Assembly (NCBI GenBank): GCA_021806235.1 | Contig: JAJZXU010000017.1 | Coordinates: forward strand, 124,001-188,000 | Direction: 5' to 3' | Length of the DNA stretch: 64,000 nt | From: Thermoplasmata archaeon | GTDB lineage: Archaea; Thermoplasmatota; Thermoplasmata; Thermoplasmatales; Thermoplasmataceae | Shown: piece after piece, positions 1 through 64,000 of the stretch | Layout of the letters: each line of letters starts with the position of its first letter | Position numbering within the stretch: the first letter of the stretch is position 1 | Translations under genes and position numbers: made by a program | The notes under the pieces: model-generated | The model's input: only the letters and a program-made list of their open reading frames with translations | Databases searched by the model: none | What the model was told of the DNA's origin: nothing

Positions 1-519
1 GCAGGATCTGGTGACATAAGCTATCAGGCATGGTATGAACTTCTTCCAAATGCACCGGTATATTTATCCCTGAATGTAAAACCTGGAAATATCATGTCTG
101 CATCCATTTCTGATAATACAGTAAATGGCAATTCCTGGACCATTTTCATAAAAGATGTAACATCGGGCAAATCATATACTACTACTGTATCTTACAACCC
201 GTGCATGAAGTCTGCTGAGTGGATAGAGGAAAGACCTAACATGAGCCCCTACACTCTTGCCAACTTTGGGACAGCCAAATTTGGATCCTATTACACTGGA
301 GGTACAGCCAATCAGGTAATTTACGGATCCAGTGGATCAGAAAAACCAAAGACCACACAGACCGAACCAGATAGGGTTCCACTTCCTCCAAAATATTATA
401 TAGGGCAACTTTCCTATACAATGTATAATATAGAATACAATGGACTACTTACCTCAACGTCATCACTGGATGGTACCCCCTGCAGTAGCTTTACGGTAAC
501 GTGGGAAGGCTCAGGATAA
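1..519 (+). CDS. Peptidase family G1 (eqolisin), C-terminal part
   Basis: Open from the first base, so the N-terminus lies outside the window; 172 residues are visible. The fragment matches the G1 glutamic acid peptidase fold: a Gln in SYQAWYE (fragment residue 9) and a Glu in SAEWIEE (residue 73) sit where the catalytic Gln/Glu pair is expected, followed by the FGTAKF strand and a C-terminal WEGSG beta strand. G1 enzymes are pepstatin-insensitive acid proteases active at very low pH, which fits secretion into the acidic medium; the signal peptide is not visible. It ends 70 bp before an ABC exporter pair on the same strand. Family assignment is firm from the motifs; secretion is inferred. Confidence 0.8.
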   Translation, partial: AGSGDISYQAWYELLPNAPVYLSLNVKPGNIMSASISDNTVNGNSWTIFIKDVTSGKSYTTTVSYNPCMKSAEWIEERPNMSPYTLANFGTAKFGSYYTGGTANQVIYGSSGSEKPKTTQTEPDRVPLPPKYYIGQLSYTMYNIEYNGLLTSTSSLDGTPCSSFTVTWEGSG

Positions 520-589
520 TAAATTACTTTAAATAATTTGTAATATTATTTTATTATAGTGATAAATGAAATATATAGGGTAATGAGCA

Positions 590-1489
590 ATGATAGAGTT
601 TAGAAATGTGTCCAGGAGATTCGGAAAGATAAGAGCATTAGATTCAGTTAATCTTATAGTTAACAATGGTGAGATAATGGGCCTTGCAGGTATTAACGGT
701 GCTGGTAAGAGCACGGCCATTAAAATAGCTACAGGCGTAATAAGTCCGGACAGCGGGGATGTACTTATCGATGGTATGAGCATTGTGAGTCAGAGAAGGA
801 ATGCTATACAGAGTGTTGCATGGATTCCAGAATATCCTGTTCTGGAGAATCTTGACAACCCACGTATTGTATTTTCTGAATTTGGGTCAATGTTCGGTTA
901 TAATGGGGAGCAGATAAAGGAGAGATCAGAATTAACTTTAAATAAGGTAGGGCTTTCTGAACAGTACAGAGATAGATTTTCATCATTCTCAAACGGAATG
1001 AAAAAGAGGTTCCTGATTGGACTTGCACTCTTTCAGGATCCTGGAACATATCTATTCGACGAATCATTTTCAGGTCTTGATCCTCTGGGGATAAGGTTAC
1101 TTAAAGATATTCTTCTTAATCTCAGAGAAAGAGGAAAATCGGTAATACTATCATCGCATATCCTCTCAGAAATAGAAGAAACCGCAGACAGGGTAGCGAT
1201 ACTGCATCACGGCACAATACTTGATGTAACCAGTATAAGGGAAATAACAAACACAAACAATGTCATAATAAAATGCATGGATAACTCTGAAATGGTGATA
1301 AATATACTTAAGAAAATTGGAAATGTGCACCATAGAAATGATATATACAGAATAAAGGTCACAGATGACACAATCAGAAATGCCAGCGACTTCATGGAAT
1401 ATCTTTCTGGGAAAGAGCTTAAAATAGAGTCTATGAATTATGGGGGTGACACTCTTGAAGAATATTTCCTCAGGAAGATTGGTGCCTAA
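590..1489 (+). CDS. ABC transporter ATP-binding protein
   Basis: A 299-residue nucleotide-binding subunit. The Walker A loop is GINGAGKST (about residues 34-42), the signature is FSNGMKKR (a variant of LSGGQ), Walker B is TYLFDES, and the switch His lies in ILSSHILSE. The C-terminal 80 residues form the usual extension of drug/ABC-2 type exporters. The start at 590 follows a TATA-like AT block and is close to a leaderless position. It overlaps the next gene, which encodes its probable membrane partner, so the two should form one exporter. The substrate is unknown; the preceding gene encodes an acid peptidase, which is suggestive only. Confidence 0.92.
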   Translation: MIEFRNVSRRFGKIRALDSVNLIVNNGEIMGLAGINGAGKSTAIKIATGVISPDSGDVLIDGMSIVSQRRNAIQSVAWIPEYPVLENLDNPRIVFSEFGSMFGYNGEQIKERSELTLNKVGLSEQYRDRFSSFSNGMKKRFLIGLALFQDPGTYLFDESFSGLDPLGIRLLKDILLNLRERGKSVILSSHILSEIEETADRVAILHHGTILDVTSIREITNTNNVIIKCMDNSEMVINILKKIGNVHHRNDIYRIKVTDDTIRNASDFMEYLSGKELKIESMNYGGDTLEEYFLRKIGA

Positions 1490-3008
1490 AAATATTATTT
1501 CTACCCTTAAGCCATTATTCATGAAGGCAAGGGTTATAGCAGTGGTGATAATACTATCCAGTGTATTTATAACTCTGGCCATTGCTGAGGCCCCATCAGT
1601 TGCACCAACTGTGCCTGGCATGCAACCGAAAATACTTTCCATCTGCTACTATAACAATAATACTACCCATTTTGTTAATTTCTACTATGACCAGTACGGA
1701 CAACCAATGAAGGGTGCACGGGTAGCAGATACTATAACCAATAATACAACAGAGCTGAATATTACAAAATGTGCAACAATAAATTCTAATGGATACGCTC
1801 TTATTAACGTGACCGGCAATCTTACAGGTGATCATTATTATTACAGGGTGCCTCCTATACCTCCTGTAAACGCCAGTGCAATAGCTCATACTAACTATGG
1901 TAGATTACGTATTTCCCATGTACCGGTAACAAACAATTTTACCGTTTCCGGTATTGATATGGTGCAGGGTCTTCGCTCCTATGAGAATGCAATACTTTTT
2001 CTTTATTATAATTCAAGGGGTTATAAGGCACCGGAACATGAATATATGATATCCTATACAAATAACCCATCATTTTCAGGTCCAGGCCAAAATTATCCAA
2101 CACCAAAAAAAATTGTGAGTGGCAATTTTAGTGCAATTACTATTGGTAACTACAATTATAAGGTAATACAGCCAGATTATGCATCGATAAGTAATATAAA
2201 TGGAATGGTATTTGCCTATCCGTCCGTATATCATAATGGTAGCTGGCAGGGCGAGGGGTTCGCATATGTTATTAACAGCAGATACGGTAATCCACCATTT
2301 CCGGAACCAGCATATGTATCTCCCACTGAAAATGGCATAATTGCACCAATATACCATATATTCTTTGGCTTCCCTGCAATACTTCCTGTCCTTCTGGGGA
2401 TATTGTCTGAGGTGATAATATTTGGTTTGCCCAGGAGTAGCGGAACGATAGACCTGTACCTTTCAAGATCCGGAAATAAATATGGAATACTGGTCAAGAG
2501 ATTTCTCGGTTCCCTGATTCTTCTGGCAATAGGTATATTTGCCGGTATCATTGCGTTTATATTTACTGTACATTATTACATTGGATTTTATCCTCCACTG
2601 AAAACCGTATCCTTTGTATTCCTTTCTTTATTCCTTGTTGGAACTGCATTCATTTCAATTTCTTTCATGATCTCATCCAGGGCAAAGAGTACCACAGCAA
2701 ATGTGCTCTCTCCATTTGCAATATTCTTCGGGCTTTTTTATCTACTGAACATGTTTTTCTCCGGAATTTATTCTCTTCTTGTTACTAAGGGGATATTCAT
2801 GAATCCATTTATTGTAGACTTCATAGAATTGCTTGACCCATTTAATGTGCTTGTAAGTATGGAAAAAGATCTTGTGCCACATCCCACAGGATACATACGT
2901 GTGCCAGTACCGTTTGGATTTACACTAATAGATTATATTGCAATACTTGTCCTGTGGGCAATTTTGCCAGTAATTGCGGCATTTGTGCTATGGAGGAAGG
3001 CAAACTGA
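1482..3008 (+). CDS. ABC-2 type permease with large extracellular domain
   Basis: Membrane partner of the preceding ATPase. I prefer the in-frame GTG at 1482, which overlaps the ATPase stop by 8 nt and is preceded by AGGAAG; an ATG at 1440 would lengthen the overlap. One N-terminal membrane helix (MKARVIAVVIILSSVFI) is followed by about 260 extracellular residues rich in N-x-S/T sequons, including a stretch resembling a carboxypeptidase-regulatory-like beta domain. About six further helices follow (from ILPVLLGILSEVIIFG to the C-terminus). A large glycosylated ectodomain inserted between helix 1 and the rest is unusual for a plain ABC-2 permease. Substrate unknown. Confidence 0.8.
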   Translation: MPKNIISTLKPLFMKARVIAVVIILSSVFITLAIAEAPSVAPTVPGMQPKILSICYYNNNTTHFVNFYYDQYGQPMKGARVADTITNNTTELNITKCATINSNGYALINVTGNLTGDHYYYRVPPIPPVNASAIAHTNYGRLRISHVPVTNNFTVSGIDMVQGLRSYENAILFLYYNSRGYKAPEHEYMISYTNNPSFSGPGQNYPTPKKIVSGNFSAITIGNYNYKVIQPDYASISNINGMVFAYPSVYHNGSWQGEGFAYVINSRYGNPPFPEPAYVSPTENGIIAPIYHIFFGFPAILPVLLGILSEVIIFGLPRSSGTIDLYLSRSGNKYGILVKRFLGSLILLAIGIFAGIIAFIFTVHYYIGFYPPLKTVSFVFLSLFLVGTAFISISFMISSRAKSTTANVLSPFAIFFGLFYLLNMFFSGIYSLLVTKGIFMNPFIVDFIELLDPFNVLVSMEKDLVPHPTGYIRVPVPFGFTLIDYIAILVLWAILPVIAAFVLWRKAN

Positions 3009-3178
3009 TTATAATTAGTTATATTATTTACGTTGTGTAAAGGATCTAAAACGGATATTAATTTTAAATATATAATTAAAACCATTGCATATATGTTTAA
3101 AACCATGATAACAGCGGTTCCCATAACAGTAAATCCGTTAACAATATAATTCAGCATTAGCGTTTTAACCTTAAAATA

Positions 3179-3207
3179 TTTTAAATAGTTATATACAATT
3201 AATAATT
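3179..3207 (+). promoter_or_regulatory. TATA-type promoter of the CDGSH gene
   Basis: TTTTAAATAG lies 20-29 nt upstream of the ATG at 3208, the spacing expected for a leaderless archaeal transcript. Confidence 0.5.
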
Positions 3208-3417
3208 ATGGCAAGAATAGTATTACACGAGAGAAATAGACCATATGTTGTTAAAGTTGGAGATCAGGAACTGCATTTATGTGGATGTGGATTATCAGAA
3301 AATAAACCATACTGTGATGGTACCCATATGAAAACTGTAGATGAGAGGTCAAAACTATATTTATATGATAAAAGCGGCAGCAGGGTAGAACTTGAATCGT
3401 TTTATAATAACCCATAA
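3208..3417 (+). CDS. CDGSH iron-sulfur domain protein
   Basis: Small 69-residue protein consisting of a single CDGSH-type 2Fe-2S domain. The cluster motif is visible: LCGCGLSENKPYCDGTH, that is C-x-C-x2-S-x3-P-x-C-D-G-T-H with three Cys and one His ligands. Such proteins bind a labile 2Fe-2S cluster and act in redox or cluster transfer. No membrane segment is present, so it is cytosolic. It is monocistronic with its own TATA-like box and is followed, convergently, by a tRNA gene. The partner is unknown. Confidence 0.9.
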   Translation: MARIVLHERNRPYVVKVGDQELHLCGCGLSENKPYCDGTHMKTVDERSKLYLYDKSGSRVELESFYNNP

Positions 3418-3517
3418 ATTTTTATTTAATTTTTATTATCGCTCAGCTTGCCCGTCATTAATCATGTATTCATTTTTTATAAACATTCATCATAGCGATA
3501 AATTCATTTTAGATATA

Positions 3518-3590
3518 TGGGGCTGCCCGAATTTGAATCGGGGTCTCAGGCTCCCAAAGCCCGTAGGATACCAAGCTACCCCACAGCCCC
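3518..3590 (-). tRNA. tRNA-Pro (anticodon UGG)
   Basis: On the minus strand a 73-nt cloverleaf is readable. The acceptor stem GGGGCTG pairs with CAGCCCC, followed by discriminator A. The anticodon stem CGGGC/GCCTG encloses the loop TTTGGGA, giving anticodon UGG (proline). The T arm contains GGTTCAAAT-like sequence (GATTCAAATTC). No intron and no encoded CCA. Confidence 0.93.
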
Positions 3591-3642
3591 TTAACTGCAT
3601 ATTACAAAAATGTATTTAATTTTATTTAATGAAAAAGTATAT

Positions 3643-4698
3643 TTAATTTGTTTTTTTGGTTTCTTTAGCCGGTTTTTTCTCTGTTTCTGGTATGAGTTTT
3701 GCTATTCTATTATTTGATACATAGCCATAGTAGATCATCATAAGTATTAGCCATGTTCCACCGATAACACTTATTATAAAGTTCAGATGCTGCATTGCAG
3801 AATTCGTTATTACAGATGGTATGTATATCTTCATATTGGAGGATCCGTATACATATGGGTATGTCATTAATTCAAGAAATGTTATGGAAATAATAAACAG
3901 GATTATAACAAATGGCTTATATGATGCAATATAGGTTGTCTGCCTGAACATGTATAGTACCGGTATAATTAATGTTAATACTACCGGTATTATTATTAAA
4001 TCGCCATTTACTATTTTATCTCCGGATGATAGTACTGTATATGATACACTGTCTATTATCAATCCTATTACAGTAAGTATCAATGGCAATATCCTCCCTT
4101 TTACTGTTTTAATATCTGATATTCTGTAGAATATTAAAGATATACCATTGAATAATATTAAACTGCCTATTATTAAACCGTAAACGGCTGGTTCTGAATA
4201 AAATACCGCATAGTTTGTGTAACTTGATGAATAGTTAATAAGGTTTACATGTGTACCATACCCGCTTGTTACGGCTGCCAGTATTGATAATGCCATTAAT
4301 CCCATTATAAGTGTCGATATACTGTATATATAATACAGTTTCTTTTCATCAAAATATTTATTATCATGCCATACAAACTCAGCATATATTATGATTGAAT
4401 TTCTCATTAACAGAAAGAATGTAAATACTGCAAATAAGGGGAATAACGTGTATGATATGGCCGGCATAAATTCCGGTATCACGTTTTCCATATCAACAAG
4501 CCAGAGAACAAAGAATGTACCAACAACCTCCCATACCGGTACTACATACTTAAGCAGGCTTTCCCTTACTTCTGGTTTTTTATATCCTGTTAGCATTGGA
4601 ATTACTGCCATAACCTCAGTTGAAAACATCGCCACCATGGAAGCTATTGCTATTATTAAAAACAGCACATCAATATTTATAGAAAATAATGGGTTCAT
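3643..4698 (-). CDS. cydB: Cytochrome bd-type terminal oxidase subunit II-like membrane protein
   Basis: A 351-residue protein with about nine hydrophobic segments, starting 5 nt after the stop of the subunit I gene. Position, size and topology fit CydB, the second subunit of cytochrome bd quinol oxidase, although the sequence is divergent from bacterial CydB. The N-terminal region has acidic residues within the first helices (STEVMAVIP, WEVVGTFFVLW), consistent with a proton-conducting subunit. The C-terminus is lysine-rich and cytosolic. Assignment rests mainly on operon context with cydA; family membership is known for Thermoplasmatales cydAB pairs, and function here is inferred. Confidence 0.75.
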   Translation of the reverse strand: MNPLFSINIDVLFLIIAIASMVAMFSTEVMAVIPMLTGYKKPEVRESLLKYVVPVWEVVGTFFVLWLVDMENVIPEFMPAISYTLFPLFAVFTFFLLMRNSIIIYAEFVWHDNKYFDEKKLYYIYSISTLIMGLMALSILAAVTSGYGTHVNLINYSSSYTNYAVFYSEPAVYGLIIGSLILFNGISLIFYRISDIKTVKGRILPLILTVIGLIIDSVSYTVLSSGDKIVNGDLIIIPVVLTLIIPVLYMFRQTTYIASYKPFVIILFIISITFLELMTYPYVYGSSNMKIYIPSVITNSAMQHLNFIISVIGGTWLILMMIYYGYVSNNRIAKLIPETEKKPAKETKKTN

Positions 4699-4703
4699 AT
4701 ATA

Positions 4704-6185
4704 TTACCTCATGCCTGCTTTAGTTGAATTTGCTTTCCTGTTCTTTCTTGCCTCTTCCATTTTTATATCGTCTCCCCCAACTTCCAGGTCTGCTCTGGTA
4801 TCAGATATTCTCATTACCTTTCCTGCATAATAGAATGTTAATGGGAATATTATAGCATAGAAGAATATTATTGCTAATCCTATAGGAAACACAACAGGTG
4901 AGGTTGAAGCTGCCTGTGCTATGGTCATTGTACCGTAATATTTTACACCGTTAACAACCAGACCACCTGCTACAGGTGATTTTATTATAAATGGTACTCT
5001 TCCTACCTCTGCTGTGTACCAGCCATCCTCCATTGTAAATATACCCAGTGCCGCAGTGAGGAGCCCGGCCATCAGTGTTTTCTTATCACTTAAAGGATCT
5101 TTTCTCCTGAAGTACTGTATTACCACATATAACCAGTAGAATCCCATTAATACCCCGAATCCCACCATTAAATCCAGTGTATCATGTATTATTGATGGTG
5201 GCCATACGCTGTAATTGGTTACACCGTGGTATGTTGTTAATGGGACCAATCCTGGTATAGACCCGTGACCGAACGTAAATGGATATGCCAGTAATGATTG
5301 GGCCAGTGGCAGATTAATATAATATGCAGGATGATGATTTACCAGTATGCCGAATATATGCTCTGGTGCACCATATGTTACAGGATACAGATCAAGCTCC
5401 ATTGCTGAATATTTTATAGGCTCTATAGCCAGTAACGTTGTTAATTCCACTGATCCGGTTATACCCTGATATATTATATCCAGTATCAGGAATGCCGATG
5501 CAATGTTTATTGCCCTCCTATCTATCATTTTTTCATCCATATTTTTTGCTTTTAAGTATTTATATATAAAGTAACCTAAAATAAATGCCACACCTGCATA
5601 GTAAACACCGCCTGACATATGTAATTCCTCTGCTGCTGTTGATGGTGTCAGGAAAGGTGCAAGTGGATTAACATCTATAACATTTCCGGTAGCCAGATAA
5701 TGTGGTATATTGAAACCATTGGGTGTATTCATCCATGCATTAATTTCTGTTACTGTAAATGCCGATAGGTATGTGCCTACTGTAACTGCTATGGATAACC
5801 CCCAGTGTTCCCATCTGTTTTTGAAATCCTTCCAGAAGTAAACATACATTGGTAATGCTATGGCTTCTAAAAGGAATGAAAATACCTCCACATAGAATGG
5901 GCCCATAGAAACCTCACCAACTAACTTCATAAAAGCCGGCCAGAACAGAAACAATTCCATGGCCATTACGGTTCCAGAAGCTGTGCCTACTGCAAAGAAT
6001 ATAACCAGTGCCTTTGATAATTTATATGCCAGTGCATCGTAATATTTATCTTTCTTTTTAAGTGCAAGAAACTCTGCTATTGTGATGGTTATCGCCAGAC
6101 CCATGCTTAAGGTTACCAGTAATATATGCGCTGAAATTGTATATGCAAACATTGCCGCATCCCAATTTGGATATGATATGGACAT
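4704..6185 (-). CDS. cydA: Cytochrome bd-type quinol oxidase subunit I
   Basis: Catalytic subunit that oxidises quinol and reduces O2 at the membrane. Expected ligands are visible: His in SAHILLVTL (residue 20, heme b595 ligand equivalent), two membrane Glu in YVEVFSFLLEA (E99/E107 equivalents), His in EELHMSGG and Met in DLMVGFG (heme b558 ligands), then EDGWYTAEVGRVPF (the GRQPW-like loop). About nine helices; the quinol loop is short. The frame extends up to 6236, but the TATA box TTTATATATAA lies inside that extension, and the start at 6185 (MSISYPNW) places the first His as in the family. First gene of a cydA-cydB operon. Confidence 0.9.
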   Translation of the reverse strand: MSISYPNWDAAMFAYTISAHILLVTLSMGLAITITIAEFLALKKKDKYYDALAYKLSKALVIFFAVGTASGTVMAMELFLFWPAFMKLVGEVSMGPFYVEVFSFLLEAIALPMYVYFWKDFKNRWEHWGLSIAVTVGTYLSAFTVTEINAWMNTPNGFNIPHYLATGNVIDVNPLAPFLTPSTAAEELHMSGGVYYAGVAFILGYFIYKYLKAKNMDEKMIDRRAINIASAFLILDIIYQGITGSVELTTLLAIEPIKYSAMELDLYPVTYGAPEHIFGILVNHHPAYYINLPLAQSLLAYPFTFGHGSIPGLVPLTTYHGVTNYSVWPPSIIHDTLDLMVGFGVLMGFYWLYVVIQYFRRKDPLSDKKTLMAGLLTAALGIFTMEDGWYTAEVGRVPFIIKSPVAGGLVVNGVKYYGTMTIAQAASTSPVVFPIGLAIIFFYAIIFPLTFYYAGKVMRISDTRADLEVGGDDIKMEEARKNRKANSTKAGMR

Positions 6186-6210
6186 TTTTATCGAATCACT
6201 AATACAAAAA

Positions 6211-6221
6211 TTATATATAAA
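6211..6221 (-). promoter_or_regulatory. TATA box of the cydAB operon
   Basis: Reading the minus strand, TTTATATATAA lies about 27-36 nt before the cydA ATG at 6185. It excludes the longer in-frame start at 6236, which lies upstream of the box. Confidence 0.6.
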
Positions 6222-6298
6222 CTTAATTTTATCCATAAAAAATGTTTTTATGATAAAAATACTATTTTATGACTTTTTAGTCATATATTAAGATACAG

Positions 6299-7600
6299 TT
6301 ATTTAAATACGTTAACGTATTGATAGGGTTTAAATTTGCCGAAACAGTATTCTACTTCCTTAAACTGTGATTTAAATTCTATTACATCATTTTTTACAGA
6401 ACTTATATCCCTATTTTTTATTACTGCATCGTTTATAAGTTCAGCCAGATATTTTATATCTGATTCCTTAAATCCTATTCTTGTTGCTTCCTGCGTTCCC
6501 AGTCTAATACCGCTTGGATTCATTGATTTTTTATTGTCATCGTATGGTAAAAGATTTTTATTTACTATTATATTGCATTTTTCTAACGTTTCTGCAACAT
6601 ATTTGCCTCCACCGTTCTTTGAAACATCAATAGCCAGGGTGTGTGATTTTGTAAATCCATTCTTTTCACCTAAAACCTTAAATCCATATTTATTTAATTC
6701 CTCTCCAAGTAACTGTGCATTTTTTATTATCTGTTTTGCATATGCTTCCCCAAATTCCAGGTGCTCGGCCATAGTTACACCTAAAGCAGCCATTGCGTTT
6801 ATATGGTGATTGCTCAACGTTCCCGGAAATACTCCTCTCTGAACCCTTTTCCAGTCCTCTTCACTGCCATTGCCTACAATTATTCCATGCTGCGGTCCGG
6901 GTAATGTTTTGTGTGTACTCCCCGTTAATATTTCTGCACCCTCCCTTAGGGGATCCTGAAACTGCTTACCTGCTATTAACCCGAGAACGTGTGCAGCATC
7001 ATAAACAACCTTGCAATTAACTTCATTAAAAACATCCTTTAATTCCTTTAACGGCGTTGGAAATAAAAATACAGACTGACCAAACCAGCATATCTTTGGT
7101 TTATTTTCCCTTATTATTTTTATCGTACCATCTATATCTATGTTCATTTCATCAACGTCAAATGGATAATTTACAGTTTTTAATCCTCTAAAGCCAACTG
7201 CACCGAATGGTGCTGAGCTTATATGACCACCGCCGGATAAGGATGGCGTTGAGATTAAATCCCCGGGCTTTGTAAAAGCATACAGAACAGCCATATTTGA
7301 ATTTGTGCCTGATAGTGGCCTGGGATCAACGTACTTAGAATTGAACAGGGCTCTACCTAAATCCATTACCTTATCTTCCAGTGAATCGACATAATAATTG
7401 CCCTGGTAATACCTTTTATGCGGTAACCCTTCTGCATATCTGAAGCCAAAATCTGTTAATAGCATTTCCATTGCCATCGGGCTCATTATATTCTCTGAAG
7501 CAATTAATGGTATACTTTCCTCAAAAAACTTATTGTGTTTTTTTGCCAGTTCTCCTATATACAATGCGTCTTCTAAAAATTCATCATTTCTATTGATCAT
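6299..7600 (-). CDS. glyA: Serine hydroxymethyltransferase
   Basis: A 433-residue fold-type I PLP enzyme converting serine plus a tetrahydropterin C1 carrier to glycine and the methylene form. The PLP Lys is in LTGSTHKTLPGPQHG; the N-terminal IASENIMS and the YYQGNYYVDSLE segment are typical. Archaeal forms often use modified pterins instead of folate. Full length. Transcribed alone, with the terminator side facing the cydA promoter; the coding strand is the same as the neighbouring surface-protein gene. Confidence 0.95.
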   Translation of the reverse strand: MINRNDEFLEDALYIGELAKKHNKFFEESIPLIASENIMSPMAMEMLLTDFGFRYAEGLPHKRYYQGNYYVDSLEDKVMDLGRALFNSKYVDPRPLSGTNSNMAVLYAFTKPGDLISTPSLSGGGHISSAPFGAVGFRGLKTVNYPFDVDEMNIDIDGTIKIIRENKPKICWFGQSVFLFPTPLKELKDVFNEVNCKVVYDAAHVLGLIAGKQFQDPLREGAEILTGSTHKTLPGPQHGIIVGNGSEEDWKRVQRGVFPGTLSNHHINAMAALGVTMAEHLEFGEAYAKQIIKNAQLLGEELNKYGFKVLGEKNGFTKSHTLAIDVSKNGGGKYVAETLEKCNIIVNKNLLPYDDNKKSMNPSGIRLGTQEATRIGFKESDIKYLAELINDAVIKNRDISSVKNDVIEFKSQFKEVEYCFGKFKPYQYVNVFK

Positions 7601-7653
7601 TAAATAGATAATATAAAAAAGTATATTTAATTTTACATTAAAAAAATAAAAGT

Positions 7654-8973
7654 TTATTTCCTTTTCTTTATAACTACTGCAACTATACCTATTATTGCTA
7701 TTACTGCTATAATTCCACCTATTATATAATACTCAGTTATATTAGGAGATACATTGGAGGGATATGCTGTATTTGATACCTGTACTGTATGATTTGAGAA
7801 GTGTGGCACATATACAAATACATACATTCCAGAGCTTGTATTTATATCGGAGTAATATGCCTTGCTGGTGCTTGTTTCATTGACCAGTGTGCTCAATGAA
7901 ACTTTTGTTATAATGCTCCCATCAAATTTAACATATGCATTGCCTGTGTCCTTGGTTGCGTTTTTACCTATGAATATTGATATTATTGTTGAATGATGTA
8001 CACTTGAATTTACATTAAATGTGTTTGTTGTTGATGTACTCTTTGCATATTTTAATCCTATTGATGAGTTATAATTTATTGTTGAGTTTGTCATTGTCCC
8101 ATTAACTAAATTTAATGCTGCTTCGGCTGATATTTTACCATTAAATATGTTCTTCATAACCATTTTACTGTGTGACATATTCTGTAATCCTGGTGGTGCT
8201 ACTATGCTTACCATAGCAGTATGATTTGAGGATATTGTTATCATGTTGTGTTTAATAACAAAATTACCGTTATGGACAAAAATCATTGCTACTGTACCAT
8301 TATTATCTATCATTATCATCTTTCTACCGGCACTTATATGATTATTTGAACCTAACATCAATTGTGTTGACGTTGAAACTTTACCGAACATACTTGAATT
8401 TACGTTTGAATCAAATTTTGCATTTGCGGAGGCATTTACCTGTGTGTTGTTTGTTGTGTTGTATGTTGTTGCATATGATGGTATATTCAGATGCAGTTCT
8501 CCATCATGAACGGCTATATTTGTTTCCATGGATGGATTATTATGCAGTGCAAAAAATGATGTACTGTTCATGTGTAAGAATAGATCGCCCATAGTATATG
8601 AACTATTGTTTATCAGTAAATGTTCCTGTTGTTTCAAAAAAGAAGATAAGCTAAAAATTGAAGTTCCATTTGCATACATTTTGCTTATGAGCGTTGTTGA
8701 TGTCTGGTTATCTGTTAAATTCGTGAAAACCCCATTTTTAAATTTTGCATGCAGATACTGACCTGATATCATACCGGTTGTTGAATTATATGTTAATTTT
8801 GCACCGTAATTATGTTCTGCTTTAAAATGCCCATTTATAGTGCTGTTTATTGATGGTACACTTGCATTATTTGGTGCATAACTTGTCGAATTCCCATTAA
8901 CAGGTAATACCATTACCATTGACAAAACAATTATTGCCACCATTATTAACGAAATCATTAATTTATATTTCAT
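7654..8973 (-). CDS. Secreted, membrane-anchored Asn/Ser/Thr-rich surface protein
   Basis: About 439 residues with a signal peptide (MKYKLMISLIMVAIIVLSMVM) and a C-terminal membrane anchor (IIGGIIAVIAIIGIVAVVI followed by KKRK). The ectodomain is beta-rich, low in charge and carries dozens of N-x-S/T sequons, so it is probably heavily glycosylated and displayed outside the cell. I do not recognise a family. The start at 8973 is preceded by GGTG about 6 nt upstream; an in-frame ATG at 8988 lies too close to the TATA-like TTTAAATA at about 8997. Possibly an S-layer-like or adhesive component; function unknown. Confidence 0.75.
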   Translation of the reverse strand: MKYKLMISLIMVAIIVLSMVMVLPVNGNSTSYAPNNASVPSINSTINGHFKAEHNYGAKLTYNSTTGMISGQYLHAKFKNGVFTNLTDNQTSTTLISKMYANGTSIFSLSSFLKQQEHLLINNSSYTMGDLFLHMNSTSFFALHNNPSMETNIAVHDGELHLNIPSYATTYNTTNNTQVNASANAKFDSNVNSSMFGKVSTSTQLMLGSNNHISAGRKMIMIDNNGTVAMIFVHNGNFVIKHNMITISSNHTAMVSIVAPPGLQNMSHSKMVMKNIFNGKISAEAALNLVNGTMTNSTINYNSSIGLKYAKSTSTTNTFNVNSSVHHSTIISIFIGKNATKDTGNAYVKFDGSIITKVSLSTLVNETSTSKAYYSDINTSSGMYVFVYVPHFSNHTVQVSNTAYPSNVSPNITEYYIIGGIIAVIAIIGIVAVVIKKRK

Positions 8974-8988
8974 AAAAACACCATCCAA

Positions 8989-9294
8989 ATCTTTCTATTT
9001 AAATGTTTATACGTAGCTATGGTACTTATTTTCCATGGCTTTTTAACTGCTGTGAAATGGCATATTCTGTTCATAAATTTATCACTGTATGGTGAACTTA
9101 CATATTTTACATTAGCCGGTTTTTACGTACTTTTATAGACTGTTTCCAAAAACACCAGTTTTTAGATTTTTTTGAGTTCGTATAAGTTTTGTTACTCCGT
9201 ATAAATAAGTCCTTCCTGAACTGTTCGATAATATTTTGGTTTATCTCTCACATAATTATTAAAAGATTATATCCGATATTTTAATTCCATTACT
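8989..9294. other. Intergenic region between divergent genes
   Basis: About 300 bp between divergent genes. I see promoter-like AT tracts at both ends (TTTAAATA near 8997 on the minus strand; TATATCCGATATTTTAA just before 9295 on the plus strand) and no convincing gene or RNA in between. Confidence 0.4.
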
Positions 9295-10062
9295 ATGATT
9301 TTAATTATAGCATCAAAAAAGGATAATGCAAGCATGAATATGGCAAACAGATTACTGGAATTATATGATTTTACCAGAATAAATGATGAATATTTTTATA
9401 AAAATTATAAATTGAGATTTATAAACACATTGCATATATATACCGGCTTCGATGATTTGAATGATATCGATTCGGTAATATTTTTATCTAAACATGCCTC
9501 TGCTGCAGATATTAAATCATTAACCGTTCATGCAATAGGCAATTTCAGAAAGGCAGAATTAGGTGGCCATGATAACCAAGTTGTATGCTCTGACCCTGAA
9601 CGTATGAGTTCTTCGTTAAGATATATAAAAAACAATTACAGTGATAATTATTTTGAAATTACCTTTGAGGCAACCCATCATGGACCATACATTGAGAAAC
9701 CCTCATATTTTGTTGAAATAGGCACAACTGAAAATGAATGGAATAAGGATGAAATACTGGATTTAATGGCACATTCAATAATTGATAATGATATTAAAAA
9801 TTATGGAAATTTTATCGGTATCGGTGGTGGCCATTATGCACCTAAAATAAGTGATTACTTCTTTAAGAATGAGATTAATATAGGTCATATAATACCCAAA
9901 TACGTACATGAATATATAGAAAAGCATGAAATAATAAATGCTGTGAAAAAAACACCGAACTGTAAAGGCTTTTTAATGGATAATCGTGGTACAAAATCCA
10001 GGGTTAAAACTTTTGTAAGTGAAATCTCCGATTCGGAGGGGTTAGAAGTTATAAAAATATAA
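9295..10062 (+). CDS. dtdA: D-aminoacyl-tRNA deacylase, archaeal type
   Basis: A 255-residue protein of the archaeal/plant DTD2 (GEK1) family, which removes D-amino acids from mischarged tRNA. Family signatures are visible: the FEATHHGPYIEKPSYFVEIG block near residue 125, GIGGGHYAPK near 180, and the C-terminal GHIIPKYV and NRGTKSRV segments. The conserved His residues in these motifs are thought to bind metal and contribute to catalysis. Cytosolic; apparently monocistronic with an AT-rich promoter just upstream of the ATG. Confidence 0.93.
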   Translation: MILIIASKKDNASMNMANRLLELYDFTRINDEYFYKNYKLRFINTLHIYTGFDDLNDIDSVIFLSKHASAADIKSLTVHAIGNFRKAELGGHDNQVVCSDPERMSSSLRYIKNNYSDNYFEITFEATHHGPYIEKPSYFVEIGTTENEWNKDEILDLMAHSIIDNDIKNYGNFIGIGGGHYAPKISDYFFKNEINIGHIIPKYVHEYIEKHEIINAVKKTPNCKGFLMDNRGTKSRVKTFVSEISDSEGLEVIKI

Positions 10063-10268
10063 TTAGGGTGCCTCACATGGTGGATGTTAACACTGTTAAC
10101 AGAAACCATAACCTGCTGCAGTCCTGATCCGGGTGATACCCACTTCACACCTGAAACGATGAATAAATTCTATGAATTATATAAAAATGGATGGACTAAC
10201 GGCAGAAAATCCCCCTATTTAAATACTAAAACTTTAAATATAAATTTATATTATAATTTTGAAATAAA
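10063..10268 (+). other. Intergenic stretch with a GC-richer core and promoter of the next operon
   Basis: Bases 10067-10145 are visibly richer in G+C than the flanks and contain two small hairpins (GTTAAC/GTTAAC around 10086-10100 and GGGT/ACCC near 10130). A 66-codon frame runs from 10084 to 10284 without family resemblance. TATA-like boxes TTTAAATA near 10229 and TTTAAATATA at 10233-10242 precede the next ATG at 10269. I cannot assign an RNA family. Confidence 0.35.
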
Positions 10269-11231
10269 ATGGAAAGTGAAGTAAATATAGATGCAGAGGA
10301 TGAACCACCAGGTAGTCCATTAATAAGAGAAAATAATATAGGCAATTTTTTAAATAAAGAGAATGTATTTTTAAAATATGAGGGTGCAAATCCTACAGGT
10401 ACCCAGAAGGATAGAATATCAAGGAAACATGTTGAAAATGCTATTTCTAAAGGATATGACAGAATATCTGTTGCAACATGCGGCAATTATGGTGCTTCAC
10501 TGGCATATTATGCAGAAAAATATGGTATAAAAGCCATAATAGGAATCCCCTCAGATTATTCAAATATAAGGTATGATGAAATAAAAGAATATAATGCGGA
10601 TATTATTGAAAAACCATTGAAATATGAGGAAATGGTTGAATATATAAGGGATTTATCAAATAAAAATAACTGGTATGATGCAAGCCCGGGATCTAAAAAT
10701 AAGAAAATAGATATAGAGGGTTACAGTGAAATTGCATATGAGATATATAACCAGTTGTCATATATTCCAGATTACATATCTATTCCTGTAGGCAATGGAA
10801 CAACACTATACGGAATTTATAGGGGTTTTTACGATCTTTATAGGAATAATAGGGCAGATAAGATTCCAGAATTTATTGCATCGAGTACAGTAAATGGAAA
10901 TCCTATAATTGATTCATTTTTAAATGACTATAAAAAAATTCATGAAATAAACCCAGAAAATATAATGGAAACAGAAATAAATGAGCCACTGGTATCATAC
11001 AGGTCATATGATGGACAGAATGCATTAAATGTTTTATATAAAACTGCTGGAAGGGCAGTTTATGTGACGGATGATGAGATGTGCAGGCTATCTAAAGACT
11101 TTAAAAGATATGATAATTTATCTGTGCTGCCGGCATCCACAGCAGCAGTAGCTGCAGCTTTAAGAATAGTAGATGATGAAACCTGTGTAATTGTTTTAAC
11201 TGGAAGTGATAAAATATGGAAAAGGCAGTGA
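10269..11231 (+). CDS. Threonine synthase-like PLP-dependent enzyme
   Basis: A 320-residue fold-type II PLP protein. The cofactor Lys is in ANPTGTQKDR, a substrate-loop motif is ATCGNYGASLAYYA, and the phosphate-binding turn is PVGNGTTLYG, all as in threonine synthase. It is shorter than most stand-alone threonine synthases and starts directly with the PLP domain. It is the first gene of a tight trio: its 3' end overlaps the DUF1611 gene by 16 nt, which in turn overlaps a PP-loop gene. The context suggests beta-replacement or elimination on an activated amino acid in an unassigned pathway, rather than simple threonine synthesis; homoserine kinase is not next to it. Confidence 0.8.
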   Translation: MESEVNIDAEDEPPGSPLIRENNIGNFLNKENVFLKYEGANPTGTQKDRISRKHVENAISKGYDRISVATCGNYGASLAYYAEKYGIKAIIGIPSDYSNIRYDEIKEYNADIIEKPLKYEEMVEYIRDLSNKNNWYDASPGSKNKKIDIEGYSEIAYEIYNQLSYIPDYISIPVGNGTTLYGIYRGFYDLYRNNRADKIPEFIASSTVNGNPIIDSFLNDYKKIHEINPENIMETEINEPLVSYRSYDGQNALNVLYKTAGRAVYVTDDEMCRLSKDFKRYDNLSVLPASTAAVAAALRIVDDETCVIVLTGSDKIWKRQ

Positions 11232-12244
11232 TATTATCCGAGGGGGTTTTTGCAACAACCTATGGCAAAACGGCAAATGGTCTTGTAAGGTATAGCAAGC
11301 GTTATGATGTAGTTGCAGTTATAGATTCAAGATATTACGGCCTGGATGCAGGATATGTTTTAATGGGCAAGGAGAGGGGAATAAAAATTATAAGCAACAT
11401 AACCGAGGCAAAAAATCTTGGCTGTGAAACCTTTATAATAGGTGTTGCAACGGATGGGGGTTATTTACCACTTGAATACAGAAAATATGTTTCGGATGCC
11501 ATAGCGGCCGGAATGAATATAGTGAATGGTTTACACCAGTACATAAGTGATGATCCGGAATTCAGTAAATTAGCAAAAATATATAATGTAAAAATAACGG
11601 ATGTAAGAAAAATTTTTAATAAATACGAATATACGTTTACCGGTAAAATAGAGGGAGTAAAATCAAAGAAAATAGCTATTTTAGGGACTGATAGTGCTAT
11701 AGGAAAAAGAACTACAGCAGTTTATTTAAATAAGGCAATGAATGATATCGGTAAAACCTCTGAGTTAATAGGTACAGGTCAAACATCGTGGATGCAGGGA
11801 TTTAAATATACCGTGGTTATGGACTCAATAATAAATGATTTTGTTGCTGGTTCTTTAGAGTATATAACATACCAGGCATGGCTGGAGAAAAAACCGGAAT
11901 ATATGTTTCTTGAGGGGCAGGGATCTATACTGCATCCTGCTTACCCGGGAGGATTTGAAATCATAGGTGCAATGAGGCCTGACGCAATAATACTGCAGCA
12001 TGCACCGAAAAGGAAATACTACGATGGGTTTCCGGAATATCCTATAGAATCACTGGATAAATATATCAGGGTTCTGGAACTTGTATCAAATAAAAGGGTT
12101 ATGGCAATATCGCTGAATACAGAAAACATGAAGGACAATGAGGTATCTATAGAAAAAGAAAAACTTAGAAAGAAATATAATATACCTGTTTTTGATCCAC
12201 TGGAAGAATTTGAGAAAATTACGGATGCAATCGTTGATTTATAA
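11216..12244 (+). CDS. DUF1611 family P-loop protein (DgcN-like)
   Basis: A 342-residue protein of the DUF1611 family: an N-terminal Rossmann-like domain (GKTANGLVRYS; FIIGVATDGGYLP) and a C-terminal P-loop domain with Walker A GTDSAIGKRTTA (about residue 158) and a Walker B-like YMFLEGQGS, followed by AYPGGFE. In bacteria the relative DgcN acts with an enolase-superfamily racemase (DgcA) in D-glutamate metabolism; no such partner is seen here. It overlaps the threonine-synthase-like gene upstream and shares a TAATG stop/start with the PP-loop gene downstream, so the three are probably translated together. The reaction in this organism is not known. Confidence 0.8.
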   Translation: MEKAVILSEGVFATTYGKTANGLVRYSKRYDVVAVIDSRYYGLDAGYVLMGKERGIKIISNITEAKNLGCETFIIGVATDGGYLPLEYRKYVSDAIAAGMNIVNGLHQYISDDPEFSKLAKIYNVKITDVRKIFNKYEYTFTGKIEGVKSKKIAILGTDSAIGKRTTAVYLNKAMNDIGKTSELIGTGQTSWMQGFKYTVVMDSIINDFVAGSLEYITYQAWLEKKPEYMFLEGQGSILHPAYPGGFEIIGAMRPDAIILQHAPKRKYYDGFPEYPIESLDKYIRVLELVSNKRVMAISLNTENMKDNEVSIEKEKLRKKYNIPVFDPLEEFEKITDAIVDL

Positions 12245-13656
12245 TGTATATCGATAATATAATTTCATTCAATAATATTGAGGTAAATGTAACCGGAATA
12301 GAGAAAAAAAGGATAATAGGAAATATAAAAATTGATGGGCGTGATTTTAAATTAATTTTTACATATAATGATGAAATAAATGTAAATGAAAATATAGCAG
12401 GTTTAATATTAACAATGCCCGTTATAAATTTCACATATTTTTCCAGAAAATTAACATTAAATTATCCCGTTTCGGAAAATGATAGGGATTTAATGAATAA
12501 ATTCATGAAGATAAATGCACATGAAGTTTTTATAAATAAAATAATAAACAGAAGGTATGATTTTATAAAGGAGGAATATTTACCTGAAGAAAAGGATATA
12601 AATGAGTATAATGCCTCAGGTATTACGGAATTAGTCTGCAATAAAAAGTTTGATGATAATTATAATAATATTATTGATAAACAGAAAGTAATGATAATGT
12701 CCTCCAGTGGCAAGGAAAGTTTACTTGCATATGGAATTTTTAATGAGATAAATAATAATGATAAAAATTATTCATTTTATTTTGAGGAATCTGGATCACA
12801 CTGGCTTACTGCTAAAACCGCATATGATTATTATAATAAAAATTTTAATAATGTGAAAAAGGTATGGTCAAATGCTGATAGATTTTATCATGAAACATTA
12901 AAATATATAAAAATCATAAAAATGGAGAATATAGATATAAGATCAGATGATTATCCAATTACAGTTTTTATATTTCCAGTTTATATATTTCTGTTAATCC
13001 CATTACTATTAAAATATAACATAGGCAATATAATAATGGGCGATGAATTAGATGACCCCAGAGAGATGAATGATTTTCATGGATTAAAATATTATTATGG
13101 AATATTTGACCAGACATACGATTTCAATGAAATGATTTCTGAATACTTTAAAAACAAAAAAATTGGTTCATATGTTTATTCAGTGGTTTATCCTGTTACC
13201 GGTTACATGGAGGAAAAAATTTTAATGGACAGGTATCACAGTTTATATTTAAACCAGAGGTCATGCCATTCATGCCATGAAAAGGATAATAGAATATATC
13301 CGTGTGGCAAATGCTCCAAATGTTTAGGCATTTTATTGTTTATAGATGCAAATAATGGCAATCCCCAGGAGATCCTGTATAACAGTGATGATGAAAGGTT
13401 ATTAAAAAAAAGGGTGAAAAATTCAAGACTGAGACTGGATCCGGATGAGATAAATTATACTGAAATGAAACTTAAATTTATTGATGGTAATTACCGTGAT
13501 TACGATCATGTGGATGGAATACATATAATGCCATATGAAAATAAACCATTTTCAGTAATACCTGATAATTTTAGAAATGAGGTATATGAAATATTTAATA
13601 AATATTCGAATGGCATGTATAAATTGAAAAACAGTGAATGGGTAAAATTAGATTAA
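12244..13656 (+). CDS. PP-loop ATPase-like protein with QueC-like Cys cluster
   Basis: A 470-residue protein I cannot name. A PP-loop-like nucleotide motif SSSGKESLLAYG appears near residue 157. A region with IIMGDELDDPRE follows, and then a metal-binding cluster SCHSCHEKDNRIYPCGKCSKC near residue 341 that resembles the zinc site of QueC-type enzymes. PP-loop enzymes adenylate a carbonyl or carboxylate. The first 150 residues look like a separate beta-rich domain. It shares a 1-nt TAATG junction with the DUF1611 gene. The combination suggests ATP-dependent amidation or ligation of a small molecule made by the operon; this is inference. Confidence 0.65.
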   Translation: MYIDNIISFNNIEVNVTGIEKKRIIGNIKIDGRDFKLIFTYNDEINVNENIAGLILTMPVINFTYFSRKLTLNYPVSENDRDLMNKFMKINAHEVFINKIINRRYDFIKEEYLPEEKDINEYNASGITELVCNKKFDDNYNNIIDKQKVMIMSSSGKESLLAYGIFNEINNNDKNYSFYFEESGSHWLTAKTAYDYYNKNFNNVKKVWSNADRFYHETLKYIKIIKMENIDIRSDDYPITVFIFPVYIFLLIPLLLKYNIGNIIMGDELDDPREMNDFHGLKYYYGIFDQTYDFNEMISEYFKNKKIGSYVYSVVYPVTGYMEEKILMDRYHSLYLNQRSCHSCHEKDNRIYPCGKCSKCLGILLFIDANNGNPQEILYNSDDERLLKKRVKNSRLRLDPDEINYTEMKLKFIDGNYRDYDHVDGIHIMPYENKPFSVIPDNFRNEVYEIFNKYSNGMYKLKNSEWVKLD

Positions 13657-13660
13657 TTAT

Positions 13661-13807
13661 TTAATCCACCCTGTGAATAATCCACCAGAAAATTTTTTGA
13701 CCACACCGGCTCTGGTATAATATTATTTTATCGGTAACTTTCTGGGGTTTCTGCCACCAGTTTACCCTGATTAGAGGGCCACAAAATCTTCTACTTAACT
13801 TCTGTTG
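13661..13807 (-). other. Short protein-like open frame, possible gene relic
   Basis: A 48-codon open stretch on the minus strand, without a convincing start codon, encodes a Trp/Arg-rich sequence (for example LIRVNWWQKPQKVTDK). It sits just downstream of the broken RelE-like toxin gene. It may be the tail of a decayed gene; I recognise no family. Confidence 0.2.
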
Positions 13808-13833
13808 CTAATAAAATTGGCACAATATCACTA

Positions 13834-14090
13834 TTAATAAACATCTTTTCTATGTTCAAAACGTAAAAGTATGAGTCCTTTTCCCATAACAGTGTATATT
13901 AGTCTATATGGTGGAATCTTTATGGTACGTTCCCCTCTCAATGCATATCTAAGTGGCCTTCCAAGTTCTGGATATTCTATCAGTTTTCTGATGTGTTTTT
14001 CTAATTTCTCCTTTTTTTTATGTCCTTCAGTTTTTTTACTTCATGTTCAAATTCAGAGGTATATACGATTTCATCTATCAATATTACCAT
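13834..14090 (-). pseudogene. RelE/ParE-family toxin, frameshifted in an A8 tract
   Basis: Starts 4 nt before the end-side of the AbrB gene (ATG at 14090, antitoxin stop at 14084-14086), as in type II toxin-antitoxin operons. The frame runs MVILIDEIVYTSEFEHEVKK, then hits a stop shortly after a run of eight A residues (14012-14019). Adding one A restores an 85-residue RelE-like protein: KLIEYPELGRPLRYALRG, then the conserved PPYRLIYTV and LLRFEHRKDVY. The lesion may be a true mutation, a sequencing error in a homopolymer, or a slippage switch. Confidence 0.8.
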
Positions 14091-14365
14091 TCCTTAAATT
14101 CTTTAAAGAAATCGTCCTTTAATTTAATTTTATAATTCCCCTTCTCTATATCTTTCCAGGTTTCTTCAATAGATCTGAGCGTTTTCAGGTCAGCAGCAGA
14201 AATTTCTGAATCGACCTTCTTCAAAATTATCATATTATCTTTTGCTGTAACTGCAAATAAACTCCCATTACCAATGTTAAGTTTTTTTCTTATGCCAGAT
14301 GGAATAACAATTTGTCCTTTAGAACTGGTTTTCGTGAACTCTGTTTCAATAGTTTTATCACTCAT
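14084..14365 (-). CDS. AbrB/SpoVT-family antitoxin
   Basis: A 93-residue protein with an N-terminal swapped-hairpin DNA-binding domain (TKTSSKGQIVIPSGIRKKLN, then GSLFAVTAKDNMIILKK) and an acidic-basic C-terminal tail of the type that wraps a toxin. Such antitoxins neutralise a co-encoded mRNA endonuclease and repress their own operon. It overlaps the downstream RelE-like toxin gene, which is frameshifted. The first gene of the pair; an AT-rich block follows the start on the upstream side. Confidence 0.88.
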   Translation of the reverse strand: MSDKTIETEFTKTSSKGQIVIPSGIRKKLNIGNGSLFAVTAKDNMIILKKVDSEISAADLKTLRSIEETWKDIEKGNYKIKLKDDFFKEFKEW

Positions 14366-14577
14366 ATAGTAAGTATTTCTTACATATATTTAACTTATAT
14401 AAATGTGCCATGTGTCGCTGATTCCGGTATTATGATTTTTAAGTTAATCTGTAATATGGAGGTGGCTAATATTAGCACTGGCTTAACTGCCAAGTTTATT
14501 GTTAACATAAACTGCCCACAGTAATCCAATACAGGTTATCTGCTGCTGCAAAATTGGGTTCCCTGCAGGATTAAATT

Positions 14578-15072
14578 TTAAAAATATAGGTTTTCTGTTT
14601 CAATGCAATCTTCATTGCTATTACATTTTATATAATCATTTAATGGCTCTATATTTGTTTTTATAAAATTCTGGGACCATGAATACTTTGATATAATATC
14701 TCCGGCAAGGTCATTATATCCCATAATAAAAAGTGCCGCTGCCAGAGCTTCCAGGGATGATAATTTACCGGGCTTGCCATAATTAACAGGATTGACTGGC
14801 AATAATAATGGTAATTTTCTAGAATTTTTACTTTTTATATTTTCTATTGTGCTTATTAAATTCCAGGAGCCATCTATTACAACAATGCCCTTCTCTTCAT
14901 AGATAAATCTATCCTTATTTAATATATAATTATCTGAATATGGGGTCAGAAATAATTTATTATAAATTTTGCTTAACGGTATCCTCTTTGTAATATTATA
15001 CCTCTCAAGTTTTTTCATTGTGGATTTTTTTGGGTCGTCCTGCTTTAAATAAACGTAAAAAATTTTTGCCAT
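14578..15072 (-). CDS. tsr3: Tsr3-type rRNA aminocarboxypropyltransferase
   Basis: A 164-residue protein of the Tsr3/DUF367 family, which transfers the aminocarboxypropyl group of SAM to an N1-methylpseudouridine in small-subunit rRNA. Family marks are DGSWN (usually DCSWN), then KLPLLLPVNPVNYGKPGKLS, LEALAAALFIMGY and the terminal WSQNFIKTNIEPLNDY. The Cys-to-Gly change in the DCSW motif is a small deviation. Monocistronic, facing away from pyrG. Confidence 0.9.
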   Translation of the reverse strand: MAKIFYVYLKQDDPKKSTMKKLERYNITKRIPLSKIYNKLFLTPYSDNYILNKDRFIYEEKGIVVIDGSWNLISTIENIKSKNSRKLPLLLPVNPVNYGKPGKLSSLEALAAALFIMGYNDLAGDIISKYSWSQNFIKTNIEPLNDYIKCNSNEDCIETENLYF

Positions 15073-15254
15073 TTATGTTAAATTATATGTTAATATTTAA
15101 TAATATTTTTTATTCCTTAAAAAATAGCATCGATAAAATCATAGAAGTAATTCAGACGGAATGATAAATGCATGATATAATTTTAAGTATTAATATATAA
15201 ATATATAAATAATTAAAATGAAAAAATTTATTAAAGGATTTTTATTATGAGATA

Positions 15255-16856
15255 ATGCATTATATAGTTATTACTGGAGGTGTAATTTCCGGTTTAGGCA
15301 AAGGAACAATAACCTCAAGCTTATCATATCTTTTAAAGAACAGTGGCTTTAGGGTAACAAATATTAAAATAGACCCGTATTTAAATTACGATGCAGGTAC
15401 AATGAATCCGTACCAGCATGGTGAGGTATTTGTTTTAAATGATGGTGGGGAAGTGGATCTGGATCTGGGAAATTATGAGAGATTCCTGGATACAGATTTA
15501 ACCTCGGACAATAATATAACCACGGGAAAAATTTATAAGGAGGTAATAGAGAAAGAAAGGCGTGGCGACTATTTAGGAAGCACAGTTCAGATAATACCCC
15601 ATATAACGAATGAAATAAAAAATAGGATAAAAAAGGCTGCAAAGGGTTATGATATTGCTCTGATAGAGGTTGGAGGCACTGTTGGTGATATAGAATCAAT
15701 GCCATTTTTAGAGGCTTTGAGACAGATGAAGGGCGATAAAGATAATGATATTATTTTTGGCCATGTTACACTGATTCCAGAATCCGGTGGAGAACAGAAA
15801 ACAAAGCCAACACAGCATAGTGTAAAGGAGTTGCGGTCTATAGGAATACAGCCAGATATACTGTTCTGCAGATCAGGGAAAAAATTAAACGAAGAGGCCA
15901 GAAAGAAGATATCATTATTTACCGATGTCTCCGAAAATGGAATAGTAAGCGTTTATAATGTAAATAATGTTTATATGGTTCCTGAATTAATGGAAAAACA
16001 GAATATACTTGGATATATAAGGGATTTATTTAATTTTGATGACCATGCCCTGGATTATACCTTTAAAAATTTTGTTGAGAACATAAAAAACCCAAAGGAA
16101 ACGGTAACTGTAGCCATGGTGGGCAAATATATTGATATGGAGGATGCATATATAAGCCATAAGGAGGCATTTTCGCATATAACAGGAAATACTGGAATAG
16201 CTGTAAATATAAAATGGGTAAATTCAGATAATCTGGTTAAAAGCGTAGAGGATCTGAAGGATGTCGATGGTATATTAATTCCGGGGGGATTTGGTTACCG
16301 TGGTGTTGAGGGTAAAATTATTGCAGGAAAATATGCAAGGGAGAATAAAATACCATATCTTGGCATATGTCTGGGTTTCCAGGTTTCCGTTATTGAAATA
16401 GCGAGAAATGTTTTAAATCTGGAAAAAGCAAACAGTACTGAATTTGATGAAAATACAGGATACCCTGTTATAGCATTATTACCAGAACAGGAAAAAATAA
16501 AAGACCTTGGTGGTACCATGAGGCTGGGTTCAAAAAAGGTTTTAATAAAAAAAGATACACTGGCATATAAAATATATAATAAGGATACGATATATGAAAG
16601 GCACAGGCATAGATTTGAGGTAAATCCTGAATATATAAACAGATTTGAAAAGTCGGGTGTTATATTTTCCGGAACAGATGATGAAAAAATCAGGATGGAA
16701 ATACTTGAATTAAGGGATAATGATAATTACATTGCCACACAGTACCATGCCGAATTTACATCAAGGCCATTAAATCCGTCAAAGGTACATTTATATTTTA
16801 TAAAAAAATCACTGAAATACAAAAGGGGTAAAATATATGAAAGAAGTGTTGAATGA
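15255..16856 (+). CDS. pyrG: CTP synthase
   Basis: A 533-residue amidotransferase making CTP from UTP, ATP and glutamine. The N-terminal synthetase domain starts [13 protein letters not shown] (P-loop) and contains the [11 protein letters not shown] motif. The C-terminal class I glutaminase domain has GGFGYRG, the nucleophile Cys in LGICLGFQ, and the His/Glu pair in QYHAEF. The ATG at 15255 lies about 24 nt after TTTATTAAA, consistent with a leaderless mRNA. Its 3' end overlaps the SCP2 gene, which is followed within 2 nt by polC. Confidence 0.96.
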
Positions 16857-17169
16857 ACTGGTAAAGAAAATGAATGACAGGATAGCAAATGACCCGAATT
16901 ATTCAAAGAAATTATCCGGGGTAAACAAAACGATAGAAATTATATTTGATGGAAAGGATTCCTATTATTTTAAGGCAGAAAATGGCCATATAACAGAACC
17001 TGTTGAGGGAAAAATTGATGCAAATATAACGGTTGAGGTTAGTTCAGATATTTTTAATAAGATATTATCAAAGGAAGTAAATGCAATGGATGCATATATG
17101 AAGCAGCAGTTAAAAATAAAAGCATCATTATTAGATAAACTTTTATTAAGTGATCTGCTTAAAGCGTAA
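16837..17169 (+). CDS. SCP2 sterol-binding-like domain protein
   Basis: A 110-residue single-domain protein of the SCP2 type. It has an N-terminal helix, then the beta sheet ([36 protein letters not shown]) and a C-terminal helix ending in [13 protein letters not shown]. Such domains bind lipids or other hydrophobic ligands in a tunnel; the ligand here is unknown. It starts 20 nt inside pyrG and ends 1 nt before polC, so it is cotranscribed with nucleotide and DNA synthesis genes. Confidence 0.78.
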
Positions 17170-17170
17170 T

Positions 17171-20100
17171 ATGATAGACAAAAATCTTGATGATTACAGT
17201 AACAATCTGCGTAAAAAAGTAAAGGAATGCTATGAAGTCGCAGAAGAAGCCCGATCTCAGGGAAAAGATGTTTCCACAGAAGTTGAGATACCGTTAGCCA
17301 ATGATATGGCTGAAAGGGTTGAAGAATTAATACATATAAAAGGCATAGCAAATAGTATAAGGGAACTGAGCAAAAAAATGTCCAGGGAAGAAGTTTCATT
17401 ATACGTATCAAAGGAGGTTGCAAATTTATTAAAGGATGATAAAAAAGAGGCCCTGGATAAATCTGTAAGGGTTGGCCTGGCAATTTTAACCGAAGGGATT
17501 TTAGTAGCACCCCTGGAGGGTATAAAAGAAGTAAATATAATAAAAAATGATGATGATACAGAGTATGCGGATATAGTATATTCTGGTCCAATAAGAAGTG
17601 CAGGTGGAACTGCACAGGCTTTAAGTGTTTTAATAACAGATATAGTAAGAAGGGAACTGGATATAGGATCTTTTAAGGCCACAGATGAGGAGGTAGAAAG
17701 GTATATAGAAGAGGTTCAGGCATATAACAGATCAAAACATCTACAGTATTTACCAACACCGGATGAAATAAGAACTGTAATAAAAAATTCACCGGTGATG
17801 ATTGATGGCGAGGGCAGTGAGGAGGATGAAATTTCAGGCCACAGGGATATGAAAAGAATCAAGACAAATAATATTCGTGGCGGTATGTGCCTGGTTCTAT
17901 GTGAGGGTTTGATTCAGAAGGCAAGGAAGGTTTTAAAATATACAAATATAATGAACTTAAAGGAGTGGAATATTTTAGAGAACATAGGTAAAAATAAAAA
18001 GGAAGAGAAGGATAATAAATCAGAAAAATATTTAAAGGATATAATAGCGGGTAGACCTGTTTTTGGTTATCCAAACAGGCCGGGTGGCTTCAGATTAAGA
18101 TATGGTAGATCAAGGCTATCAGGACTGGCAGCTGCATCCATAAATCCCATTACAATGTATATTCTTGATGAATTTATAGCCATAGGCTCCCAGATAAAGG
18201 TAGAACTGCCCGGAAAAGCAGCGGCAATTACTCCCTGTGATACTATTGATGGACCAACGGTTTTATTAAAAAGCGGTGAACATAAAAGGGTAAGAACCAT
18301 TGAAGAGGCAGTAAATATAAGGGATGATATAGACCTGATAACTGACCTGGGTGAAATATTAATTGCCTATGGCGATTTTCTGGAAAATAATAAAAATCTG
18401 GTAAGATCCCCATTTACCCTGGAATGGTGGTCATATTATCTAAATGATGGTTTAAAAAAATATTTAAATGAAAAACCCGATCAGTATGAAGCAATAGATA
18501 TATCAAGAAAATATAATATACCATTATACCCGGAATATGATTATTACTGGCATGATATAAACATGGATGAATTAAATTATCTAATAGATTTAATGGAGAA
18601 TTCAAGACTTGCTGATAATAAATTATATATTGATTTACAGGCAAAGGACATATTAATAAAATTGGGAATTGAATTTACAGTAGACAGTGATAGCATAATT
18701 ATAAATGAATACTATCCACTAATTGTATCGCTGGGCTTTGATGTGGATAAAGACCAGTTAAGGAAAATAAATTCTACAGATAAGGATAATGTTATGGATG
18801 CTGTAAATGATCTATCAAAAATAGTAATAAAACCAAGGTCTCCAGTAAGGGTAGGTGCCAGGCTTGGAAGGCCTGAAAAGGCTGGAGACCGTAAAATGAA
18901 ACCAAAAGTGCATGTTTTATTCCCGATATTGAATTATGGTGATAATAGAAGATCTATAATAAATGCGGCAAAAAACAGAAGCGAGTATGAAATGGAGTTA
19001 AATTCAAGGCAATGTAAAAACTGTGGAAATGAAACACCGTTTACAATATGCGAGAAATGCGGGTCCGTAACATACAGTGAGGGTGAGAAAAAGAGGGTCA
19101 AAATAAATTTAAAGGAGGCTTTAGAAAAGGCGGAAACAAGATTAAATGTGTATGATATAAAGGAATTAAAGGGTGTTAAAAAATTAATGTCAAAGATGTA
19201 TACCGTTGAACCGCTGGAGAAGGGAATACTGAGGTCAAAACATGATATAAGCATTAATAAGGATGGCACATGCAGATATGATATGTCTGATATACCGATT
19301 ACACATTTTAAGAAAAAGGAACTGAATTTAACCTCTGAACAGTTAATAAAACTTGGTTATAATGATAGGGAAACAAATGAGATATATCCACAGGATATAA
19401 TAATCCCGGAAAATTCTGCAAAATACCTGCTGAATGTTGCCAATTTTATTGACGATTTACTGATAAAATATTATAATATGGAGCCATATTACATGTGTAA
19501 TACCATTGACGATTTAATAGGGCATATAGTAATAGGCCTTGCACCACATACATCCGGCGGTATAGTCAGCAGAATTATAGGATTTTCAAGGGTTAATGGC
19601 TGTTATGCGCATCCTTTTTACCATGCAGCAAAAAGAAGAAACTGTGATGGCGATGAGGATAGTATAATGCTTTTGCTTGATGGTTTACTGAATTTCTCAA
19701 AGAGTTTCCTGCCATCCACTACAGGGGGTTTAATGGATGCACCCTTAGTATTAACCGTATTGCTGGATCCGGAAGAAATTGACAAGGAGGCCATGAATGT
19801 TGATACACTGTACAGGTATCCATTAGAATTCTATGAAGAAACAGAAAAGCATGGTTCTCCAGCAAATGTTGAAAAGATAATGAAAACCATGAAAGTAAAA
19901 ATGAAGGAAGAAAATAAATATACAGATTATGGATTTTCATTCGATACAGCGGATTTAAACGAAGGTGTTGGTTTATCCGCATATAAAACAATTGATTCCA
20001 TGGAAGAGAAAATAGAAAAACAGCTTGGACTGGCAACGAAGTTAAGGTCTGTGGATGAAAATGATGTTGCCGCCAGGGTTATTTCATCACATTTCCTGCC

Positions 20101-20410
20101 AGATATGTTCGGTAACATGAGGAGCTTCTTTACACAGGAATTCAGATGCACTAAATGCAATACGAAATACAGAAGGATACCATTATCTGGAAAATGCCTG
20201 AAATGTGGTTCATCAAATATGATACTGACAATACACCATGGCAGTATAGTAAAATATTTAAAGGAAACGGAGAAGGTTATGGCTGAATATAAATTACCGG
20301 AGTATTTACAGTACCAGATCAGGCGTTTAATAGATTCAATAGATGACACATTTGATATGGGTGAAATTCCTGAGGAAAAGGAAGAAACCACACTTGAATC
20401 ATTCAAATAA
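17171..20410 (+). CDS. polC: DNA polymerase D (family D) large subunit DP2
   Basis: A 1079-residue catalytic subunit of the euryarchaeal replicative polymerase PolD. Visible landmarks are YSGPIRSAGGTAQALSV in the N-terminal part and the Asp-containing RRNCDGDEDSIML catalytic motif near residue 825. Two zinc-binding Cys clusters are also present: CKNCGNETPFTICEKCG near 616 and CTKCNTKYRRIP with CLKCG near 995. No intein is present. I place the start at 17171, 1 nt after the SCP2 stop, rather than at 17150. Third gene of a pyrG-SCP2-polC operon. Confidence 0.95.
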   Translation: MIDKNLDDYSNNLRKKVKECYEVAEEARSQGKDVSTEVEIPLANDMAERVEELIHIKGIANSIRELSKKMSREEVSLYVSKEVANLLKDDKKEALDKSVRVGLAILTEGILVAPLEGIKEVNIIKNDDDTEYADIVYSGPIRSAGGTAQALSVLITDIVRRELDIGSFKATDEEVERYIEEVQAYNRSKHLQYLPTPDEIRTVIKNSPVMIDGEGSEEDEISGHRDMKRIKTNNIRGGMCLVLCEGLIQKARKVLKYTNIMNLKEWNILENIGKNKKEEKDNKSEKYLKDIIAGRPVFGYPNRPGGFRLRYGRSRLSGLAAASINPITMYILDEFIAIGSQIKVELPGKAAAITPCDTIDGPTVLLKSGEHKRVRTIEEAVNIRDDIDLITDLGEILIAYGDFLENNKNLVRSPFTLEWWSYYLNDGLKKYLNEKPDQYEAIDISRKYNIPLYPEYDYYWHDINMDELNYLIDLMENSRLADNKLYIDLQAKDILIKLGIEFTVDSDSIIINEYYPLIVSLGFDVDKDQLRKINSTDKDNVMDAVNDLSKIVIKPRSPVRVGARLGRPEKAGDRKMKPKVHVLFPILNYGDNRRSIINAAKNRSEYEMELNSRQCKNCGNETPFTICEKCGSVTYSEGEKKRVKINLKEALEKAETRLNVYDIKELKGVKKLMSKMYTVEPLEKGILRSKHDISINKDGTCRYDMSDIPITHFKKKELNLTSEQLIKLGYNDRETNEIYPQDIIIPENSAKYLLNVANFIDDLLIKYYNMEPYYMCNTIDDLIGHIVIGLAPHTSGGIVSRIIGFSRVNGCYAHPFYHAAKRRNCDGDEDSIMLLLDGLLNFSKSFLPSTTGGLMDAPLVLTVLLDPEEIDKEAMNVDTLYRYPLEFYEETEKHGSPANVEKIMKTMKVKMKEENKYTDYGFSFDTADLNEGVGLSAYKTIDSMEEKIEKQLGLATKLRSVDENDVAARVISSHFLPDMFGNMRSFFTQEFRCTKCNTKYRRIPLSGKCLKCGSSNMILTIHHGSIVKYLKETEKVMAEYKLPEYLQYQIRRLIDSIDDTFDMGEIPEEKEETTLESFK

Positions 20411-20498
20411 AATTATGTGTTTTACTGTGGAATATTACACCGGTAAATTTTAACTAGACCTACACTTTATTTAAATAAAAACAAGCAATGTGTGATAT

Positions 20499-21278
20499 AT
20501 GATTGGATCATTATTTGTTACAGGACCTGCAGGGACAGGTAAATCTACTTTTTGCGGTGCATATAAAGACTGGTTAATAAGGAATGAGTATGATGCCATA
20601 ATAGTTAACCTGGATCCGGGTGCAGAATTTTTGCCATATGAACCGGATATAGATATCAGGGAATTTATTTCATTGACTGATATTATGAATGATTATTCTC
20701 TCGGACCGAATGGGGCACAGATAGTGGCAGCCGACCTGTTATTAGATAATATTGATAAAATAAAAAGTAAACTGGAATTATATGAGGATTATTATGTAAT
20801 ATTTGACACCCCGGGACAGATAGAATTATTCAGTTTCAGACCGGGAAGTACAATGCTTGTAAAGGCACTGGCAGGTCAGAAAGCTATGCTTGCGTTTGTT
20901 GCCGATGCAATAATTTCACAGACACCATCTGGATTTATTTCAGAAAAGATGCTGTTTGGTTCCGTGTATTCAAGATTTTATATACCGATGATGTTTGTAT
21001 TAAATAAAATAGATTTAATAGGTTCTGATAGAGTTAAAGAAATATCTGGGTGGGAGGAGGATCCGGATATCTTATATGATGAATTCAGGGATGAGAAAGA
21101 GGATATGATAAAGGATTATTTCCTGAATATAATACGGTCATTGAAAGATTCAGATATAATAAATAAAATATTTCCCATATCCTCAAAGGATATGTTCGGT
21201 TTTGAGGATATATACACAGATATGTCCAACTATTTCACCGGTGGAGAAGATACTGATACCATGTATAAGGATGAATAA
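20499..21278 (+). CDS. GPN-loop GTPase
   Basis: A 259-residue GTPase of the GPN/XAB1 family. P-loop GPAGTGKST, the family-defining Gly-Pro-Asn in SLGPNGAQIV, DTPGQIELF as the G3 motif and NKIDLIG as G4 are all visible. Eukaryotic relatives assist RNA polymerase assembly and nuclear import; the archaeal role is unclear, possibly protein-complex maturation. Own promoter: TTTATTTAAATAAAA about 30 nt upstream of the ATG. Confidence 0.9.
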   Translation: MIGSLFVTGPAGTGKSTFCGAYKDWLIRNEYDAIIVNLDPGAEFLPYEPDIDIREFISLTDIMNDYSLGPNGAQIVAADLLLDNIDKIKSKLELYEDYYVIFDTPGQIELFSFRPGSTMLVKALAGQKAMLAFVADAIISQTPSGFISEKMLFGSVYSRFYIPMMFVLNKIDLIGSDRVKEISGWEEDPDILYDEFRDEKEDMIKDYFLNIIRSLKDSDIINKIFPISSKDMFGFEDIYTDMSNYFTGGEDTDTMYKDE

Positions 21279-21302
21279 TATTTAATATATAATTTATATT
21301 TA

Positions 21303-23276
21303 TTACAGGATTATTCTAACATCGACCGCAAAAGACCCTTTCTCATTGACCATTAAAGGATTTATATCCATTTCCTTTATATCCAGGTCTATTAACATGT
21401 TTGATGTTTTTGTTATAGCCCTTACAACACTATTAATATCATAATTCCTGTTACGTGCGGTTAATATATTATATATTTTGCTTTCCTTAATCATATTATA
21501 TGCTTCCTCCTCGGAAACCGGGCATAGAGAATAACTTAAACTCTTTAAAACTTCCATGTATATGCCACCGATACCTGCAACTATTGCAGGTCCGAATACC
21601 GGATCCTTTATACCACCTATGAATATTTCCACACCCGGCATCTGTTCCTGTAAAATTACCCTTTTATAATTTAATTTTTTAAATGCTTCTTCTATATCCT
21701 CCCTTTCTAAATTCATTATAACTCCGTTGATATCAGTTTTATGTAATGGTTCATCCGGTGATATTTTCATTACAAGCGGGTAACCTATTCTATCTGCCTC
21801 TTTTTTGGCTGTTTCTAAATCTTCTGCCACACCATATTCCGGTGTTCTTATACCATATATCTCCATTAATTTCATTGATTCAAAATCCTTCAATGATGTT
21901 TTATTTTTAATTAAACCTGATGCTTCTTTTATGGGTTCCGGTATTCTCAATTTTTTTGTCGGGTTTGGTTTATCTGTCATGTATTTTATAGCTTTTATTG
22001 CATCCTCTGGAAATTCAAATGAAGGTATCGAAACGGAATCAAGAAGCTTTGATGCCGCAGTCTGGTCTAATCCCATTGTGACCCCCACAACACTTTTACC
22101 CTTATAATTCATTACTGCCCTTGCAACGTCAGAACATGTAACCATCGGTAAGGATTGAACTATAACAACTTTTGTACAGTCAAGATTTTGAATAACGTCC
22201 AGTGTATTATTATATCTACTGTAATCTGCATCACCCGATAAATCTATAGGGTTTCTTGGCTTGCTCTGCGGTGGTATTACCTTTAGCAGGTCATTTTTTA
22301 ACCTATCCGGTATTTCTATTTCATTTAAACTGTTTGTATCTATCGAATCTGTTGTTAAAACTCCATGACCACCAGAATTTGTTATTATCAGTATATCATT
22401 ATATACATTTTCACTGGATAGAATTATTTTTGCAAGGTTTAGCATATCTTCAAGGTTATCGACAAATATGCCACCCACGGTTCTAACAGCAGCTTTAAAT
22501 ATATCAATTGAACCGGCAACACTGCCTGTGTGTGTCCTTATTGCCTGTGCCCCCTTACTGCTTATACCACCCTTTAAAAATATTACTGGTTTTTTCTTTG
22601 TAACACCCGGGACATAATTTAAAAATTTCTCTCCGGATGATATACCTTCTGTGTAGGAAAATATTGCCCTTGTTTCTATATCATTTGATAGGAACTGAAA
22701 TATATCCGTTTCATCTACATCGGATTGATTGCCAAGGCTTACAAAATAACTTATGCCTATTTTCGTTTCCTGTGCCCAGTTAAGCATATAAACACCTAAC
22801 CCACCACTCTGTGCAACTAAAGCGGTATATCCACTTTTAACATCTGCAAATGCAAATGTCGCATTAACTTCAGGTGTTATTAAACCTATTGTATTCGGAC
22901 CTAAAACCCTTATATCATTTTTCCTGGCTATTTCTACTATCTGCTTTTCCAGTTCAGACCCACGATCATCTGTTTCCTTAAAACCTGAGGTTATAATAAC
23001 TGCTGCACCTGCTTTTATCGCTGCAGCATCGTTCATAATATTTACAACAAAATCTCTCGGTACTACAATAATAACCAGATCAATATTATCTTTTATATCC
23101 TTTAAATTTTTGTATGATTTATAGCCCTCTATTATTTCACCTTTATCGTTAACGGCGTATATCTTTCCCTTGAATGATGACATTACATTCCTGAAAAGTA
23201 TGTTTCCTACCTTTAGTTTATTTGATGACGCCCCAACAACAGCTATACTTTTAGGCTTAAACAACTGTTCTATCAT
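21303..23276 (-). CDS. acd: Acyl-CoA synthetase (NDP/ADP-forming), fused alpha and beta
   Basis: A 657-residue fusion of the alpha and beta parts of ADP-forming acetyl/acyl-CoA synthetase, which converts acyl-CoA, ADP and phosphate to acid, CoA and ATP. Domains in order: CoA-binding (SIAVVGASSNKLKVGN), a succinyl-CoA-ligase-like domain with the phosphohistidine region RTHTGSVAGS near residue 245, then an ATP-grasp domain from about residue 430 (YPLVMKISPD; ILQEQMPGVEIFIGG). It gives substrate-level ATP during peptide or sugar breakdown. Monocistronic. The acyl substrate cannot be told from sequence. Confidence 0.9.
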   Translation of the reverse strand: MIEQLFKPKSIAVVGASSNKLKVGNILFRNVMSSFKGKIYAVNDKGEIIEGYKSYKNLKDIKDNIDLVIIVVPRDFVVNIMNDAAAIKAGAAVIITSGFKETDDRGSELEKQIVEIARKNDIRVLGPNTIGLITPEVNATFAFADVKSGYTALVAQSGGLGVYMLNWAQETKIGISYFVSLGNQSDVDETDIFQFLSNDIETRAIFSYTEGISSGEKFLNYVPGVTKKKPVIFLKGGISSKGAQAIRTHTGSVAGSIDIFKAAVRTVGGIFVDNLEDMLNLAKIILSSENVYNDILIITNSGGHGVLTTDSIDTNSLNEIEIPDRLKNDLLKVIPPQSKPRNPIDLSGDADYSRYNNTLDVIQNLDCTKVVIVQSLPMVTCSDVARAVMNYKGKSVVGVTMGLDQTAASKLLDSVSIPSFEFPEDAIKAIKYMTDKPNPTKKLRIPEPIKEASGLIKNKTSLKDFESMKLMEIYGIRTPEYGVAEDLETAKKEADRIGYPLVMKISPDEPLHKTDINGVIMNLEREDIEEAFKKLNYKRVILQEQMPGVEIFIGGIKDPVFGPAIVAGIGGIYMEVLKSLSYSLCPVSEEEAYNMIKESKIYNILTARNRNYDINSVVRAITKTSNMLIDLDIKEMDINPLMVNEKGSFAVDVRIIL

Positions 23277-23604
23277 AGATATAGATATTGGTTAAGTTTA
23301 AAAATGTTTTTAATGGGTTAAATATACATTGGAAATAAGTGAAGTATCCGGCTATTAACGTACCAACTCTCCACTTTAAGGATATGCCACAATCCCTAAA
23401 CATATACGGCCAGGGATCAGGTGATGGGTTATTTTCATTTAAACCAACGGAAAATGTTACTGGAGTATATATTTTTACATGCATAAAAATGATTCTTCAA
23501 TTTATATAAAAATGGATGAAATAACACCGGGTGTTCACTATTGGAATATAATAGTAAATTAACCAGAGACATAATTTAATATATCCTGAGTTAATTCAAT
23601 AATA
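23277..23604. other. Intergenic region with a 56-codon frame
   Basis: Between a convergent-side gene start and the AbiEii gene. A GTG-started frame at 23339-23509 (+) encodes 56 residues with a protein-like N-terminal half (INVPTLHFKDMPQSL) and a hydrophobic end; it may be a gene relic. An AT-rich promoter-like block (TAATTTAATATATCC) lies about 20-30 nt before the ATG at 23605. Confidence 0.3.
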
Positions 23605-24246
23605 ATGAAAATACCAATAGCAAACCAGTTAAAGAAAAAACAGCAGATAGAAATAGCCGGATTGCAGGATGAAGTAATAGATATGGTTTACTCTGTTGCA
23701 GATGACCTTATTCTCCATGGTGGAACATCTATATGGCGCTGTTATTCTGGTAAACGATTTTCCGAAGACCTTGATCTTTATTCTCCAACATTTCCTGAAA
23801 AATCAACCCGGTTTGAGAAAACAGTGAAATCCCATGGCCTGGCATTAACTAAAATCAAAGATACAGGCAATGTGACATTTACAGATATATCAAATGGCAA
23901 TGTAAGTGTTAGAATAGAGGTTAACCATATCAATAAAATTCACAGAATTAATACCTTCTATGAACTGGTTGATGGAACACTCATAGATATTTTAAGTTTA
24001 TCCATAAACCAGCTTATTCTTGAAAAAATATCTGCATATAATGATCGCAGGTTTATCAGGGATTTGTATGATATATTTCACCTTATAACCCTTAACCAGG
24101 ATGTATCAGCGGTTAAAAAAGATTTACAGGAGTTTGTCCTGCATATCAATAAACCTGTTGACGAGGGGGTATTGAAATCGATAGTATATTCTGGACTACC
24201 ACCTTCTTATGATAGAATGGTTGAGCAAATATGGAGAGTGGTATGA
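23605..24246 (+). CDS. AbiEii-family nucleotidyltransferase toxin
   Basis: A 213-residue nucleotidyltransferase of the AbiEii/AbiGii family, the toxin of type IV toxin-antitoxin or abortive-infection pairs. The motif LHGGTSIWRCY followed by FSEDLDLY gives the GGT...S-x-D-x-D core, and a later IDILSLSINQLILEKI and RFIRDLYDIFH fit the family's helical half. Bacterial relatives such as MenT pyrophosphorylate or nucleotidylate tRNA. It overlaps the downstream antitoxin-like gene by an ATGA junction. Confidence 0.85.
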   Translation: MKIPIANQLKKKQQIEIAGLQDEVIDMVYSVADDLILHGGTSIWRCYSGKRFSEDLDLYSPTFPEKSTRFEKTVKSHGLALTKIKDTGNVTFTDISNGNVSVRIEVNHINKIHRINTFYELVDGTLIDILSLSINQLILEKISAYNDRRFIRDLYDIFHLITLNQDVSAVKKDLQEFVLHINKPVDEGVLKSIVYSGLPPSYDRMVEQIWRVV

Positions 24247-24842
24247 TGAAATATATGAAATATGTAATTACACATTTTTCCTCCAAACAGGCATTTAATG
24301 CAAACGAGTTAAAAATATTTCTGAAAAATAGGGGAGTTTCAAACAGTTACTATAAAATTGTAATTCAAAATCTGCTGAAATCTGGCAGAATATTTAAAAT
24401 AACACGGGGGTCATACACATTTCATGAAGAGGCTCAGTATGTGGGTTATGCCTTCAAACCTTTTTATTATGGGCTCGAAGATGCACTGTCATTAAGAGGC
24501 ATATGGGAGCAGGAAACAAATCCTGTAGTAATAACTCCGAGGAAAGTCAGAAACGGCATAAGGCAATTCGAAGGGCGCAACTATCTTATCCGGAGGATTG
24601 AAAGGGCAATGTTTTTTGGGTTTACATATATCAGATATGGTGATTTTTATATTCCTGTTTCGGACATTGAAAAAATATTTATTGATCTGCTTTACTTTAA
24701 TGTCAGGGTTCCTGCAGATGTATTTATGGCACTTAAGAGAGCTATTGATGATGCAAAGTTAAAGGATTACACAGATAGATGTCCGGTTTATTTAAAAAAC
24801 AGGCTTGCACACTTTATAGACACAGAATTCAACGTTGTGTAG
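24243..24842 (+). CDS. AbiEi-like antitoxin
   Basis: A 199-residue protein with an N-terminal winged-helix region (residues 1-60, FSSKQAFNANELKIFLKNRG...SGRIFKITRGSYTF) and a C-terminal domain typical of AbiEi-type antitoxins (GLEDALSLRGIWE, VVITPRKVRNGIRQF, YFNVRVP). I use the ATG at 24243, which gives an ATGA overlap with the toxin stop and has GGAG 8-9 nt upstream; a start at 24231 is also open. Toxin-first order is the reverse of the classic AbiEi-AbiEii arrangement. Confidence 0.75.
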   Translation: MMKYMKYVITHFSSKQAFNANELKIFLKNRGVSNSYYKIVIQNLLKSGRIFKITRGSYTFHEEAQYVGYAFKPFYYGLEDALSLRGIWEQETNPVVITPRKVRNGIRQFEGRNYLIRRIERAMFFGFTYIRYGDFYIPVSDIEKIFIDLLYFNVRVPADVFMALKRAIDDAKLKDYTDRCPVYLKNRLAHFIDTEFNVV

Positions 24843-25061
24843 AGACTCAGTTATTATAATTGGAAAAAGAAAAATACAGGAAATACAGAAAAATGAAAAT
24901 GCCTGTACAGTCATTTCAGTGGATACAAAAATGATATAGAAACTGTAAAGGCTACAAGGGAGAATTGATAGGATTCCAGACGGCATCAATGCACTTAGGC
25001 AGGTATCTCTGGGTGAAAAGATGGTATACTGTTGTGGGGAATTCAGTTCGTCAGGTTAAAT
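24843..25061 (+). other. Gene-free spacer with a protein-like relic
   Basis: No intact gene. A plus-strand frame near the right end reads protein-like (RIPDGINALRQVSLGEKM) up to a stop close to 25057, preceded by in-frame stops. It may be the decayed end of a coding sequence; the family is not recognised. Confidence 0.2.
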
Positions 25062-25637
25062 TTATACATCATATATTAACATTAAATCTCTCGTATCAAT
25101 GACATCAACAAACTGGCTTATCATTTCAAGACTCTGAAAGTATAATCTTTCTGAATATGTAGAGGTTATGTCAGATATTACTATTGTATTAAATTCCCTT
25201 AAACTTGCCTCTATTGAACTTATAAATATATCGGTATCTGTAAAAAATCCACCAAGTAATACTGTATTTTTATGATATTTTTTTATATAATTTTCAAGAT
25301 CTGTATTATAAAATATATCCTCTTTTTTAACATTTATTTGATTTTTTATTTCTATTTTATCCCTAAATTGGTTTAAAAATTTTTCATCGTATGATGTTTC
25401 TGGAGGCTTATTTTCAATTCTTTTGTTTTCCTTTTTATCTCTTGCTTCCTTAATATCATTATTTTTTATTTTATAATTTAATTCTCTTTTTGTAAATAGT
25501 ACTGGAAGGTTAAATTTTTTTGTTAAATTATTTACATAATCCATTCCCATCAAGAATTCCATTTTACTGAAAGTATTTTTAAAAAAATCATCATCATAAT
25601 TTAACATTATAATTATTGAATCGTTTATATCTATCAT
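25062..25637 (-). CDS. Isochorismatase-fold protein, apparently catalytically dead
   Basis: A 191-residue protein. The C-terminal half (NTVLLGGFFTDTDIFIS, EASLREFNTIVISDITSTYS, SLEMISQFVDVIDT) matches the isochorismatase-like cysteine hydrolase fold. The N-terminal strand SIIIMLNYDDDFF aligns with the family's Asp-containing VIDMQNDF strand. The expected nucleophile Cys in the GVATDVC motif is replaced by Asp (TDTD) and the first catalytic Asp appears as Asn, so hydrolase activity is unlikely. A charged, Lys/Glu-rich insertion occupies residues about 55-85. It lies beside tRNA-Leu and toxin-antitoxin genes. Function unknown. Confidence 0.55.
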   Translation of the reverse strand: MIDINDSIIIMLNYDDDFFKNTFSKMEFLMGMDYVNNLTKKFNLPVLFTKRELNYKIKNNDIKEARDKKENKRIENKPPETSYDEKFLNQFRDKIEIKNQINVKKEDIFYNTDLENYIKKYHKNTVLLGGFFTDTDIFISSIEASLREFNTIVISDITSTYSERLYFQSLEMISQFVDVIDTRDLMLIYDV

Positions 25638-25710
25638 TATTTTTGTATAACTTTAACATATTTTTAGGTTTTCAATAAATATAAATAAAATTCCACAATA
25701 ACGTTGTAAA

Positions 25711-25794
25711 GCGGAGATTGCCGAGCTAGGAAAAGGCGATGGATTTAGGGTCCATTTCCGTAGGGATTCGAGGGTTCAAATCCCCCTCTCCGCA
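25711..25794 (+). tRNA. tRNA-Leu (anticodon UAG)
   Basis: An 84-nt class II tRNA. Acceptor stem GCGGAGA pairs with TCTCCGC, then discriminator A. The anticodon stem ATGGA/TCCAT encloses the loop TTTAGGG, anticodon UAG (leucine). A long variable arm (TTCCGTAGGGA) and the T loop GGTTCAAAT are visible. A TATA-like AATATAAATAAAA lies 20-35 nt upstream. No intron. Confidence 0.93.
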
Positions 25795-26396
25795 CTTTTA
25801 TAGAAGTTTGGTGCTCATTTTACCGGTATGCATTATAATATCTCTATTTATAGTGTGACACCCTGAAATTAGTTTCTATATATCTCCTTTCTATAGAGGA
25901 TTACTATTAACCAGGAAAATAACGTTTTTCTAATCCTGGACTTATAATAGAAAGTACGTGATTATCACGTCCAGTGAGGGGTAATCAAATTTAAATTCTT
26001 CAACAAAAGAAGGTTTTTGGAAATCCTCTATAATGATAAAAAGTTCGAAGTGCTTTTATATAAAGATTATTAATACAATGGAACAGCGTTCAGAAGCAAT
26101 AAAAAAGATTATTTTCAGGGTAAATACAAGGGTATTACTTTTAGTATGGATGATTCCTCATCCAATTTCCCGCATACAGAAATGTAAAGATAATCAATAT
26201 GAATCACTGATCTTCTTCGCTGCAATGCCTATCAACCTTCCGGATTCAACGATATTATCCATTCCACGCATTGTAAATCTATCATTGATAAGAAAACTCT
26301 ATGGGTCTTCAATTAGCGTGACATCCTCCCATGACTAAAGCCGTGGGCTTCCCACAGTAAAGTTAAATGAATATTAGAAGACCGGGTAATGAAAGT
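25795..26396. other. Gene-poor region with an IS605 solo end
   Basis: About 600 bp without an intact gene. It holds a solo right end of an IS200/IS605 element (26318-26352). On the minus strand just inside that end a protein-like fragment (INDRFTMRGMDNIVESGR) is followed by stops. The rest is AT-rich with short direct repeats (for example CCTCTATA-like blocks near 25890 and 26030). It looks like decayed mobile DNA. Confidence 0.45.
26318..26352 (-). mobile_element. Solo right end of an IS200/IS605-family element
   Basis: These 35 bases are the reverse complement of the right end of the intact IS605-type element (31237-31271), with one mismatch. The hairpin-forming GAAGCCCACGGCTTTAG block and the terminal GGGAGGATGTCAC are kept. 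No tnpA or tnpB accompanies it, so it is either a deletion remnant or a mobilised end. Confidence 0.8.
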
Positions 26397-26618
26397 TTAC
26401 AGCATATTTACAAATTCATCTACAGTTAGGCCCGATTGCCTGATTATGGCCCGCAGAGTCCCGGGCTTAAGTTCCTTATGTAGAGGAACAACAACATTTC
26501 TGTAATCGTTCTTCCGCTGAAGTACAACATGGTCTCCCTTTCCCATTCTAATAGAGAAACCTGCCTTTGATAGAGCCTTGATAACCTCTTCTCCTGAGAT
26601 TACTGGAAGCTTAGGCAT
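26397..26618 (-). CDS. hicA: HicA-family mRNA interferase toxin
   Basis: A 73-residue HicA protein: a double-stranded RNA-binding-like fold with the catalytic His in KGDHVVLQR and the family's PVISGEEVIKALSKAGF start and LKPGTLRAIIRQSGL helix. It cleaves mRNA when free of HicB. It overlaps the upstream hicB by 8 nt. HicB-first order is less common than hicA-hicB but is known. Confidence 0.92.
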   Translation of the reverse strand: MPKLPVISGEEVIKALSKAGFSIRMGKGDHVVLQRKNDYRNVVVPLHKELKPGTLRAIIRQSGLTVDEFVNML

Positions 26619-26820
26619 CTAGAAGGACTTCCTCGCCAACATCCTGGGGTATGGGCTTTCCATCTTCCTTCAGTACCTTTATGTAGAGCTCAATTGCCTC
26701 CTTAATATTACCGAGAGCCTCATTCCTGGTTTCACCTTCAGATATACAACCAGGTAGGGCTGGAACCGTAACGGTAAACCCACCTTCCTCCTGAGGCTCA
26801 AGTATAACAGTAAACTTCAT
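26611..26820 (-). CDS. hicB: HicB-family antitoxin
   Basis: A 69-residue HicB N-terminal type domain (FTVILEPQEEGGFTVTVPAL, PGCISEGETRNEALGNIKEAI), a degenerate RNase H fold that binds HicA. No separate C-terminal DNA-binding domain is present, as in the short HicB form. It is the first gene of the hicB-hicA pair; an AT-rich promoter-like block lies immediately upstream. Confidence 0.92.
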   Translation of the reverse strand: MKFTVILEPQEEGGFTVTVPALPGCISEGETRNEALGNIKEAIELYIKVLKEDGKPIPQDVGEEVLLDA

Positions 26821-27003
26821 AAATTATAAATAGCAATTATTAATTTAAACGTTATGGTAGAGTAGGTGGCAATTATCTGGTGTTAGGAATTTTTTGATGG
26901 AAAAGAATCTGGTATGCCTCCATCTAAATTTAGACATCATATAACTTGGCTTCGCCAAACGAACCTGCCATACTGTTATTTGCCAGATGACTTTTTTATA
27001 TTA

Positions 27004-27270
27004 TTACCACCTCAATTTCAGTGTTTTATCCTCAGAGCTCCTGATGAAATCACCAAATAGATCGGTTATCTGAGATGTAATGTTACTTATTATGTGGAAT
27101 CTGAAGCGGGATCTCGGGTATACAACCGTTTTTGCACATGGAACAAGATACTTTCTGGGATGTTTTATGTTTACTATGCCCTTTTTCCGGTTTCCCTCAA
27201 AATTGGTGTCAAATTTATCATGAAACATGTGAGGAAAATTCCCTTTATAAAATTTCCATTCCGGTGTCAT
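27004..27270 (-). CDS. Hypothetical 88-residue protein or gene relic
   Basis: The frame encodes a basic, His/Phe/Arg-rich protein (NRKKGIVNIKHPRKYL; YPRSRFRFHIISNIT) with no family that I recognise. It sits in decayed mobile DNA between hicAB and a secreted-protein gene; an overlapping plus-strand frame (27094-27348) is equally long. Could be the C-terminal part of a lost transposase or a spurious frame. Confidence 0.2.
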   Translation of the reverse strand: MTPEWKFYKGNFPHMFHDKFDTNFEGNRKKGIVNIKHPRKYLVPCAKTVVYPRSRFRFHIISNITSQITDLFGDFIRSSEDKTLKLRW

Positions 27271-27520
27271 AACGATCTCAGTTCAAAGCATTCCTTCAGG
27301 TATTTCAATCAATATATTTACTGCGAAAGTGGCGAAGTCAAGATGTAAGATAATATATAATCAGGCAATAACATAATAATATTATTATATACCACTAAAT
27401 CAGGAGGTTTTTAATAAGGTAATTCAATGTTTTGAGGCAAAGATCTAATTGTTAATCTTAATTACTTACATATAACTTATCAATACAGGCATAGAACTAA
27501 CACATGTTATCCGTATGTTA

Positions 27521-28150
27521 TTAATCTATTATTTTTATAGGGAAATGGGTTAATGTTGCGTGGTATTCTCCGATACTGTAATAAAAAATTGAATATTCCT
27601 TATATAACGTAAATGAAACCACGGGAACATAAGTTAAATTCCCATTAATGGTATATGGATTTTTGTTATATGTATAAAGCATGCTGACCTGATCACCACC
27701 TACAAAGCACTTATTACAATTGTGCACCCTGAAGCTCAGGCTACTATTGTATTCAGCATTGTGCGTTTGGTTTATAAATTTAATAGAATCTATCTTAATC
27801 CCTATTCCATTAATATTGCTATTTAATAAAAATAATGAGTTTGTGAATCCCATTGTTGTTCCAGGTTGGCTTATATTTACTGTATCACAGTGAATAGCAT
27901 TATGTGAATCGTTATGACCTGCACTCAGTAATTGAGAAAAAGCAAATTCTAAATTTTTATTATTAATTGATATGTTAAATGTCTGGTACATAAGTGGACC
28001 CAGGTCTGTTTTATTATCCTTCTCGCTGATGCTGACCAGATTATTGTTTGAAGATATTACTTTTGGTTCTGATAGACCCATAAATATTAATGATGAAGTT
28101 ATTGCTATTATGATTATTATTGTTAATACTATTTTAATTTGTTTATACAT
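27521..28150 (-). CDS. Exported hypothetical protein, N-terminally anchored
   Basis: A 209-residue protein with an N-terminal hydrophobic segment (IKIVLTIIIIIAITSSLIFMG) acting as signal or anchor, and a beta-rich outside part with several N-x-S/T sequons and three Cys (HCDTVN, HNCNKC). No recognisable family. Its upstream side abuts the IS3-type element about 50 bp away, so its promoter may have been altered by that insertion. Function unknown. Confidence 0.55.
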   Translation of the reverse strand: MYKQIKIVLTIIIIIAITSSLIFMGLSEPKVISSNNNLVSISEKDNKTDLGPLMYQTFNISINNKNLEFAFSQLLSAGHNDSHNAIHCDTVNISQPGTTMGFTNSLFLLNSNINGIGIKIDSIKFINQTHNAEYNSSLSFRVHNCNKCFVGGDQVSMLYTYNKNPYTINGNLTYVPVVSFTLYKEYSIFYYSIGEYHATLTHFPIKIID

Positions 28151-28227
28151 TTACTCCACCATTATTTATCACAGTGAGCGAGAAAACTGATCTGTACCAC
28201 AAATACTTGGACACTTTTTGACCCATT

Positions 28228-29154
28228 TTAACGGACACTTTTTTTCACCTCTTTATTTTTTCTATATCTTCTATATCTTTTTTCTTTTAACTTATCCAGG
28301 TATACTTTATATTCTTCCCTGAAACTGCTATCACTGAACCACTTTTCCTCAAATACTGCTGGTGGGTAATAGTTTATTGTAGAGTGTGGCCTTATATTAT
28401 TGTAATCACTGAATGCTTCCCCTATGAGTTCTGTGCCAGTACTGTAATTCTCGATCTCATCGACCCATATATAATCTGTCTTGATAGAATTATGAAAGCT
28501 CTCTATGTCACCATTCTCTGTGGGTGTTTCCTTTTCTATGTATTCATGCCCTATGTTTAGCAGTTTAAGTTCCTTATTGAACCTATCAGATATAAACTGT
28601 GGACCATTGTCTGTCCTGAGTATAAAGTTATCTGGAATACTGCCACTGAACTGTTTGCTCATTGAATCTATTACTGCACTGATTGCATCCCCTGCTGTAC
28701 AGCTCTTTCCATAGTTATAGCCATACCATTTCTTTGAGAATACATCCTTTAAGCATATCAGATAGGTCATTTCCCTCTTTGTTGGTATATATGTAATATC
28801 TGTTTCTGCTATCATATTGGGATTATCTGCTATTTCCAGCCTTGTTGCTTCCTTTGTTCTGTGCATGTATGCAGGCAGTGTTAGTTTATGTTTCTTCATG
28901 ATCCTGTACACTGTTGTCTTGTTTACATATATGCCTGTATTCCTAAGCATTGCCCAGACCCTTCTATGCCCGTATGTAACCCTGTCACTGCTTATTTCTA
29001 TGACCTTATTTACAGTGCCACTGTCCATCCTTGTATTATATTCCTTAACTGTTTCTGTATGGTTTAATTCACTGTATATTGTTGATCTCTGAATGCCTGT
29101 TACCCTTGATATCTTAGACTTGCTCATTGTACTGTTTAATTCTGTTATAGCCAT
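28228..29154 (-). CDS. IS3-family transposase OrfB (DDE integrase)
   Basis: A 308-residue integrase-type transposase. Its N-terminal part has the HTH_21-like VTYGHRRVWAMLRNTG and KTTVYRIMKKH motifs. The rve core follows with catalytic D in ETDITYI, D in RTDNGPQF and E in ENGDIESFH, and then HSTINYYPPAVFE. It starts at a TAATG junction with orfA, and an AGGAGG lies 8 nt upstream of its ATG, implying re-initiation rather than the usual -1 frameshift. Confidence 0.93.
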   Translation of the reverse strand: MAITELNSTMSKSKISRVTGIQRSTIYSELNHTETVKEYNTRMDSGTVNKVIEISSDRVTYGHRRVWAMLRNTGIYVNKTTVYRIMKKHKLTLPAYMHRTKEATRLEIADNPNMIAETDITYIPTKREMTYLICLKDVFSKKWYGYNYGKSCTAGDAISAVIDSMSKQFSGSIPDNFILRTDNGPQFISDRFNKELKLLNIGHEYIEKETPTENGDIESFHNSIKTDYIWVDEIENYSTGTELIGEAFSDYNNIRPHSTINYYPPAVFEEKWFSDSSFREEYKVYLDKLKEKRYRRYRKNKEVKKSVR

Positions 29155-29432
29155 TACTTTGTCCTCCTTTTTAAGTTTTTTTTAAACACATTGATAACCA
29201 TAGCCTGGTCACCAATCATCTGCTTTAGCTGTTCATTTTCCTTCTCCAGTGCTGCATCAGGGTTATTCCCTGCTAATCCATTCTTGGCACCCTCAAAGAA
29301 TTTCTCTCTCCATTCATAATATGCAGATGAAGCCATTCCGTATTTTCTGCATAACTCTACAACTGTAATATTCGTATTAATGGATTCCATTATAATGTTG
29401 AACTTCTCCTCACTTGTCCTGTAATTCCTCAT
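29154..29432 (-). CDS. IS3-family transposase OrfA (HTH protein)
   Basis: A 92-residue DNA-binding subunit: an HTH of the transposase_8 type (SEEKFNIIMESI, VVELCRKYGMASSAYYEWREKF) and a C-terminal leucine-zipper-like coil (ALEKENEQLKQMIGDQAMV). A run of eight A residues near its 3' end (TTTAAAAAAAAC) could also permit slippage into an OrfAB fusion. It overlaps orfB by 1 nt. Confidence 0.9.
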   Translation of the reverse strand: MRNYRTSEEKFNIIMESINTNITVVELCRKYGMASSAYYEWREKFFEGAKNGLAGNNPDAALEKENEQLKQMIGDQAMVINVFKKNLKRRTK

Positions 29433-29593
29433 AGTACTACACCTCTATACAGATAATAATATTTCATACTATTTATATATTCCACTCCATAACTGTCCAA
29501 GTATAAACTAATACATATCAAAACCCACACCATTTATGGGTGGGATGAGAGCGAACCGATTATATTATATATGAAAAATATATATCTACAATT

Positions 29594-29992
29594 ATGCCAA
29601 AGGGGTACAGCAGTTCTAACACATCTGTCCATTTCATGAACTATCATTTTGTCTGGTGCCCAAAATATAGAAGAAAGCTAATTACAGGGAATATTGAAAT
29701 TAGATTAAATGAGATAATCATGGGTGTTGCACAGGAAAATAACCGGGAGGTCATAGCACTGGAAACAATGCCAGACCATGTGCACCTTTTTATCAAAACA
29801 GACCCAACAATAGCACCAAACGGTGTGATTGCGAAAATAAAGGGCAGAACATCAAGATTACTCAGGTCTGAGTTCCCTGAACTGAAGAGTAGATTACCTT
29901 CGTTATGGACACGGAGCTATTTCGTATCTACTGATGGCCATGTTTCATCGGAAACTATCAAGAAATACGTGGAGGGTCAGAAGGGGATATGA
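29594..29992 (+). CDS. tnpA: IS200/IS605 TnpA transposase (Y1 HUH)
   Basis: A 132-residue Y1 transposase. The HUH metal motif is in MPDHVHLFIK, the catalytic Tyr in IKKYVEGQ, and the start HFMNYHFVWCPKYRRKL is typical. It nicks single-stranded ends at the subterminal hairpins. The frame is complete. It overlaps tnpB by ATGA, and a TATA-like block lies just upstream, suggesting a leaderless mRNA. Confidence 0.95.
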   Translation: MPKGYSSSNTSVHFMNYHFVWCPKYRRKLITGNIEIRLNEIIMGVAQENNREVIALETMPDHVHLFIKTDPTIAPNGVIAKIKGRTSRLLRSEFPELKSRLPSLWTRSYFVSTDGHVSSETIKKYVEGQKGI

Positions 29993-31254
29993 TAAGGGCA
30001 TATAAGTTCAGGATCTATCCGGATAAAGAACAGATCCAGAACCTTGAATCCACCCTTAACGCCTGCCGTGAGCTGTATAACGCCATGCTTCAGCAGAGAA
30101 TATACGCATACAGAATGGGAAGGAAGGTAACCCGTTATTCCCAGGTAAATGAAATACCGGAGGTAAAGAAAGCATTTCCAGAATTCAATAATATCCATTC
30201 ACAGGTAATACAGGAAGTTCCGGTGAGGCTTGATAAGGCATACGATAACTTTTTTGAAAGAGTAGATAAGAAGTATAATGGCAAGAACATAAAAGCAGGT
30301 TTCCCAAGATTTAAATCAAGGAAGAGGTATAATTCAATCACCTATCCACAGTCCGGATTCAAGCTGCTTGAAAACGGCCATATATTGGCATCAAAGATTG
30401 GTGAGATAAGAATGTTCATGCACCGCCCTGTAGATGGCAGGATAAGAACACTTACCTTTAAGAGAAACAGTGCAGGTGAGTGGTATGCAATTATTATAGC
30501 CGGCAACCCCAGCAAGAAAAAACCCGTTGAGGATCACTTTTCAATACTCAACGAAGATATGAATCCCGTGGGTTATGATGTGGGATTAAAGTCACTTATA
30601 ACGGACAGCAATGGGGAACATACAGAGGAACCTCAATACTTCAGGAAATCAGAAAAGAGTTTGGCAAAGGCAAATCGAAACCTCTCCAGGAAAAAGAAAT
30701 ACTCTAAAAACTGGTTCAAAGCCAACCGGAGGCTATCAAGGGTTTACAGAAAGACCGTAAGGCAGAGGGATGATTACTCAAATAAATTATCAAGAGATAT
30801 AGTAGATAATGGAAATCTAATAGTTTTTGAAGCCCTAAATATACAGGGAATGGTAAGGAACCACCATTTAGCAAAGAGTATAGCAGATGCTTCCTGGTAC
30901 GATATCATAAGGAAAACAACCTACAGGGCTGAAAGTGCCGGTAAGGTTGTTTTACAGGTTGATCCAGGGAATACATCTAAAATGTGCTCTAAATGTGGAA
31001 ATATAAAAAAAGACTTAAAGCTTTCAGATCGTATATACAAATGCAATGCATGTGAACTCACTATCGATAGGGATGAGAATGCAGCTATAAATATAAAAAA
31101 TAGGGGTTTATTATTATTCCTGTATGCATACGTATATTTACAGAAACACTTTAAGAAAGTAGGAAGGGTCACTTCCGAATTTACGCCTGAGGAGATTGGG
31201 GCTCTACCCGCAAGGGCAACTCCCGTCGTTGAAACAGGAAGCCCACGGCTTTAG
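29989..31254 (+). CDS. tnpB: TnpB RNA-guided nuclease (IS605 OrfB)
   Basis: A 421-residue TnpB. RuvC-like catalytic residues are visible: Asp in GYDVGLKSL (about 197), Glu in VFEALNIQG (about 281), and Asp in TIDRDENAA (about 362). The zinc ribbon has CSKCG and CNAC. The start MIRAYKFRIYPDKEQ and the RRNNH-like linker are normal, so it looks intact. The final codons (TGSPRL) run through the element's right-end hairpin. TnpB family members are guided by an RNA from this 3' end; activity here is inferred. Confidence 0.93.
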   Translation: MIRAYKFRIYPDKEQIQNLESTLNACRELYNAMLQQRIYAYRMGRKVTRYSQVNEIPEVKKAFPEFNNIHSQVIQEVPVRLDKAYDNFFERVDKKYNGKNIKAGFPRFKSRKRYNSITYPQSGFKLLENGHILASKIGEIRMFMHRPVDGRIRTLTFKRNSAGEWYAIIIAGNPSKKKPVEDHFSILNEDMNPVGYDVGLKSLITDSNGEHTEEPQYFRKSEKSLAKANRNLSRKKKYSKNWFKANRRLSRVYRKTVRQRDDYSNKLSRDIVDNGNLIVFEALNIQGMVRNHHLAKSIADASWYDIIRKTTYRAESAGKVVLQVDPGNTSKMCSKCGNIKKDLKLSDRIYKCNACELTIDRDENAAINIKNRGLLLFLYAYVYLQKHFKKVGRVTSEFTPEEIGALPARATPVVETGSPRL

Positions 31255-31290
31255 TCGTGGGAGGATGTCACATCCTCATAATATGATCGT
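31120..31290 (+). ncRNA. Putative omega/reRNA of tnpB with guide
   Basis: In characterised IS605 elements the TnpB guide RNA spans the tnpB 3' end and right end, with the guide taken from flanking DNA. Here the scaffold would end at about 31271 and the guide would read CATCCTCATAATATG onward, the antisense of the debranching-enzyme 3' end. Position inferred from the family; the 5' limit is arbitrary. Confidence 0.35.
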
Positions 31291-33041
31291 ATTAACTCTG
31301 CATAGCTCCATGATTGTATAATGCAACCCTTGGGTTTTCCAGGATTTAAACCATCAAATACTTCTGGTACATATTCCATTGAAAATAGATTTTTAAAATA
31401 ATCGTATAATTTATTTTTGTCGTAACCGGATCTTACAGATGCAGTTATATATGGACCGGCAAGCCATGGCCATACTGTTCCGTTATGGTATGCCGAATCT
31501 CTACTGTACTGGTCTCCCATATACAGTGGCTTAAAGTTTTTATCTCTGGGGGATAAAGTCCTCAAACCGTATTCAGTTAATAATTCATTATCTACATCAT
31601 TTTTATACTCCTTAAAATTATCCATGATATTAAATGGCAGTGAAAAAGCAAGAATAAAATTAGGCCTGAATGAAGCATCGTCCGGATATATTGTATCCAT
31701 TAATCTCCCATTTTTTGAATAATAATTTTTAAAGTTGTTTTTTAATAGACTTATTGTATTGTCATATACACTGTCAAAATTTAAATTTAATTTATCATAA
31801 AAATATTTCATTACCATTAATGCGTTGTACCATAATGCATTTATTTCAATGGCACCTCCATTTCTCGGTGTAAAAACTATGTCATTGTATTTTCCATCCA
31901 TCCATGTTAAATGGCCTTTTTTTAATATAATAAAACCATTATAAATTTTATGTAAATTGTTTTCGTTTAAATAATAGTTTACTATTTTTTTAATGAAATC
32001 GATATTATTTTTTATAAAATCCAGGTCTTCTGTATAATCATAATATTTTTTCATTGCGTATATGAACCATAATGAAACATCTTCACTCGCATCATTTGAA
32101 TTAAAATTTGTTTTCATGGGCACGTTTAAACTGATATAATTTTCTAAAATTTTCCTTGCAAGTCCATATTTTTTTGGTATAAGGACATTACCAGGCAGGG
32201 AAATCATTGTATCACGTGCCCACGCACCGAACCAGTAATAACCTGCGATTATGTTATCTTTTGTTAAAAAATATGTTGATACATTTACCAGTTTTTTGAT
32301 ACTTTTATAATTTGTATCAGATAATGAGTTTAAATATTTGTTTAACAGTGAGTTAAAATCAGTATTATTATTTATATCAGAGTATATATTTACTTCCAGA
32401 TTATCTATATTATTGAATTCAATGCTTCCTGGAGAAAATAGGTTTTCTTTATAACCTGAACCACGGTCCTTATCAACCGGATATGTAAAATTATAATACC
32501 ATAGTGGATTATGATTGAATACACCATTACATTCAATATTTAAATCTGTATTATTATAATTTATATTGATGCGTTTATTTCTATTATTAATAATGTATTC
32601 AATATTATCACTGTTTACTGTACCGTAAAAGGACCTGAATGCAATTAATGGTGTTAATTTAAAATTCTTAATTTTTTCAGAAAAATCGTATCTTATTTTT
32701 AAAAAATCATTATCCGGATCCAGTAAAATTCTTTTTGTAATTTTTGTGTTGTTTATTTTATAATTGAATTCCGGCACTGGAAATTTATTATAGTCTATTA
32801 AATATTTATAACCTTCAGGGTAAATGTAAATATCATTGTATTGATTTGTATCAAGATTGTAAATATTATTGTTTATACTTATTTCCTCAAATAATTTAGA
32901 TAATAATACATATCTTTCAAATGAATTATTCATATTTTTTACAAACAGGCCGTGATATGTTCTTGTATTCATAAACGAAACTGTGCTTGAAGAATATGTA
33001 CCGTTTCTATTTGCTATAATCCATTCATCATAATTTAACAT
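31251..33041 (-). CDS. Glycogen debranching enzyme (amylo-alpha-1,6-glucosidase type)
   Basis: A 596-residue archaeal-type debranching enzyme. The N-terminal beta-rich domain has TRTYHGLFV, and the C-terminal (alpha/alpha)6 domain has YYWFGAWARDTMIS near residue 267, LTWMDGKYNDIV near 374, GAIEINALWY near 392 and QSWSYAELIRSYYED at the end. It trims alpha-1,6 branches of glycogen. The last codons (TSSHD and stop) come from the adjacent IS605 right end, so the native C-terminus has been replaced after YYEDV; the enzyme core looks intact. It lies next to the GlgE-pathway operon. Confidence 0.9.
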   Translation of the reverse strand: MLNYDEWIIANRNGTYSSSTVSFMNTRTYHGLFVKNMNNSFERYVLLSKLFEEISINNNIYNLDTNQYNDIYIYPEGYKYLIDYNKFPVPEFNYKINNTKITKRILLDPDNDFLKIRYDFSEKIKNFKLTPLIAFRSFYGTVNSDNIEYIINNRNKRININYNNTDLNIECNGVFNHNPLWYYNFTYPVDKDRGSGYKENLFSPGSIEFNNIDNLEVNIYSDINNNTDFNSLLNKYLNSLSDTNYKSIKKLVNVSTYFLTKDNIIAGYYWFGAWARDTMISLPGNVLIPKKYGLARKILENYISLNVPMKTNFNSNDASEDVSLWFIYAMKKYYDYTEDLDFIKNNIDFIKKIVNYYLNENNLHKIYNGFIILKKGHLTWMDGKYNDIVFTPRNGGAIEINALWYNALMVMKYFYDKLNLNFDSVYDNTISLLKNNFKNYYSKNGRLMDTIYPDDASFRPNFILAFSLPFNIMDNFKEYKNDVDNELLTEYGLRTLSPRDKNFKPLYMGDQYSRDSAYHNGTVWPWLAGPYITASVRSGYDKNKLYDYFKNLFSMEYVPEVFDGLNPGKPKGCIIQSWSYAELIRSYYEDVTSSHD

Positions 33042-33366
33042 TTTACGTATATATTTTATTTACTTTTAATTTTATTGCTGTTACATTAATTATCTGATAC
33101 GGCAAATATAGTTTTTGCATTATGTGCCTGTTAACAGGGTTTTTATAATGCCGTGGTAAACAAAAATATAAGATCACACTCCACAATAAACTATGAGACA
33201 CCAGCGGTATTTGAGGGGAAATGGTTCTGTGATAGCAAATTCATGAAAGAATAGAGCGGTGAAAATGTTCCTTAAAATAAGTCAAGAAATGTATAAAGTT
33301 ATGAGGGTAAGTTCAAAAGTGGCCTCTGTGGATTAGAGAGTCGTTAAATTTCCTCATTTTTATTGT
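33042..33366. other. Intergenic region with IS3 relic
   Basis: About 325 bp without an intact gene. It contains the relic of IS3 orfB (33159-33254) and, at 33265-33336, an open stretch (MFLKISQEMYKVMRV) of unknown origin. Confidence 0.4.
33159..33254 (+). pseudogene. IS3-family OrfB C-terminal relic
   Basis: Thirty-one codons read NKNIRSHSTINYETPAVFEG then KWFCDSKF and stop. They align closely with the intact IS3 OrfB in this window (NNIRPHSTINYYPPAVFEEK, then WFSDSSFR). Only the 3' end survives and is on the opposite strand to the intact copy. It marks an older IS3 insertion beside the debranching gene. Confidence 0.8.
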
Positions 33367-33708
33367 TTAGAATGTAATAATTTCGTAATCATCGTTTACG
33401 AATTTTGCAAGGCGTTCTCCAAACGGGTGAAGCTGGAGTCCCATGTTTGTGAGTTGCTCAGATATGTTGTAATTTTTTGCTACTCCAATACATGCGGAAT
33501 CTATAGCACCGGCTTTCATAAGATGATCGAAAGAGTCCTTTGCCATGCCGTCAAGCTGTATAACATATTTTTCGGATGGACCGTAGAGCAGGACTTTTAC
33601 GTCCTCGTACCTGTGCGAGCTAAACTGATGGTCTGCCGTGATTATACCCAAAATAGCCTTCTCTGGAGAATCTGATCCAGAAACCAATAAGAAAAGTACT
33701 TTTTTCAT
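33367..33708 (-). CDS. DsrE/DsrF-like family protein
   Basis: A 113-residue single-domain protein of the DsrE type (start KVLFLLVSGSDSPEKAILGI; middle EDVKVLLYGPSEKYVI; FDHLMKAGAIDSACIGVAKN). The Cys in DSACIG sits where many family members carry a sulfur-transfer Cys, so a sulfur-relay or small-ligand role is possible. Cytosolic and apparently monocistronic. The precise role is unknown. Confidence 0.75.
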   Translation of the reverse strand: MKKVLFLLVSGSDSPEKAILGIITADHQFSSHRYEDVKVLLYGPSEKYVIQLDGMAKDSFDHLMKAGAIDSACIGVAKNYNISEQLTNMGLQLHPFGERLAKFVNDDYEIITF

Positions 33709-33839
33709 GGAAGGCGTATTGGGTTATGACTAATAAGTATAATGATTGCTATAGGTGTGATATACTTAAATGGGTTCCTATATATAATATAATATACGTG
33801 TTCTATAAAAACTTTTATATATTATTTATATGTATATAT

Positions 33840-34673
33840 ATGGATATGGAAAAGCATATAAATAAAAAGATTATTATAGCAATATCATTTGCTACAATTA
33901 TGGTAATGGTTGGCTTTACAGGATTAATGTATTATAATCCCGAAAATAATCATGGTAATAAGGTAACTATACCTAAATTAGGCCATTATATTAAAAAATA
34001 CAATTTTAAGGAGGTTGATAGCATAAGTCACACGACAATATTTAATAATATAAATCCTGATGTTGCAAATAATACAAATAAAAATACAACGATAACAATG
34101 GGTTATACATTATACAACGGTACCAGTAATGTTACAGGAACATTATTACATGTATATAAAAATGGTAAACTATTTCATGAATCATTAATGGTAAATAGTA
34201 CTGATAATAAAAGTTCTAATTACAGTGTAATACCGTTATATTCAAAATCAAATAATTACAATATAACAACAATAACAAATAATACAAATGCAACATCAAC
34301 AAAAAATAGCAATGATGCTTATATTGATTTGTGCGGAATATACAGTGTTGGTTCTAACGGCTTTGCTATATCTTTGAATCAGTATATGACGGATGTACTA
34401 CTAGTTCGGTTGACTGTGAGTGGCGTAGCTATAGGCCTGTTAGCCGGCCCTGCAGGTGTAGTAGTAGCCCTTATTCTAGCAATTGGAATAGGTATGATAA
34501 GGCTAGAAGACGACTTTGGTGGCTTGAACGGTGTGTTTTTTACTTCTACTGTAGGGTGGTGGGGTATAATGTATCCTGGCGTTGGTTCACCATATAATGA
34601 TGTACCGTCCGACTTAAGCAATTATGTATCATATCCACTGACATTATATAAGGGAAATGGAAATATTCCATAA
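33840..34673 (+). CDS. Exported protein with Gly-rich hydrophobic C-terminus (archaeocin-like precursor?)
   Basis: About 277 residues. An N-terminal signal or anchor (KIIIAISFATIMVMVGFTGLM) is followed by a 130-residue segment packed with N-x-S/T sequons. The last 110 residues contain a Gly/Ala-rich hydrophobic hairpin (VSGVAIGLLAGPAGVVVALI) and a charged, aromatic tail (DDFGGLNGVFF, WWGIMYPG). TATA TTTATATATT at 33814-33823 fixes the start at 33840; the frame runs further upstream to 33726 but that lies before the promoter. With a small membrane protein directly downstream, the layout resembles a secreted bacteriocin-like peptide precursor plus immunity protein; that is inference, and no family is recognised. 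Confidence 0.55.
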   Translation: MDMEKHINKKIIIAISFATIMVMVGFTGLMYYNPENNHGNKVTIPKLGHYIKKYNFKEVDSISHTTIFNNINPDVANNTNKNTTITMGYTLYNGTSNVTGTLLHVYKNGKLFHESLMVNSTDNKSSNYSVIPLYSKSNNYNITTITNNTNATSTKNSNDAYIDLCGIYSVGSNGFAISLNQYMTDVLLVRLTVSGVAIGLLAGPAGVVVALILAIGIGMIRLEDDFGGLNGVFFTSTVGWWGIMYPGVGSPYNDVPSDLSNYVSYPLTLYKGNGNIP

Positions 34674-34698
34674 ACATTTTCATATGGGAGGAATAATA

Positions 34699-35148
34699 AT
34701 GATGGAAAAAAACAAAATAAAAAAATATAAAAAATATAAAACATTAGTAGGGATAGTCAGCATATTTTTTCTGCTATTAGCACTTTTATTTGGTTTAGAT
34801 GGTTATAATGAAATATTTTCCGTGTTTTTCTGGATTGGTTGGGCTTTGAGCATGATAATTATTTACATAGACTTTAAATATATTAATCCTCTAGAAAAAA
34901 AGAGGAATAATTTTTCGAAAAGTGAAGATGATTATCATTATAAACTGAAAAGAAATTTAATAATCATTGGTGTTATGGCAGTAATAATCTTTTTTATGGA
35001 TTCCGTGATTCAAAGATTTTTAAAATTCCCATATAGCCTGATAATATTACCACTGTCATTTATAGATGTCATCCTTGTGCTGGTTGAGATTGTTTTAGGC
35101 GTTATATATATGACTCATGGTACTGGCCATAAAAATTACAATGATTGA
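34699..35148 (+). CDS. Four-helix membrane protein (possible immunity partner)
   Basis: About 149 residues with a Lys-rich N-terminus (KNKIKKYKKYKT) and four hydrophobic helices in two pairs separated by a charged loop (PLEKKRNNFSKSEDDYHYKLK). The ATG at 34699 has GGGAGG 7-8 nt upstream; the frame is also open from 34657, inside the preceding gene. It lies 25 bp after the exported-protein gene on the same strand. Size and topology suit an immunity or helper protein for that product, but no homologous family is recognised. Confidence 0.55.
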   Translation: MMEKNKIKKYKKYKTLVGIVSIFFLLLALLFGLDGYNEIFSVFFWIGWALSMIIIYIDFKYINPLEKKRNNFSKSEDDYHYKLKRNLIIIGVMAVIIFFMDSVIQRFLKFPYSLIILPLSFIDVILVLVEIVLGVIYMTHGTGHKNYND

Positions 35149-35151
35149 TTT

Positions 35152-36531
35152 TTATTTTATATAATTTTTTAATGTGCTTTCAATGAAATTTAGAGGTATT
35201 TTAATCCATGAAGGCCTGTTATTTATCTCATAATATAATTCATACGATGCCTTTTCCAGTAAAAATATATCCAGTAATTTCAGTAAATCATCAGTATTTA
35301 TATTGAATATATTACTTTTTGATACTATTCTAATATAATTATCCATAAATCTGTTCTTTACCGTATTAAATAGATTATAATCATTTATGTTAAAAGAGCC
35401 AATTAAATAATCTATTGACCTTATCATCCCAGCAGCATCCTTTAATGGAGATAATTTTTTGTTTCTCTCCTCTATGGTCTTTACCGGTTCACCCTCAAAA
35501 TCAATTATATAATAATTATTTTCATATAGTAAAATCTGGCCTAAATGATAATCACCATGAACCCTTGTTTTCATTATTTTATTATTTTTGAATATATTAA
35601 AAATGATTGATTTTATATTATTATAGTCCATATCTTTTAAAATATTATTATAATTTATGTTCTGATAATCCATATATTTTAATGATTTTTTAAGGTAATT
35701 ATCTATATTATCTATTATGTATGATATATCATCTATATTCATTACCCCTGGAATAAAGTCCGGTTCGCTTATCCTTGATAAATTATATGCCATGTTTCCT
35801 GTTATATATGACATATTATCCGTTAATTTTATTATTTCATCCTCAAAATTTTCATTATCTTTTAAATAATTTACATAATATGACCATAAATCTATAGAAT
35901 TACTTAAATATTGCATTGCGTTGGCTAAACATATTATTTCATTACCGTTTTTATATAACATATATCCATATATTTCAGGCACGTTGTAAAAACTGTATTC
36001 GTTTAATTTCAATGCCACAAATATATCCGGATTATTACCGTATTGCAGGTATCTGTAATTTTTAATTATCATGGAATTTATAATAAAAGAACTGTTGCTC
36101 TGCTCTGAATTTATTGTTTTAAAATCATTGCTATCATTTTTATAAAAAAATTTTGTTTTTATAAATTCTATTTTTAGATTGTTTTTTTTATTGTTTTCAA
36201 TATTTTTTACAATGAATTCCGCAAATTCCTTAAAATAAAAAGCATCATAAACATTTATTTTTTTATTATTTATATTAAAATGTGTTATTTTATTGTCATA
36301 TTCTGATTCCGATAAAAATAATGGCAGATAATACAGTGAGTATTTATCATCAAAGTTTATTTTTAATATTAAAATTATAAAATCATTCATATTTATATAA
36401 TCATAGATTTCCATGGATTTTTCATTTAATGATTTATCTCCATACCACCTTTTATTTTTTATATAATTTAATATATCATATAAACTATTATTTAAGTAAT
36501 CATAATAATCAGTAATTATCCTCACCCTCAA
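35152..36531 (-). CDS. mak: Maltokinase
   Basis: A 459-residue kinase of the Mak/Pep2 family, which phosphorylates maltose to maltose 1-phosphate, the donor for GlgE. The aminoglycoside-phosphotransferase-like core is visible: RVHGDYHLGQIL (catalytic Asp after the HGD) near residue 325 and IIDFEGEP as the metal-binding motif, then KLSPLKDAAGMIRS, characteristic of maltokinases. The N-terminus (IKNKRWYGDKS) also matches. The start is non-ATG: TTG at 36531 or GTG at 36525, both overlapping treS. Last gene of the glgB-glgE-treS-mak run. Confidence 0.9.
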   Translation of the reverse strand: MRVRIITDYYDYLNNSLYDILNYIKNKRWYGDKSLNEKSMEIYDYINMNDFIILILKINFDDKYSLYYLPLFLSESEYDNKITHFNINNKKINVYDAFYFKEFAEFIVKNIENNKKNNLKIEFIKTKFFYKNDSNDFKTINSEQSNSSFIINSMIIKNYRYLQYGNNPDIFVALKLNEYSFYNVPEIYGYMLYKNGNEIICLANAMQYLSNSIDLWSYYVNYLKDNENFEDEIIKLTDNMSYITGNMAYNLSRISEPDFIPGVMNIDDISYIIDNIDNYLKKSLKYMDYQNINYNNILKDMDYNNIKSIIFNIFKNNKIMKTRVHGDYHLGQILLYENNYYIIDFEGEPVKTIEERNKKLSPLKDAAGMIRSIDYLIGSFNINDYNLFNTVKNRFMDNYIRIVSKSNIFNINTDDLLKLLDIFLLEKASYELYYEINNRPSWIKIPLNFIESTLKNYIK

Positions 36532-38185
36532 AATCCATCGAATCGTCTGTTTCCGGTATAATTAGATTGAACCAGAAAAATCCTCTGGGTGGAATTGTTA
36601 TAAAATAATTTAAATCTCCTATTCTTGGAAATGGTGCCTTTGTAAATGCTTCTATTGGTTTTAAACCCTTATAATCACTTAAATCCAGTTCAACATAGGT
36701 AGGCCTTCTTGACAGATTAAATAAACATAGCATTCTCTGATTTTCATATTTTCTTATATATGCCAGAACCCTCTGATTTTTATTATTTATAAATTCTATA
36801 GCCCCCCTGCCAAGTAACTCCTTATAATCCTTTCTTACATCTATTATTTTTTTCATCCAGTTCAGCAGGGATGTTGAGATTCTTAATTCAGATTCAACAT
36901 TCACACTTTCATAATGATAATTCGGGTTAGTTATTACTGGTGCATATAACTGCTCCGCATCAACCTTTGAGAATCCAGCGTTTCTATCATATGACCACTG
37001 CATGGGTGTTCTTACACCATTTCTATCACCAAGATATATATTATCGCCCATGCCCAGTTCATCACCGTAATATAATATGGGTGTTCCCGGCAATGAAAAT
37101 ATCAATGCATTTAAAAGTTCAATTGTACTCCTATCATTATCAACTAATGGTGCTAATCTCCTTCTTATGCCCATATTCAAACGCATTTTTGGTAATTTCG
37201 CATATTCATTATACATTATATCCCGTTCTTCATCGGTTACCATTTCTAATGTTAATTCATCATGATTTCTTAGAAATATGCACCAGTCACAGTCATCCGG
37301 TATATCTGATATTTGATTTATAATATCTATTATAGATCTATTGGATCTTTTTGCCAGGGATATAAATATTCTCGGCATCAATGGAAAATTAAATGCCATA
37401 TGAAATTCATCACCATTGCCAAAGTATTTTTTAGCCTCTGTTGGCCACTGATTTGCCTCTGCAAGTAATATTGTTCCGGGAAATTCAATATCCATCATTT
37501 TTCTGATTTCCTTAAAATATTCATGTGTTTCCGGTAAATTCTCACAGTTTGTGCCCTCCCTTTTAAATAAATACGGTACTGCATCGGTCCTGAAACCATC
37601 TAAACCAAGGTTTAACCAGTAGCGTATAACATTTTTCATTTCTTCCCTTACCTCAGGATTATCATAATTTAAATCCGGTTGCTGTGAATAAAATCTGTGG
37701 AAATAATACTGCTTTGTATCTGCCTCATATGCCCAGTTCGAATTTTCTGTATCTGTAAATATTATCCTTGCATCCTTAAATTTATCGGGAGTATCGTTCC
37801 ATATAAACCAGTCCCTCTTTTTTGAATTTTTATCAGACTTAGCATCAATAAACCACTGATTCTGGTCTGAAATATGGTTTATTACAAGGTCTGCTATTAC
37901 CCTTATATTATATGAATGCGCCTTATTAATAAAGTTTTTAAAATCTTCCATTGTGCCATATTCCGGCAGTATGGAATAATAATCTGATATATCATAACCA
38001 TCATCCCTCAACGGTGATTTATAAAATGGGAGCAACCATATCGCATCTATTCCTAAATTTCTTAAATATTCAAGTTTCATTGTTAGCCCATTAAAATCAC
38101 CAATGCCATCATTATTTGAATCGTGAAATGATTTTACCGCTATTTCATAGAAAACGGCATCACGGTACCATAAATTATCATTCAT
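36509..38185 (-). CDS. treS: Trehalose synthase (maltose glucosylmutase)
   Basis: A 558-residue GH13 enzyme interconverting maltose and trehalose. The start WYRDAVFYEIAVKSF and DGIGDFNGLT are typical of TreS. Catalytic residues are the Asp in DGFRTDAVPYL, the Glu in LLAEANQWP and the Asp in LRNHDELTL. The C-terminal beta domain ends WFNLIIPE. It overlaps glgE by 4 nt and mak by about 20 nt, so the three are translationally coupled. Together with Mak it turns trehalose into maltose 1-phosphate. Confidence 0.93.
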   Translation of the reverse strand: MNDNLWYRDAVFYEIAVKSFHDSNNDGIGDFNGLTMKLEYLRNLGIDAIWLLPFYKSPLRDDGYDISDYYSILPEYGTMEDFKNFINKAHSYNIRVIADLVINHISDQNQWFIDAKSDKNSKKRDWFIWNDTPDKFKDARIIFTDTENSNWAYEADTKQYYFHRFYSQQPDLNYDNPEVREEMKNVIRYWLNLGLDGFRTDAVPYLFKREGTNCENLPETHEYFKEIRKMMDIEFPGTILLAEANQWPTEAKKYFGNGDEFHMAFNFPLMPRIFISLAKRSNRSIIDIINQISDIPDDCDWCIFLRNHDELTLEMVTDEERDIMYNEYAKLPKMRLNMGIRRRLAPLVDNDRSTIELLNALIFSLPGTPILYYGDELGMGDNIYLGDRNGVRTPMQWSYDRNAGFSKVDAEQLYAPVITNPNYHYESVNVESELRISTSLLNWMKKIIDVRKDYKELLGRGAIEFINNKNQRVLAYIRKYENQRMLCLFNLSRRPTYVELDLSDYKGLKPIEAFTKAPFPRIGDLNYFITIPPRGFFWFNLIIPETDDSMDFEGEDNY

Positions 38186-40086
38186 AAAATCACCTTTAAT
38201 ATGTGTGCATTACGATATCCTGGAATCAACCTAACGTAGTTATATTCTCCGTGCCATGTATATTTACTGTTATCCAGTAAATCTATTACATCGTATGTAA
38301 TATTTTCATCTATATTTAATGCCCTCAATGGGATTCTGACCATATCGCCCTGTACATTGTTTGTATCCAGATTTACAACCACTATAATTATATTACTTTT
38401 ATTATCACTGTATCTTAGATAAGAGATGATATTTTTATTATTATTATCACAGAATATTAGATTAAATGTTTTCAACGCATCATTTTCAAACCTTATTTTA
38501 TTAATTTTTGATATTAGATTTTTTATGTTTCCAGGTTTATCAGAATCTCTTTTTTTAATTTCGTATTTCTCTGAGTTTAAATATTCTTCACTATTATCAT
38601 TTAATGGTTGATTTTCACATATTTCAAAACCGCTATAAATACCCCATAGTGGGGATAATGTACCAGCTAATAATGACCTCATAATAAATGCATCCCTGCT
38701 TTTGTTTTTTAATGATTCCGGCAGTATATCTGGGGTGTTTGTAAAGAGCATTGGCCTGAAAAAGAGGTTATATGGGTGTGAGTATAGTTCATTGAAATAA
38801 TTTTTTATCTCATCGTATGTATTTACCCATGTAAAGTATGTATATGACATTGAAAAACCGATTTTTGACAATTCATACATTACTTTTCTTCTTGTAAATG
38901 CCTCGGCTAAAAATATAACTTCGGGGTATTCGCTTTTAATGCCGTTTATAACAAAATCCCAGAATGAAAATGGTTTTGTATGCGGATTATCAACCCTGAA
39001 TATTTTTACACCATTTTTTATCCAGAAGATAATTATATTTTTTAATTCCCTGTACAGATTTTCCTTATCTTCGGTATCAAAATTAAATGGAAATATATCA
39101 TAATATTTTTTTGGGGGATTTTCGGCATACCTTATTGTACCATCAGACCTTTTATAAAACCAGTTGTCATGTTCCTTAACATACGGGTGATCCGGCGAGC
39201 ATTGATATGCTAAATCCATTGCTATTTCAATATTCATTGATTTTGCAGTTTTTATTAAATGTAAAAAATCATCTAATGTACCCAGATCACTATTTATAGA
39301 ATAATGGCCACCCTGTGAATTGCCTATTGCCCATGGGCTTCCAGGGTCATTTTTATCAGTAACTCTTGAACCGTTTTTACCCCTCCTATCTGTTATGCCT
39401 ATGGGATGTACCGGCGTTAAATATAAAACATCAAATCCCATATTTTTTATATCAGTTAATTCCTTTTCTATCCCATTAAAACTGTTATATGACCTTGGGA
39501 ATAGTTCATACCATGATGAAAAGCCTGATGTTTTACGGTCAGAAAAAACATACAAAATCTTATATTCAGTATAATCCTTTTTTTCCTGATATTTTAAAAC
39601 TATATTTTTTAATTCATCACCCTTTAAAATATTTACTGCCTCATAATCGTTTGAATTATTTATTAAATTTATTTTTCCCTCAATAATGTTTTTATCATTT
39701 TCCAGTGAATTTTTTTCAATCTTTTTCAGTATGTTTATTATATCAAACAGATCGGATTTTATTGATTCCCCGGCCCTATACCATGATTCTAAATTTTTTA
39801 ATAGTGTACTGTATGTATCTGTCCATGCAGTTATTTTATACTCATATAAGCCGGTATCATTCAGTATGAATGAACCGTGCCAGCGATCATCACTCAAATA
39901 TTCCATTCCGGTCTGATCCCAGTTTAAATTTCCATTTTTCCTGTACAGTAAATATGATTTTACTGTGTCAGTTCCCGCTCTGAATATATCGGCATAGACA
40001 TTAAATTTATCATTTACCGTCTTTTTAACATAGAATAAACCATTATCTATTTCAGGATATACATTTTCTATTGCAATATTATTCAT
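38182..40086 (-). CDS. glgE: Alpha-1,4-glucan:maltose-1-phosphate maltosyltransferase
   Basis: About 634 residues, GH13_3, extending alpha-glucans with maltosyl units from maltose 1-phosphate. N-terminal beta domains and a helical insert (residues about 95-180) precede the barrel with ELFPRSYNS, the GlgE mark GRRGKN-like DRRGKNGSRV with GSPWAIG, the nucleophile Asp in FRVDNPHTKPF and the Glu in FLAEAFTRR. I use the ATG at 40086, which has GGAGG 7 nt upstream; this Shine-Dalgarno lies at the edge of repeat R1. It overlaps treS by 4 nt. Confidence 0.93.
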   Translation of the reverse strand: MNNIAIENVYPEIDNGLFYVKKTVNDKFNVYADIFRAGTDTVKSYLLYRKNGNLNWDQTGMEYLSDDRWHGSFILNDTGLYEYKITAWTDTYSTLLKNLESWYRAGESIKSDLFDIINILKKIEKNSLENDKNIIEGKINLINNSNDYEAVNILKGDELKNIVLKYQEKKDYTEYKILYVFSDRKTSGFSSWYELFPRSYNSFNGIEKELTDIKNMGFDVLYLTPVHPIGITDRRGKNGSRVTDKNDPGSPWAIGNSQGGHYSINSDLGTLDDFLHLIKTAKSMNIEIAMDLAYQCSPDHPYVKEHDNWFYKRSDGTIRYAENPPKKYYDIFPFNFDTEDKENLYRELKNIIIFWIKNGVKIFRVDNPHTKPFSFWDFVINGIKSEYPEVIFLAEAFTRRKVMYELSKIGFSMSYTYFTWVNTYDEIKNYFNELYSHPYNLFFRPMLFTNTPDILPESLKNKSRDAFIMRSLLAGTLSPLWGIYSGFEICENQPLNDNSEEYLNSEKYEIKKRDSDKPGNIKNLISKINKIRFENDALKTFNLIFCDNNNKNIISYLRYSDNKSNIIIVVVNLDTNNVQGDMVRIPLRALNIDENITYDVIDLLDNSKYTWHGEYNYVRLIPGYRNAHILKVIL

Positions 40087-40402
40087 CTGATCGCCTCCAG
40101 GACTCCACACCTCTTTAGTGGGAGGAATTTAAAAAATATCTGCAGAAATGACAGGTGGAACCTTTCTGTGCCTGTCCCGGCTGCGTTACCATGTGTATCC
40201 ATACAGGGGTTGTTAAAAAGAGTTTTTAAACCCGGTACACTGAGAGTTCTCTCTCTGTTTAATGGTTCTAATACCCCATTCTGTAGCGGGACACGGATCT
40301 GTGAGGCATTTCCGTATGTATCTCTCCGGTCTAACTTCTGCTTTTTCTTTATATTTTTCATGCTTTCAAAGCCTCCTTAGCAACTCTTTTATTGCCATCA
40401 CG
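40087..40402 (-). repeat. Repeat R1, leader element before glgE (pairs with R2)
   Basis: This 316-bp segment has a diverged partner at 48079-48301. The 74 nt nearest the downstream gene differ at about 8 positions, and the far 41 nt at about 3; the middle is more diverged and longer here. Reading toward glgE it ends with AAATTCCTCCCAC...TGGAGGCGATCAG and the start codon. The CCTCC can pair with the Shine-Dalgarno GGAGG. The far end also supplies the C-terminal codons of glgB. Probably mobile-element derived, possibly used as a regulated leader. Confidence 0.75.
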
Positions 40403-42568
40403 GGACAATCCCCCTGTATTCGCTGTGGGTAGTTGATTTCTGCATCTTATATATAAACCACACAGTGGTGGCAATGTTATTTCTATTGAATGTTTTCTAC
40501 CGTGCATACCGCGTTCATATGAGTGGATATTATTATTTTTTATATTACTGCCTCCATAAATTTTTGAATCTGAATTAAATATTTCATCATAATATGAATA
40601 TTTGTTTACACCTATATTATAATTTTCCCTGACCACCGGTGTGAGGTTAAATACACATAATATTTCATTGTTTTTGTATTTCCTTATAAAGCTTATAACT
40701 GTATTATCCCTATCGTTGAAATCAACCCATTCAAAACCTTCATTGGAATTATCATAATGGTATAATTCACCATATTTTTGATATATATCATTTAAATCCC
40801 TGACCATATTAGTTAACAATTTTCTATTTCCATTTAACTCTTCCCAGTGTAACTGATTCAAAACATCCCATTCCTCTATCTGCCCAAACTCATTACCCAT
40901 AAATAATAATTTTTTGCCAGGATATGAAAACATGTAGCTGAAGAACAGTTTTAAATTGTTAAATTTATCATTACTGTCTCCCGGCATTTTACTGAATAAT
41001 GACCTTTTACCGTAAACAACCTCATCATGTGATATGGGCAGTATATATTTTTCACTGAATGCGTATGAAACTGTAAATGTTATCAGGTTAATTTTATATT
41101 TTCTATACATTGGGTCAGTTGAGAAAAAGTCCAATGTATCATGCATCCAGCCCAGATTCCATTTATAATCAAAACCGATCCCACCATCTTCTATTTTTTT
41201 TGTTATACCGTTGTATGCACTTGATTCTTCGGCAACGGTAATTATACCGTTAAAATTTTTATGTGCCTCACTGTTAAATTCCTTTAATAATGAAATTGCC
41301 TCTAAATTTATATTGTCGCCGTATATATTGGGTAACCATTTATCCCTGTTAAAATCCCTGTAGATCATCAATGTTACAGCGTCAACACGTATACCGTCAA
41401 AATGATAGAAATCCAGCCAGTACATTGCACTTGAAATCAAAAAAGATCTCACCTCATTTTTGCCGAAATCAAAAACGTTTGTTCCCCAGTCCGGTGTTCT
41501 CCCTATTAATGGATCGGAATAATCATATAAATGTGTGCCATCATACATTGATAAACCATATTCATCATCCGGAAAATGTGCCGGTACCCAGTCCATTATA
41601 ACACCTATGTTATTTTCATGCATTTTATCTATAAAATACATTAAATCCTCTGGTTTGCCGTATCTTGATGTGGGGGCAAAATAATTTATAACCTGGTAAC
41701 CCCATGAAATATCGAGAGGATATTCCATCAATGGCATTACCTCTACATAATTAAAATTCATATTTTTTAAATAAATTATTAAATCATCCGCCAGTTCTTT
41801 ATAACTTAAGAATTCCTTATTATTTTTTTTCCATGAACCTAAATGAATTTCATATATTGATAATGGCTCTTTACAGTTCATATCATTTCTTTTACTTAAC
41901 CATAAATCATCATGCCATTTATATTTTATATCAACTGTAATTGATGCTGTCCTTGGTCTCTTTTCCATATAAAATGCAAATGGGTCCGTTCTTACATTTA
42001 TTTTACCGTTGTCCAGTCTCAATGCAAACTTGTAATATTCATTTTCCTTTATGCACGGTATAAATAGTTCCCATATTCCTGAATTGCCTACATCTGTCAT
42101 GGGGTTCATTCCTGTAGTCCAGTGGTTGAAATTCCCTATTACGGATACTGCTACTGCATTGGGTGCCCATAATATAAACCTTACACCCGATATATTATTT
42201 ATTTTTGTTTTATGCGCACCAAATGTTTGATAGCCCTGATAGAGTTTTCCACTTTTATATAAAAATATATCATAATCACTTAATGTTGTTTTAAAATTAT
42301 ACGGGTCATATATTTCATTTATATATTTGCTTTCATCCACATATATTATTTTATAGCTGTTTATTTCATTGCGGGAACTGTAGGAAAAGATATTATCCTT
42401 TAAATTTTTCATTCTATATTTATTGTTGTTTATTTTTACATATGCTTCTTTTGCTACTGGCAGATATGCCATTATAACATATTCACTCTTCAATTTGTGT
42501 AAACCTAGTACTGCCGAAGGGTTACTACTTCTAAAATTTATAATATTATCTATATCATCAAAACCCAT
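40358..42568 (-). CDS. glgB: 1,4-alpha-glucan branching enzyme
   Basis: A 736-residue GH13 branching enzyme. An N-terminal N1 domain and a CBM48 module (VRFILWAPNAVAVSVIGNFN) precede the barrel, with the nucleophile Asp in FDGIRVDAVT, Glu in TVAEESSAY and Asp in ISHDEVVYGK, then the beta domain ending ITLPPLCGLYIR. After the native-looking end about 25 further residues (QLPTANTGGLSRDG and on to KEALKA) are encoded by repeat R1, so the C-terminus has been extended by that element. First gene of the glgB-glgE-treS-mak operon. Confidence 0.93.
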   Translation of the reverse strand: MGFDDIDNIINFRSSNPSAVLGLHKLKSEYVIMAYLPVAKEAYVKINNNKYRMKNLKDNIFSYSSRNEINSYKIIYVDESKYINEIYDPYNFKTTLSDYDIFLYKSGKLYQGYQTFGAHKTKINNISGVRFILWAPNAVAVSVIGNFNHWTTGMNPMTDVGNSGIWELFIPCIKENEYYKFALRLDNGKINVRTDPFAFYMEKRPRTASITVDIKYKWHDDLWLSKRNDMNCKEPLSIYEIHLGSWKKNNKEFLSYKELADDLIIYLKNMNFNYVEVMPLMEYPLDISWGYQVINYFAPTSRYGKPEDLMYFIDKMHENNIGVIMDWVPAHFPDDEYGLSMYDGTHLYDYSDPLIGRTPDWGTNVFDFGKNEVRSFLISSAMYWLDFYHFDGIRVDAVTLMIYRDFNRDKWLPNIYGDNINLEAISLLKEFNSEAHKNFNGIITVAEESSAYNGITKKIEDGGIGFDYKWNLGWMHDTLDFFSTDPMYRKYKINLITFTVSYAFSEKYILPISHDEVVYGKRSLFSKMPGDSNDKFNNLKLFFSYMFSYPGKKLLFMGNEFGQIEEWDVLNQLHWEELNGNRKLLTNMVRDLNDIYQKYGELYHYDNSNEGFEWVDFNDRDNTVISFIRKYKNNEILCVFNLTPVVRENYNIGVNKYSYYDEIFNSDSKIYGGSNIKNNNIHSYERGMHGRKHSIEITLPPLCGLYIRCRNQLPTANTGGLSRDGNKRVAKEALKA

Positions 42569-42607
42569 TGTGTATAAAAATAATTTGATTATATATTAAC
42601 TTATTTA

Positions 42608-42994
42608 TTAATGCGCAATCTGTTCAAGTTGTTTTAATAAATCATTTTCAACATGGTCCGTCCATGCTATTTCAGGTATATCTATTACAAGAAATATCTC
42701 GGACAATAATATCGTTTCTATTGCTGTAATACCCAGATTCTGCAAGAATTTTGCAACACCGACATGAACATTTATATTATCATCATTCTTCTCGAATACA
42801 AATGTTAAAGCCCTGTCTGCTGCTATAATATCTCTTAGAATTCCTGCCTTCTGTGCCTGTAAAATTGCTTTTCCATTCTGTGTATTATTCTGAACCTTCC
42901 AGTTAGCATTTTTTAAATATGCCGAGAAATCATTAACCAGCTGGTTCAAATCTTTACTTGTCTGTAAAACCCTATCTTTTTTAAATATCTCCAT
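42608..42994 (-). CDS. Conserved hypothetical protein, 128 residues
   Basis: A small soluble alpha/beta protein. The segment ILRDIIAADRALTFVFEKND and the helix TAIETILLSEIFLVIDIPEIAW suggest a compact domain with a hydrophobic hairpin, and a charged end (DHVENDLLKQLEQ). Archaeal relatives with this layout exist but have no assigned function to my knowledge. It lies upstream of glgB on the same strand, 39 bp away, and could be cotranscribed. Confidence 0.6.
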   Translation of the reverse strand: MEIFKKDRVLQTSKDLNQLVNDFSAYLKNANWKVQNNTQNGKAILQAQKAGILRDIIAADRALTFVFEKNDDNINVHVGVAKFLQNLGITAIETILLSEIFLVIDIPEIAWTDHVENDLLKQLEQIAH

Positions 42995-43027
42995 GTGGAT
43001 AGATGTTTTTCTTGTTTAAATATATTT

Positions 43028-43927
43028 TTATAGAATGGGGAAACCCAGTGATGCACCGATTATTATTCCAAGTGCCAGTACAATAGAGGCATAAATATTA
43101 TAATAAAATGCCCTGCCAAAATTGCCCTTAGATGCCATAATAAATGCTGTAAGCATTATTAATCCATGAAATGCCGTAGCTATATATGATACTGTATATA
43201 GATTATAAACTATATCTGCGGCAATAGCAAGACTTACCGATAGTATCTGATTTATTCCTGCAAATTTTAATGCGTGTTTACCCAGTAATGTCGCAAAACT
43301 ATGTAAATTATTTTTCATATCATAATCCATATCCGGTATATGGTTGTACAGGTCAAAGCCCAGCGCCCAGAATATAGTGGCAAAAACAAATAACCATGGT
43401 ATCCTATATATTATATAGTATGGGCCATGAATACCTAAAACGGCTATTGCACCGGCCATTACGGATAATCCCTGTATAGATGCTATCTGGTAATTTGCGA
43501 ATGATGTGTACCTTTTCATATATGGATAACTCATTATAACCAGAGCACCCAGTGGTGATATGGAAAATGCTATAATGTTTATAAAATATGTAGAGATGAA
43601 ATAACCGATTAAACCTATTGCTATCAGGGTATACGCGTTTTTTACCGTAATTGCACCGGTTACCAGAGGTCTTGTTTTTGTTCTCGGATTCTTTGCATCG
43701 ATAAATCTATCCGCCAGATTATCGTTTGTCATACCTGCTATTCTCACAAAGAATAATGCCGAGAATATTAATAACAGAACCCTTATTGATGGTATACCAC
43801 GCACTGCAAGAAAAGCACCTAAATAAGCCATTGGTAAACTAAAAAATGTCTGTTCCATTCTTAGAAACCTTAATGTTATATATAGTTTATTACGAATATT
43901 CTTAGTTCCTCCAGGATCCCAGTACAC
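43028..43927 (-). CDS. UbiA-family prenyltransferase
   Basis: A 299-residue membrane prenyltransferase with about eight helices. The first Asp-rich motif is TNDNLADRFIDAKNPRT with the following TRPL, and the second is YNHIPDMDYD; both bind the prenyl diphosphate through Mg. Candidates are the menaquinone-pathway enzymes (MenA or MqnP type); quinone use fits the cytochrome bd oxidase in this window. The start is GTG at 43927, close to a TATA-like TTTAATATT, so probably leaderless. Substrate not resolved. Confidence 0.85.
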   Translation of the reverse strand: MYWDPGGTKNIRNKLYITLRFLRMEQTFFSLPMAYLGAFLAVRGIPSIRVLLLIFSALFFVRIAGMTNDNLADRFIDAKNPRTKTRPLVTGAITVKNAYTLIAIGLIGYFISTYFINIIAFSISPLGALVIMSYPYMKRYTSFANYQIASIQGLSVMAGAIAVLGIHGPYYIIYRIPWLFVFATIFWALGFDLYNHIPDMDYDMKNNLHSFATLLGKHALKFAGINQILSVSLAIAADIVYNLYTVSYIATAFHGLIMLTAFIMASKGNFGRAFYYNIYASIVLALGIIIGASLGFPIL

Positions 43928-44269
43928 GTAAAGTAATATTAAAATTATTAATAAATTTTTGTGAAAAAATGCAGAACTAATCAGTTATAATAAAAAAGGC
44001 AATGGATAATTTTATATATGGTAGAGAGAAAGGAATAAATCAAAGAATGGAACATTGAAAACAGCAGATGGAGAGCCAGAGAAGTAACATATAGGGGATT
44101 TCCATTTGAAACTGTGGTATTTAAGGGCTGATATGGTACTTAATTCAGTGTAAAGTCCCCCTCTAAATATTAGGCACAGTATTGGTTTAAAATATTAATC
44201 AAATCCGTACAGGTTCATTGTATGAATATTTCTTCTATTATGCCTGGAAGAAAAAGTATGATATTACCT
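43928..44269. other. Spacer with transposase-like relic
   Basis: No intact gene. At 44042-44131 (+) a 29-codon stretch (NSRWRAREVTYRGFPFETVV) ends in a stop and looks like the tail of a transposase or similar enzyme; in-frame stops lie upstream. The first 60 bp hold the promoter of the UbiA gene. Confidence 0.3.
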
Positions 44270-44641
44270 CTAATATTTATATTCTAAATCTAACCATGGT
44301 ATGTCATCGTAATACTCCCTTTCTCTAATTATCAGACCGTTTTCAAACTCAAAAATATCGACAGATCTTCGCGATAGTAGTTCCAATTCTGTCATCACCA
44401 CACCACTATCCAAATCTGAAACCATGTTCAGAACTTTGAACTCTGCCGACAAATTTTGATAAGCCCTGATCATTGTTTTCACGTATTCTGCTCTTCCAAC
44501 CACAGTATTCCTTTTAGGAGGACCATATGAAACCCACTCAACTTCTGGTGAAAGAAATGTTTCATATAATTTCCAGTCACGGTTATTCTCTGCGTTGAAG
44601 AATTCAATAAGTATCTCTTCAAGTTTGTTCTTGGGTATCAT
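44270..44641 (-). CDS. SnoaL-like/NTF2-fold protein
   Basis: A 123-residue cone-shaped NTF2-like domain: LIEFFNAENNRDWKLYETFLSPEV at the start, GRAEYVKTMIRAYQNLSAEF, and the strands VVMTELELLSRRSVDIFEFENG. Such proteins are small isomerases, hydrolases or binding proteins; no specific role is visible. I prefer the ATG at 44641 (MIPKNKLEE), although the frame is open to 44671. It stands alone within a field of mobile-element relics. Confidence 0.75.
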   Translation of the reverse strand: MIPKNKLEEILIEFFNAENNRDWKLYETFLSPEVEWVSYGPPKRNTVVGRAEYVKTMIRAYQNLSAEFKVLNMVSDLDSGVVMTELELLSRRSVDIFEFENGLIIREREYYDDIPWLDLEYKY

Positions 44642-44724
44642 ATTTACGACCACTATACTGTACTCTAACATGTTAGGTTATGATTTATGTTAACCATGTT
44701 AACATTCATCTTTGGAAGTTATCA

Positions 44725-45000
44725 TCTTTTATGAAGAGCTTAAACTTCGTTGCCTTAACCCTAAGGCATCTATTCCCTCCTCTTTCGGTTCAGAGACTGC
44801 TTTATTATATAAAATCACGTTTCCGCCGATTTCAAAGCATGACCTGTTTTGCCTGCGTTTTACCCCAGATCTGGAACCCTATACGCATCTATTCCTTCCT
44901 GCAGAAGAGACTTCATTCCTGTTTATTATTTTTCAGCACCCCTGTCCTCTGGACCTATGCAGTTATGCTGGAAAACTCGCATTTCTTTATTACGTTGTAT
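44725..45000 (-). pseudogene. Degenerate mobile-element coding relic
   Basis: On the minus strand several protein-like pieces in shifting frames are interrupted by stops, for example HNCIGPEDRGAEK, NAGKTGHALKSAET and SEPKEEGIDALGLRQRSLSS. They resemble the variable C-terminal tails of IS605-type TnpB proteins, and GGAATAGATGC occurs twice as an internal repeat. Assignment to TnpB is a guess from composition and position. Confidence 0.35.
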
Positions 45001-45300
45001 TATAAAAATATTTAGATGAAACGTTAAATGGTGAAGAGCGTTATAAGCAGTTAACATAATTAATAGAAACTTAAACTATATTATTTATGATTTTTTGTTT
45101 TGGGTAACTGGTCAGTCCACTGTGCATAGAGATGTTTGGATTTTAGGTACAGTCAACCTATTTTTACCGGCTTATCAGAACATCCCACTCCACGAATTGC
45201 ATCCTGTTGCCTGCCCTGAAATTATGTATTAAAGCATTCGTTTAAAACTTGACTTCACTACTTTAGCAATAAATATATGTGTTAAAAGCTCTTATACACT

Positions 45301-45534
45301 ATGTTAAAGGAAAGTGTAACATATTTATTGGGTGGGCTGGCACTGATTGATCTTGTTGAGAGGGATTATGAATTTTTTTCAAAAATATTTGGAAATATTT
45401 AGGGACCGAAAGAATTCAAGAACATTGTAAAGTTTCTCTTTTACAGCAGGTTAACCTATTCTATGTCAGTGCACCAGATGCTTGATGCCTATCCCCGGGA
45501 ACTCATATTGCGTGTAAAAATAGTGCTGTACTGA
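45301..45534 (+). pseudogene. Transposase N-terminal relic with internal stop
   Basis: From ATG 45301 the frame reads VTYLLGGLALIDLVERDYEF then an in-frame TAG after FGNI, and continues GPKEFKNIVKFLFYSRLTYS, SVHQMLDAYPRELILR to a stop at 45534. It looks like the first 77 residues of a transposase (possibly of the IS4-superfamily), with the rest deleted. Family inferred from general resemblance. Confidence 0.5.
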
Positions 45535-45586
45535 AAAAATGTATCATATATTAGTTAAAATGCAAAACCATTGATACAGAGATCAG

Positions 45587-45841
45587 TTACCTGTAAATGT
45601 TCTTTCTGTGACCCAGTGATCTAACAATTATAACCCTTCTATTTTCTTCAATATCCGCAATCACTCTGTAGTCACCGACCCGTAGCTTGTATTCAGTTCT
45701 TCCAACCAGCCTCACGAAAAATCTGTGTGGATCACTTCTCGTGCCTTCTATTTTCTGAATAATTCTCCTGACCACAGGAATGTCCAGGCCTCGAAGCTGG
45801 AAAAGAGATTCCTCTGAGTATTCAACCTCAAAGTCTGTCAT
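45587..45841 (-). CDS. RelE/ParE-family toxin
   Basis: An 84-residue RelE-fold toxin, intact: VEYSEESLFQLRGLD at the start, VVRRIIQKIEGTRSDP, then VGRTEYKLRVGDYRVIADI and the C-terminal IIVRSLGHRKNIY with basic catalytic residues. It cleaves ribosome-bound mRNA when free. It overlaps the upstream antitoxin gene by 4 nt (ATGA). Confidence 0.92.
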   Translation of the reverse strand: MTDFEVEYSEESLFQLRGLDIPVVRRIIQKIEGTRSDPHRFFVRLVGRTEYKLRVGDYRVIADIEENRRVIIVRSLGHRKNIYR

Positions 45842-46080
45842 ATAATACCCAACTGTTTCTTTACCTCTTCTGTGGTGTATGTCTTCTTCTCTTTTACGTC
45901 AAGAAGGCTTCTAAGCAGAGATGCCCTAAAAAACTCATTGTAAACTCCTTCGTCGTCTCCCTCAGGAATCAATGACATAAGCGCATTTAACAACTCATCG
46001 TATGTCATTTTTTTGTATGCTCTGAGTCCGTTCAGTTTCTCTCTTGTAGATCTACTGATCTGTATTGTGGTGTGATCCAT
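45838..46080 (-). CDS. Antitoxin, VapB/ribbon-helix-helix-like
   Basis: About 80 residues from the ATG at 46080. A short N-terminal ribbon-helix-helix (TIQISRSTREKLNGLRAYKK then MTYDELLNALMSL) is followed by a charged toxin-binding tail (DVKEKKTYTTEEVKKQLGII). The frame is open up to 46221, but the extra residues are unlike the family and overlap the promoter (TTATATAG near 46116). First gene of the pair with the RelE toxin. Confidence 0.82.
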   Translation of the reverse strand: MDHTTIQISRSTREKLNGLRAYKKMTYDELLNALMSLIPEGDDEGVYNEFFRASLLRSLLDVKEKKTYTTEEVKKQLGII

Positions 46081-46578
46081 GTATATTCCCTGTATAATTA
46101 ATGTATAGCCACTATATAATTTTTGTGACTGACCAATTTGGCCATGTCTCTCACTGTATAGTAGCGTTGAAATTGATCTCCCGGAGGCTGATCTGGATAG
46201 AGGCATTGTGAGAGATATCATGAAATTACTTTCAACAACGCAATAGAAAGTATTTGTTTAAGATTTTAATGAAACCCCCTTGGACTCATATAGAAATCCA
46301 TAAAAAGGGTAATTTCAGGAACCTTTGTGAAGGATCAGGACATGATGGTTGAGACCGTTAAATCAAATTTCATTGCCTTTTCAGAGAACCAATCATTCTG
46401 TGAAGCTAGGATAAACAAATTTATAGGTCAATAAGGATACTATATTATGTCACACACTATAGTAACGGGGAGGTTTATATTTACACAAAATTATACACAC
46501 AACCATGCCGTGCAGGACATTTTTGAAATTACAGTAATTTGTACACATTATCATGAGAGCTTCTTTCATTTGAAAAAA
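46081..46578. other. Spacer with two coding relics
   Basis: No intact gene. Two plus-strand stretches look like protein tails: 46133-46246 (VEIDLPEADLDRGIVRDIMK, then LLSTTQ and stop) and 46294-46434 (VISGTFVKDQDMMVETVKSN, then FIAFSENQSF and stop). I do not recognise their families. The rest appears non-coding. Confidence 0.3.
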
Positions 46579-47445
46579 TTAAAAATATTTAATAAATCCC
46601 ATTTTCCCCCTTCTTATTTTATAGTATTTACTTAAATTTTTGGTCATTAAATTATAATAATGTGAAATGTTTACATACTGGTAACTGTTATTCCATGGTA
46701 TCTTGCTTTTTATTCTCATTGATAAACCTTTATAATTGGTAAATGTTGTTATGAATACAGGATCAAAATTAATACTGCCATTTTTTATGTACTTGCCTGT
46801 ATAAATACCCTCACGCATGGATAATTCCCCGAGTTTTATGGGGGATTTAATTAAATCACCTATCGCAAATATATTTTTTTTATACATAAAATTTTTATCA
46901 ACTTCTAAAAATTTATCAAAAAAATTTGGCCTGCATTCAGGTAATATATTATCACTTTTTTCCCTATATTTTATTCCAGATAACTCCATAAAATTTCTAA
47001 GTTTATTGCTAACGTCATCGCCTAAAAATGATAGAAATTCACCATTATAATGGAAGTTTTTACCCTTACTGTTTAAATATAACAGATATTGAATCAGTAT
47101 ATAATCGTCATATTTATTTTCTGAAGACAGTATTAAGTTATCATATTTTTTAATGGTTTTTAAAAAATTGATCTGGTCATTTCTATCGCATCCTAAGGAC
47201 AGTATTAATTTATCGCAATAATAGGTATTTTTATTGGTTTTAACACTTAAATTACCTGTATCTATATCTGTTACTGTTTCATTTTTTATATTTTTTACAT
47301 ATATTTTTTCAATGCCGGTTTTTGAATAGTAATTAAAATAATTATTATTATTTATTAGAACAACATCATAATGATTTTTTAATTCATAATATGCATTTAT
47401 TCCCGAATAACCTGAACCTGCAATAACTATTTTTAATTTATTCAT
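46579..47445 (-). CDS. NDH-2-like FAD-dependent NAD(P)H oxidoreductase
   Basis: A 288-residue two-dinucleotide-binding flavoprotein. The N-terminal FAD motif is IVIAGSGYSGINAYYEL; a second turn appears at LILSLGCDRND; the C-terminal FAD-contact is KKNIFAIGDLIKSP. It resembles type II NADH dehydrogenase or sulfide:quinone reductase but is about 100 residues shorter than usual, and I do not see a clear NAD-binding GxGxxG in the middle. The redox partner is uncertain; Cys pairs typical of sulfide:quinone reductase are absent. It lies 24 bp downstream of the HTH_10 regulator gene on the same strand. Confidence 0.7.
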   Translation of the reverse strand: MNKLKIVIAGSGYSGINAYYELKNHYDVVLINNNNYFNYYSKTGIEKIYVKNIKNETVTDIDTGNLSVKTNKNTYYCDKLILSLGCDRNDQINFLKTIKKYDNLILSSENKYDDYILIQYLLYLNSKGKNFHYNGEFLSFLGDDVSNKLRNFMELSGIKYREKSDNILPECRPNFFDKFLEVDKNFMYKKNIFAIGDLIKSPIKLGELSMREGIYTGKYIKNGSINFDPVFITTFTNYKGLSMRIKSKIPWNNSYQYVNISHYYNLMTKNLSKYYKIRRGKMGFIKYF

Positions 47446-47469
47446 TTAAATGCATTACCAGAAGTTAAT

Positions 47470-48078
47470 CTAATAAAAACTTTCCTCAAGAAAATGATTT
47501 AGCAGCGTCCTTATTGTAATGTTTAATTTTGTAGGAGTTATATTCAATGTTTTTGATAATTCAATTAAATTTATCTTCTTCGGGACATCAAAGTACCCGA
47601 GGTCGAATGCCTCCTTTAATATAAAAAGTGATTCTGACTTTACAGCATTTCCATGTTCTATCTTAATTGAAACATTATTCCCGGTTTCCTTTTTTAATGA
47701 TTCCCCGAGCATTTTTATATCATCCATATTTTCAAGGGAGATTTTCCATACATTATGCTTATCATCTATAGTTTCATTGTTTTCAAAATCTCTATTTCCG
47801 TTTGAATATTTTTTCATTGCTGAAATTAAATTGCATATTTTTAGCGTTGACCTTATAATAATGATCTTCTCATTCTTATATAAAATATCTATGCTTATAA
47901 TACTGTCTGATTCCTTTAGAGTTTTTATTACATCATCATAATTGTTGTTGTAATTTATTTCTATTATTTCATACATTTTATTATCATTAAGTTCCCTTTT
48001 CAGTATTTTTAAATTGAAATCGTATGGAATTTTACCTAAATAACACTTGCTATAATTCAATGTATATTTTACTTTCAT
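47470..48078 (-). CDS. HTH_10 (Bat-like) transcriptional regulator
   Basis: A 202-residue regulator. The C-terminal 55 residues match the archaeal HTH_10 domain: ILKEAFDLGYFDVPKKINLI then ELSKTLNITPTKLNITIRTLL. The N-terminal 140 residues form an alpha/beta sensor-like part of unknown ligand. The ATG at 48078 follows GGGAGGTGATCAG, which belongs to repeat R2. It probably controls the flavoprotein downstream and may be shared with glgE, which has the same leader element; this link is inferred from the repeat only. Confidence 0.8.
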   Translation of the reverse strand: MKVKYTLNYSKCYLGKIPYDFNLKILKRELNDNKMYEIIEINYNNNYDDVIKTLKESDSIISIDILYKNEKIIIIRSTLKICNLISAMKKYSNGNRDFENNETIDDKHNVWKISLENMDDIKMLGESLKKETGNNVSIKIEHGNAVKSESLFILKEAFDLGYFDVPKKINLIELSKTLNITPTKLNITIRTLLNHFLEESFY

Positions 48079-48301
48079 CTGATCACCTCCCGGACCCTAC
48101 ACCTATTTAATGGGAGGAATTTAAAAAATATCTGCAGAAACGACAGATGGAATCCTCCACATGGTCTTAATACTCTATTCTGGGACGGAACACAGTTACC
48201 ACGGGTCTGTGGAGCACCCATGTATATATCTCTCTGATCCAACTTCTGCTTTCCTTTCATATTTTCAAAGCCTCCTGAGCAACTCTTTTATTGCCATCAC
48301 G
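48079..48301 (-). repeat. Repeat R2, leader element before the HTH_10 gene (pairs with R1)
   Basis: A 223-bp diverged copy of R1 (40087-40402) in the same orientation relative to the downstream gene. Reading toward the gene it ends AAATTCCTCCCATT...GGGTCCGGGAGGTGATCAG and the ATG. CCTCCC and GGGAGG are perfectly complementary here, one base pair more than in R1. The far end keeps the codons for DGNKRVAQEALK found at the glgB tail in R1. Confidence 0.75.
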
Positions 48302-48446
48302 AAACGAGCCAATCTCTTTAGAGTAGTTGATGATTGACGTTATCGCTTTCTATGTATGCGGTTATATTATTCTTTAAGTATATATTAATATTTGCAAGAT
48401 GCGAAAACGCATTAAATTCTAAGGATGATTCAGTTAATATATAAAA

Positions 48447-48456
48447 TTTATAAATA
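48447..48456 (+). promoter_or_regulatory. TATA box of rpiA
   Basis: TTTATAAATA lies 19-28 nt upstream of the GTG at 48475, consistent with a leaderless mRNA that begins at the GTG. Confidence 0.55.
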
Positions 48457-48474
48457 AATTAATAATAAACCTTT

Positions 48475-49143
48475 GTGTTTGAAAATGATAAAAAAATTGC
48501 CGCTGCTGAGGCAATAAAATATGTAAAAAGCAATATGAAAATTGGTCTGGGAACCGGGTCAACGACAAAATTCTTTCTTGATAATCTGGGCGAATTAATA
48601 AAGGATGGAGAAATAAAAAATATTACCGGTGTCCCAACATCCAAAAAAACGGAAGAAATAGCAAGGTCATACGGAATTAAAATAGATAATAATTTAGATA
48701 ATATAGAGATTGATTTTGATGGTGCTGATGAATATGATATTTATGGTAATTTAATAAAGGGTGGTGGTGGAGCCCTTGTAAGGGAAAAAATCGTCGCCTA
48801 TAACAGTAAAGATGTTTATATAATGGTTGACGAAAGTAAATTTTCAGAAAAATTACATAACTTTTCCCTGCCTGTTGAGGTAATACCATTTATGGAGGAT
48901 ATAACAAAAAAAAATATAGAAAAATTAGGATGCAAATGCTCTTTCAGGGATAATAAAAACTTTGTAAGTGATAATGGAAATTATATAATAGATTGTAGAT
49001 TTAATTATACGGATGTTAAATACGAAGAAGAAATAAAGATGCTCCCCGGTGTTGTTGAGGTTGGCATATTTAAAAATATTGCAACAAAAATATTTGAGGG
49101 GAAAAACAATAAATGCAATACAATTTCCATAAGAAAATTATAA
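48475..49143 (+). CDS. rpiA: Ribose-5-phosphate isomerase A
   Basis: A 222-residue enzyme interconverting ribose 5-phosphate and ribulose 5-phosphate. The phosphate loop GLGTGSTTKF, the catalytic region FDGADEYD and KGGGGALVREKI are all present, with the Lys in VDESKF. The start is GTG at 48475, set by the TATA box. Full length. It overlaps the convergent phoU-like gene by 6 nt at the 3' end. Confidence 0.95.
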   Translation: MFENDKKIAAAEAIKYVKSNMKIGLGTGSTTKFFLDNLGELIKDGEIKNITGVPTSKKTEEIARSYGIKIDNNLDNIEIDFDGADEYDIYGNLIKGGGGALVREKIVAYNSKDVYIMVDESKFSEKLHNFSLPVEVIPFMEDITKKNIEKLGCKCSFRDNKNFVSDNGNYIIDCRFNYTDVKYEEEIKMLPGVVEVGIFKNIATKIFEGKNNKCNTISIRKL

Positions 49144-50106
49144 TGTTATTTCATTATTCATTGAGAGAACCATATCCATTGCAAGCTCAGCAATATCTGT
49201 AGAATATAATCCTATCCTTGATATTTCCTCAGATGAGGATGATACTGTAGCTATATCCGATGAATTGCCAAGACCTAATAATTCTTTTTTCTGTGTCATT
49301 ATATTTTTTTTGGTTGATATTATATCATTTAAACCGATGTATTTCCTGGCGTAAAATAATGCTATTGCCCTTTTGAATAAATCCAGTGAATAGGTTAAAT
49401 TTTCAACAATTTTTGATGATGGTATTTCTATTATTAATTTCCTATTTGTCCAGATATCACATAGATTCACAGCATGATCCGCTATTCTTTCCAGTATCCT
49501 TGATAATAACAGGTAGAATATATTGTTATCATCATTGCCCTTGCTTTTTACTTCCCTGTAAATGTACCACTGGAATCTATCGATTTCATCATCGCGGTTT
49601 ATAACATTTTTTAACAGTTCCGCATCATCCTCATCTATTCCCTTAATAACATCGTATATCATTGACTCAACGTTTAACGACATTCTTTTTATTGAGTTAT
49701 ATACAGGATATGAACTTGAATTCAAAACATTCTGTAAAACAATCTTTTTTGAGTCCTCTTCAAATATTTCTATGCCTATTACAAGCTTTGAAAATTTTTT
49801 TATTGTAGTCCTGATTTCATCATTGATGTAATTGAAGCTCCTGATTGCCAGTGTATCAAAACCAGAGATATATAATGAGATTAATGTCCTTTCAAGACTT
49901 TTATTATCAAGCTGTGTGTTTAATGTTAATGTTTTATTTATCTCCGTTTTTACATCCATATTGCCATATAGAATTAATTTATCCTTTTCTTCATCTATCT
50001 TAATTTCACTGCTTCTTACAAGATTGTTCTTTTTAACCCATTTTGACGGGAGCGAAACGATATACGTTGAGCCACCGGTTAATTGTATTTTTCTTACAGA
50101 CGACAT
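49138..50106 (-). CDS. PhoU-domain regulator with AbrB N-terminus
   Basis: A 322-residue protein with an N-terminal SpoVT/AbrB-like DNA-binding domain (RKIQLTGGSTYIVSLPSKWV) and a C-terminal three-helix PhoU-like region (VESMIYDVIKGIDEDDAELL, RDDEIDRFQWYIYREVK, LERIADHAVNL). Archaeal AbrB-PhoU fusions are thought to act as phosphate-responsive regulators. No pst transporter genes are adjacent. Promoter: an AT run (ATATATAGTTATTATT-like) immediately upstream. Confidence 0.87.
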   Translation of the reverse strand: MSSVRKIQLTGGSTYIVSLPSKWVKKNNLVRSSEIKIDEEKDKLILYGNMDVKTEINKTLTLNTQLDNKSLERTLISLYISGFDTLAIRSFNYINDEIRTTIKKFSKLVIGIEIFEEDSKKIVLQNVLNSSSYPVYNSIKRMSLNVESMIYDVIKGIDEDDAELLKNVINRDDEIDRFQWYIYREVKSKGNDDNNIFYLLLSRILERIADHAVNLCDIWTNRKLIIEIPSSKIVENLTYSLDLFKRAIALFYARKYIGLNDIISTKKNIMTQKKELLGLGNSSDIATVSSSSEEISRIGLYSTDIAELAMDMVLSMNNEITL

Positions 50107-50164
50107 GATATATATAATAATAATAACTATATATATTTATCCTAACTTAAATAAAATATATAAT

Positions 50165-50884
50165 TTATTTTTTTATAACCTTATTTTTATTAAAGAAATA
50201 TGCAATAGATATTCCAGCAATATATAATGCACCGATAGAGAGCATATATTTGAAGGCTATGGCATATATATAGTATTCAAATAAGGTAAATCCACTAACC
50301 TTTATAGGCCCCTCCACTTCCATTGTGATGTTCTTACTTATTGTATAATTTACAACATAAAGGCCTGTTGGTAAATTTTTTGCATTATAATACATATATG
50401 TTTTATTGTTTTTTATTTCAGGATGCAAACTACTGTAACCTATGGTTTTATTATATCCTGATGAGGTTATTCTTAAATGCGATGAGCTTAAGGCACCCGT
50501 ATAATTTGTTATGATTGTTATATTATAATTACTGTGTATGCCAGAATATGGTGTTATCGCTGTTTCAATTGATGTATTTCCTACATTTTCACTCTCAATC
50601 CCGTTTGATGTATACAGTAAATTGGAATATACACCGGAAACAATTATTAATGCTACAAATAAAACAACTATTCCACCAAAAAATCTTGGTTTAAACTTAT
50701 ACATGTTAAGATAATGCATTAATAAGAATATTACAACCGGAATTAAAAAAATCAGTAAAAGTAAATCAGGATTTAGCAAGGCAAGGTAGAACACAAGGAC
50801 GGAAAATAATATACCGAATACTGGAATGAAGATACGGTTGTGTTTTCTCAGAATTTTTTTGATCTCAATCTTTTTAATATCCAT
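50165..50884 (-). CDS. Membrane protein with glycosylated ectodomain
   Basis: A 239-residue protein with three N-terminal helices (residues about 18-37, 40-58 and 68-88), an ectodomain of about 110 residues rich in N-x-S/T sequons (IHSNYNITIITNYT), and one C-terminal helix (MLSIGALYIAGISIAYFF) with a basic tail. No family recognised. It lies downstream of the divergent XRE-CBS gene's promoter and next to the PhoU-like gene. Function unknown. Confidence 0.6.
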   Translation of the reverse strand: MDIKKIEIKKILRKHNRIFIPVFGILFSVLVFYLALLNPDLLLLIFLIPVVIFLLMHYLNMYKFKPRFFGGIVVLFVALIIVSGVYSNLLYTSNGIESENVGNTSIETAITPYSGIHSNYNITIITNYTGALSSSHLRITSSGYNKTIGYSSLHPEIKNNKTYMYYNAKNLPTGLYVVNYTISKNITMEVEGPIKVSGFTLFEYYIYAIAFKYMLSIGALYIAGISIAYFFNKNKVIKK

Positions 50885-51005
50885 TATAGTTGATAATAAA
50901 TTATAATATAAATGATTATTTAATAATAATACTGCTTAAATATTTTAAGGTTGATATTTGAATTAAAAACAATAATTATTAATAGTAATTTATTATAGCA
51001 AATAA

Positions 51006-51584
51006 ATGCTTCCCAGTATTGAAGAATTAAGAAAAATGCGTAAATCCCTTGGTATAAGCCAGAAGGAGCTGGCAAGGGTAAGTGGTGTAAGCCAGTCATA
51101 CATAGCCAGATTGGAAAAGGGTGAAATAAATCCTGCATATGATAAGGTAAGAAAGATTTTTGAGTATTTAAATAGCTCAGGAAACAGGGCAAGGGACATA
51201 TCAATAAAGGCAGAACTCATCATGACAAAGGATGTGATAACCTGTGATATGAATGATTCTATTATATTTGCACTGAATAAAATGCGTGAAAAGGGATATT
51301 CACAGCTACCGGTTGTAACATCCGACAAAAGGATTATAGGAACAATAACAGAAGCCGATATAAATGATATGTTAATAAAGGGTACATCTATTGACTCCTT
51401 AAAACATTTAACTGTAAGAAAGGTTATGGGCAATGTTTTACCCCAGCTGGATAAGGATAGCCCGATCTCCATGATTTACCCGTTATTAAAGTATTCAAAT
51501 GCGGTTTTAATAGTTGATGGCACAGAATTAAAAGGTATTATAACCAAGGCTGACATACTCAAAGCGGTAGAAACATATGGCTAA
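51006..51584 (+). CDS. XRE-type HTH regulator with CBS pair
   Basis: A 192-residue regulator: an XRE helix-turn-helix at residues 5-58 (KSLGISQKELARVSGVSQSY, IARLEKGEINPAYDKV) and two CBS motifs (about 68-125 and 128-190; KGYSQLPVVTSDKRIIGTIT; AVLIVDGTELKGIITKADI), which bind adenosyl nucleotides. This archaeal architecture probably senses energy or SAM state. It overlaps carS by 8 nt, which overlaps pth2 by 7 nt, giving a three-gene operon. Confidence 0.92.
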   Translation: MLPSIEELRKMRKSLGISQKELARVSGVSQSYIARLEKGEINPAYDKVRKIFEYLNSSGNRARDISIKAELIMTKDVITCDMNDSIIFALNKMREKGYSQLPVVTSDKRIIGTITEADINDMLIKGTSIDSLKHLTVRKVMGNVLPQLDKDSPISMIYPLLKYSNAVLIVDGTELKGIITKADILKAVETYG

Positions 51585-52134
51585 TATTGTTTTATTTACT
51601 GTATATTCGATAATATTGTTTTTGCCGGCATATATAGCAAACCCTGGGGCAGTTATTACCGGTGGTTATATAAAAATGGATCTTGGCAAAAGTTTCCATG
51701 GCAAAAGGATTCTGGGTGATGGAAAATCCTGGTCGGGTTTTATCGGTGGTTCTTTAATAGGCATATTATCTGGAGTAATAATTTTTTATATTGTGCTGCT
51801 TCTGAAAATTCCATATGGTAATTACGGAAAAACTATTTTAGATGCAGTGTATGTTTTAATACCTATGAGTTTCGGTTCCCTCATAGGAGATATATCAGGT
51901 TCATTTATAAAGAGAAGAATGAACCTGAAACGTGGTGCCAGGGGTTCAATACTGGATCAATGGCCATTTGTATTGATGTCGTTTTTATTACTGTTCATTT
52001 TTGCCAGGCCGTTTTTTATAAAGTTTTACGGAGATTTTATAGCTATAATAGTAATACTGCTAATAACGCCACCGGTACATAGGGGCGTAAATATACTGGC
52101 ATACAAATTTAAAATGAAGGATGTTCCATGGTAA
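51577..52134 (+). CDS. carS: CDP-archaeol synthase
   Basis: A 185-residue integral membrane enzyme activating unsaturated archaeol with CTP for polar lipid synthesis. Five helices; the conserved region MDLGKSFHGKRILGDGKSWS with FIGGSLIG and, near the end, SLIGDISGSFIKRRMN...GARGSILDQ fits the CarS/CdsA-like family. It is embedded between the XRE-CBS regulator and pth2 with overlaps on both sides. Confidence 0.94.
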   Translation: MANIVLFTVYSIILFLPAYIANPGAVITGGYIKMDLGKSFHGKRILGDGKSWSGFIGGSLIGILSGVIIFYIVLLLKIPYGNYGKTILDAVYVLIPMSFGSLIGDISGSFIKRRMNLKRGARGSILDQWPFVLMSFLLLFIFARPFFIKFYGDFIAIIVILLITPPVHRGVNILAYKFKMKDVPW

Positions 52135-52478
52135 AGATGGTAATAGCAATACGGAGGGATATAGATATGGGAAAGGGTAAAATTGCAGCACAGGCGGCAC
52201 ATGCAGCTGTTGCATGCACAGTATTATCCATGAAGAAAAATAAAAAAATTTTCAATGAATGGTACTCACTCGGGCAGAAGAAGGTTGTGGTTAAGGTTGA
52301 TAACGTTGAGGAGATATATAAAATAAAAGAGGAATGCAAAGATTTAGGAGTAATAAGTGAGATAATTACGGATGCAGGATTTACCCAGATAATGCCGGGA
52401 ACTGTAACGTGTATCGGCATTGGTCCTGATAAGGATGATATACTGGATGAGATAACCGGGAAATATAAATTATTATAA
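52128..52478 (+). CDS. pth2: Peptidyl-tRNA hydrolase, archaeal type (Pth2)
   Basis: A 116-residue enzyme recycling peptidyl-tRNA. Family marks: KMVIAIRRDIDMGKGKIAAQ, AAHAAV, then KVVVKVDN and ITDAGFTQIMPGTVTCIGIGP. It overlaps carS by 7 nt and convergently overlaps the next gene by 6 nt. Confidence 0.96.
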   Translation: MVKMVIAIRRDIDMGKGKIAAQAAHAAVACTVLSMKKNKKIFNEWYSLGQKKVVVKVDNVEEIYKIKEECKDLGVISEIITDAGFTQIMPGTVTCIGIGPDKDDILDEITGKYKLL

Positions 52479-53645
52479 TTTTTTAAAAGAATTATCAAAA
52501 TCGTTTATTATATCGTTATAATCCTCTATGCCCAGCGATAACCGTATTAGATTTTCCGTTATGCCTGTTTTCTCTCTCTCTTCTGCTGTTAAGGATAAAT
52601 GCGATGTTTCCACTGGCAGGGTTATCAGGCTTTCAACACCTCCTAAACTTGCAGCGTATGATGGTATTTCCAGATTTTTAATGAATTTATGAGCATCGAG
52701 ATTACCATTTAATTTAAATGATATCATTCCCCCAAAACTTTTTAGATTTTTTACTGCAATATTATGATATTTATTATTTTTTAATCCTGGATAATAAACC
52801 TCTGCAACGTAATCTGAATTATATAAATAATCAGAAATTTTATTACCGTTTTCATTGTGTTTTTCCATTCTTAAACCCAGTGTTTTTAAACCCCTATATG
52901 CTAAATATGATTGAAAAGCATCTGGTATTGCACCAAAAGTTTTCCTGGCATTAACAATATTATCATAATATTCTTTACTGGATGTGCCTGCCAGGCCCAG
53001 TAATAAATCGGAATGCCCTGCAATATATTTGGTTCCACTATGAACAACAATATCAACACCTAAATCTACTGGCTTCTGGTTATATGGTGATGCAAAGGTG
53101 GCGTCGTCTATTAGTATTATATTATTTTCTTTGCAATATTTTGATATTTTTAATATATCTGGGACCTCAAGCAATGGATTTGTTACTGATTCTATGTAAA
53201 TTGCTTTGTAATTTTTCTTATATATATTTAAATTATTTAAATCATCAACAGAGATAAAATCAATATTTATTCCATAATTTTTTAATGATCTTGAGAACAA
53301 ACTGTAAGTCTGGCCGTACAGCTCATTTATTGCCAGTAAATTATCTCCCTTTTTTAAAACGCTTAAAATCACGGAACTTATTGCCGCCATGCCAGATGAA
53401 AAAGCCAGGCCATAATCACAGTTTTCAAGAGACTTATATTTCTCTTCGAGTGACTGTATTGTAGGGTTCCCCCATCTTGAATAGACATATGGCAAATTCC
53501 TTGTATTATCAGTATATACATCTTCGTTGCTATTTGGATATATGAATGTGGAGTTTTCAAATATCGGTGTAACGACATTTCCTATCTGTGGTATTTTTAA
53601 ATCACCTGCATGTACCGCCTTTGTATTAAAACCTGTGAATTCCAT
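52473..53645 (-). CDS. Cystathionine gamma-synthase/lyase-type PLP enzyme
   Basis: A 390-residue fold-type I enzyme of the Cys/Met metabolism family. The N-terminal VVTPIFENSTFIYP and YSRWGNPT motifs, the PLP Lys in VVHSGTKYIAGHSDLL and the C-terminal GGVESLITLPVETSH are visible. The family includes cystathionine gamma-synthase, gamma-lyase, beta-lyase and methionine gamma-lyase; sequence alone does not separate them. Monocistronic. Confidence 0.9.
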   Translation of the reverse strand: MEFTGFNTKAVHAGDLKIPQIGNVVTPIFENSTFIYPNSNEDVYTDNTRNLPYVYSRWGNPTIQSLEEKYKSLENCDYGLAFSSGMAAISSVILSVLKKGDNLLAINELYGQTYSLFSRSLKNYGINIDFISVDDLNNLNIYKKNYKAIYIESVTNPLLEVPDILKISKYCKENNIILIDDATFASPYNQKPVDLGVDIVVHSGTKYIAGHSDLLLGLAGTSSKEYYDNIVNARKTFGAIPDAFQSYLAYRGLKTLGLRMEKHNENGNKISDYLYNSDYVAEVYYPGLKNNKYHNIAVKNLKSFGGMISFKLNGNLDAHKFIKNLEIPSYAASLGGVESLITLPVETSHLSLTAEEREKTGITENLIRLSLGIEDYNDIINDFDNSFKKL

Positions 53646-54034
53646 TACAATATATTTATGTAGATATAATAAACTTTACCGATTGTGTAGTTGACATTTC
53701 CTGATAACTCTCTGTTTTATGGTGATATATGAATTGATCAATATTCCCTATTTTTTCATTGTTTTTCAATGACTACCGCTATTGCTGTTATCAAGACTCC
53801 AGTTGAAAATGTACCTTAGTTCTTCAAATAAATCCCGGATCAGTCTCTCCACCTTTTTCATTTGACATTTTTACTTACCAGACCCTTTGCGACTGCACGT
53901 CCATCTATACCCAATTCTGCAAGGTCTGGTATATTCTGACAAACGTTCACAAATTCAATTACTTAAATCTAACACCATAATAAAAATCATCGATAGAATA
54001 AATAATAATTTATAATGTTTAATTATAACCATTT
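53646..54034. other. Intergenic region with a coding relic
   Basis: About 390 bp without an intact gene. On the minus strand at 53858-53962 an uninterrupted stretch (NVCQNIPDLAELGIDGRAVA, then KGLVSKNVK and stop) looks like the tail of a transposase or similar. An AT-rich promoter-like block precedes tmk at 54035. Confidence 0.3.
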
Positions 54035-54652
54035 ATGCTTATTAACATAGAGGGTATTGATGGCAGCGGCAAAACCACACTGGTAGATTATCTTAAAACA
54101 AAATTTAATAACATATATTTCACCAGGGAACCCACTGAAAACTTCGAATATAACAATTTGAAAAGATTAAATAATAAATATGATTCTATCTATAATTTCT
54201 TTTTATTTACATATGACAGAATCAACCATCAGGAGGAAATTAAAAATAACATTGATAAAATTATAATTTCTGACAGATATATAACATCATCCATAGCATA
54301 CGAGGGACCGTTGATAGACCAATTTTTCGATAATATCGATGAAACAATAAATTATATTTTAAATGTGTCAAAAATGATAATATTGCCGGATATTATAATA
54401 TATTTAGACCTGGATATTGATACTGCTATTGGCAGAATAGAAAAAAACAGGAAAAACCTGGATTATAATAATAAAATATTATCCATACTTGAGGAGAAAA
54501 ATAATTTAAAAGATGTAAAGATATATTATGATTATTTCTTCAACAATCTAAAGAAATTTGTAAGTAAGGATATAAAGGTAATCAAAATAGATGCAAATAT
54601 GGATAAAAACGAAATTTTTAATGATCTATATAAAATAATAAAAAATTTATAG
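54035..54652 (+). CDS. tmk: Thymidylate kinase
   Basis: A 205-residue kinase for dTMP. P-loop NIEGIDGSGKTTL, FTREPTENF, the ISDRYITSSIAYEG region containing the DR(Y/H) motif, and the lid region around RIEKNRKNLDY. Convergent with map; stops are adjacent. Confidence 0.94.
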   Translation: MLINIEGIDGSGKTTLVDYLKTKFNNIYFTREPTENFEYNNLKRLNNKYDSIYNFFLFTYDRINHQEEIKNNIDKIIISDRYITSSIAYEGPLIDQFFDNIDETINYILNVSKMIILPDIIIYLDLDIDTAIGRIEKNRKNLDYNNKILSILEEKNNLKDVKIYYDYFFNNLKKFVSKDIKVIKIDANMDKNEIFNDLYKIIKNL

Positions 54653-55528
54653 TTACCTTGTTGTAACTATAATCTCATCACTCAAAATCATTATTGTATG
54701 CTCTGTCTGTGCTATCATGGATTTATTGTGTTCTTTCAGTACAGGAAAACCCGAGACCTCCCTTGCAGATATCATTTTTTTAATATATGCCTGGTCGTCG
54801 GGCATTAATTTGGCAAGCCATCTTTCAGCAAAAGGTATCGTTTTAAAATTTTTATATATGATTTCATCCTGATTTTTCACTTTTGGTGCATCGATGATGT
54901 ATATATTCCCTAAAGGACCGTTATGGATCATGCCTATACCGGTACTTGCAAATGGTTCTATTGCAATGACTTTCTCTGTTTTAATTGTCTCATCATTGCC
55001 ATCGTCATAGTTCGGTATGAATATTTCTGAATGCAGATCATATCTATTTATTCCATGTCCGCCAAGATTTTTTATGGGCTTAAATCCATAGGACGTTATT
55101 ACGTTTTCAATCTCCTCACCGATCCTGTATATATTTATTAATGGCCTTAATACCCTGATAGCAGCATTTAGAGCTTCTGATGTTGATTCAATTAAATCAG
55201 AGTATTTTCCGGTATTGCCAACCTCAACAGTTACTGCAGTATCAGACATATAACCATCCACCATTGCACCGAGATCAACCTTAACCAGGTCTCCGGTTTT
55301 AAACTTCTTTTTGTCACCCTCATATGGCGTGTAATGTGCTGCCTCATTGTTTATTGATAAATTAACTGGAAATGATGGGGATGCACCATTGTCCTTAATA
55401 AATTGCTCGGTTTTTTCTGCAATATTATAAAATAATGCACCCGGTTCGATAAGTGATTGAGCATATTCACGTGCATCTTTACCTATTTTCCCTGCAAGTA
55501 GATATTTTTCCTTTATGCCTGAGTCCAT
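54653..55528 (-). CDS. map: Methionine aminopeptidase, type II
   Basis: A 291-residue M24 peptidase removing initiator Met. Metal ligands are seen as Asp in VKVDLGAMVDGYMSD (two Asp), His in LGGHGINRY, Glu in VIAIEPFAS and Glu in IAQTEHTIMI. The helical insert between the last two ligands marks type II. Monocistronic, divergent from the E1-like gene. Confidence 0.95.
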   Translation of the reverse strand: MDSGIKEKYLLAGKIGKDAREYAQSLIEPGALFYNIAEKTEQFIKDNGASPSFPVNLSINNEAAHYTPYEGDKKKFKTGDLVKVDLGAMVDGYMSDTAVTVEVGNTGKYSDLIESTSEALNAAIRVLRPLINIYRIGEEIENVITSYGFKPIKNLGGHGINRYDLHSEIFIPNYDDGNDETIKTEKVIAIEPFASTGIGMIHNGPLGNIYIIDAPKVKNQDEIIYKNFKTIPFAERWLAKLMPDDQAYIKKMISAREVSGFPVLKEHNKSMIAQTEHTIMILSDEIIVTTR

Positions 55529-55600
55529 GGTTTTTAATTTCTTTATGTATTATTAATTTAACCATCAAAAAAATTTTTAACCTGTATATAATGCTTATAT

Positions 55601-56374
55601 GTGGATTTAACAAAATATGCAAGGCAGTTATCATTAGACTTTATCGGTGAGGAAAACCAGAAAAAACTCTTAAATAAAACTGTTTTGATTGTTGGCCTCG
55701 GGGGTACAGGCAGTACCATAGCAGATTTAATTGCAAGAACCGGTATAAAAAAGATGATTTTAATAGACCGTGATAAAATAGAGGAAACAAACATACACAG
55801 GCAGATATTATACGATTATAATAATATAAATAATTTTAAGGCTGAAACTGCATGTAAAAAAATAGGGAAAATAAATCCCGATGTTGAAGTTCGGTATTAT
55901 AATGAAACGTTTGATTCATCAAAAATTGATTTGGTAAAAGATGTGGATCTCGTATTCGACGGTACCGATAATATGCTAACGAGGTTTATTATAAACGATG
56001 CATGCAATAAATTTAAAATTCCATGGGTATTTACATCCGCAAATGAAACCTATGGGGAAATCAAAGCAGTGATACCTGATAAAACCTCATGTTATGCATG
56101 CTATAATAGGGAGCCACGGGAACTACCATCATGTTCTGTTACCGGCGTTTTAAGCACGTTACCCAATATAATAGGTTCCTTTGCAGTCAATCTGGGCATA
56201 AAGATATTGCTTGATTATAATATTTCAGGAGATCTGTATTTCTTTGATGTGCTAAATTTTGAATTGAGAAAGATCAAAATCAATAAGAATGACCACTGTG
56301 CTTCGTGTTCATTAAACAATTATAAATATCTGGATAAATATTATTCAAATCTGGGCAGATCGGTATTACCCTAA
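55601..56374 (+). CDS. E1-like adenylyltransferase (ThiF/MoeB/UbaA family)
   Basis: A 257-residue ATP-dependent enzyme that adenylates the C-terminus of a ubiquitin-like sulfur carrier. The Rossmann motif VLIVGLGGTGSTIADLIAR, the RQ in TNIHRQILY, the DGTDNMLTRF loop and zinc pairs CYACYN and CASC are present. The catalytic Cys is probably in ELPSCSVTGVLS. The start is GTG at 55601. It probably serves molybdopterin or tRNA thiolation together with a SAMP/MoaD-like protein not in this window. Confidence 0.9.
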   Translation: MDLTKYARQLSLDFIGEENQKKLLNKTVLIVGLGGTGSTIADLIARTGIKKMILIDRDKIEETNIHRQILYDYNNINNFKAETACKKIGKINPDVEVRYYNETFDSSKIDLVKDVDLVFDGTDNMLTRFIINDACNKFKIPWVFTSANETYGEIKAVIPDKTSCYACYNREPRELPSCSVTGVLSTLPNIIGSFAVNLGIKILLDYNISGDLYFFDVLNFELRKIKINKNDHCASCSLNNYKYLDKYYSNLGRSVLP

Positions 56375-57139
56375 AATGGTCATTTTAAATATTTCACCAA
56401 TTATAACAAGTATAAATATAACGCCGAGAAACCGGTATATATATTTCTGATCCAGTTTATGTGCCAGTATGGAAAAATAATATCCGGATATCAATGCAAC
56501 AACGCCTATTAATATTGCAGCGATATAATCTATATGGCCTATACGGTAATAACCGAATGCACCACTTGATGCTGATATAAACATTGCCAGGGTTGCTGTT
56601 CCCACCATATTCTGAACCTTCATGGTAAATAACAGTATAATAATAAAGATAAATAATACCCCGCCACTTGTTCCTATTATGCCTGTAAGCATCCCTACGG
56701 GAATAGATAGTAAAAAGCCAGCAAACAATGCAAAATTCCTATTCAGGTTTATATGTTTCATCGGGCTATCCATATGGTATGATTTGTGTATCGTGTAATA
56801 TGCCATATATCCCATCATAATAGTAAATACAATTTCCAGTGGCAATATGGGTACTATATGTGCTATGTTTGCACCAATCTGGGCTCCAATCAAAGCCCCT
56901 GCACCCATAACTAACCCCAGAATTATATTCAATGTTTTTTTCTTTAAATATACATAAATCACTATTGTCGTGGTTATCACATCAACGAGCAAACTTGTAC
57001 CTATATCTGTTTTAAAATTTATGCCCATGTATGATAGAACCGGAACAACCACCACTACACCGCTGCTGCCTGTTATGCCTGTGATGGCACCAACAGCTAT
57101 GCCAATAATTAGAAATAATATATAGAGTAATATAAACAT
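56366..57139 (-). CDS. TauE/SafE-family membrane transporter
   Basis: About 257 residues, eight helices, with the family repeats GITGSSGVVVVVPVLSYMGI and GTSGGVLFIFIIILLF and Gly/Pro-rich turns. Family members export sulfite, sulfoacetate or other organic sulfonates. I use the ATG at 57139 (MFILLYILF), which is about 25 nt after a TATA-like TTTAATTATTTA; the frame is open to 57184. Substrate unknown. Confidence 0.87.
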   Translation of the reverse strand: MFILLYILFLIIGIAVGAITGITGSSGVVVVVPVLSYMGINFKTDIGTSLLVDVITTTIVIYVYLKKKTLNIILGLVMGAGALIGAQIGANIAHIVPILPLEIVFTIMMGYMAYYTIHKSYHMDSPMKHINLNRNFALFAGFLLSIPVGMLTGIIGTSGGVLFIFIIILLFTMKVQNMVGTATLAMFISASSGAFGYYRIGHIDYIAAILIGVVALISGYYFSILAHKLDQKYIYRFLGVIFILVIIGEIFKMTILG

Positions 57140-57315
57140 AATATTACATATTGATAAATAATTAAAATAACCTTGTAAAAACAATAAATTCTTTATATTT
57201 ATAAATAGATAAGTAATATACTATCCTATAAATTATATGTTGTATGTTCTGCCCTCAATATTGTGGAAACGTTAATTATGAAAATGCTATAACCGTATTA
57301 TAAATTAAAAATATT

Positions 57316-57340
57316 AATATAACATAAAATATGTTATATT
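57316..57340 (+). promoter_or_regulatory. Perfect 11-bp palindrome in the nob1 promoter region
   Basis: AATATAACATA, a 3-nt AAA spacer and TATGTTATATT form a perfect inverted repeat centred 38 nt before the nob1 ATG, where the TATA/BRE would lie. It could be an operator bound by a dimeric regulator; an AT-rich chance palindrome is possible but 11 perfect pairs is long. Confidence 0.4.
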
Positions 57341-57365
57341 AGAATAGAGTTATAGGAGCAATATT

Positions 57366-57830
57366 ATGTTATATATCATTGATACATCAGCTATATTATC
57401 CGGAAAAATCAACATTACCAGTGATAACTATATATTTCCTGATAGTGTTATATCTGAGATAAAGAAAGGTAATTTAAAAACAATAATAGATTCAGTAGAC
57501 AACATAAGAATAGAGATGCCGGAAAATAAATATATAGATAAGGTTGTAACATTTGCTAAAAAAACCGGAGATTATTATGTTTTAAGCAGAACTGATATTG
57601 ATGTTATAGCTCTGGCCTTACAGTTAAACGCGACGATAATTACAGATGATTATGCAATACAGAATGTTGCAAAATTAATGGGTTTAGAGTATTCTGGGGC
57701 AGGCATAGATGCAATTAAAAAGGAGATTAAATGGAAATACAGATGTACCGGATGCCATAAAATATACAGAGATTATATAGAGATATGCCCCATATGCGGG
57801 CATAAAACAAAAAGGTACATTAAAAAATAA
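57366..57830 (+). CDS. nob1: Nob1-type rRNA endonuclease (PIN plus zinc ribbon)
   Basis: A 154-residue enzyme that trims the 3' end of 16S rRNA in archaea. PIN-domain acidic residues are in YIIDTSAILSG, SRTDIDVIALA and ITDDYAIQNVA; the C-terminal zinc ribbon has CTGCHKIY and CPICGHKT. GGAG lies about 7-8 nt upstream of the ATG, so it has a short leader. Possibly regulated by the palindrome upstream. Confidence 0.93.
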   Translation: MLYIIDTSAILSGKINITSDNYIFPDSVISEIKKGNLKTIIDSVDNIRIEMPENKYIDKVVTFAKKTGDYYVLSRTDIDVIALALQLNATIITDDYAIQNVAKLMGLEYSGAGIDAIKKEIKWKYRCTGCHKIYRDYIEICPICGHKTKRYIKK

Positions 57831-57831
57831 A

Positions 57832-58413
57832 TTATCTTCTATGCATATTATAATCTATCTCGTCCAGAATTTCCCTGATTTTTTCCTTATAAATTGTAAA
57901 GCTGTTATATAAATTTACTACAACCGGCATCCATTCTATTAAATTATCCGGAGGTATCAGTTCAACATTATAGTTATCAATAAATTTTGAAACTACTTTG
58001 TTTTCCGGTTCATATAATACCTTAAAGGTTTTATAAATACTTTGATAATACTGGAATGGTTCATAAACAACGGGCTGTATTATGAATAGATGCTCAAAGT
58101 ATTTTCTTGAAATTTCAACATGTGCAGATATTTTACCATAGTACTCCTTATAATTAAATAACCTTAAATGTATCTCCCATGGAAACTCAACTTCTCTGGA
58201 CATACTGTACCTCTCGCCCTTAAAAATGCTTGGTGTTGCATCTTTAAATCCATGTTTTATAAGATTTATTGCTATATTATCTGTATATTTTTCAGGATAT
58301 AACAGGGAAAATAAATTCTCATTGCCCATCATATCATTTTCTATTTTCACCCTTGTTTTATCCTCAAGTAATATATTTTTCGGGAATTTTACATTTAATT
58401 TGTTTAATTCCAT
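57832..58413 (-). CDS. Conserved-looking hypothetical protein, 193 residues
   Basis: A soluble alpha/beta protein with no recognised family. Regular features are VEFPWEIHLRLFNYKEYYGK, ISAHVEISRKYFEHLFIIQP and a C-terminal helical tail IYKEKIREILDEIDYNMHRR. It is convergent with nob1, 1 nt apart. Codon use matches its neighbours, so it is probably real; function unknown. Confidence 0.6.
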   Translation of the reverse strand: MELNKLNVKFPKNILLEDKTRVKIENDMMGNENLFSLLYPEKYTDNIAINLIKHGFKDATPSIFKGERYSMSREVEFPWEIHLRLFNYKEYYGKISAHVEISRKYFEHLFIIQPVVYEPFQYYQSIYKTFKVLYEPENKVVSKFIDNYNVELIPPDNLIEWMPVVVNLYNSFTIYKEKIREILDEIDYNMHRR

Positions 58414-58459
58414 TAATGCATATATTATAATAATAAATTATGTTTTTCATTATGTATTT

Positions 58460-59659
58460 CTAATAAAATGTTTTATTATTATATATTTTTAAAAACAATA
58501 AAATGAAAAAATTTATAGAAAATATAATAGATATAAATACAAATGCATATTTTAAAATATAAAACGATAAAATAAATCCTATTGCAAGATTAGATAAGGG
58601 ATACACGCTGCTATTTAATGTGTTTTTTAATCCATATACGCTACCAGTCATATTTTTATCTATATATTTGAAATTAATGATGCTGTGAAATAAGGACAGT
58701 ATTGATTCCATAAATCCTGCTATAAATAGTACAAAATAAATTGAATATATGCTATAATGTGATATATATATTATATAATAAATAAATATAAATAAAAATG
58801 ATATTGATGTATAATATTCATAAATAATTTTTTTGCTCTCTGTTTTTATTTTTGAAGCAAAAAATGTTCCAATAAAACTACCAGTCAATGAAAATACATA
58901 AAATGATGTTAATATAATTGCATTTACTTTTATTATATCTTTTGATATAAACACAATAAGAGGCATAACCATTGCCATGGCTGCCCCATTAAATATTGCC
59001 AAAATTGTAAAAATCTTAATAATATTATTATTTTTTAAGTATATTATGCCATCTTTTATGCTTTTCAATTTATTTAAACTGAATTTTTTGGTTTCAAATT
59101 TTACCCCGTTAACATCCACTGTCAAAAGTGCGTAGGCACTCAACACATAAACTATAAGCATAAATAATAATGAATATATATAGCTGTATGTTAATAATAC
59201 TCCAAGGAAGAGAAGACCGATAATTGACGAGATAAAAATTATTGAATGCAAATTTTTAAAATATTTTTTGGATTGCTCATCATTAATTATGTGTTTCTGT
59301 ATTGCCATAAAACTGAGGCTTGAGAAAGTGGACAATAATCCCAGAGTAAATAATAATAAAAGGAAAATAATATAATTATAAAATGAAAAATTTAACAGGT
59401 CTATAATTATAAAAAACAGAACAACTATTTTAAATATATCAGAGAGTGCAAACAATAATTTTTTATTTTTTATGCTGTCTGTTAATGGCCCTACAACAAA
59501 TGAAAATATAGCAGGTACATAAAATATAGATAATGCTATACTTCCAAACAATATTGAATTGGTTTTAATTAGAATTATATCAATAAAAATTAATCCTGTT
59601 CCATATAATAAAGAATTTAAAAAAATTCCAGTATATATTTTTTTGTAATTATCAAACAT
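58460..59659 (-). CDS. MFS transporter
   Basis: A roughly 399-residue integral membrane protein with 10-12 helices in the two-bundle pattern of the major facilitator superfamily; the loop after helix 2 reads VGPLTDSIKNKK (motif A-like). Substrate cannot be told. The start is ATG at 59659; a TTG-started extension to 59674 lies inside the spacing from the TATA box (CTATATATATAA, 59679-59690) and is unlikely. Monocistronic. Confidence 0.82.
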   Translation of the reverse strand: MFDNYKKIYTGIFLNSLLYGTGLIFIDIILIKTNSILFGSIALSIFYVPAIFSFVVGPLTDSIKNKKLLFALSDIFKIVVLFFIIIDLLNFSFYNYIIFLLLLFTLGLLSTFSSLSFMAIQKHIINDEQSKKYFKNLHSIIFISSIIGLLFLGVLLTYSYIYSLLFMLIVYVLSAYALLTVDVNGVKFETKKFSLNKLKSIKDGIIYLKNNNIIKIFTILAIFNGAAMAMVMPLIVFISKDIIKVNAIILTSFYVFSLTGSFIGTFFASKIKTESKKIIYEYYTSISFLFIFIYYIIYISHYSIYSIYFVLFIAGFMESILSLFHSIINFKYIDKNMTGSVYGLKNTLNSSVYPLSNLAIGFILSFYILKYAFVFISIIFSINFFILLFLKIYNNKTFY

Positions 59660-59790
59660 AATCCTAAAATGCAAACTTTTATATATATAGATATCGAATA
59701 TATAGATAATAATATAGAAATTGATGGAGAGAATAACCCAATAAAACCAAAATGGCGAACAATGGGTGTGCCGTAACTATTAGTACCATG

Positions 59791-61476
59791 TTAAATTTTA
59801 TTTACATAATTATACAATTTATCTATAAATTCCGACGAATCCATAATTAACCCGTAATCAGAGTGCCTGAATATATTAGCTTCCTTGTCATTATTAACTG
59901 CAATAATCTTTTCAGGGTATCTTGTTCCAACTATGTGGTTGTCTGCACCAGATATGCCTATAGCAATATATAATTCTGGAGATATTGATACACCGGTTAA
60001 ACCTATCTGAAATTGCCTCGGAATTAAATGCATATCAACAATCTTTCTTGTTGCACCTATAGATGCGTGCATTTTATCTGCTATTTCTATTAATCTGTTC
60101 ACATGGTCTCTTTTAATGCCAGTACCGATGCCAAAAATAATGTTTGTGTTTAATTTATTGAACCTGCTATCAATGTTTTCATAACTTATATATCTGACTT
60201 TTTCCATTTTCGTTGCGTTTATTATATTTACAAAATAATCATATGATTCGTATTTAATTTTGAACATGCCTTTTCTAACGGTTGCAATATCAGGTGAAGT
60301 TTTTGATCTTATAACTGCAATTATGCCACCTCCAAATGAGGGTTTATGCTGGATCATTTTATCATCCTCTATTGAAATATCAACACAGTCGGCTGTTAAA
60401 CCCAGACCAAGTGATGCTGCTATATACGATGAAATATCCCTGCCATTCAGATTTGACGGACACAGAATATGTTTCACACCGTTATTTTTTATATAGTTCA
60501 TAACATATTCTGAGATATATAAATTGTCTGAATCTTTCAGATAAATATATTCATGGCATGCCATACCATCAAGGTCTTCCGGTTCAACATTGCCTATAAT
60601 TACTATTTTCATTTTTTTACCATTTATTTCAGCAATTTTTGATGCGATTTGCCTTGCTGTTATGGAGTCATCTATGGCAAGCCCGAGAAAAATTTCGTCA
60701 GAATTATAATAATATAATTTCTTATAACTGTTAATTTTTGCACTGATGTTTTTTACTGATCCCATTATATCCAAAAATTTATTAAAATCGATGATTTCAT
60801 TTTTCCTGTAACTGTCCATTCCGTATGTATCTATAACCTCGGTCGGTGAATCCCTGCCGTTTATATTCTGTATTGTGCTGGAATCATAGATTTTTATATT
60901 CTCTTTCAGAGGTACATCGGGTACTGGCCTTGCCCTGTTGATTTTCTCGCTTACAGATAATACTGCAGGCAATTCTATCTCCATCGTATTTATACCGTTA
61001 TCCTCATCCCGGGTGATTACAGCATTATTATTTATTTCAATCCCGGATATTGAGGATTTGAAATTATATTTTGATAGGTATGCAATTTCAGGTGGAACCT
61101 GCGATGTTTCACCATCCAGTGAATATTTACCGGTTAAAACAAGGTTCGGCTTTATTATCCTTACGACCTCCGATAAAATCTTAGATGTTATATATGTATC
61201 GGATCCGCCGAAGTTCTTATCACTTATTAATATTCCATGGTCTATTCCCATATTCATCGAATCTTTTAACACATCTGCAGCCTGTGGTGGCCCCATCGTT
61301 GCAACATATGTTTCATAATTATATTTTTCCTTTAACCTTACTGCCTCCTCAACAGCCTTCTTATCAAAGGAATTTATCATCAGTTTAACCCCTGACCGTA
61401 TTATCCTTTTTGTATTTTCATCGAATTTTATATCATTTACATCGGGAATTTGCTTTACAAATACAAGTATTTTCAA
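59791..61476 (-). CDS. Electron transfer flavoprotein, fused beta and alpha subunits
   Basis: A 561-residue fusion: EtfB/FixA-like domain first (ILVFVKQIPDVND; DGETSQVPPEIAYL; about residues 1-235), then EtfA/FixB-like domain with the FAD-binding C-terminus (GADNHIVGTRYPEKIIAVNN). It carries electrons from acyl-CoA or other dehydrogenases toward quinone. Usually these are two genes; a single chain is known in some archaea. It shares a 4-nt ATGA overlap with a Rieske protein gene immediately upstream. The expected FixC/ETF-QO partner is not in this window. Confidence 0.9.
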   Translation of the reverse strand: MKILVFVKQIPDVNDIKFDENTKRIIRSGVKLMINSFDKKAVEEAVRLKEKYNYETYVATMGPPQAADVLKDSMNMGIDHGILISDKNFGGSDTYITSKILSEVVRIIKPNLVLTGKYSLDGETSQVPPEIAYLSKYNFKSSISGIEINNNAVITRDEDNGINTMEIELPAVLSVSEKINRARPVPDVPLKENIKIYDSSTIQNINGRDSPTEVIDTYGMDSYRKNEIIDFNKFLDIMGSVKNISAKINSYKKLYYYNSDEIFLGLAIDDSITARQIASKIAEINGKKMKIVIIGNVEPEDLDGMACHEYIYLKDSDNLYISEYVMNYIKNNGVKHILCPSNLNGRDISSYIAASLGLGLTADCVDISIEDDKMIQHKPSFGGGIIAVIRSKTSPDIATVRKGMFKIKYESYDYFVNIINATKMEKVRYISYENIDSRFNKLNTNIIFGIGTGIKRDHVNRLIEIADKMHASIGATRKIVDMHLIPRQFQIGLTGVSISPELYIAIGISGADNHIVGTRYPEKIIAVNNDKEANIFRHSDYGLIMDSSEFIDKLYNYVNKI

Positions 61477-61793
61477 GGTAAATCCACCATTATTGTATCA
61501 TTTTCTATTTTTGTTCTGTATGATTTTAAATCCTTAATTGAATCTTCCTCTCCCTCTGGCCCTGCGACAGCCTTGCCTGTTTTCGGATCAAATTCGGCAA
61601 AGTGGTTTGAACATACCACATGGCATTTATCGATAAAGCCCTCTTCCAACGATGTTTGTTCGTGTGTACAGTATAAATCCGTTATGTAAATATTATTATT
61701 GATACTGGCAATTAATAATGGCATTCCCCTTACAGTGACACTTTTCAATTCATTATTTTTTATCCCATCACTTTTAAAGACCTCATTCCACAT
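61473..61793 (-). CDS. Rieske-type 2Fe-2S ferredoxin
   Basis: A 106-residue soluble Rieske protein. Cluster ligands are Cys and His in YCTHEQTSL (C-x-H) and Cys-x2-His in VVCSNHFAEF. No signal or anchor, so it is a cytosolic carrier of the dioxygenase-ferredoxin or NirD type. It is the first gene of a Rieske-ETF operon with ATGA overlap, suggesting direct electron transfer between the two, possibly to a quinone reductase elsewhere. Confidence 0.9.
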   Translation of the reverse strand: MWNEVFKSDGIKNNELKSVTVRGMPLLIASINNNIYITDLYCTHEQTSLEEGFIDKCHVVCSNHFAEFDPKTGKAVAGPEGEEDSIKDLKSYRTKIENDTIMVDLP

Positions 61794-61894
61794 AATTAAT
61801 GATTATTAATTGCATTATAATTTTTATTATTATTTATAATAATATATTTTATTCCTGTTGAAAAGGTATAATAATAAAAAAATATTACATATCT

Positions 61895-62719
61895 ATGGAT
61901 GCGGATAGAATAAAAAATTCGTTACAGTCTGTTCTCGGTGAATCACCTGTGTGGTTAAACAATAAGTTATACTATATAGATATAAAAGGGGGTAAAATTC
62001 ATAGCTATAATAATAATTTCGGAACAATAGATTTGAAGGAAATGATTACCTTCATTGTCCCGTGCAATGATAATATTGTATTTTCAACAAAAAACAGTAT
62101 AAAATATATGGATTTAAATACAAAAAAGGTAAAAAACTTATTTACAGTGAATTTGCAGGATGGGGTAAGATTCAATGATGGAAAATGTGATGTAAACGGT
62201 GTTTTATTTGCTGGCACCATGGACATGAAAGAAAAAAATAACATAGCGTCACTGTATAAATTTGATAAAAATGTAAATGAGGTACTGAATAAAATAACCA
62301 TTTCAAACGGTACAATCTGGAATAAGAATTATGATAAAATGTATTATATAGATTCACCGACAAAAAAAATAAGGGTATTCAGTTATGATAGAAATAATAG
62401 TAATATAATATCAGAGGAGACAGGAATAGACGTTTCGTTTTCCCCCGGGGTCCCGGATGGAATAACGGTGGATTCCATGGATAATTTATATGTATGTTTC
62501 TTTGGTGGGTCACATGTATTAAATTTTGATAAAAATGGGAAATTAATAAAGGAAATAAGGGTAGGTTCAAAAAATGTTTCTTCCTGTGTTTTCGGCGGTG
62601 ACGACCTAAAAACGTTATATATAACAACAGCAATGGATGAAAATGGCAATGGTGGTTATCTGTATAAATATGAAAATAACATAGAGGGGACGGAATCGAT
62701 GGAATTTAAATTTTTATGA
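61895..62719 (+). CDS. SMP-30/gluconolactonase family protein
   Basis: A 274-residue six-bladed propeller. The metal ligand Glu is in LGESPVWLN, an Asn in RFNDGKCD, an Asn in SNGTIWN and an Asp in VPDGITVDSM, as in SMP-30 lactonases. It hydrolyses sugar lactones, which fits the non-phosphorylating Entner-Doudoroff pathway known in Thermoplasmatales. It shares 6 nt at its 3' end with the convergent mscS gene. The lactone substrate is inferred. Confidence 0.88.
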   Translation: MDADRIKNSLQSVLGESPVWLNNKLYYIDIKGGKIHSYNNNFGTIDLKEMITFIVPCNDNIVFSTKNSIKYMDLNTKKVKNLFTVNLQDGVRFNDGKCDVNGVLFAGTMDMKEKNNIASLYKFDKNVNEVLNKITISNGTIWNKNYDKMYYIDSPTKKIRVFSYDRNNSNIISEETGIDVSFSPGVPDGITVDSMDNLYVCFFGGSHVLNFDKNGKLIKEIRVGSKNVSSCVFGGDDLKTLYITTAMDENGNGGYLYKYENNIEGTESMEFKFL

Positions 62720-63637
62720 TTTTTTGTTATCGATTTTATTCCCGTTATCCTTCAATGATTTTACAAGTTTTATTGACAGTTTTAGGATTTCACTTCTCGG
62801 TGGCTCTTCATAATTGCCCTTGCATAGGGCCTCTACAACTATAATATATGTTGCCAGTGTTGTTTCGTATAACATTATTTTTGGCTCTTTTACTATAAAA
62901 TCAAATTTTTTTATCCGGTCATGTAACTCCGGTATAAGTATATCCGGGTCTATTTCCTTTGGAATTTCAAATTTTGTCCTTACAACCCTTGAACTGTTTC
63001 TTCCCTGTATGAAAACAGCGGCCTGTATCATTATACTGTTCGGTATCTTTAATGGTAAATTATCATCGGTGAGCAGGGAGGTATACATTAATGATACATC
63101 GGTAACAATGCCGGTATAACCGGGTATAATGAAATCCTCAGAATAAAATTTTGGTGGATATGCGGGAGCAGCCAGACCATACTGCCATGTTGATAATGTA
63201 ACTCTATCACCAATTTTAAATGGATGTGATGCAACTATTGCTATTCCACCAAATATATTTCCAAGGACGTCCTGGGAAGCCAGACCCAGAACCAGACCTG
63301 CGAAACCCCCTGCGGCCAAAGCTGCAGCTATATCAATTTTTACCATTGAGAAGAAAATTACAGCAACAAGTATGTAGCCCATAATCCTTATGGCAAAACT
63401 TAAGGCCCCGGCAGTTGAGAGACCGACAACGTTTGTTGTTCTCCTTGTAATGGCAGATGCAATTAAATTTGTAACTACTACTCCCCCTACAACAAGTATA
63501 CCTGCATAGAAATATCTATTATAAAGTTCAAAGAACGGTATATGGTATACAATATCAAGTATAAATAATATTGAAAACAGGGATGCAAGTGCTATTATAA
63601 CAAGTATAAGCAATTCAAGTATTCTATTATATTTCAT
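62714..63637 (-). CDS. mscS: MscS-family mechanosensitive channel
   Basis: A 307-residue channel with three N-terminal helices; the pore helix region is IAAALAAGGFAGLVLGLASQ then DVLGNIFGGIAI, followed by the beta domain start PFKIGDRVTL. The C-terminal domain ends in a Lys/Asp-rich tail. Opens under membrane tension to release solutes after osmotic downshift. Monocistronic; convergent overlap with the lactonase gene. Confidence 0.92.
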   Translation of the reverse strand: MKYNRILELLILVIIALASLFSILFILDIVYHIPFFELYNRYFYAGILVVGGVVVTNLIASAITRRTTNVVGLSTAGALSFAIRIMGYILVAVIFFSMVKIDIAAALAAGGFAGLVLGLASQDVLGNIFGGIAIVASHPFKIGDRVTLSTWQYGLAAPAYPPKFYSEDFIIPGYTGIVTDVSLMYTSLLTDDNLPLKIPNSIMIQAAVFIQGRNSSRVVRTKFEIPKEIDPDILIPELHDRIKKFDFIVKEPKIMLYETTLATYIIVVEALCKGNYEEPPRSEILKLSIKLVKSLKDNGNKIDNKKS

Positions 63638-63749
63638 GATTTTATAATAACCAGCTCATTAATAATAATTTTCATATTAATATATATATTTTATTCACTA
63701 ATATATATTATATTTGGATTTTCTATATATATTGTGAAAATATATTTAT

Positions 63750-64000
63750 ATGAAGAATATGACTGATGTGTTTGATGGTTTCGATAGAAAGAAATTTGGA
63801 TGGTTTCATGTAAGGTCTATACTGACAACCGGCATGGGTGTTTTCACTGATGGATACGATTTATCATCAGTTGGTATTGTTTTAGCCCTTATAATGGCAT
63901 CATATGGTATAACAAAAACAACGCCAGGATATGCACTTTTTCTGAGCCTTGTGGCTGGAACAGCACTGATAGGAGCTGCAGCGGGTGCAATAATATTTGG
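63750..64000 (+). CDS. MFS transporter, N-terminal part (cut by window end)
   Basis: The first 83 residues of a transporter that runs off the window. The start MKNMTDVFDGFDRKKFGWFH, then RSILTTGMGVFTDGYDLSSV and a second helix (ALFLSLVAGTALIGAAAGAI), is typical of the sugar/aromatic acid or phosphate:H+ symporter branches (D-x-x-D near helix 1). The ATG at 63750 follows ATATATTTAT. Substrate not determinable. Confidence 0.82.
   Translation, partial: MKNMTDVFDGFDRKKFGWFHVRSILTTGMGVFTDGYDLSSVGIVLALIMASYGITKTTPGYALFLSLVAGTALIGAAAGAIIF

Follow-up and report, generated by a model that had tools for sequence, protein, structure and literature searches.

A three-gene operon in Thermoplasmatales

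The window, by which we mean the whole 64,000-nt stretch of a Thermoplasmata archaeon contig (JAJZXU010000017.1) that was analyzed, contains three overlapping genes, here called THR, DUF, and PP (Table 1). THR and DUF overlap by 16 nt, and DUF and PP share 1 nt at a TAATG junction. This is the operon that a sequence-only reading of the window had described, and the same arrangement recurs in other genomes, close relatives being found in Ferroplasma, Acidiplasma, and Thermoplasma. A possible archaeal TATA-like box upstream of THR is consistent with a leaderless transcript of the operon. Scans for bacterial-type promoters and terminators at the locus remained at chance level, and no RNA features or tRNAs were found there.

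Table 1. Features of the operon and its surroundings. Positions are those of the window unless a locus is named.
Feature	Position	Strand	Remarks
Ser/Thr/Asn-rich protein	7654-8988	-	444 aa; N-terminal signal-like helix, C-terminal hydrophobic segment; no Pfam match
DTD2 (D-aminoacyl-tRNA deacylase)	9295-10062	+	PF04414, 9.6e-61
Possible TATA-like box, TTTAAATA	10233..10240	+	~29 nt before the THR start; read from the sequence
THR (fold-type II PLP enzyme)	10269-11231	+	320 aa
THR predicted PLP lysine, K47	10407-10409	+	
DUF (DUF1611 protein, DgcN-like)	11216-12244	+	342 aa; Rossmann-like N domain and P-loop C domain
DUF P-loop GTDSAIGK, residues 157-164	11684..11707	+	G157, D159, G163, and K164 invariant in 44 sequences
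PP (PP-loop, QueC-fold protein; remote MurL relative)	12244-13656	+	470 aa
PP pyrophosphate-binding motif, residues 153-159	12700..12720	+	Counterpart of SGGxDS in QueC
PP cysteine cluster, C341, C344, C354, C357, C360	13264..13323	+	Invariant in alignment A1
Small protein	14084-14365	-	Resembles AbrB-type DNA-binding antitoxins
Tsr3-like gene (rRNA aminocarboxypropyltransferase)	14578-15072	-	Ribo_biogen_C domain, PF04034; convergent, downstream of PP
RimI-like GNAT genes	L086:3658-4212, L096:9370-9834, L098:9265-9744, L094:9388-10059		

In most Thermoplasmatales, the gene downstream of PP is the Tsr3-like one, whereas a convergent RimI-like GNAT gene takes this place beside PP in Bathyarchaeota, deep Thermoplasmata, and Myxococcales. 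Synteny is thus the likelier reason for the Tsr3 adjacency, and a functional link of the operon with Tsr3 was set aside, since the GNAT that occupies the same place in Bathyarchaeota and Myxococcales is unrelated.

Conservation and co-occurrence of the three genes

Gene spacing is very short or negative across the 66 named loci, with DUF immediately 5′ of PP in 63 of them and THR, wherever it is present (52 loci), immediately 5′ of DUF. The operon is found in Thermoplasmata and Bathyarchaeota (loci L086, L096, and L098), and its arrangement, seen again in dozens of independent genomes, is not due to chance. In a sample of 300 genomes of the class, PP was present in 61, DUF in 144, and THR, counted at E-values below 1e-60, in 71. 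THR was always accompanied by DUF (71/71; Fisher p 1e-28), and PP occurred together with DUF in 60 of 61 genomes, the sole exception being a genome of 83% completeness.

The genes are not adjacent everywhere. In family f4, THR is often located elsewhere in the genome, and in family f3 it is mostly absent while DUF-PP is kept, indicating that DUF-PP forms the core and THR is a close partner. In a Myxococcales genome, the set is split between two contigs, one with THR-DUF and the other with PP; the homologues there show 41% identity to THR and, for the adjoining DUF1611, 44%. The sequence-only reading had taken the overlaps to imply one function and had regarded scattered genes in relatives as evidence against it. 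Such scattering does occur in f4 and Myxococcales, but the genome-wide co-occurrence persists, and the independent retention of scattered genes argues for one function. Conserved linkage and co-occurrence thus support the view that the three genes form one functional unit.

Members of family f10 carry a THR-DUF1611-GNAT operon without PP (L117:3882-6363, L118:3581-5985, L119:2478-4980) and a second DUF1611 gene, in the vicinity of which lie a DgcA-type epimerase gene and one similar to beta-RFAP synthase (L120, L121). As THR-DUF is joined here to GNAT instead of PP, and the second DUF1611 gene lies by DgcA, THR appears to have a role of its own.

A decayed second copy of PP, with many stops, is present in a sister genome (G148:C43:10748-11239). 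No PP relatives were found on viral contigs or in a search of plasmids.

THR is a ThrC-derived enzyme with a probably different substrate

THR matches the PALP family in Pfam (6.8e-53) and passes the “threonine synthase” equivalog NF004996 (PRK06381) with 418.7 bits at a cut-off of 266, so that it would be labelled “threonine synthase”. It stays below the cut-off of the ThrC equivalog TIGR00260 (89.0 vs 167.1 bits), and the same genome encodes, on another contig, a canonical ThrC that scores 251.6 bits against this cut-off of 167.1.

Comparison of 53 family members with the ThrC proteins of Thermus, Mycobacterium, and Aquifex at the ligand positions contradicts the label. In Thermus ThrC we take T88, N154, and R160 to be the ligands of the substrate phosphate, following the 1V7C work. 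T88 and R160 are absent from all 53 THR relatives and N154 is kept in only seven; the canonical ThrC of the same genome retains all three. T85 is replaced by Cys in 53/53 and T88 by Tyr in 52/53 relatives, and the motifs TCGNY and NEPL stand where ThrC has STGNT and IGNP. The AlphaFold model of THR (pLDDT 88) has ThrC as its nearest solved fold, followed by serine racemase. THR thus resembles ThrC in overall fold and in the PLP lysine region (NPTGxxKDR), but differs from it in the substrate-phosphate ligands and in the STGNT and IGNP motifs. THR is a ThrC-derived PLP enzyme with a presumably different substrate, and the widely applied label “threonine synthase” is probably wrong. The view of the sequence-only reading that the operon does not serve plain threonine synthesis is borne out by the separate ThrC and by the missing phosphate ligands.

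DUF is a relative of the D-glutamate acetyltransferase DgcN

DUF shows the two-domain architecture of DUF1611 proteins (DUF1611_N, PF17396, 3.5e-27; DUF1611, PF07755, 1.4e-60) and its homology to the solved DUF1611 structures 2g0t, 7xrj, and 2obn is clear. Across 44 DUF1611 relatives including DgcN, 14 residues are invariant, among them GTDxxxGK and GQ. DUF and DgcN thus share the same invariant core, and both are translationally coupled to a partner enzyme, but DUF belongs to another DUF1611 clade and scores 174.4 bits against the DgcN equivalog NF041892, below its cut-off of 480. In the tree, the PP-linked DUFs form one clade (100/99), and its sister group consists of further Thermoplasmata DUFs, part of them located near DgcA.

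DgcN is a D-glutamate N-acetyltransferase and DgcA a racemase of the enolase superfamily; the respective annotations are “N-acetyltransferase” and “N-acetyl-D-Glu racemase”. As cited in PMC12363236, Yu et al. 2023 describe the two as a D-glutamate catabolic module of marine Proteobacteria and haloarchaea. DUF1611 genes elsewhere adjoin a DgcA-type dipeptide epimerase or, in some cases, overlap a PLP alanine/ornithine racemase gene, and several others stand solo. The operon resembles the DgcN/DgcA module in that DUF1611 relatives of the same class lie near DgcA-type epimerases. In contrast to this module, it lacks an adjoining DgcA; its other two genes encode a MurL-like PP-loop protein and a PLP enzyme resembling ThrC. 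An amino-acid-derived substrate, in line with the amino-acid-derived metabolite suggested by the earlier reading, is supported, the candidate itself being proposed below.

PP combines a QueC-type fold with weak similarity to MurL

The structure model of PP (pLDDT 86, pTM 0.88) gave QatC (E 2.6e-5) and Cap9 (E 0.034) as top Foldseek matches, and we predict from it a PP-loop fold of the QueC type that is extended at the N terminus; QatC itself carries N- and C-terminal extensions (PMC13279940). The pyrophosphate-binding motif reads SSSGKES here and usually SSGGKES in relatives, and S153, S154, G156, K157, E158, and S159 are invariant in alignment A1. The cysteine cluster noted from the sequence is present, with SCHSCH at residues 340-345 and CGKCSKC at residues 354-360, and 18 relatives all retain C341, C344, C354, C357, and C360. 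By analogy with QueC and QatC, whose zinc site in QatC is formed by C334, C354, C357, and C360 (PMC13279940), the cluster is a probable zinc site.

PP thus shares with QueC, QatC, and Cap9 the fold, the PP-loop, and the C-terminal cysteine cluster, but differs from them in its neighbors, in the absence of a significant sequence-family match, and in its motifs: QueC has SGGxDS and C-x8-CxxCxxC, PP has SGGKES, with Glu for Asp, and C344-x9-CxxCxxC. A canonical QueC was rejected, since the Pfam score for QueC (PF06508) is sub-threshold (12.6 vs a gathering cut-off of 22 bits, E 0.099), NCBIfam gives no QueC match, and the same genome has a true QueC of its own. The term “QueC-like” used in the sequence-only reading therefore holds for the fold but not for the sequence, where MurL is the only curated family that recurs at one fixed collinear place.

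When 18 diverse PPs were scanned singly, MurL (NF041275) was the best or only NCBIfam match in eight (E 5e-4 to 0.1). The matches span ~80-90 PP residues around the cysteine cluster and always fall at MurL positions ~259-358, whereas the MurL profile matched neither true QueC nor GMP synthase. The PP scores of 11.1-18.6 bits lie below the family cut-off of 700 bits, and such weak matches could reflect the shared QueC-type fold alone.

MurL epimerizes N-acyl-glutamate while converting ATP to AMP (PMC5808125, PMC8788868), and a DgcN-like enzyme would provide just such a substrate. PP and MurL are similar in length (470 vs 447), match weakly but collinearly in the same segment, and would be expected to share ATP-dependent chemistry. 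They differ in that the profile score is very low, in that PP is partnered by DUF1611 and THR and MurL by MurD2, and in that the archaeal hosts of PP are not expected to have peptidoglycan. Among the recurring operon neighbors, the families of which are annotated in part, no Mur-ligase family was recognized. MurL, reported to be devoid of recognized domains, could itself have the QueC/PP-loop fold, and this would explain its use of ATP to give AMP.

PP and DgcA across genomes

Counting DgcA-like epimerases at E-values of at most 1e-50 in the 300 class genomes, we found strong DgcA in 73 of 84 DUF-positive genomes without PP vs 16 of 60 with PP (p 1e-13), a complementarity that stems largely from a single clade-level loss in family f1 and has a p of 0.037 outside this family; f3 and f4 usually carry both. 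Both p-values disregard shared ancestry. Only 8 of 156 genomes without DUF have DgcA, indicating that DgcA is linked to DUF1611 within the class. The distribution suggests that PP is able to stand in for DgcA.

A candidate pathway and its alternatives

Starting from the operon, its conservation, and the observed homologies, we infer what each protein does, on which substrate, and in which direction a pathway would run. Tentatively, and as somewhat short of probable, we read the operon as a variant of the DgcN/DgcA-type D-amino-acid module whose DgcA step is taken over by an ATP-dependent epimerase resembling MurL. DUF would N-acylate a D-amino acid, for which D-glutamate or some other acidic amino acid is the likeliest candidate. 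PP would use ATP to activate the alpha-carboxylate of this N-acyl product, with release of AMP and pyrophosphate, so that the alpha-carbon could epimerize; in bacteria and haloarchaea, DgcA carries out this step. The step of THR, which requires the amino group to be free, would precede acylation or follow deacylation; no deacylase was recognized adjoining the operon. Catabolic recycling is a more likely direction than synthesis. Against a catabolic role stands that MurL runs from L to D only and the reverse would be needed, and against the module reading that the acetyltransferase activity of DgcN belongs to a different DUF1611 subfamily than DUF, that the MurL scores are weak, that the complementarity of PP and DgcA comes mostly from family f1, and that THR-DUF is joined to GNAT in f10. 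The full proposal, in which a MurL-like PP-loop enzyme epimerizes an N-acyl amino acid via an adenylate, is fed by a DUF1611 acyltransferase, and is coupled to a new ThrC-derived PLP class, in archaea not expected to have peptidoglycan and in a few bacteria, with MurL placed in the QueC/PP-loop fold, is possible but doubtful. A search of the literature on DUF1611, DgcN, and MurL-QueC did not turn up this three-gene combination.

Rather than epimerizing, PP might be a QueC-type amide- or nitrile-forming ligase that joins an activated carboxylate to ammonia or an amine, with THR and DUF making an unusual amino acid and the product being a small metabolite or cofactor of archaea. Amidation or adenylation is the usual chemistry of N-type PP-loop enzymes, the PP model matches QatC and Cap9, and the PP-loop and CxxC cluster are conserved. 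Archaea-restricted QueC-like clusters have moreover been left without function in PMC13329287. We nevertheless consider a ligase rather unlikely: MurL recurs in NCBIfam where neither QueC nor QatC matches PP, DUF relatives are linked to isomerases and not to ligases, and no glutaminase or amidotransferase gene was recognized in the operon. That QatC and Cap9 top the Foldseek list could also mean that PP modifies a protein N terminus like Cap9 in type IV CBASS, the operon being a defense or protein-modification system. This is barely credible, as the neighborhoods look housekeeping and vertically conserved; an anti-phage Qat/CBASS system was rejected, since no CBASS or qat partner genes were recognized, PADLOC gives a weak QueC only, and relatives on viral contigs are lacking.

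Other readings center on THR. Fold-type II includes D-serine dehydratase, and THR could be a D-amino-acid lyase in an operon that, with the upstream DTD2, clears D-amino acids that would mischarge tRNA. In line with this, DUF1611 is tied to D-amino acid enzymes, and DTD2 lies directly 5′ of THR in 31 of 66 loci while the genes further upstream vary. However, the DTD2 linkage is limited to family f1, a 207-nt gap between DTD2 and THR suggests separate transcription, THR is mostly missing from f3 while DUF-PP stays, and the THR activity is itself a proposal, so that such a detoxification role seems improbable. Still less can be said for THR as a genuine threonine synthase in an operon that merely co-packages unrelated amino-acid genes. 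The NF004996 score and ThrC as the nearest solved fold would fit, but with the canonical ThrC elsewhere in the genome, the phosphate-site residues T88 and R160 lost throughout the family, and THR found only with DUF1611, this is very improbable, and plain threonine synthase was rejected for THR.

Significance

The variant D-amino-acid module that we tentatively favor would suggest that metabolism in Thermoplasmatales routinely includes a D-amino-acid or N-acyl-amino-acid pathway, and the operon provides candidate substrates for DUF1611 subfamilies. For MurL, which was the first ATP-consuming epimerase to become known and has been put forward as a target for narrow-spectrum antibiotics, it would also offer a fold and a mechanism.
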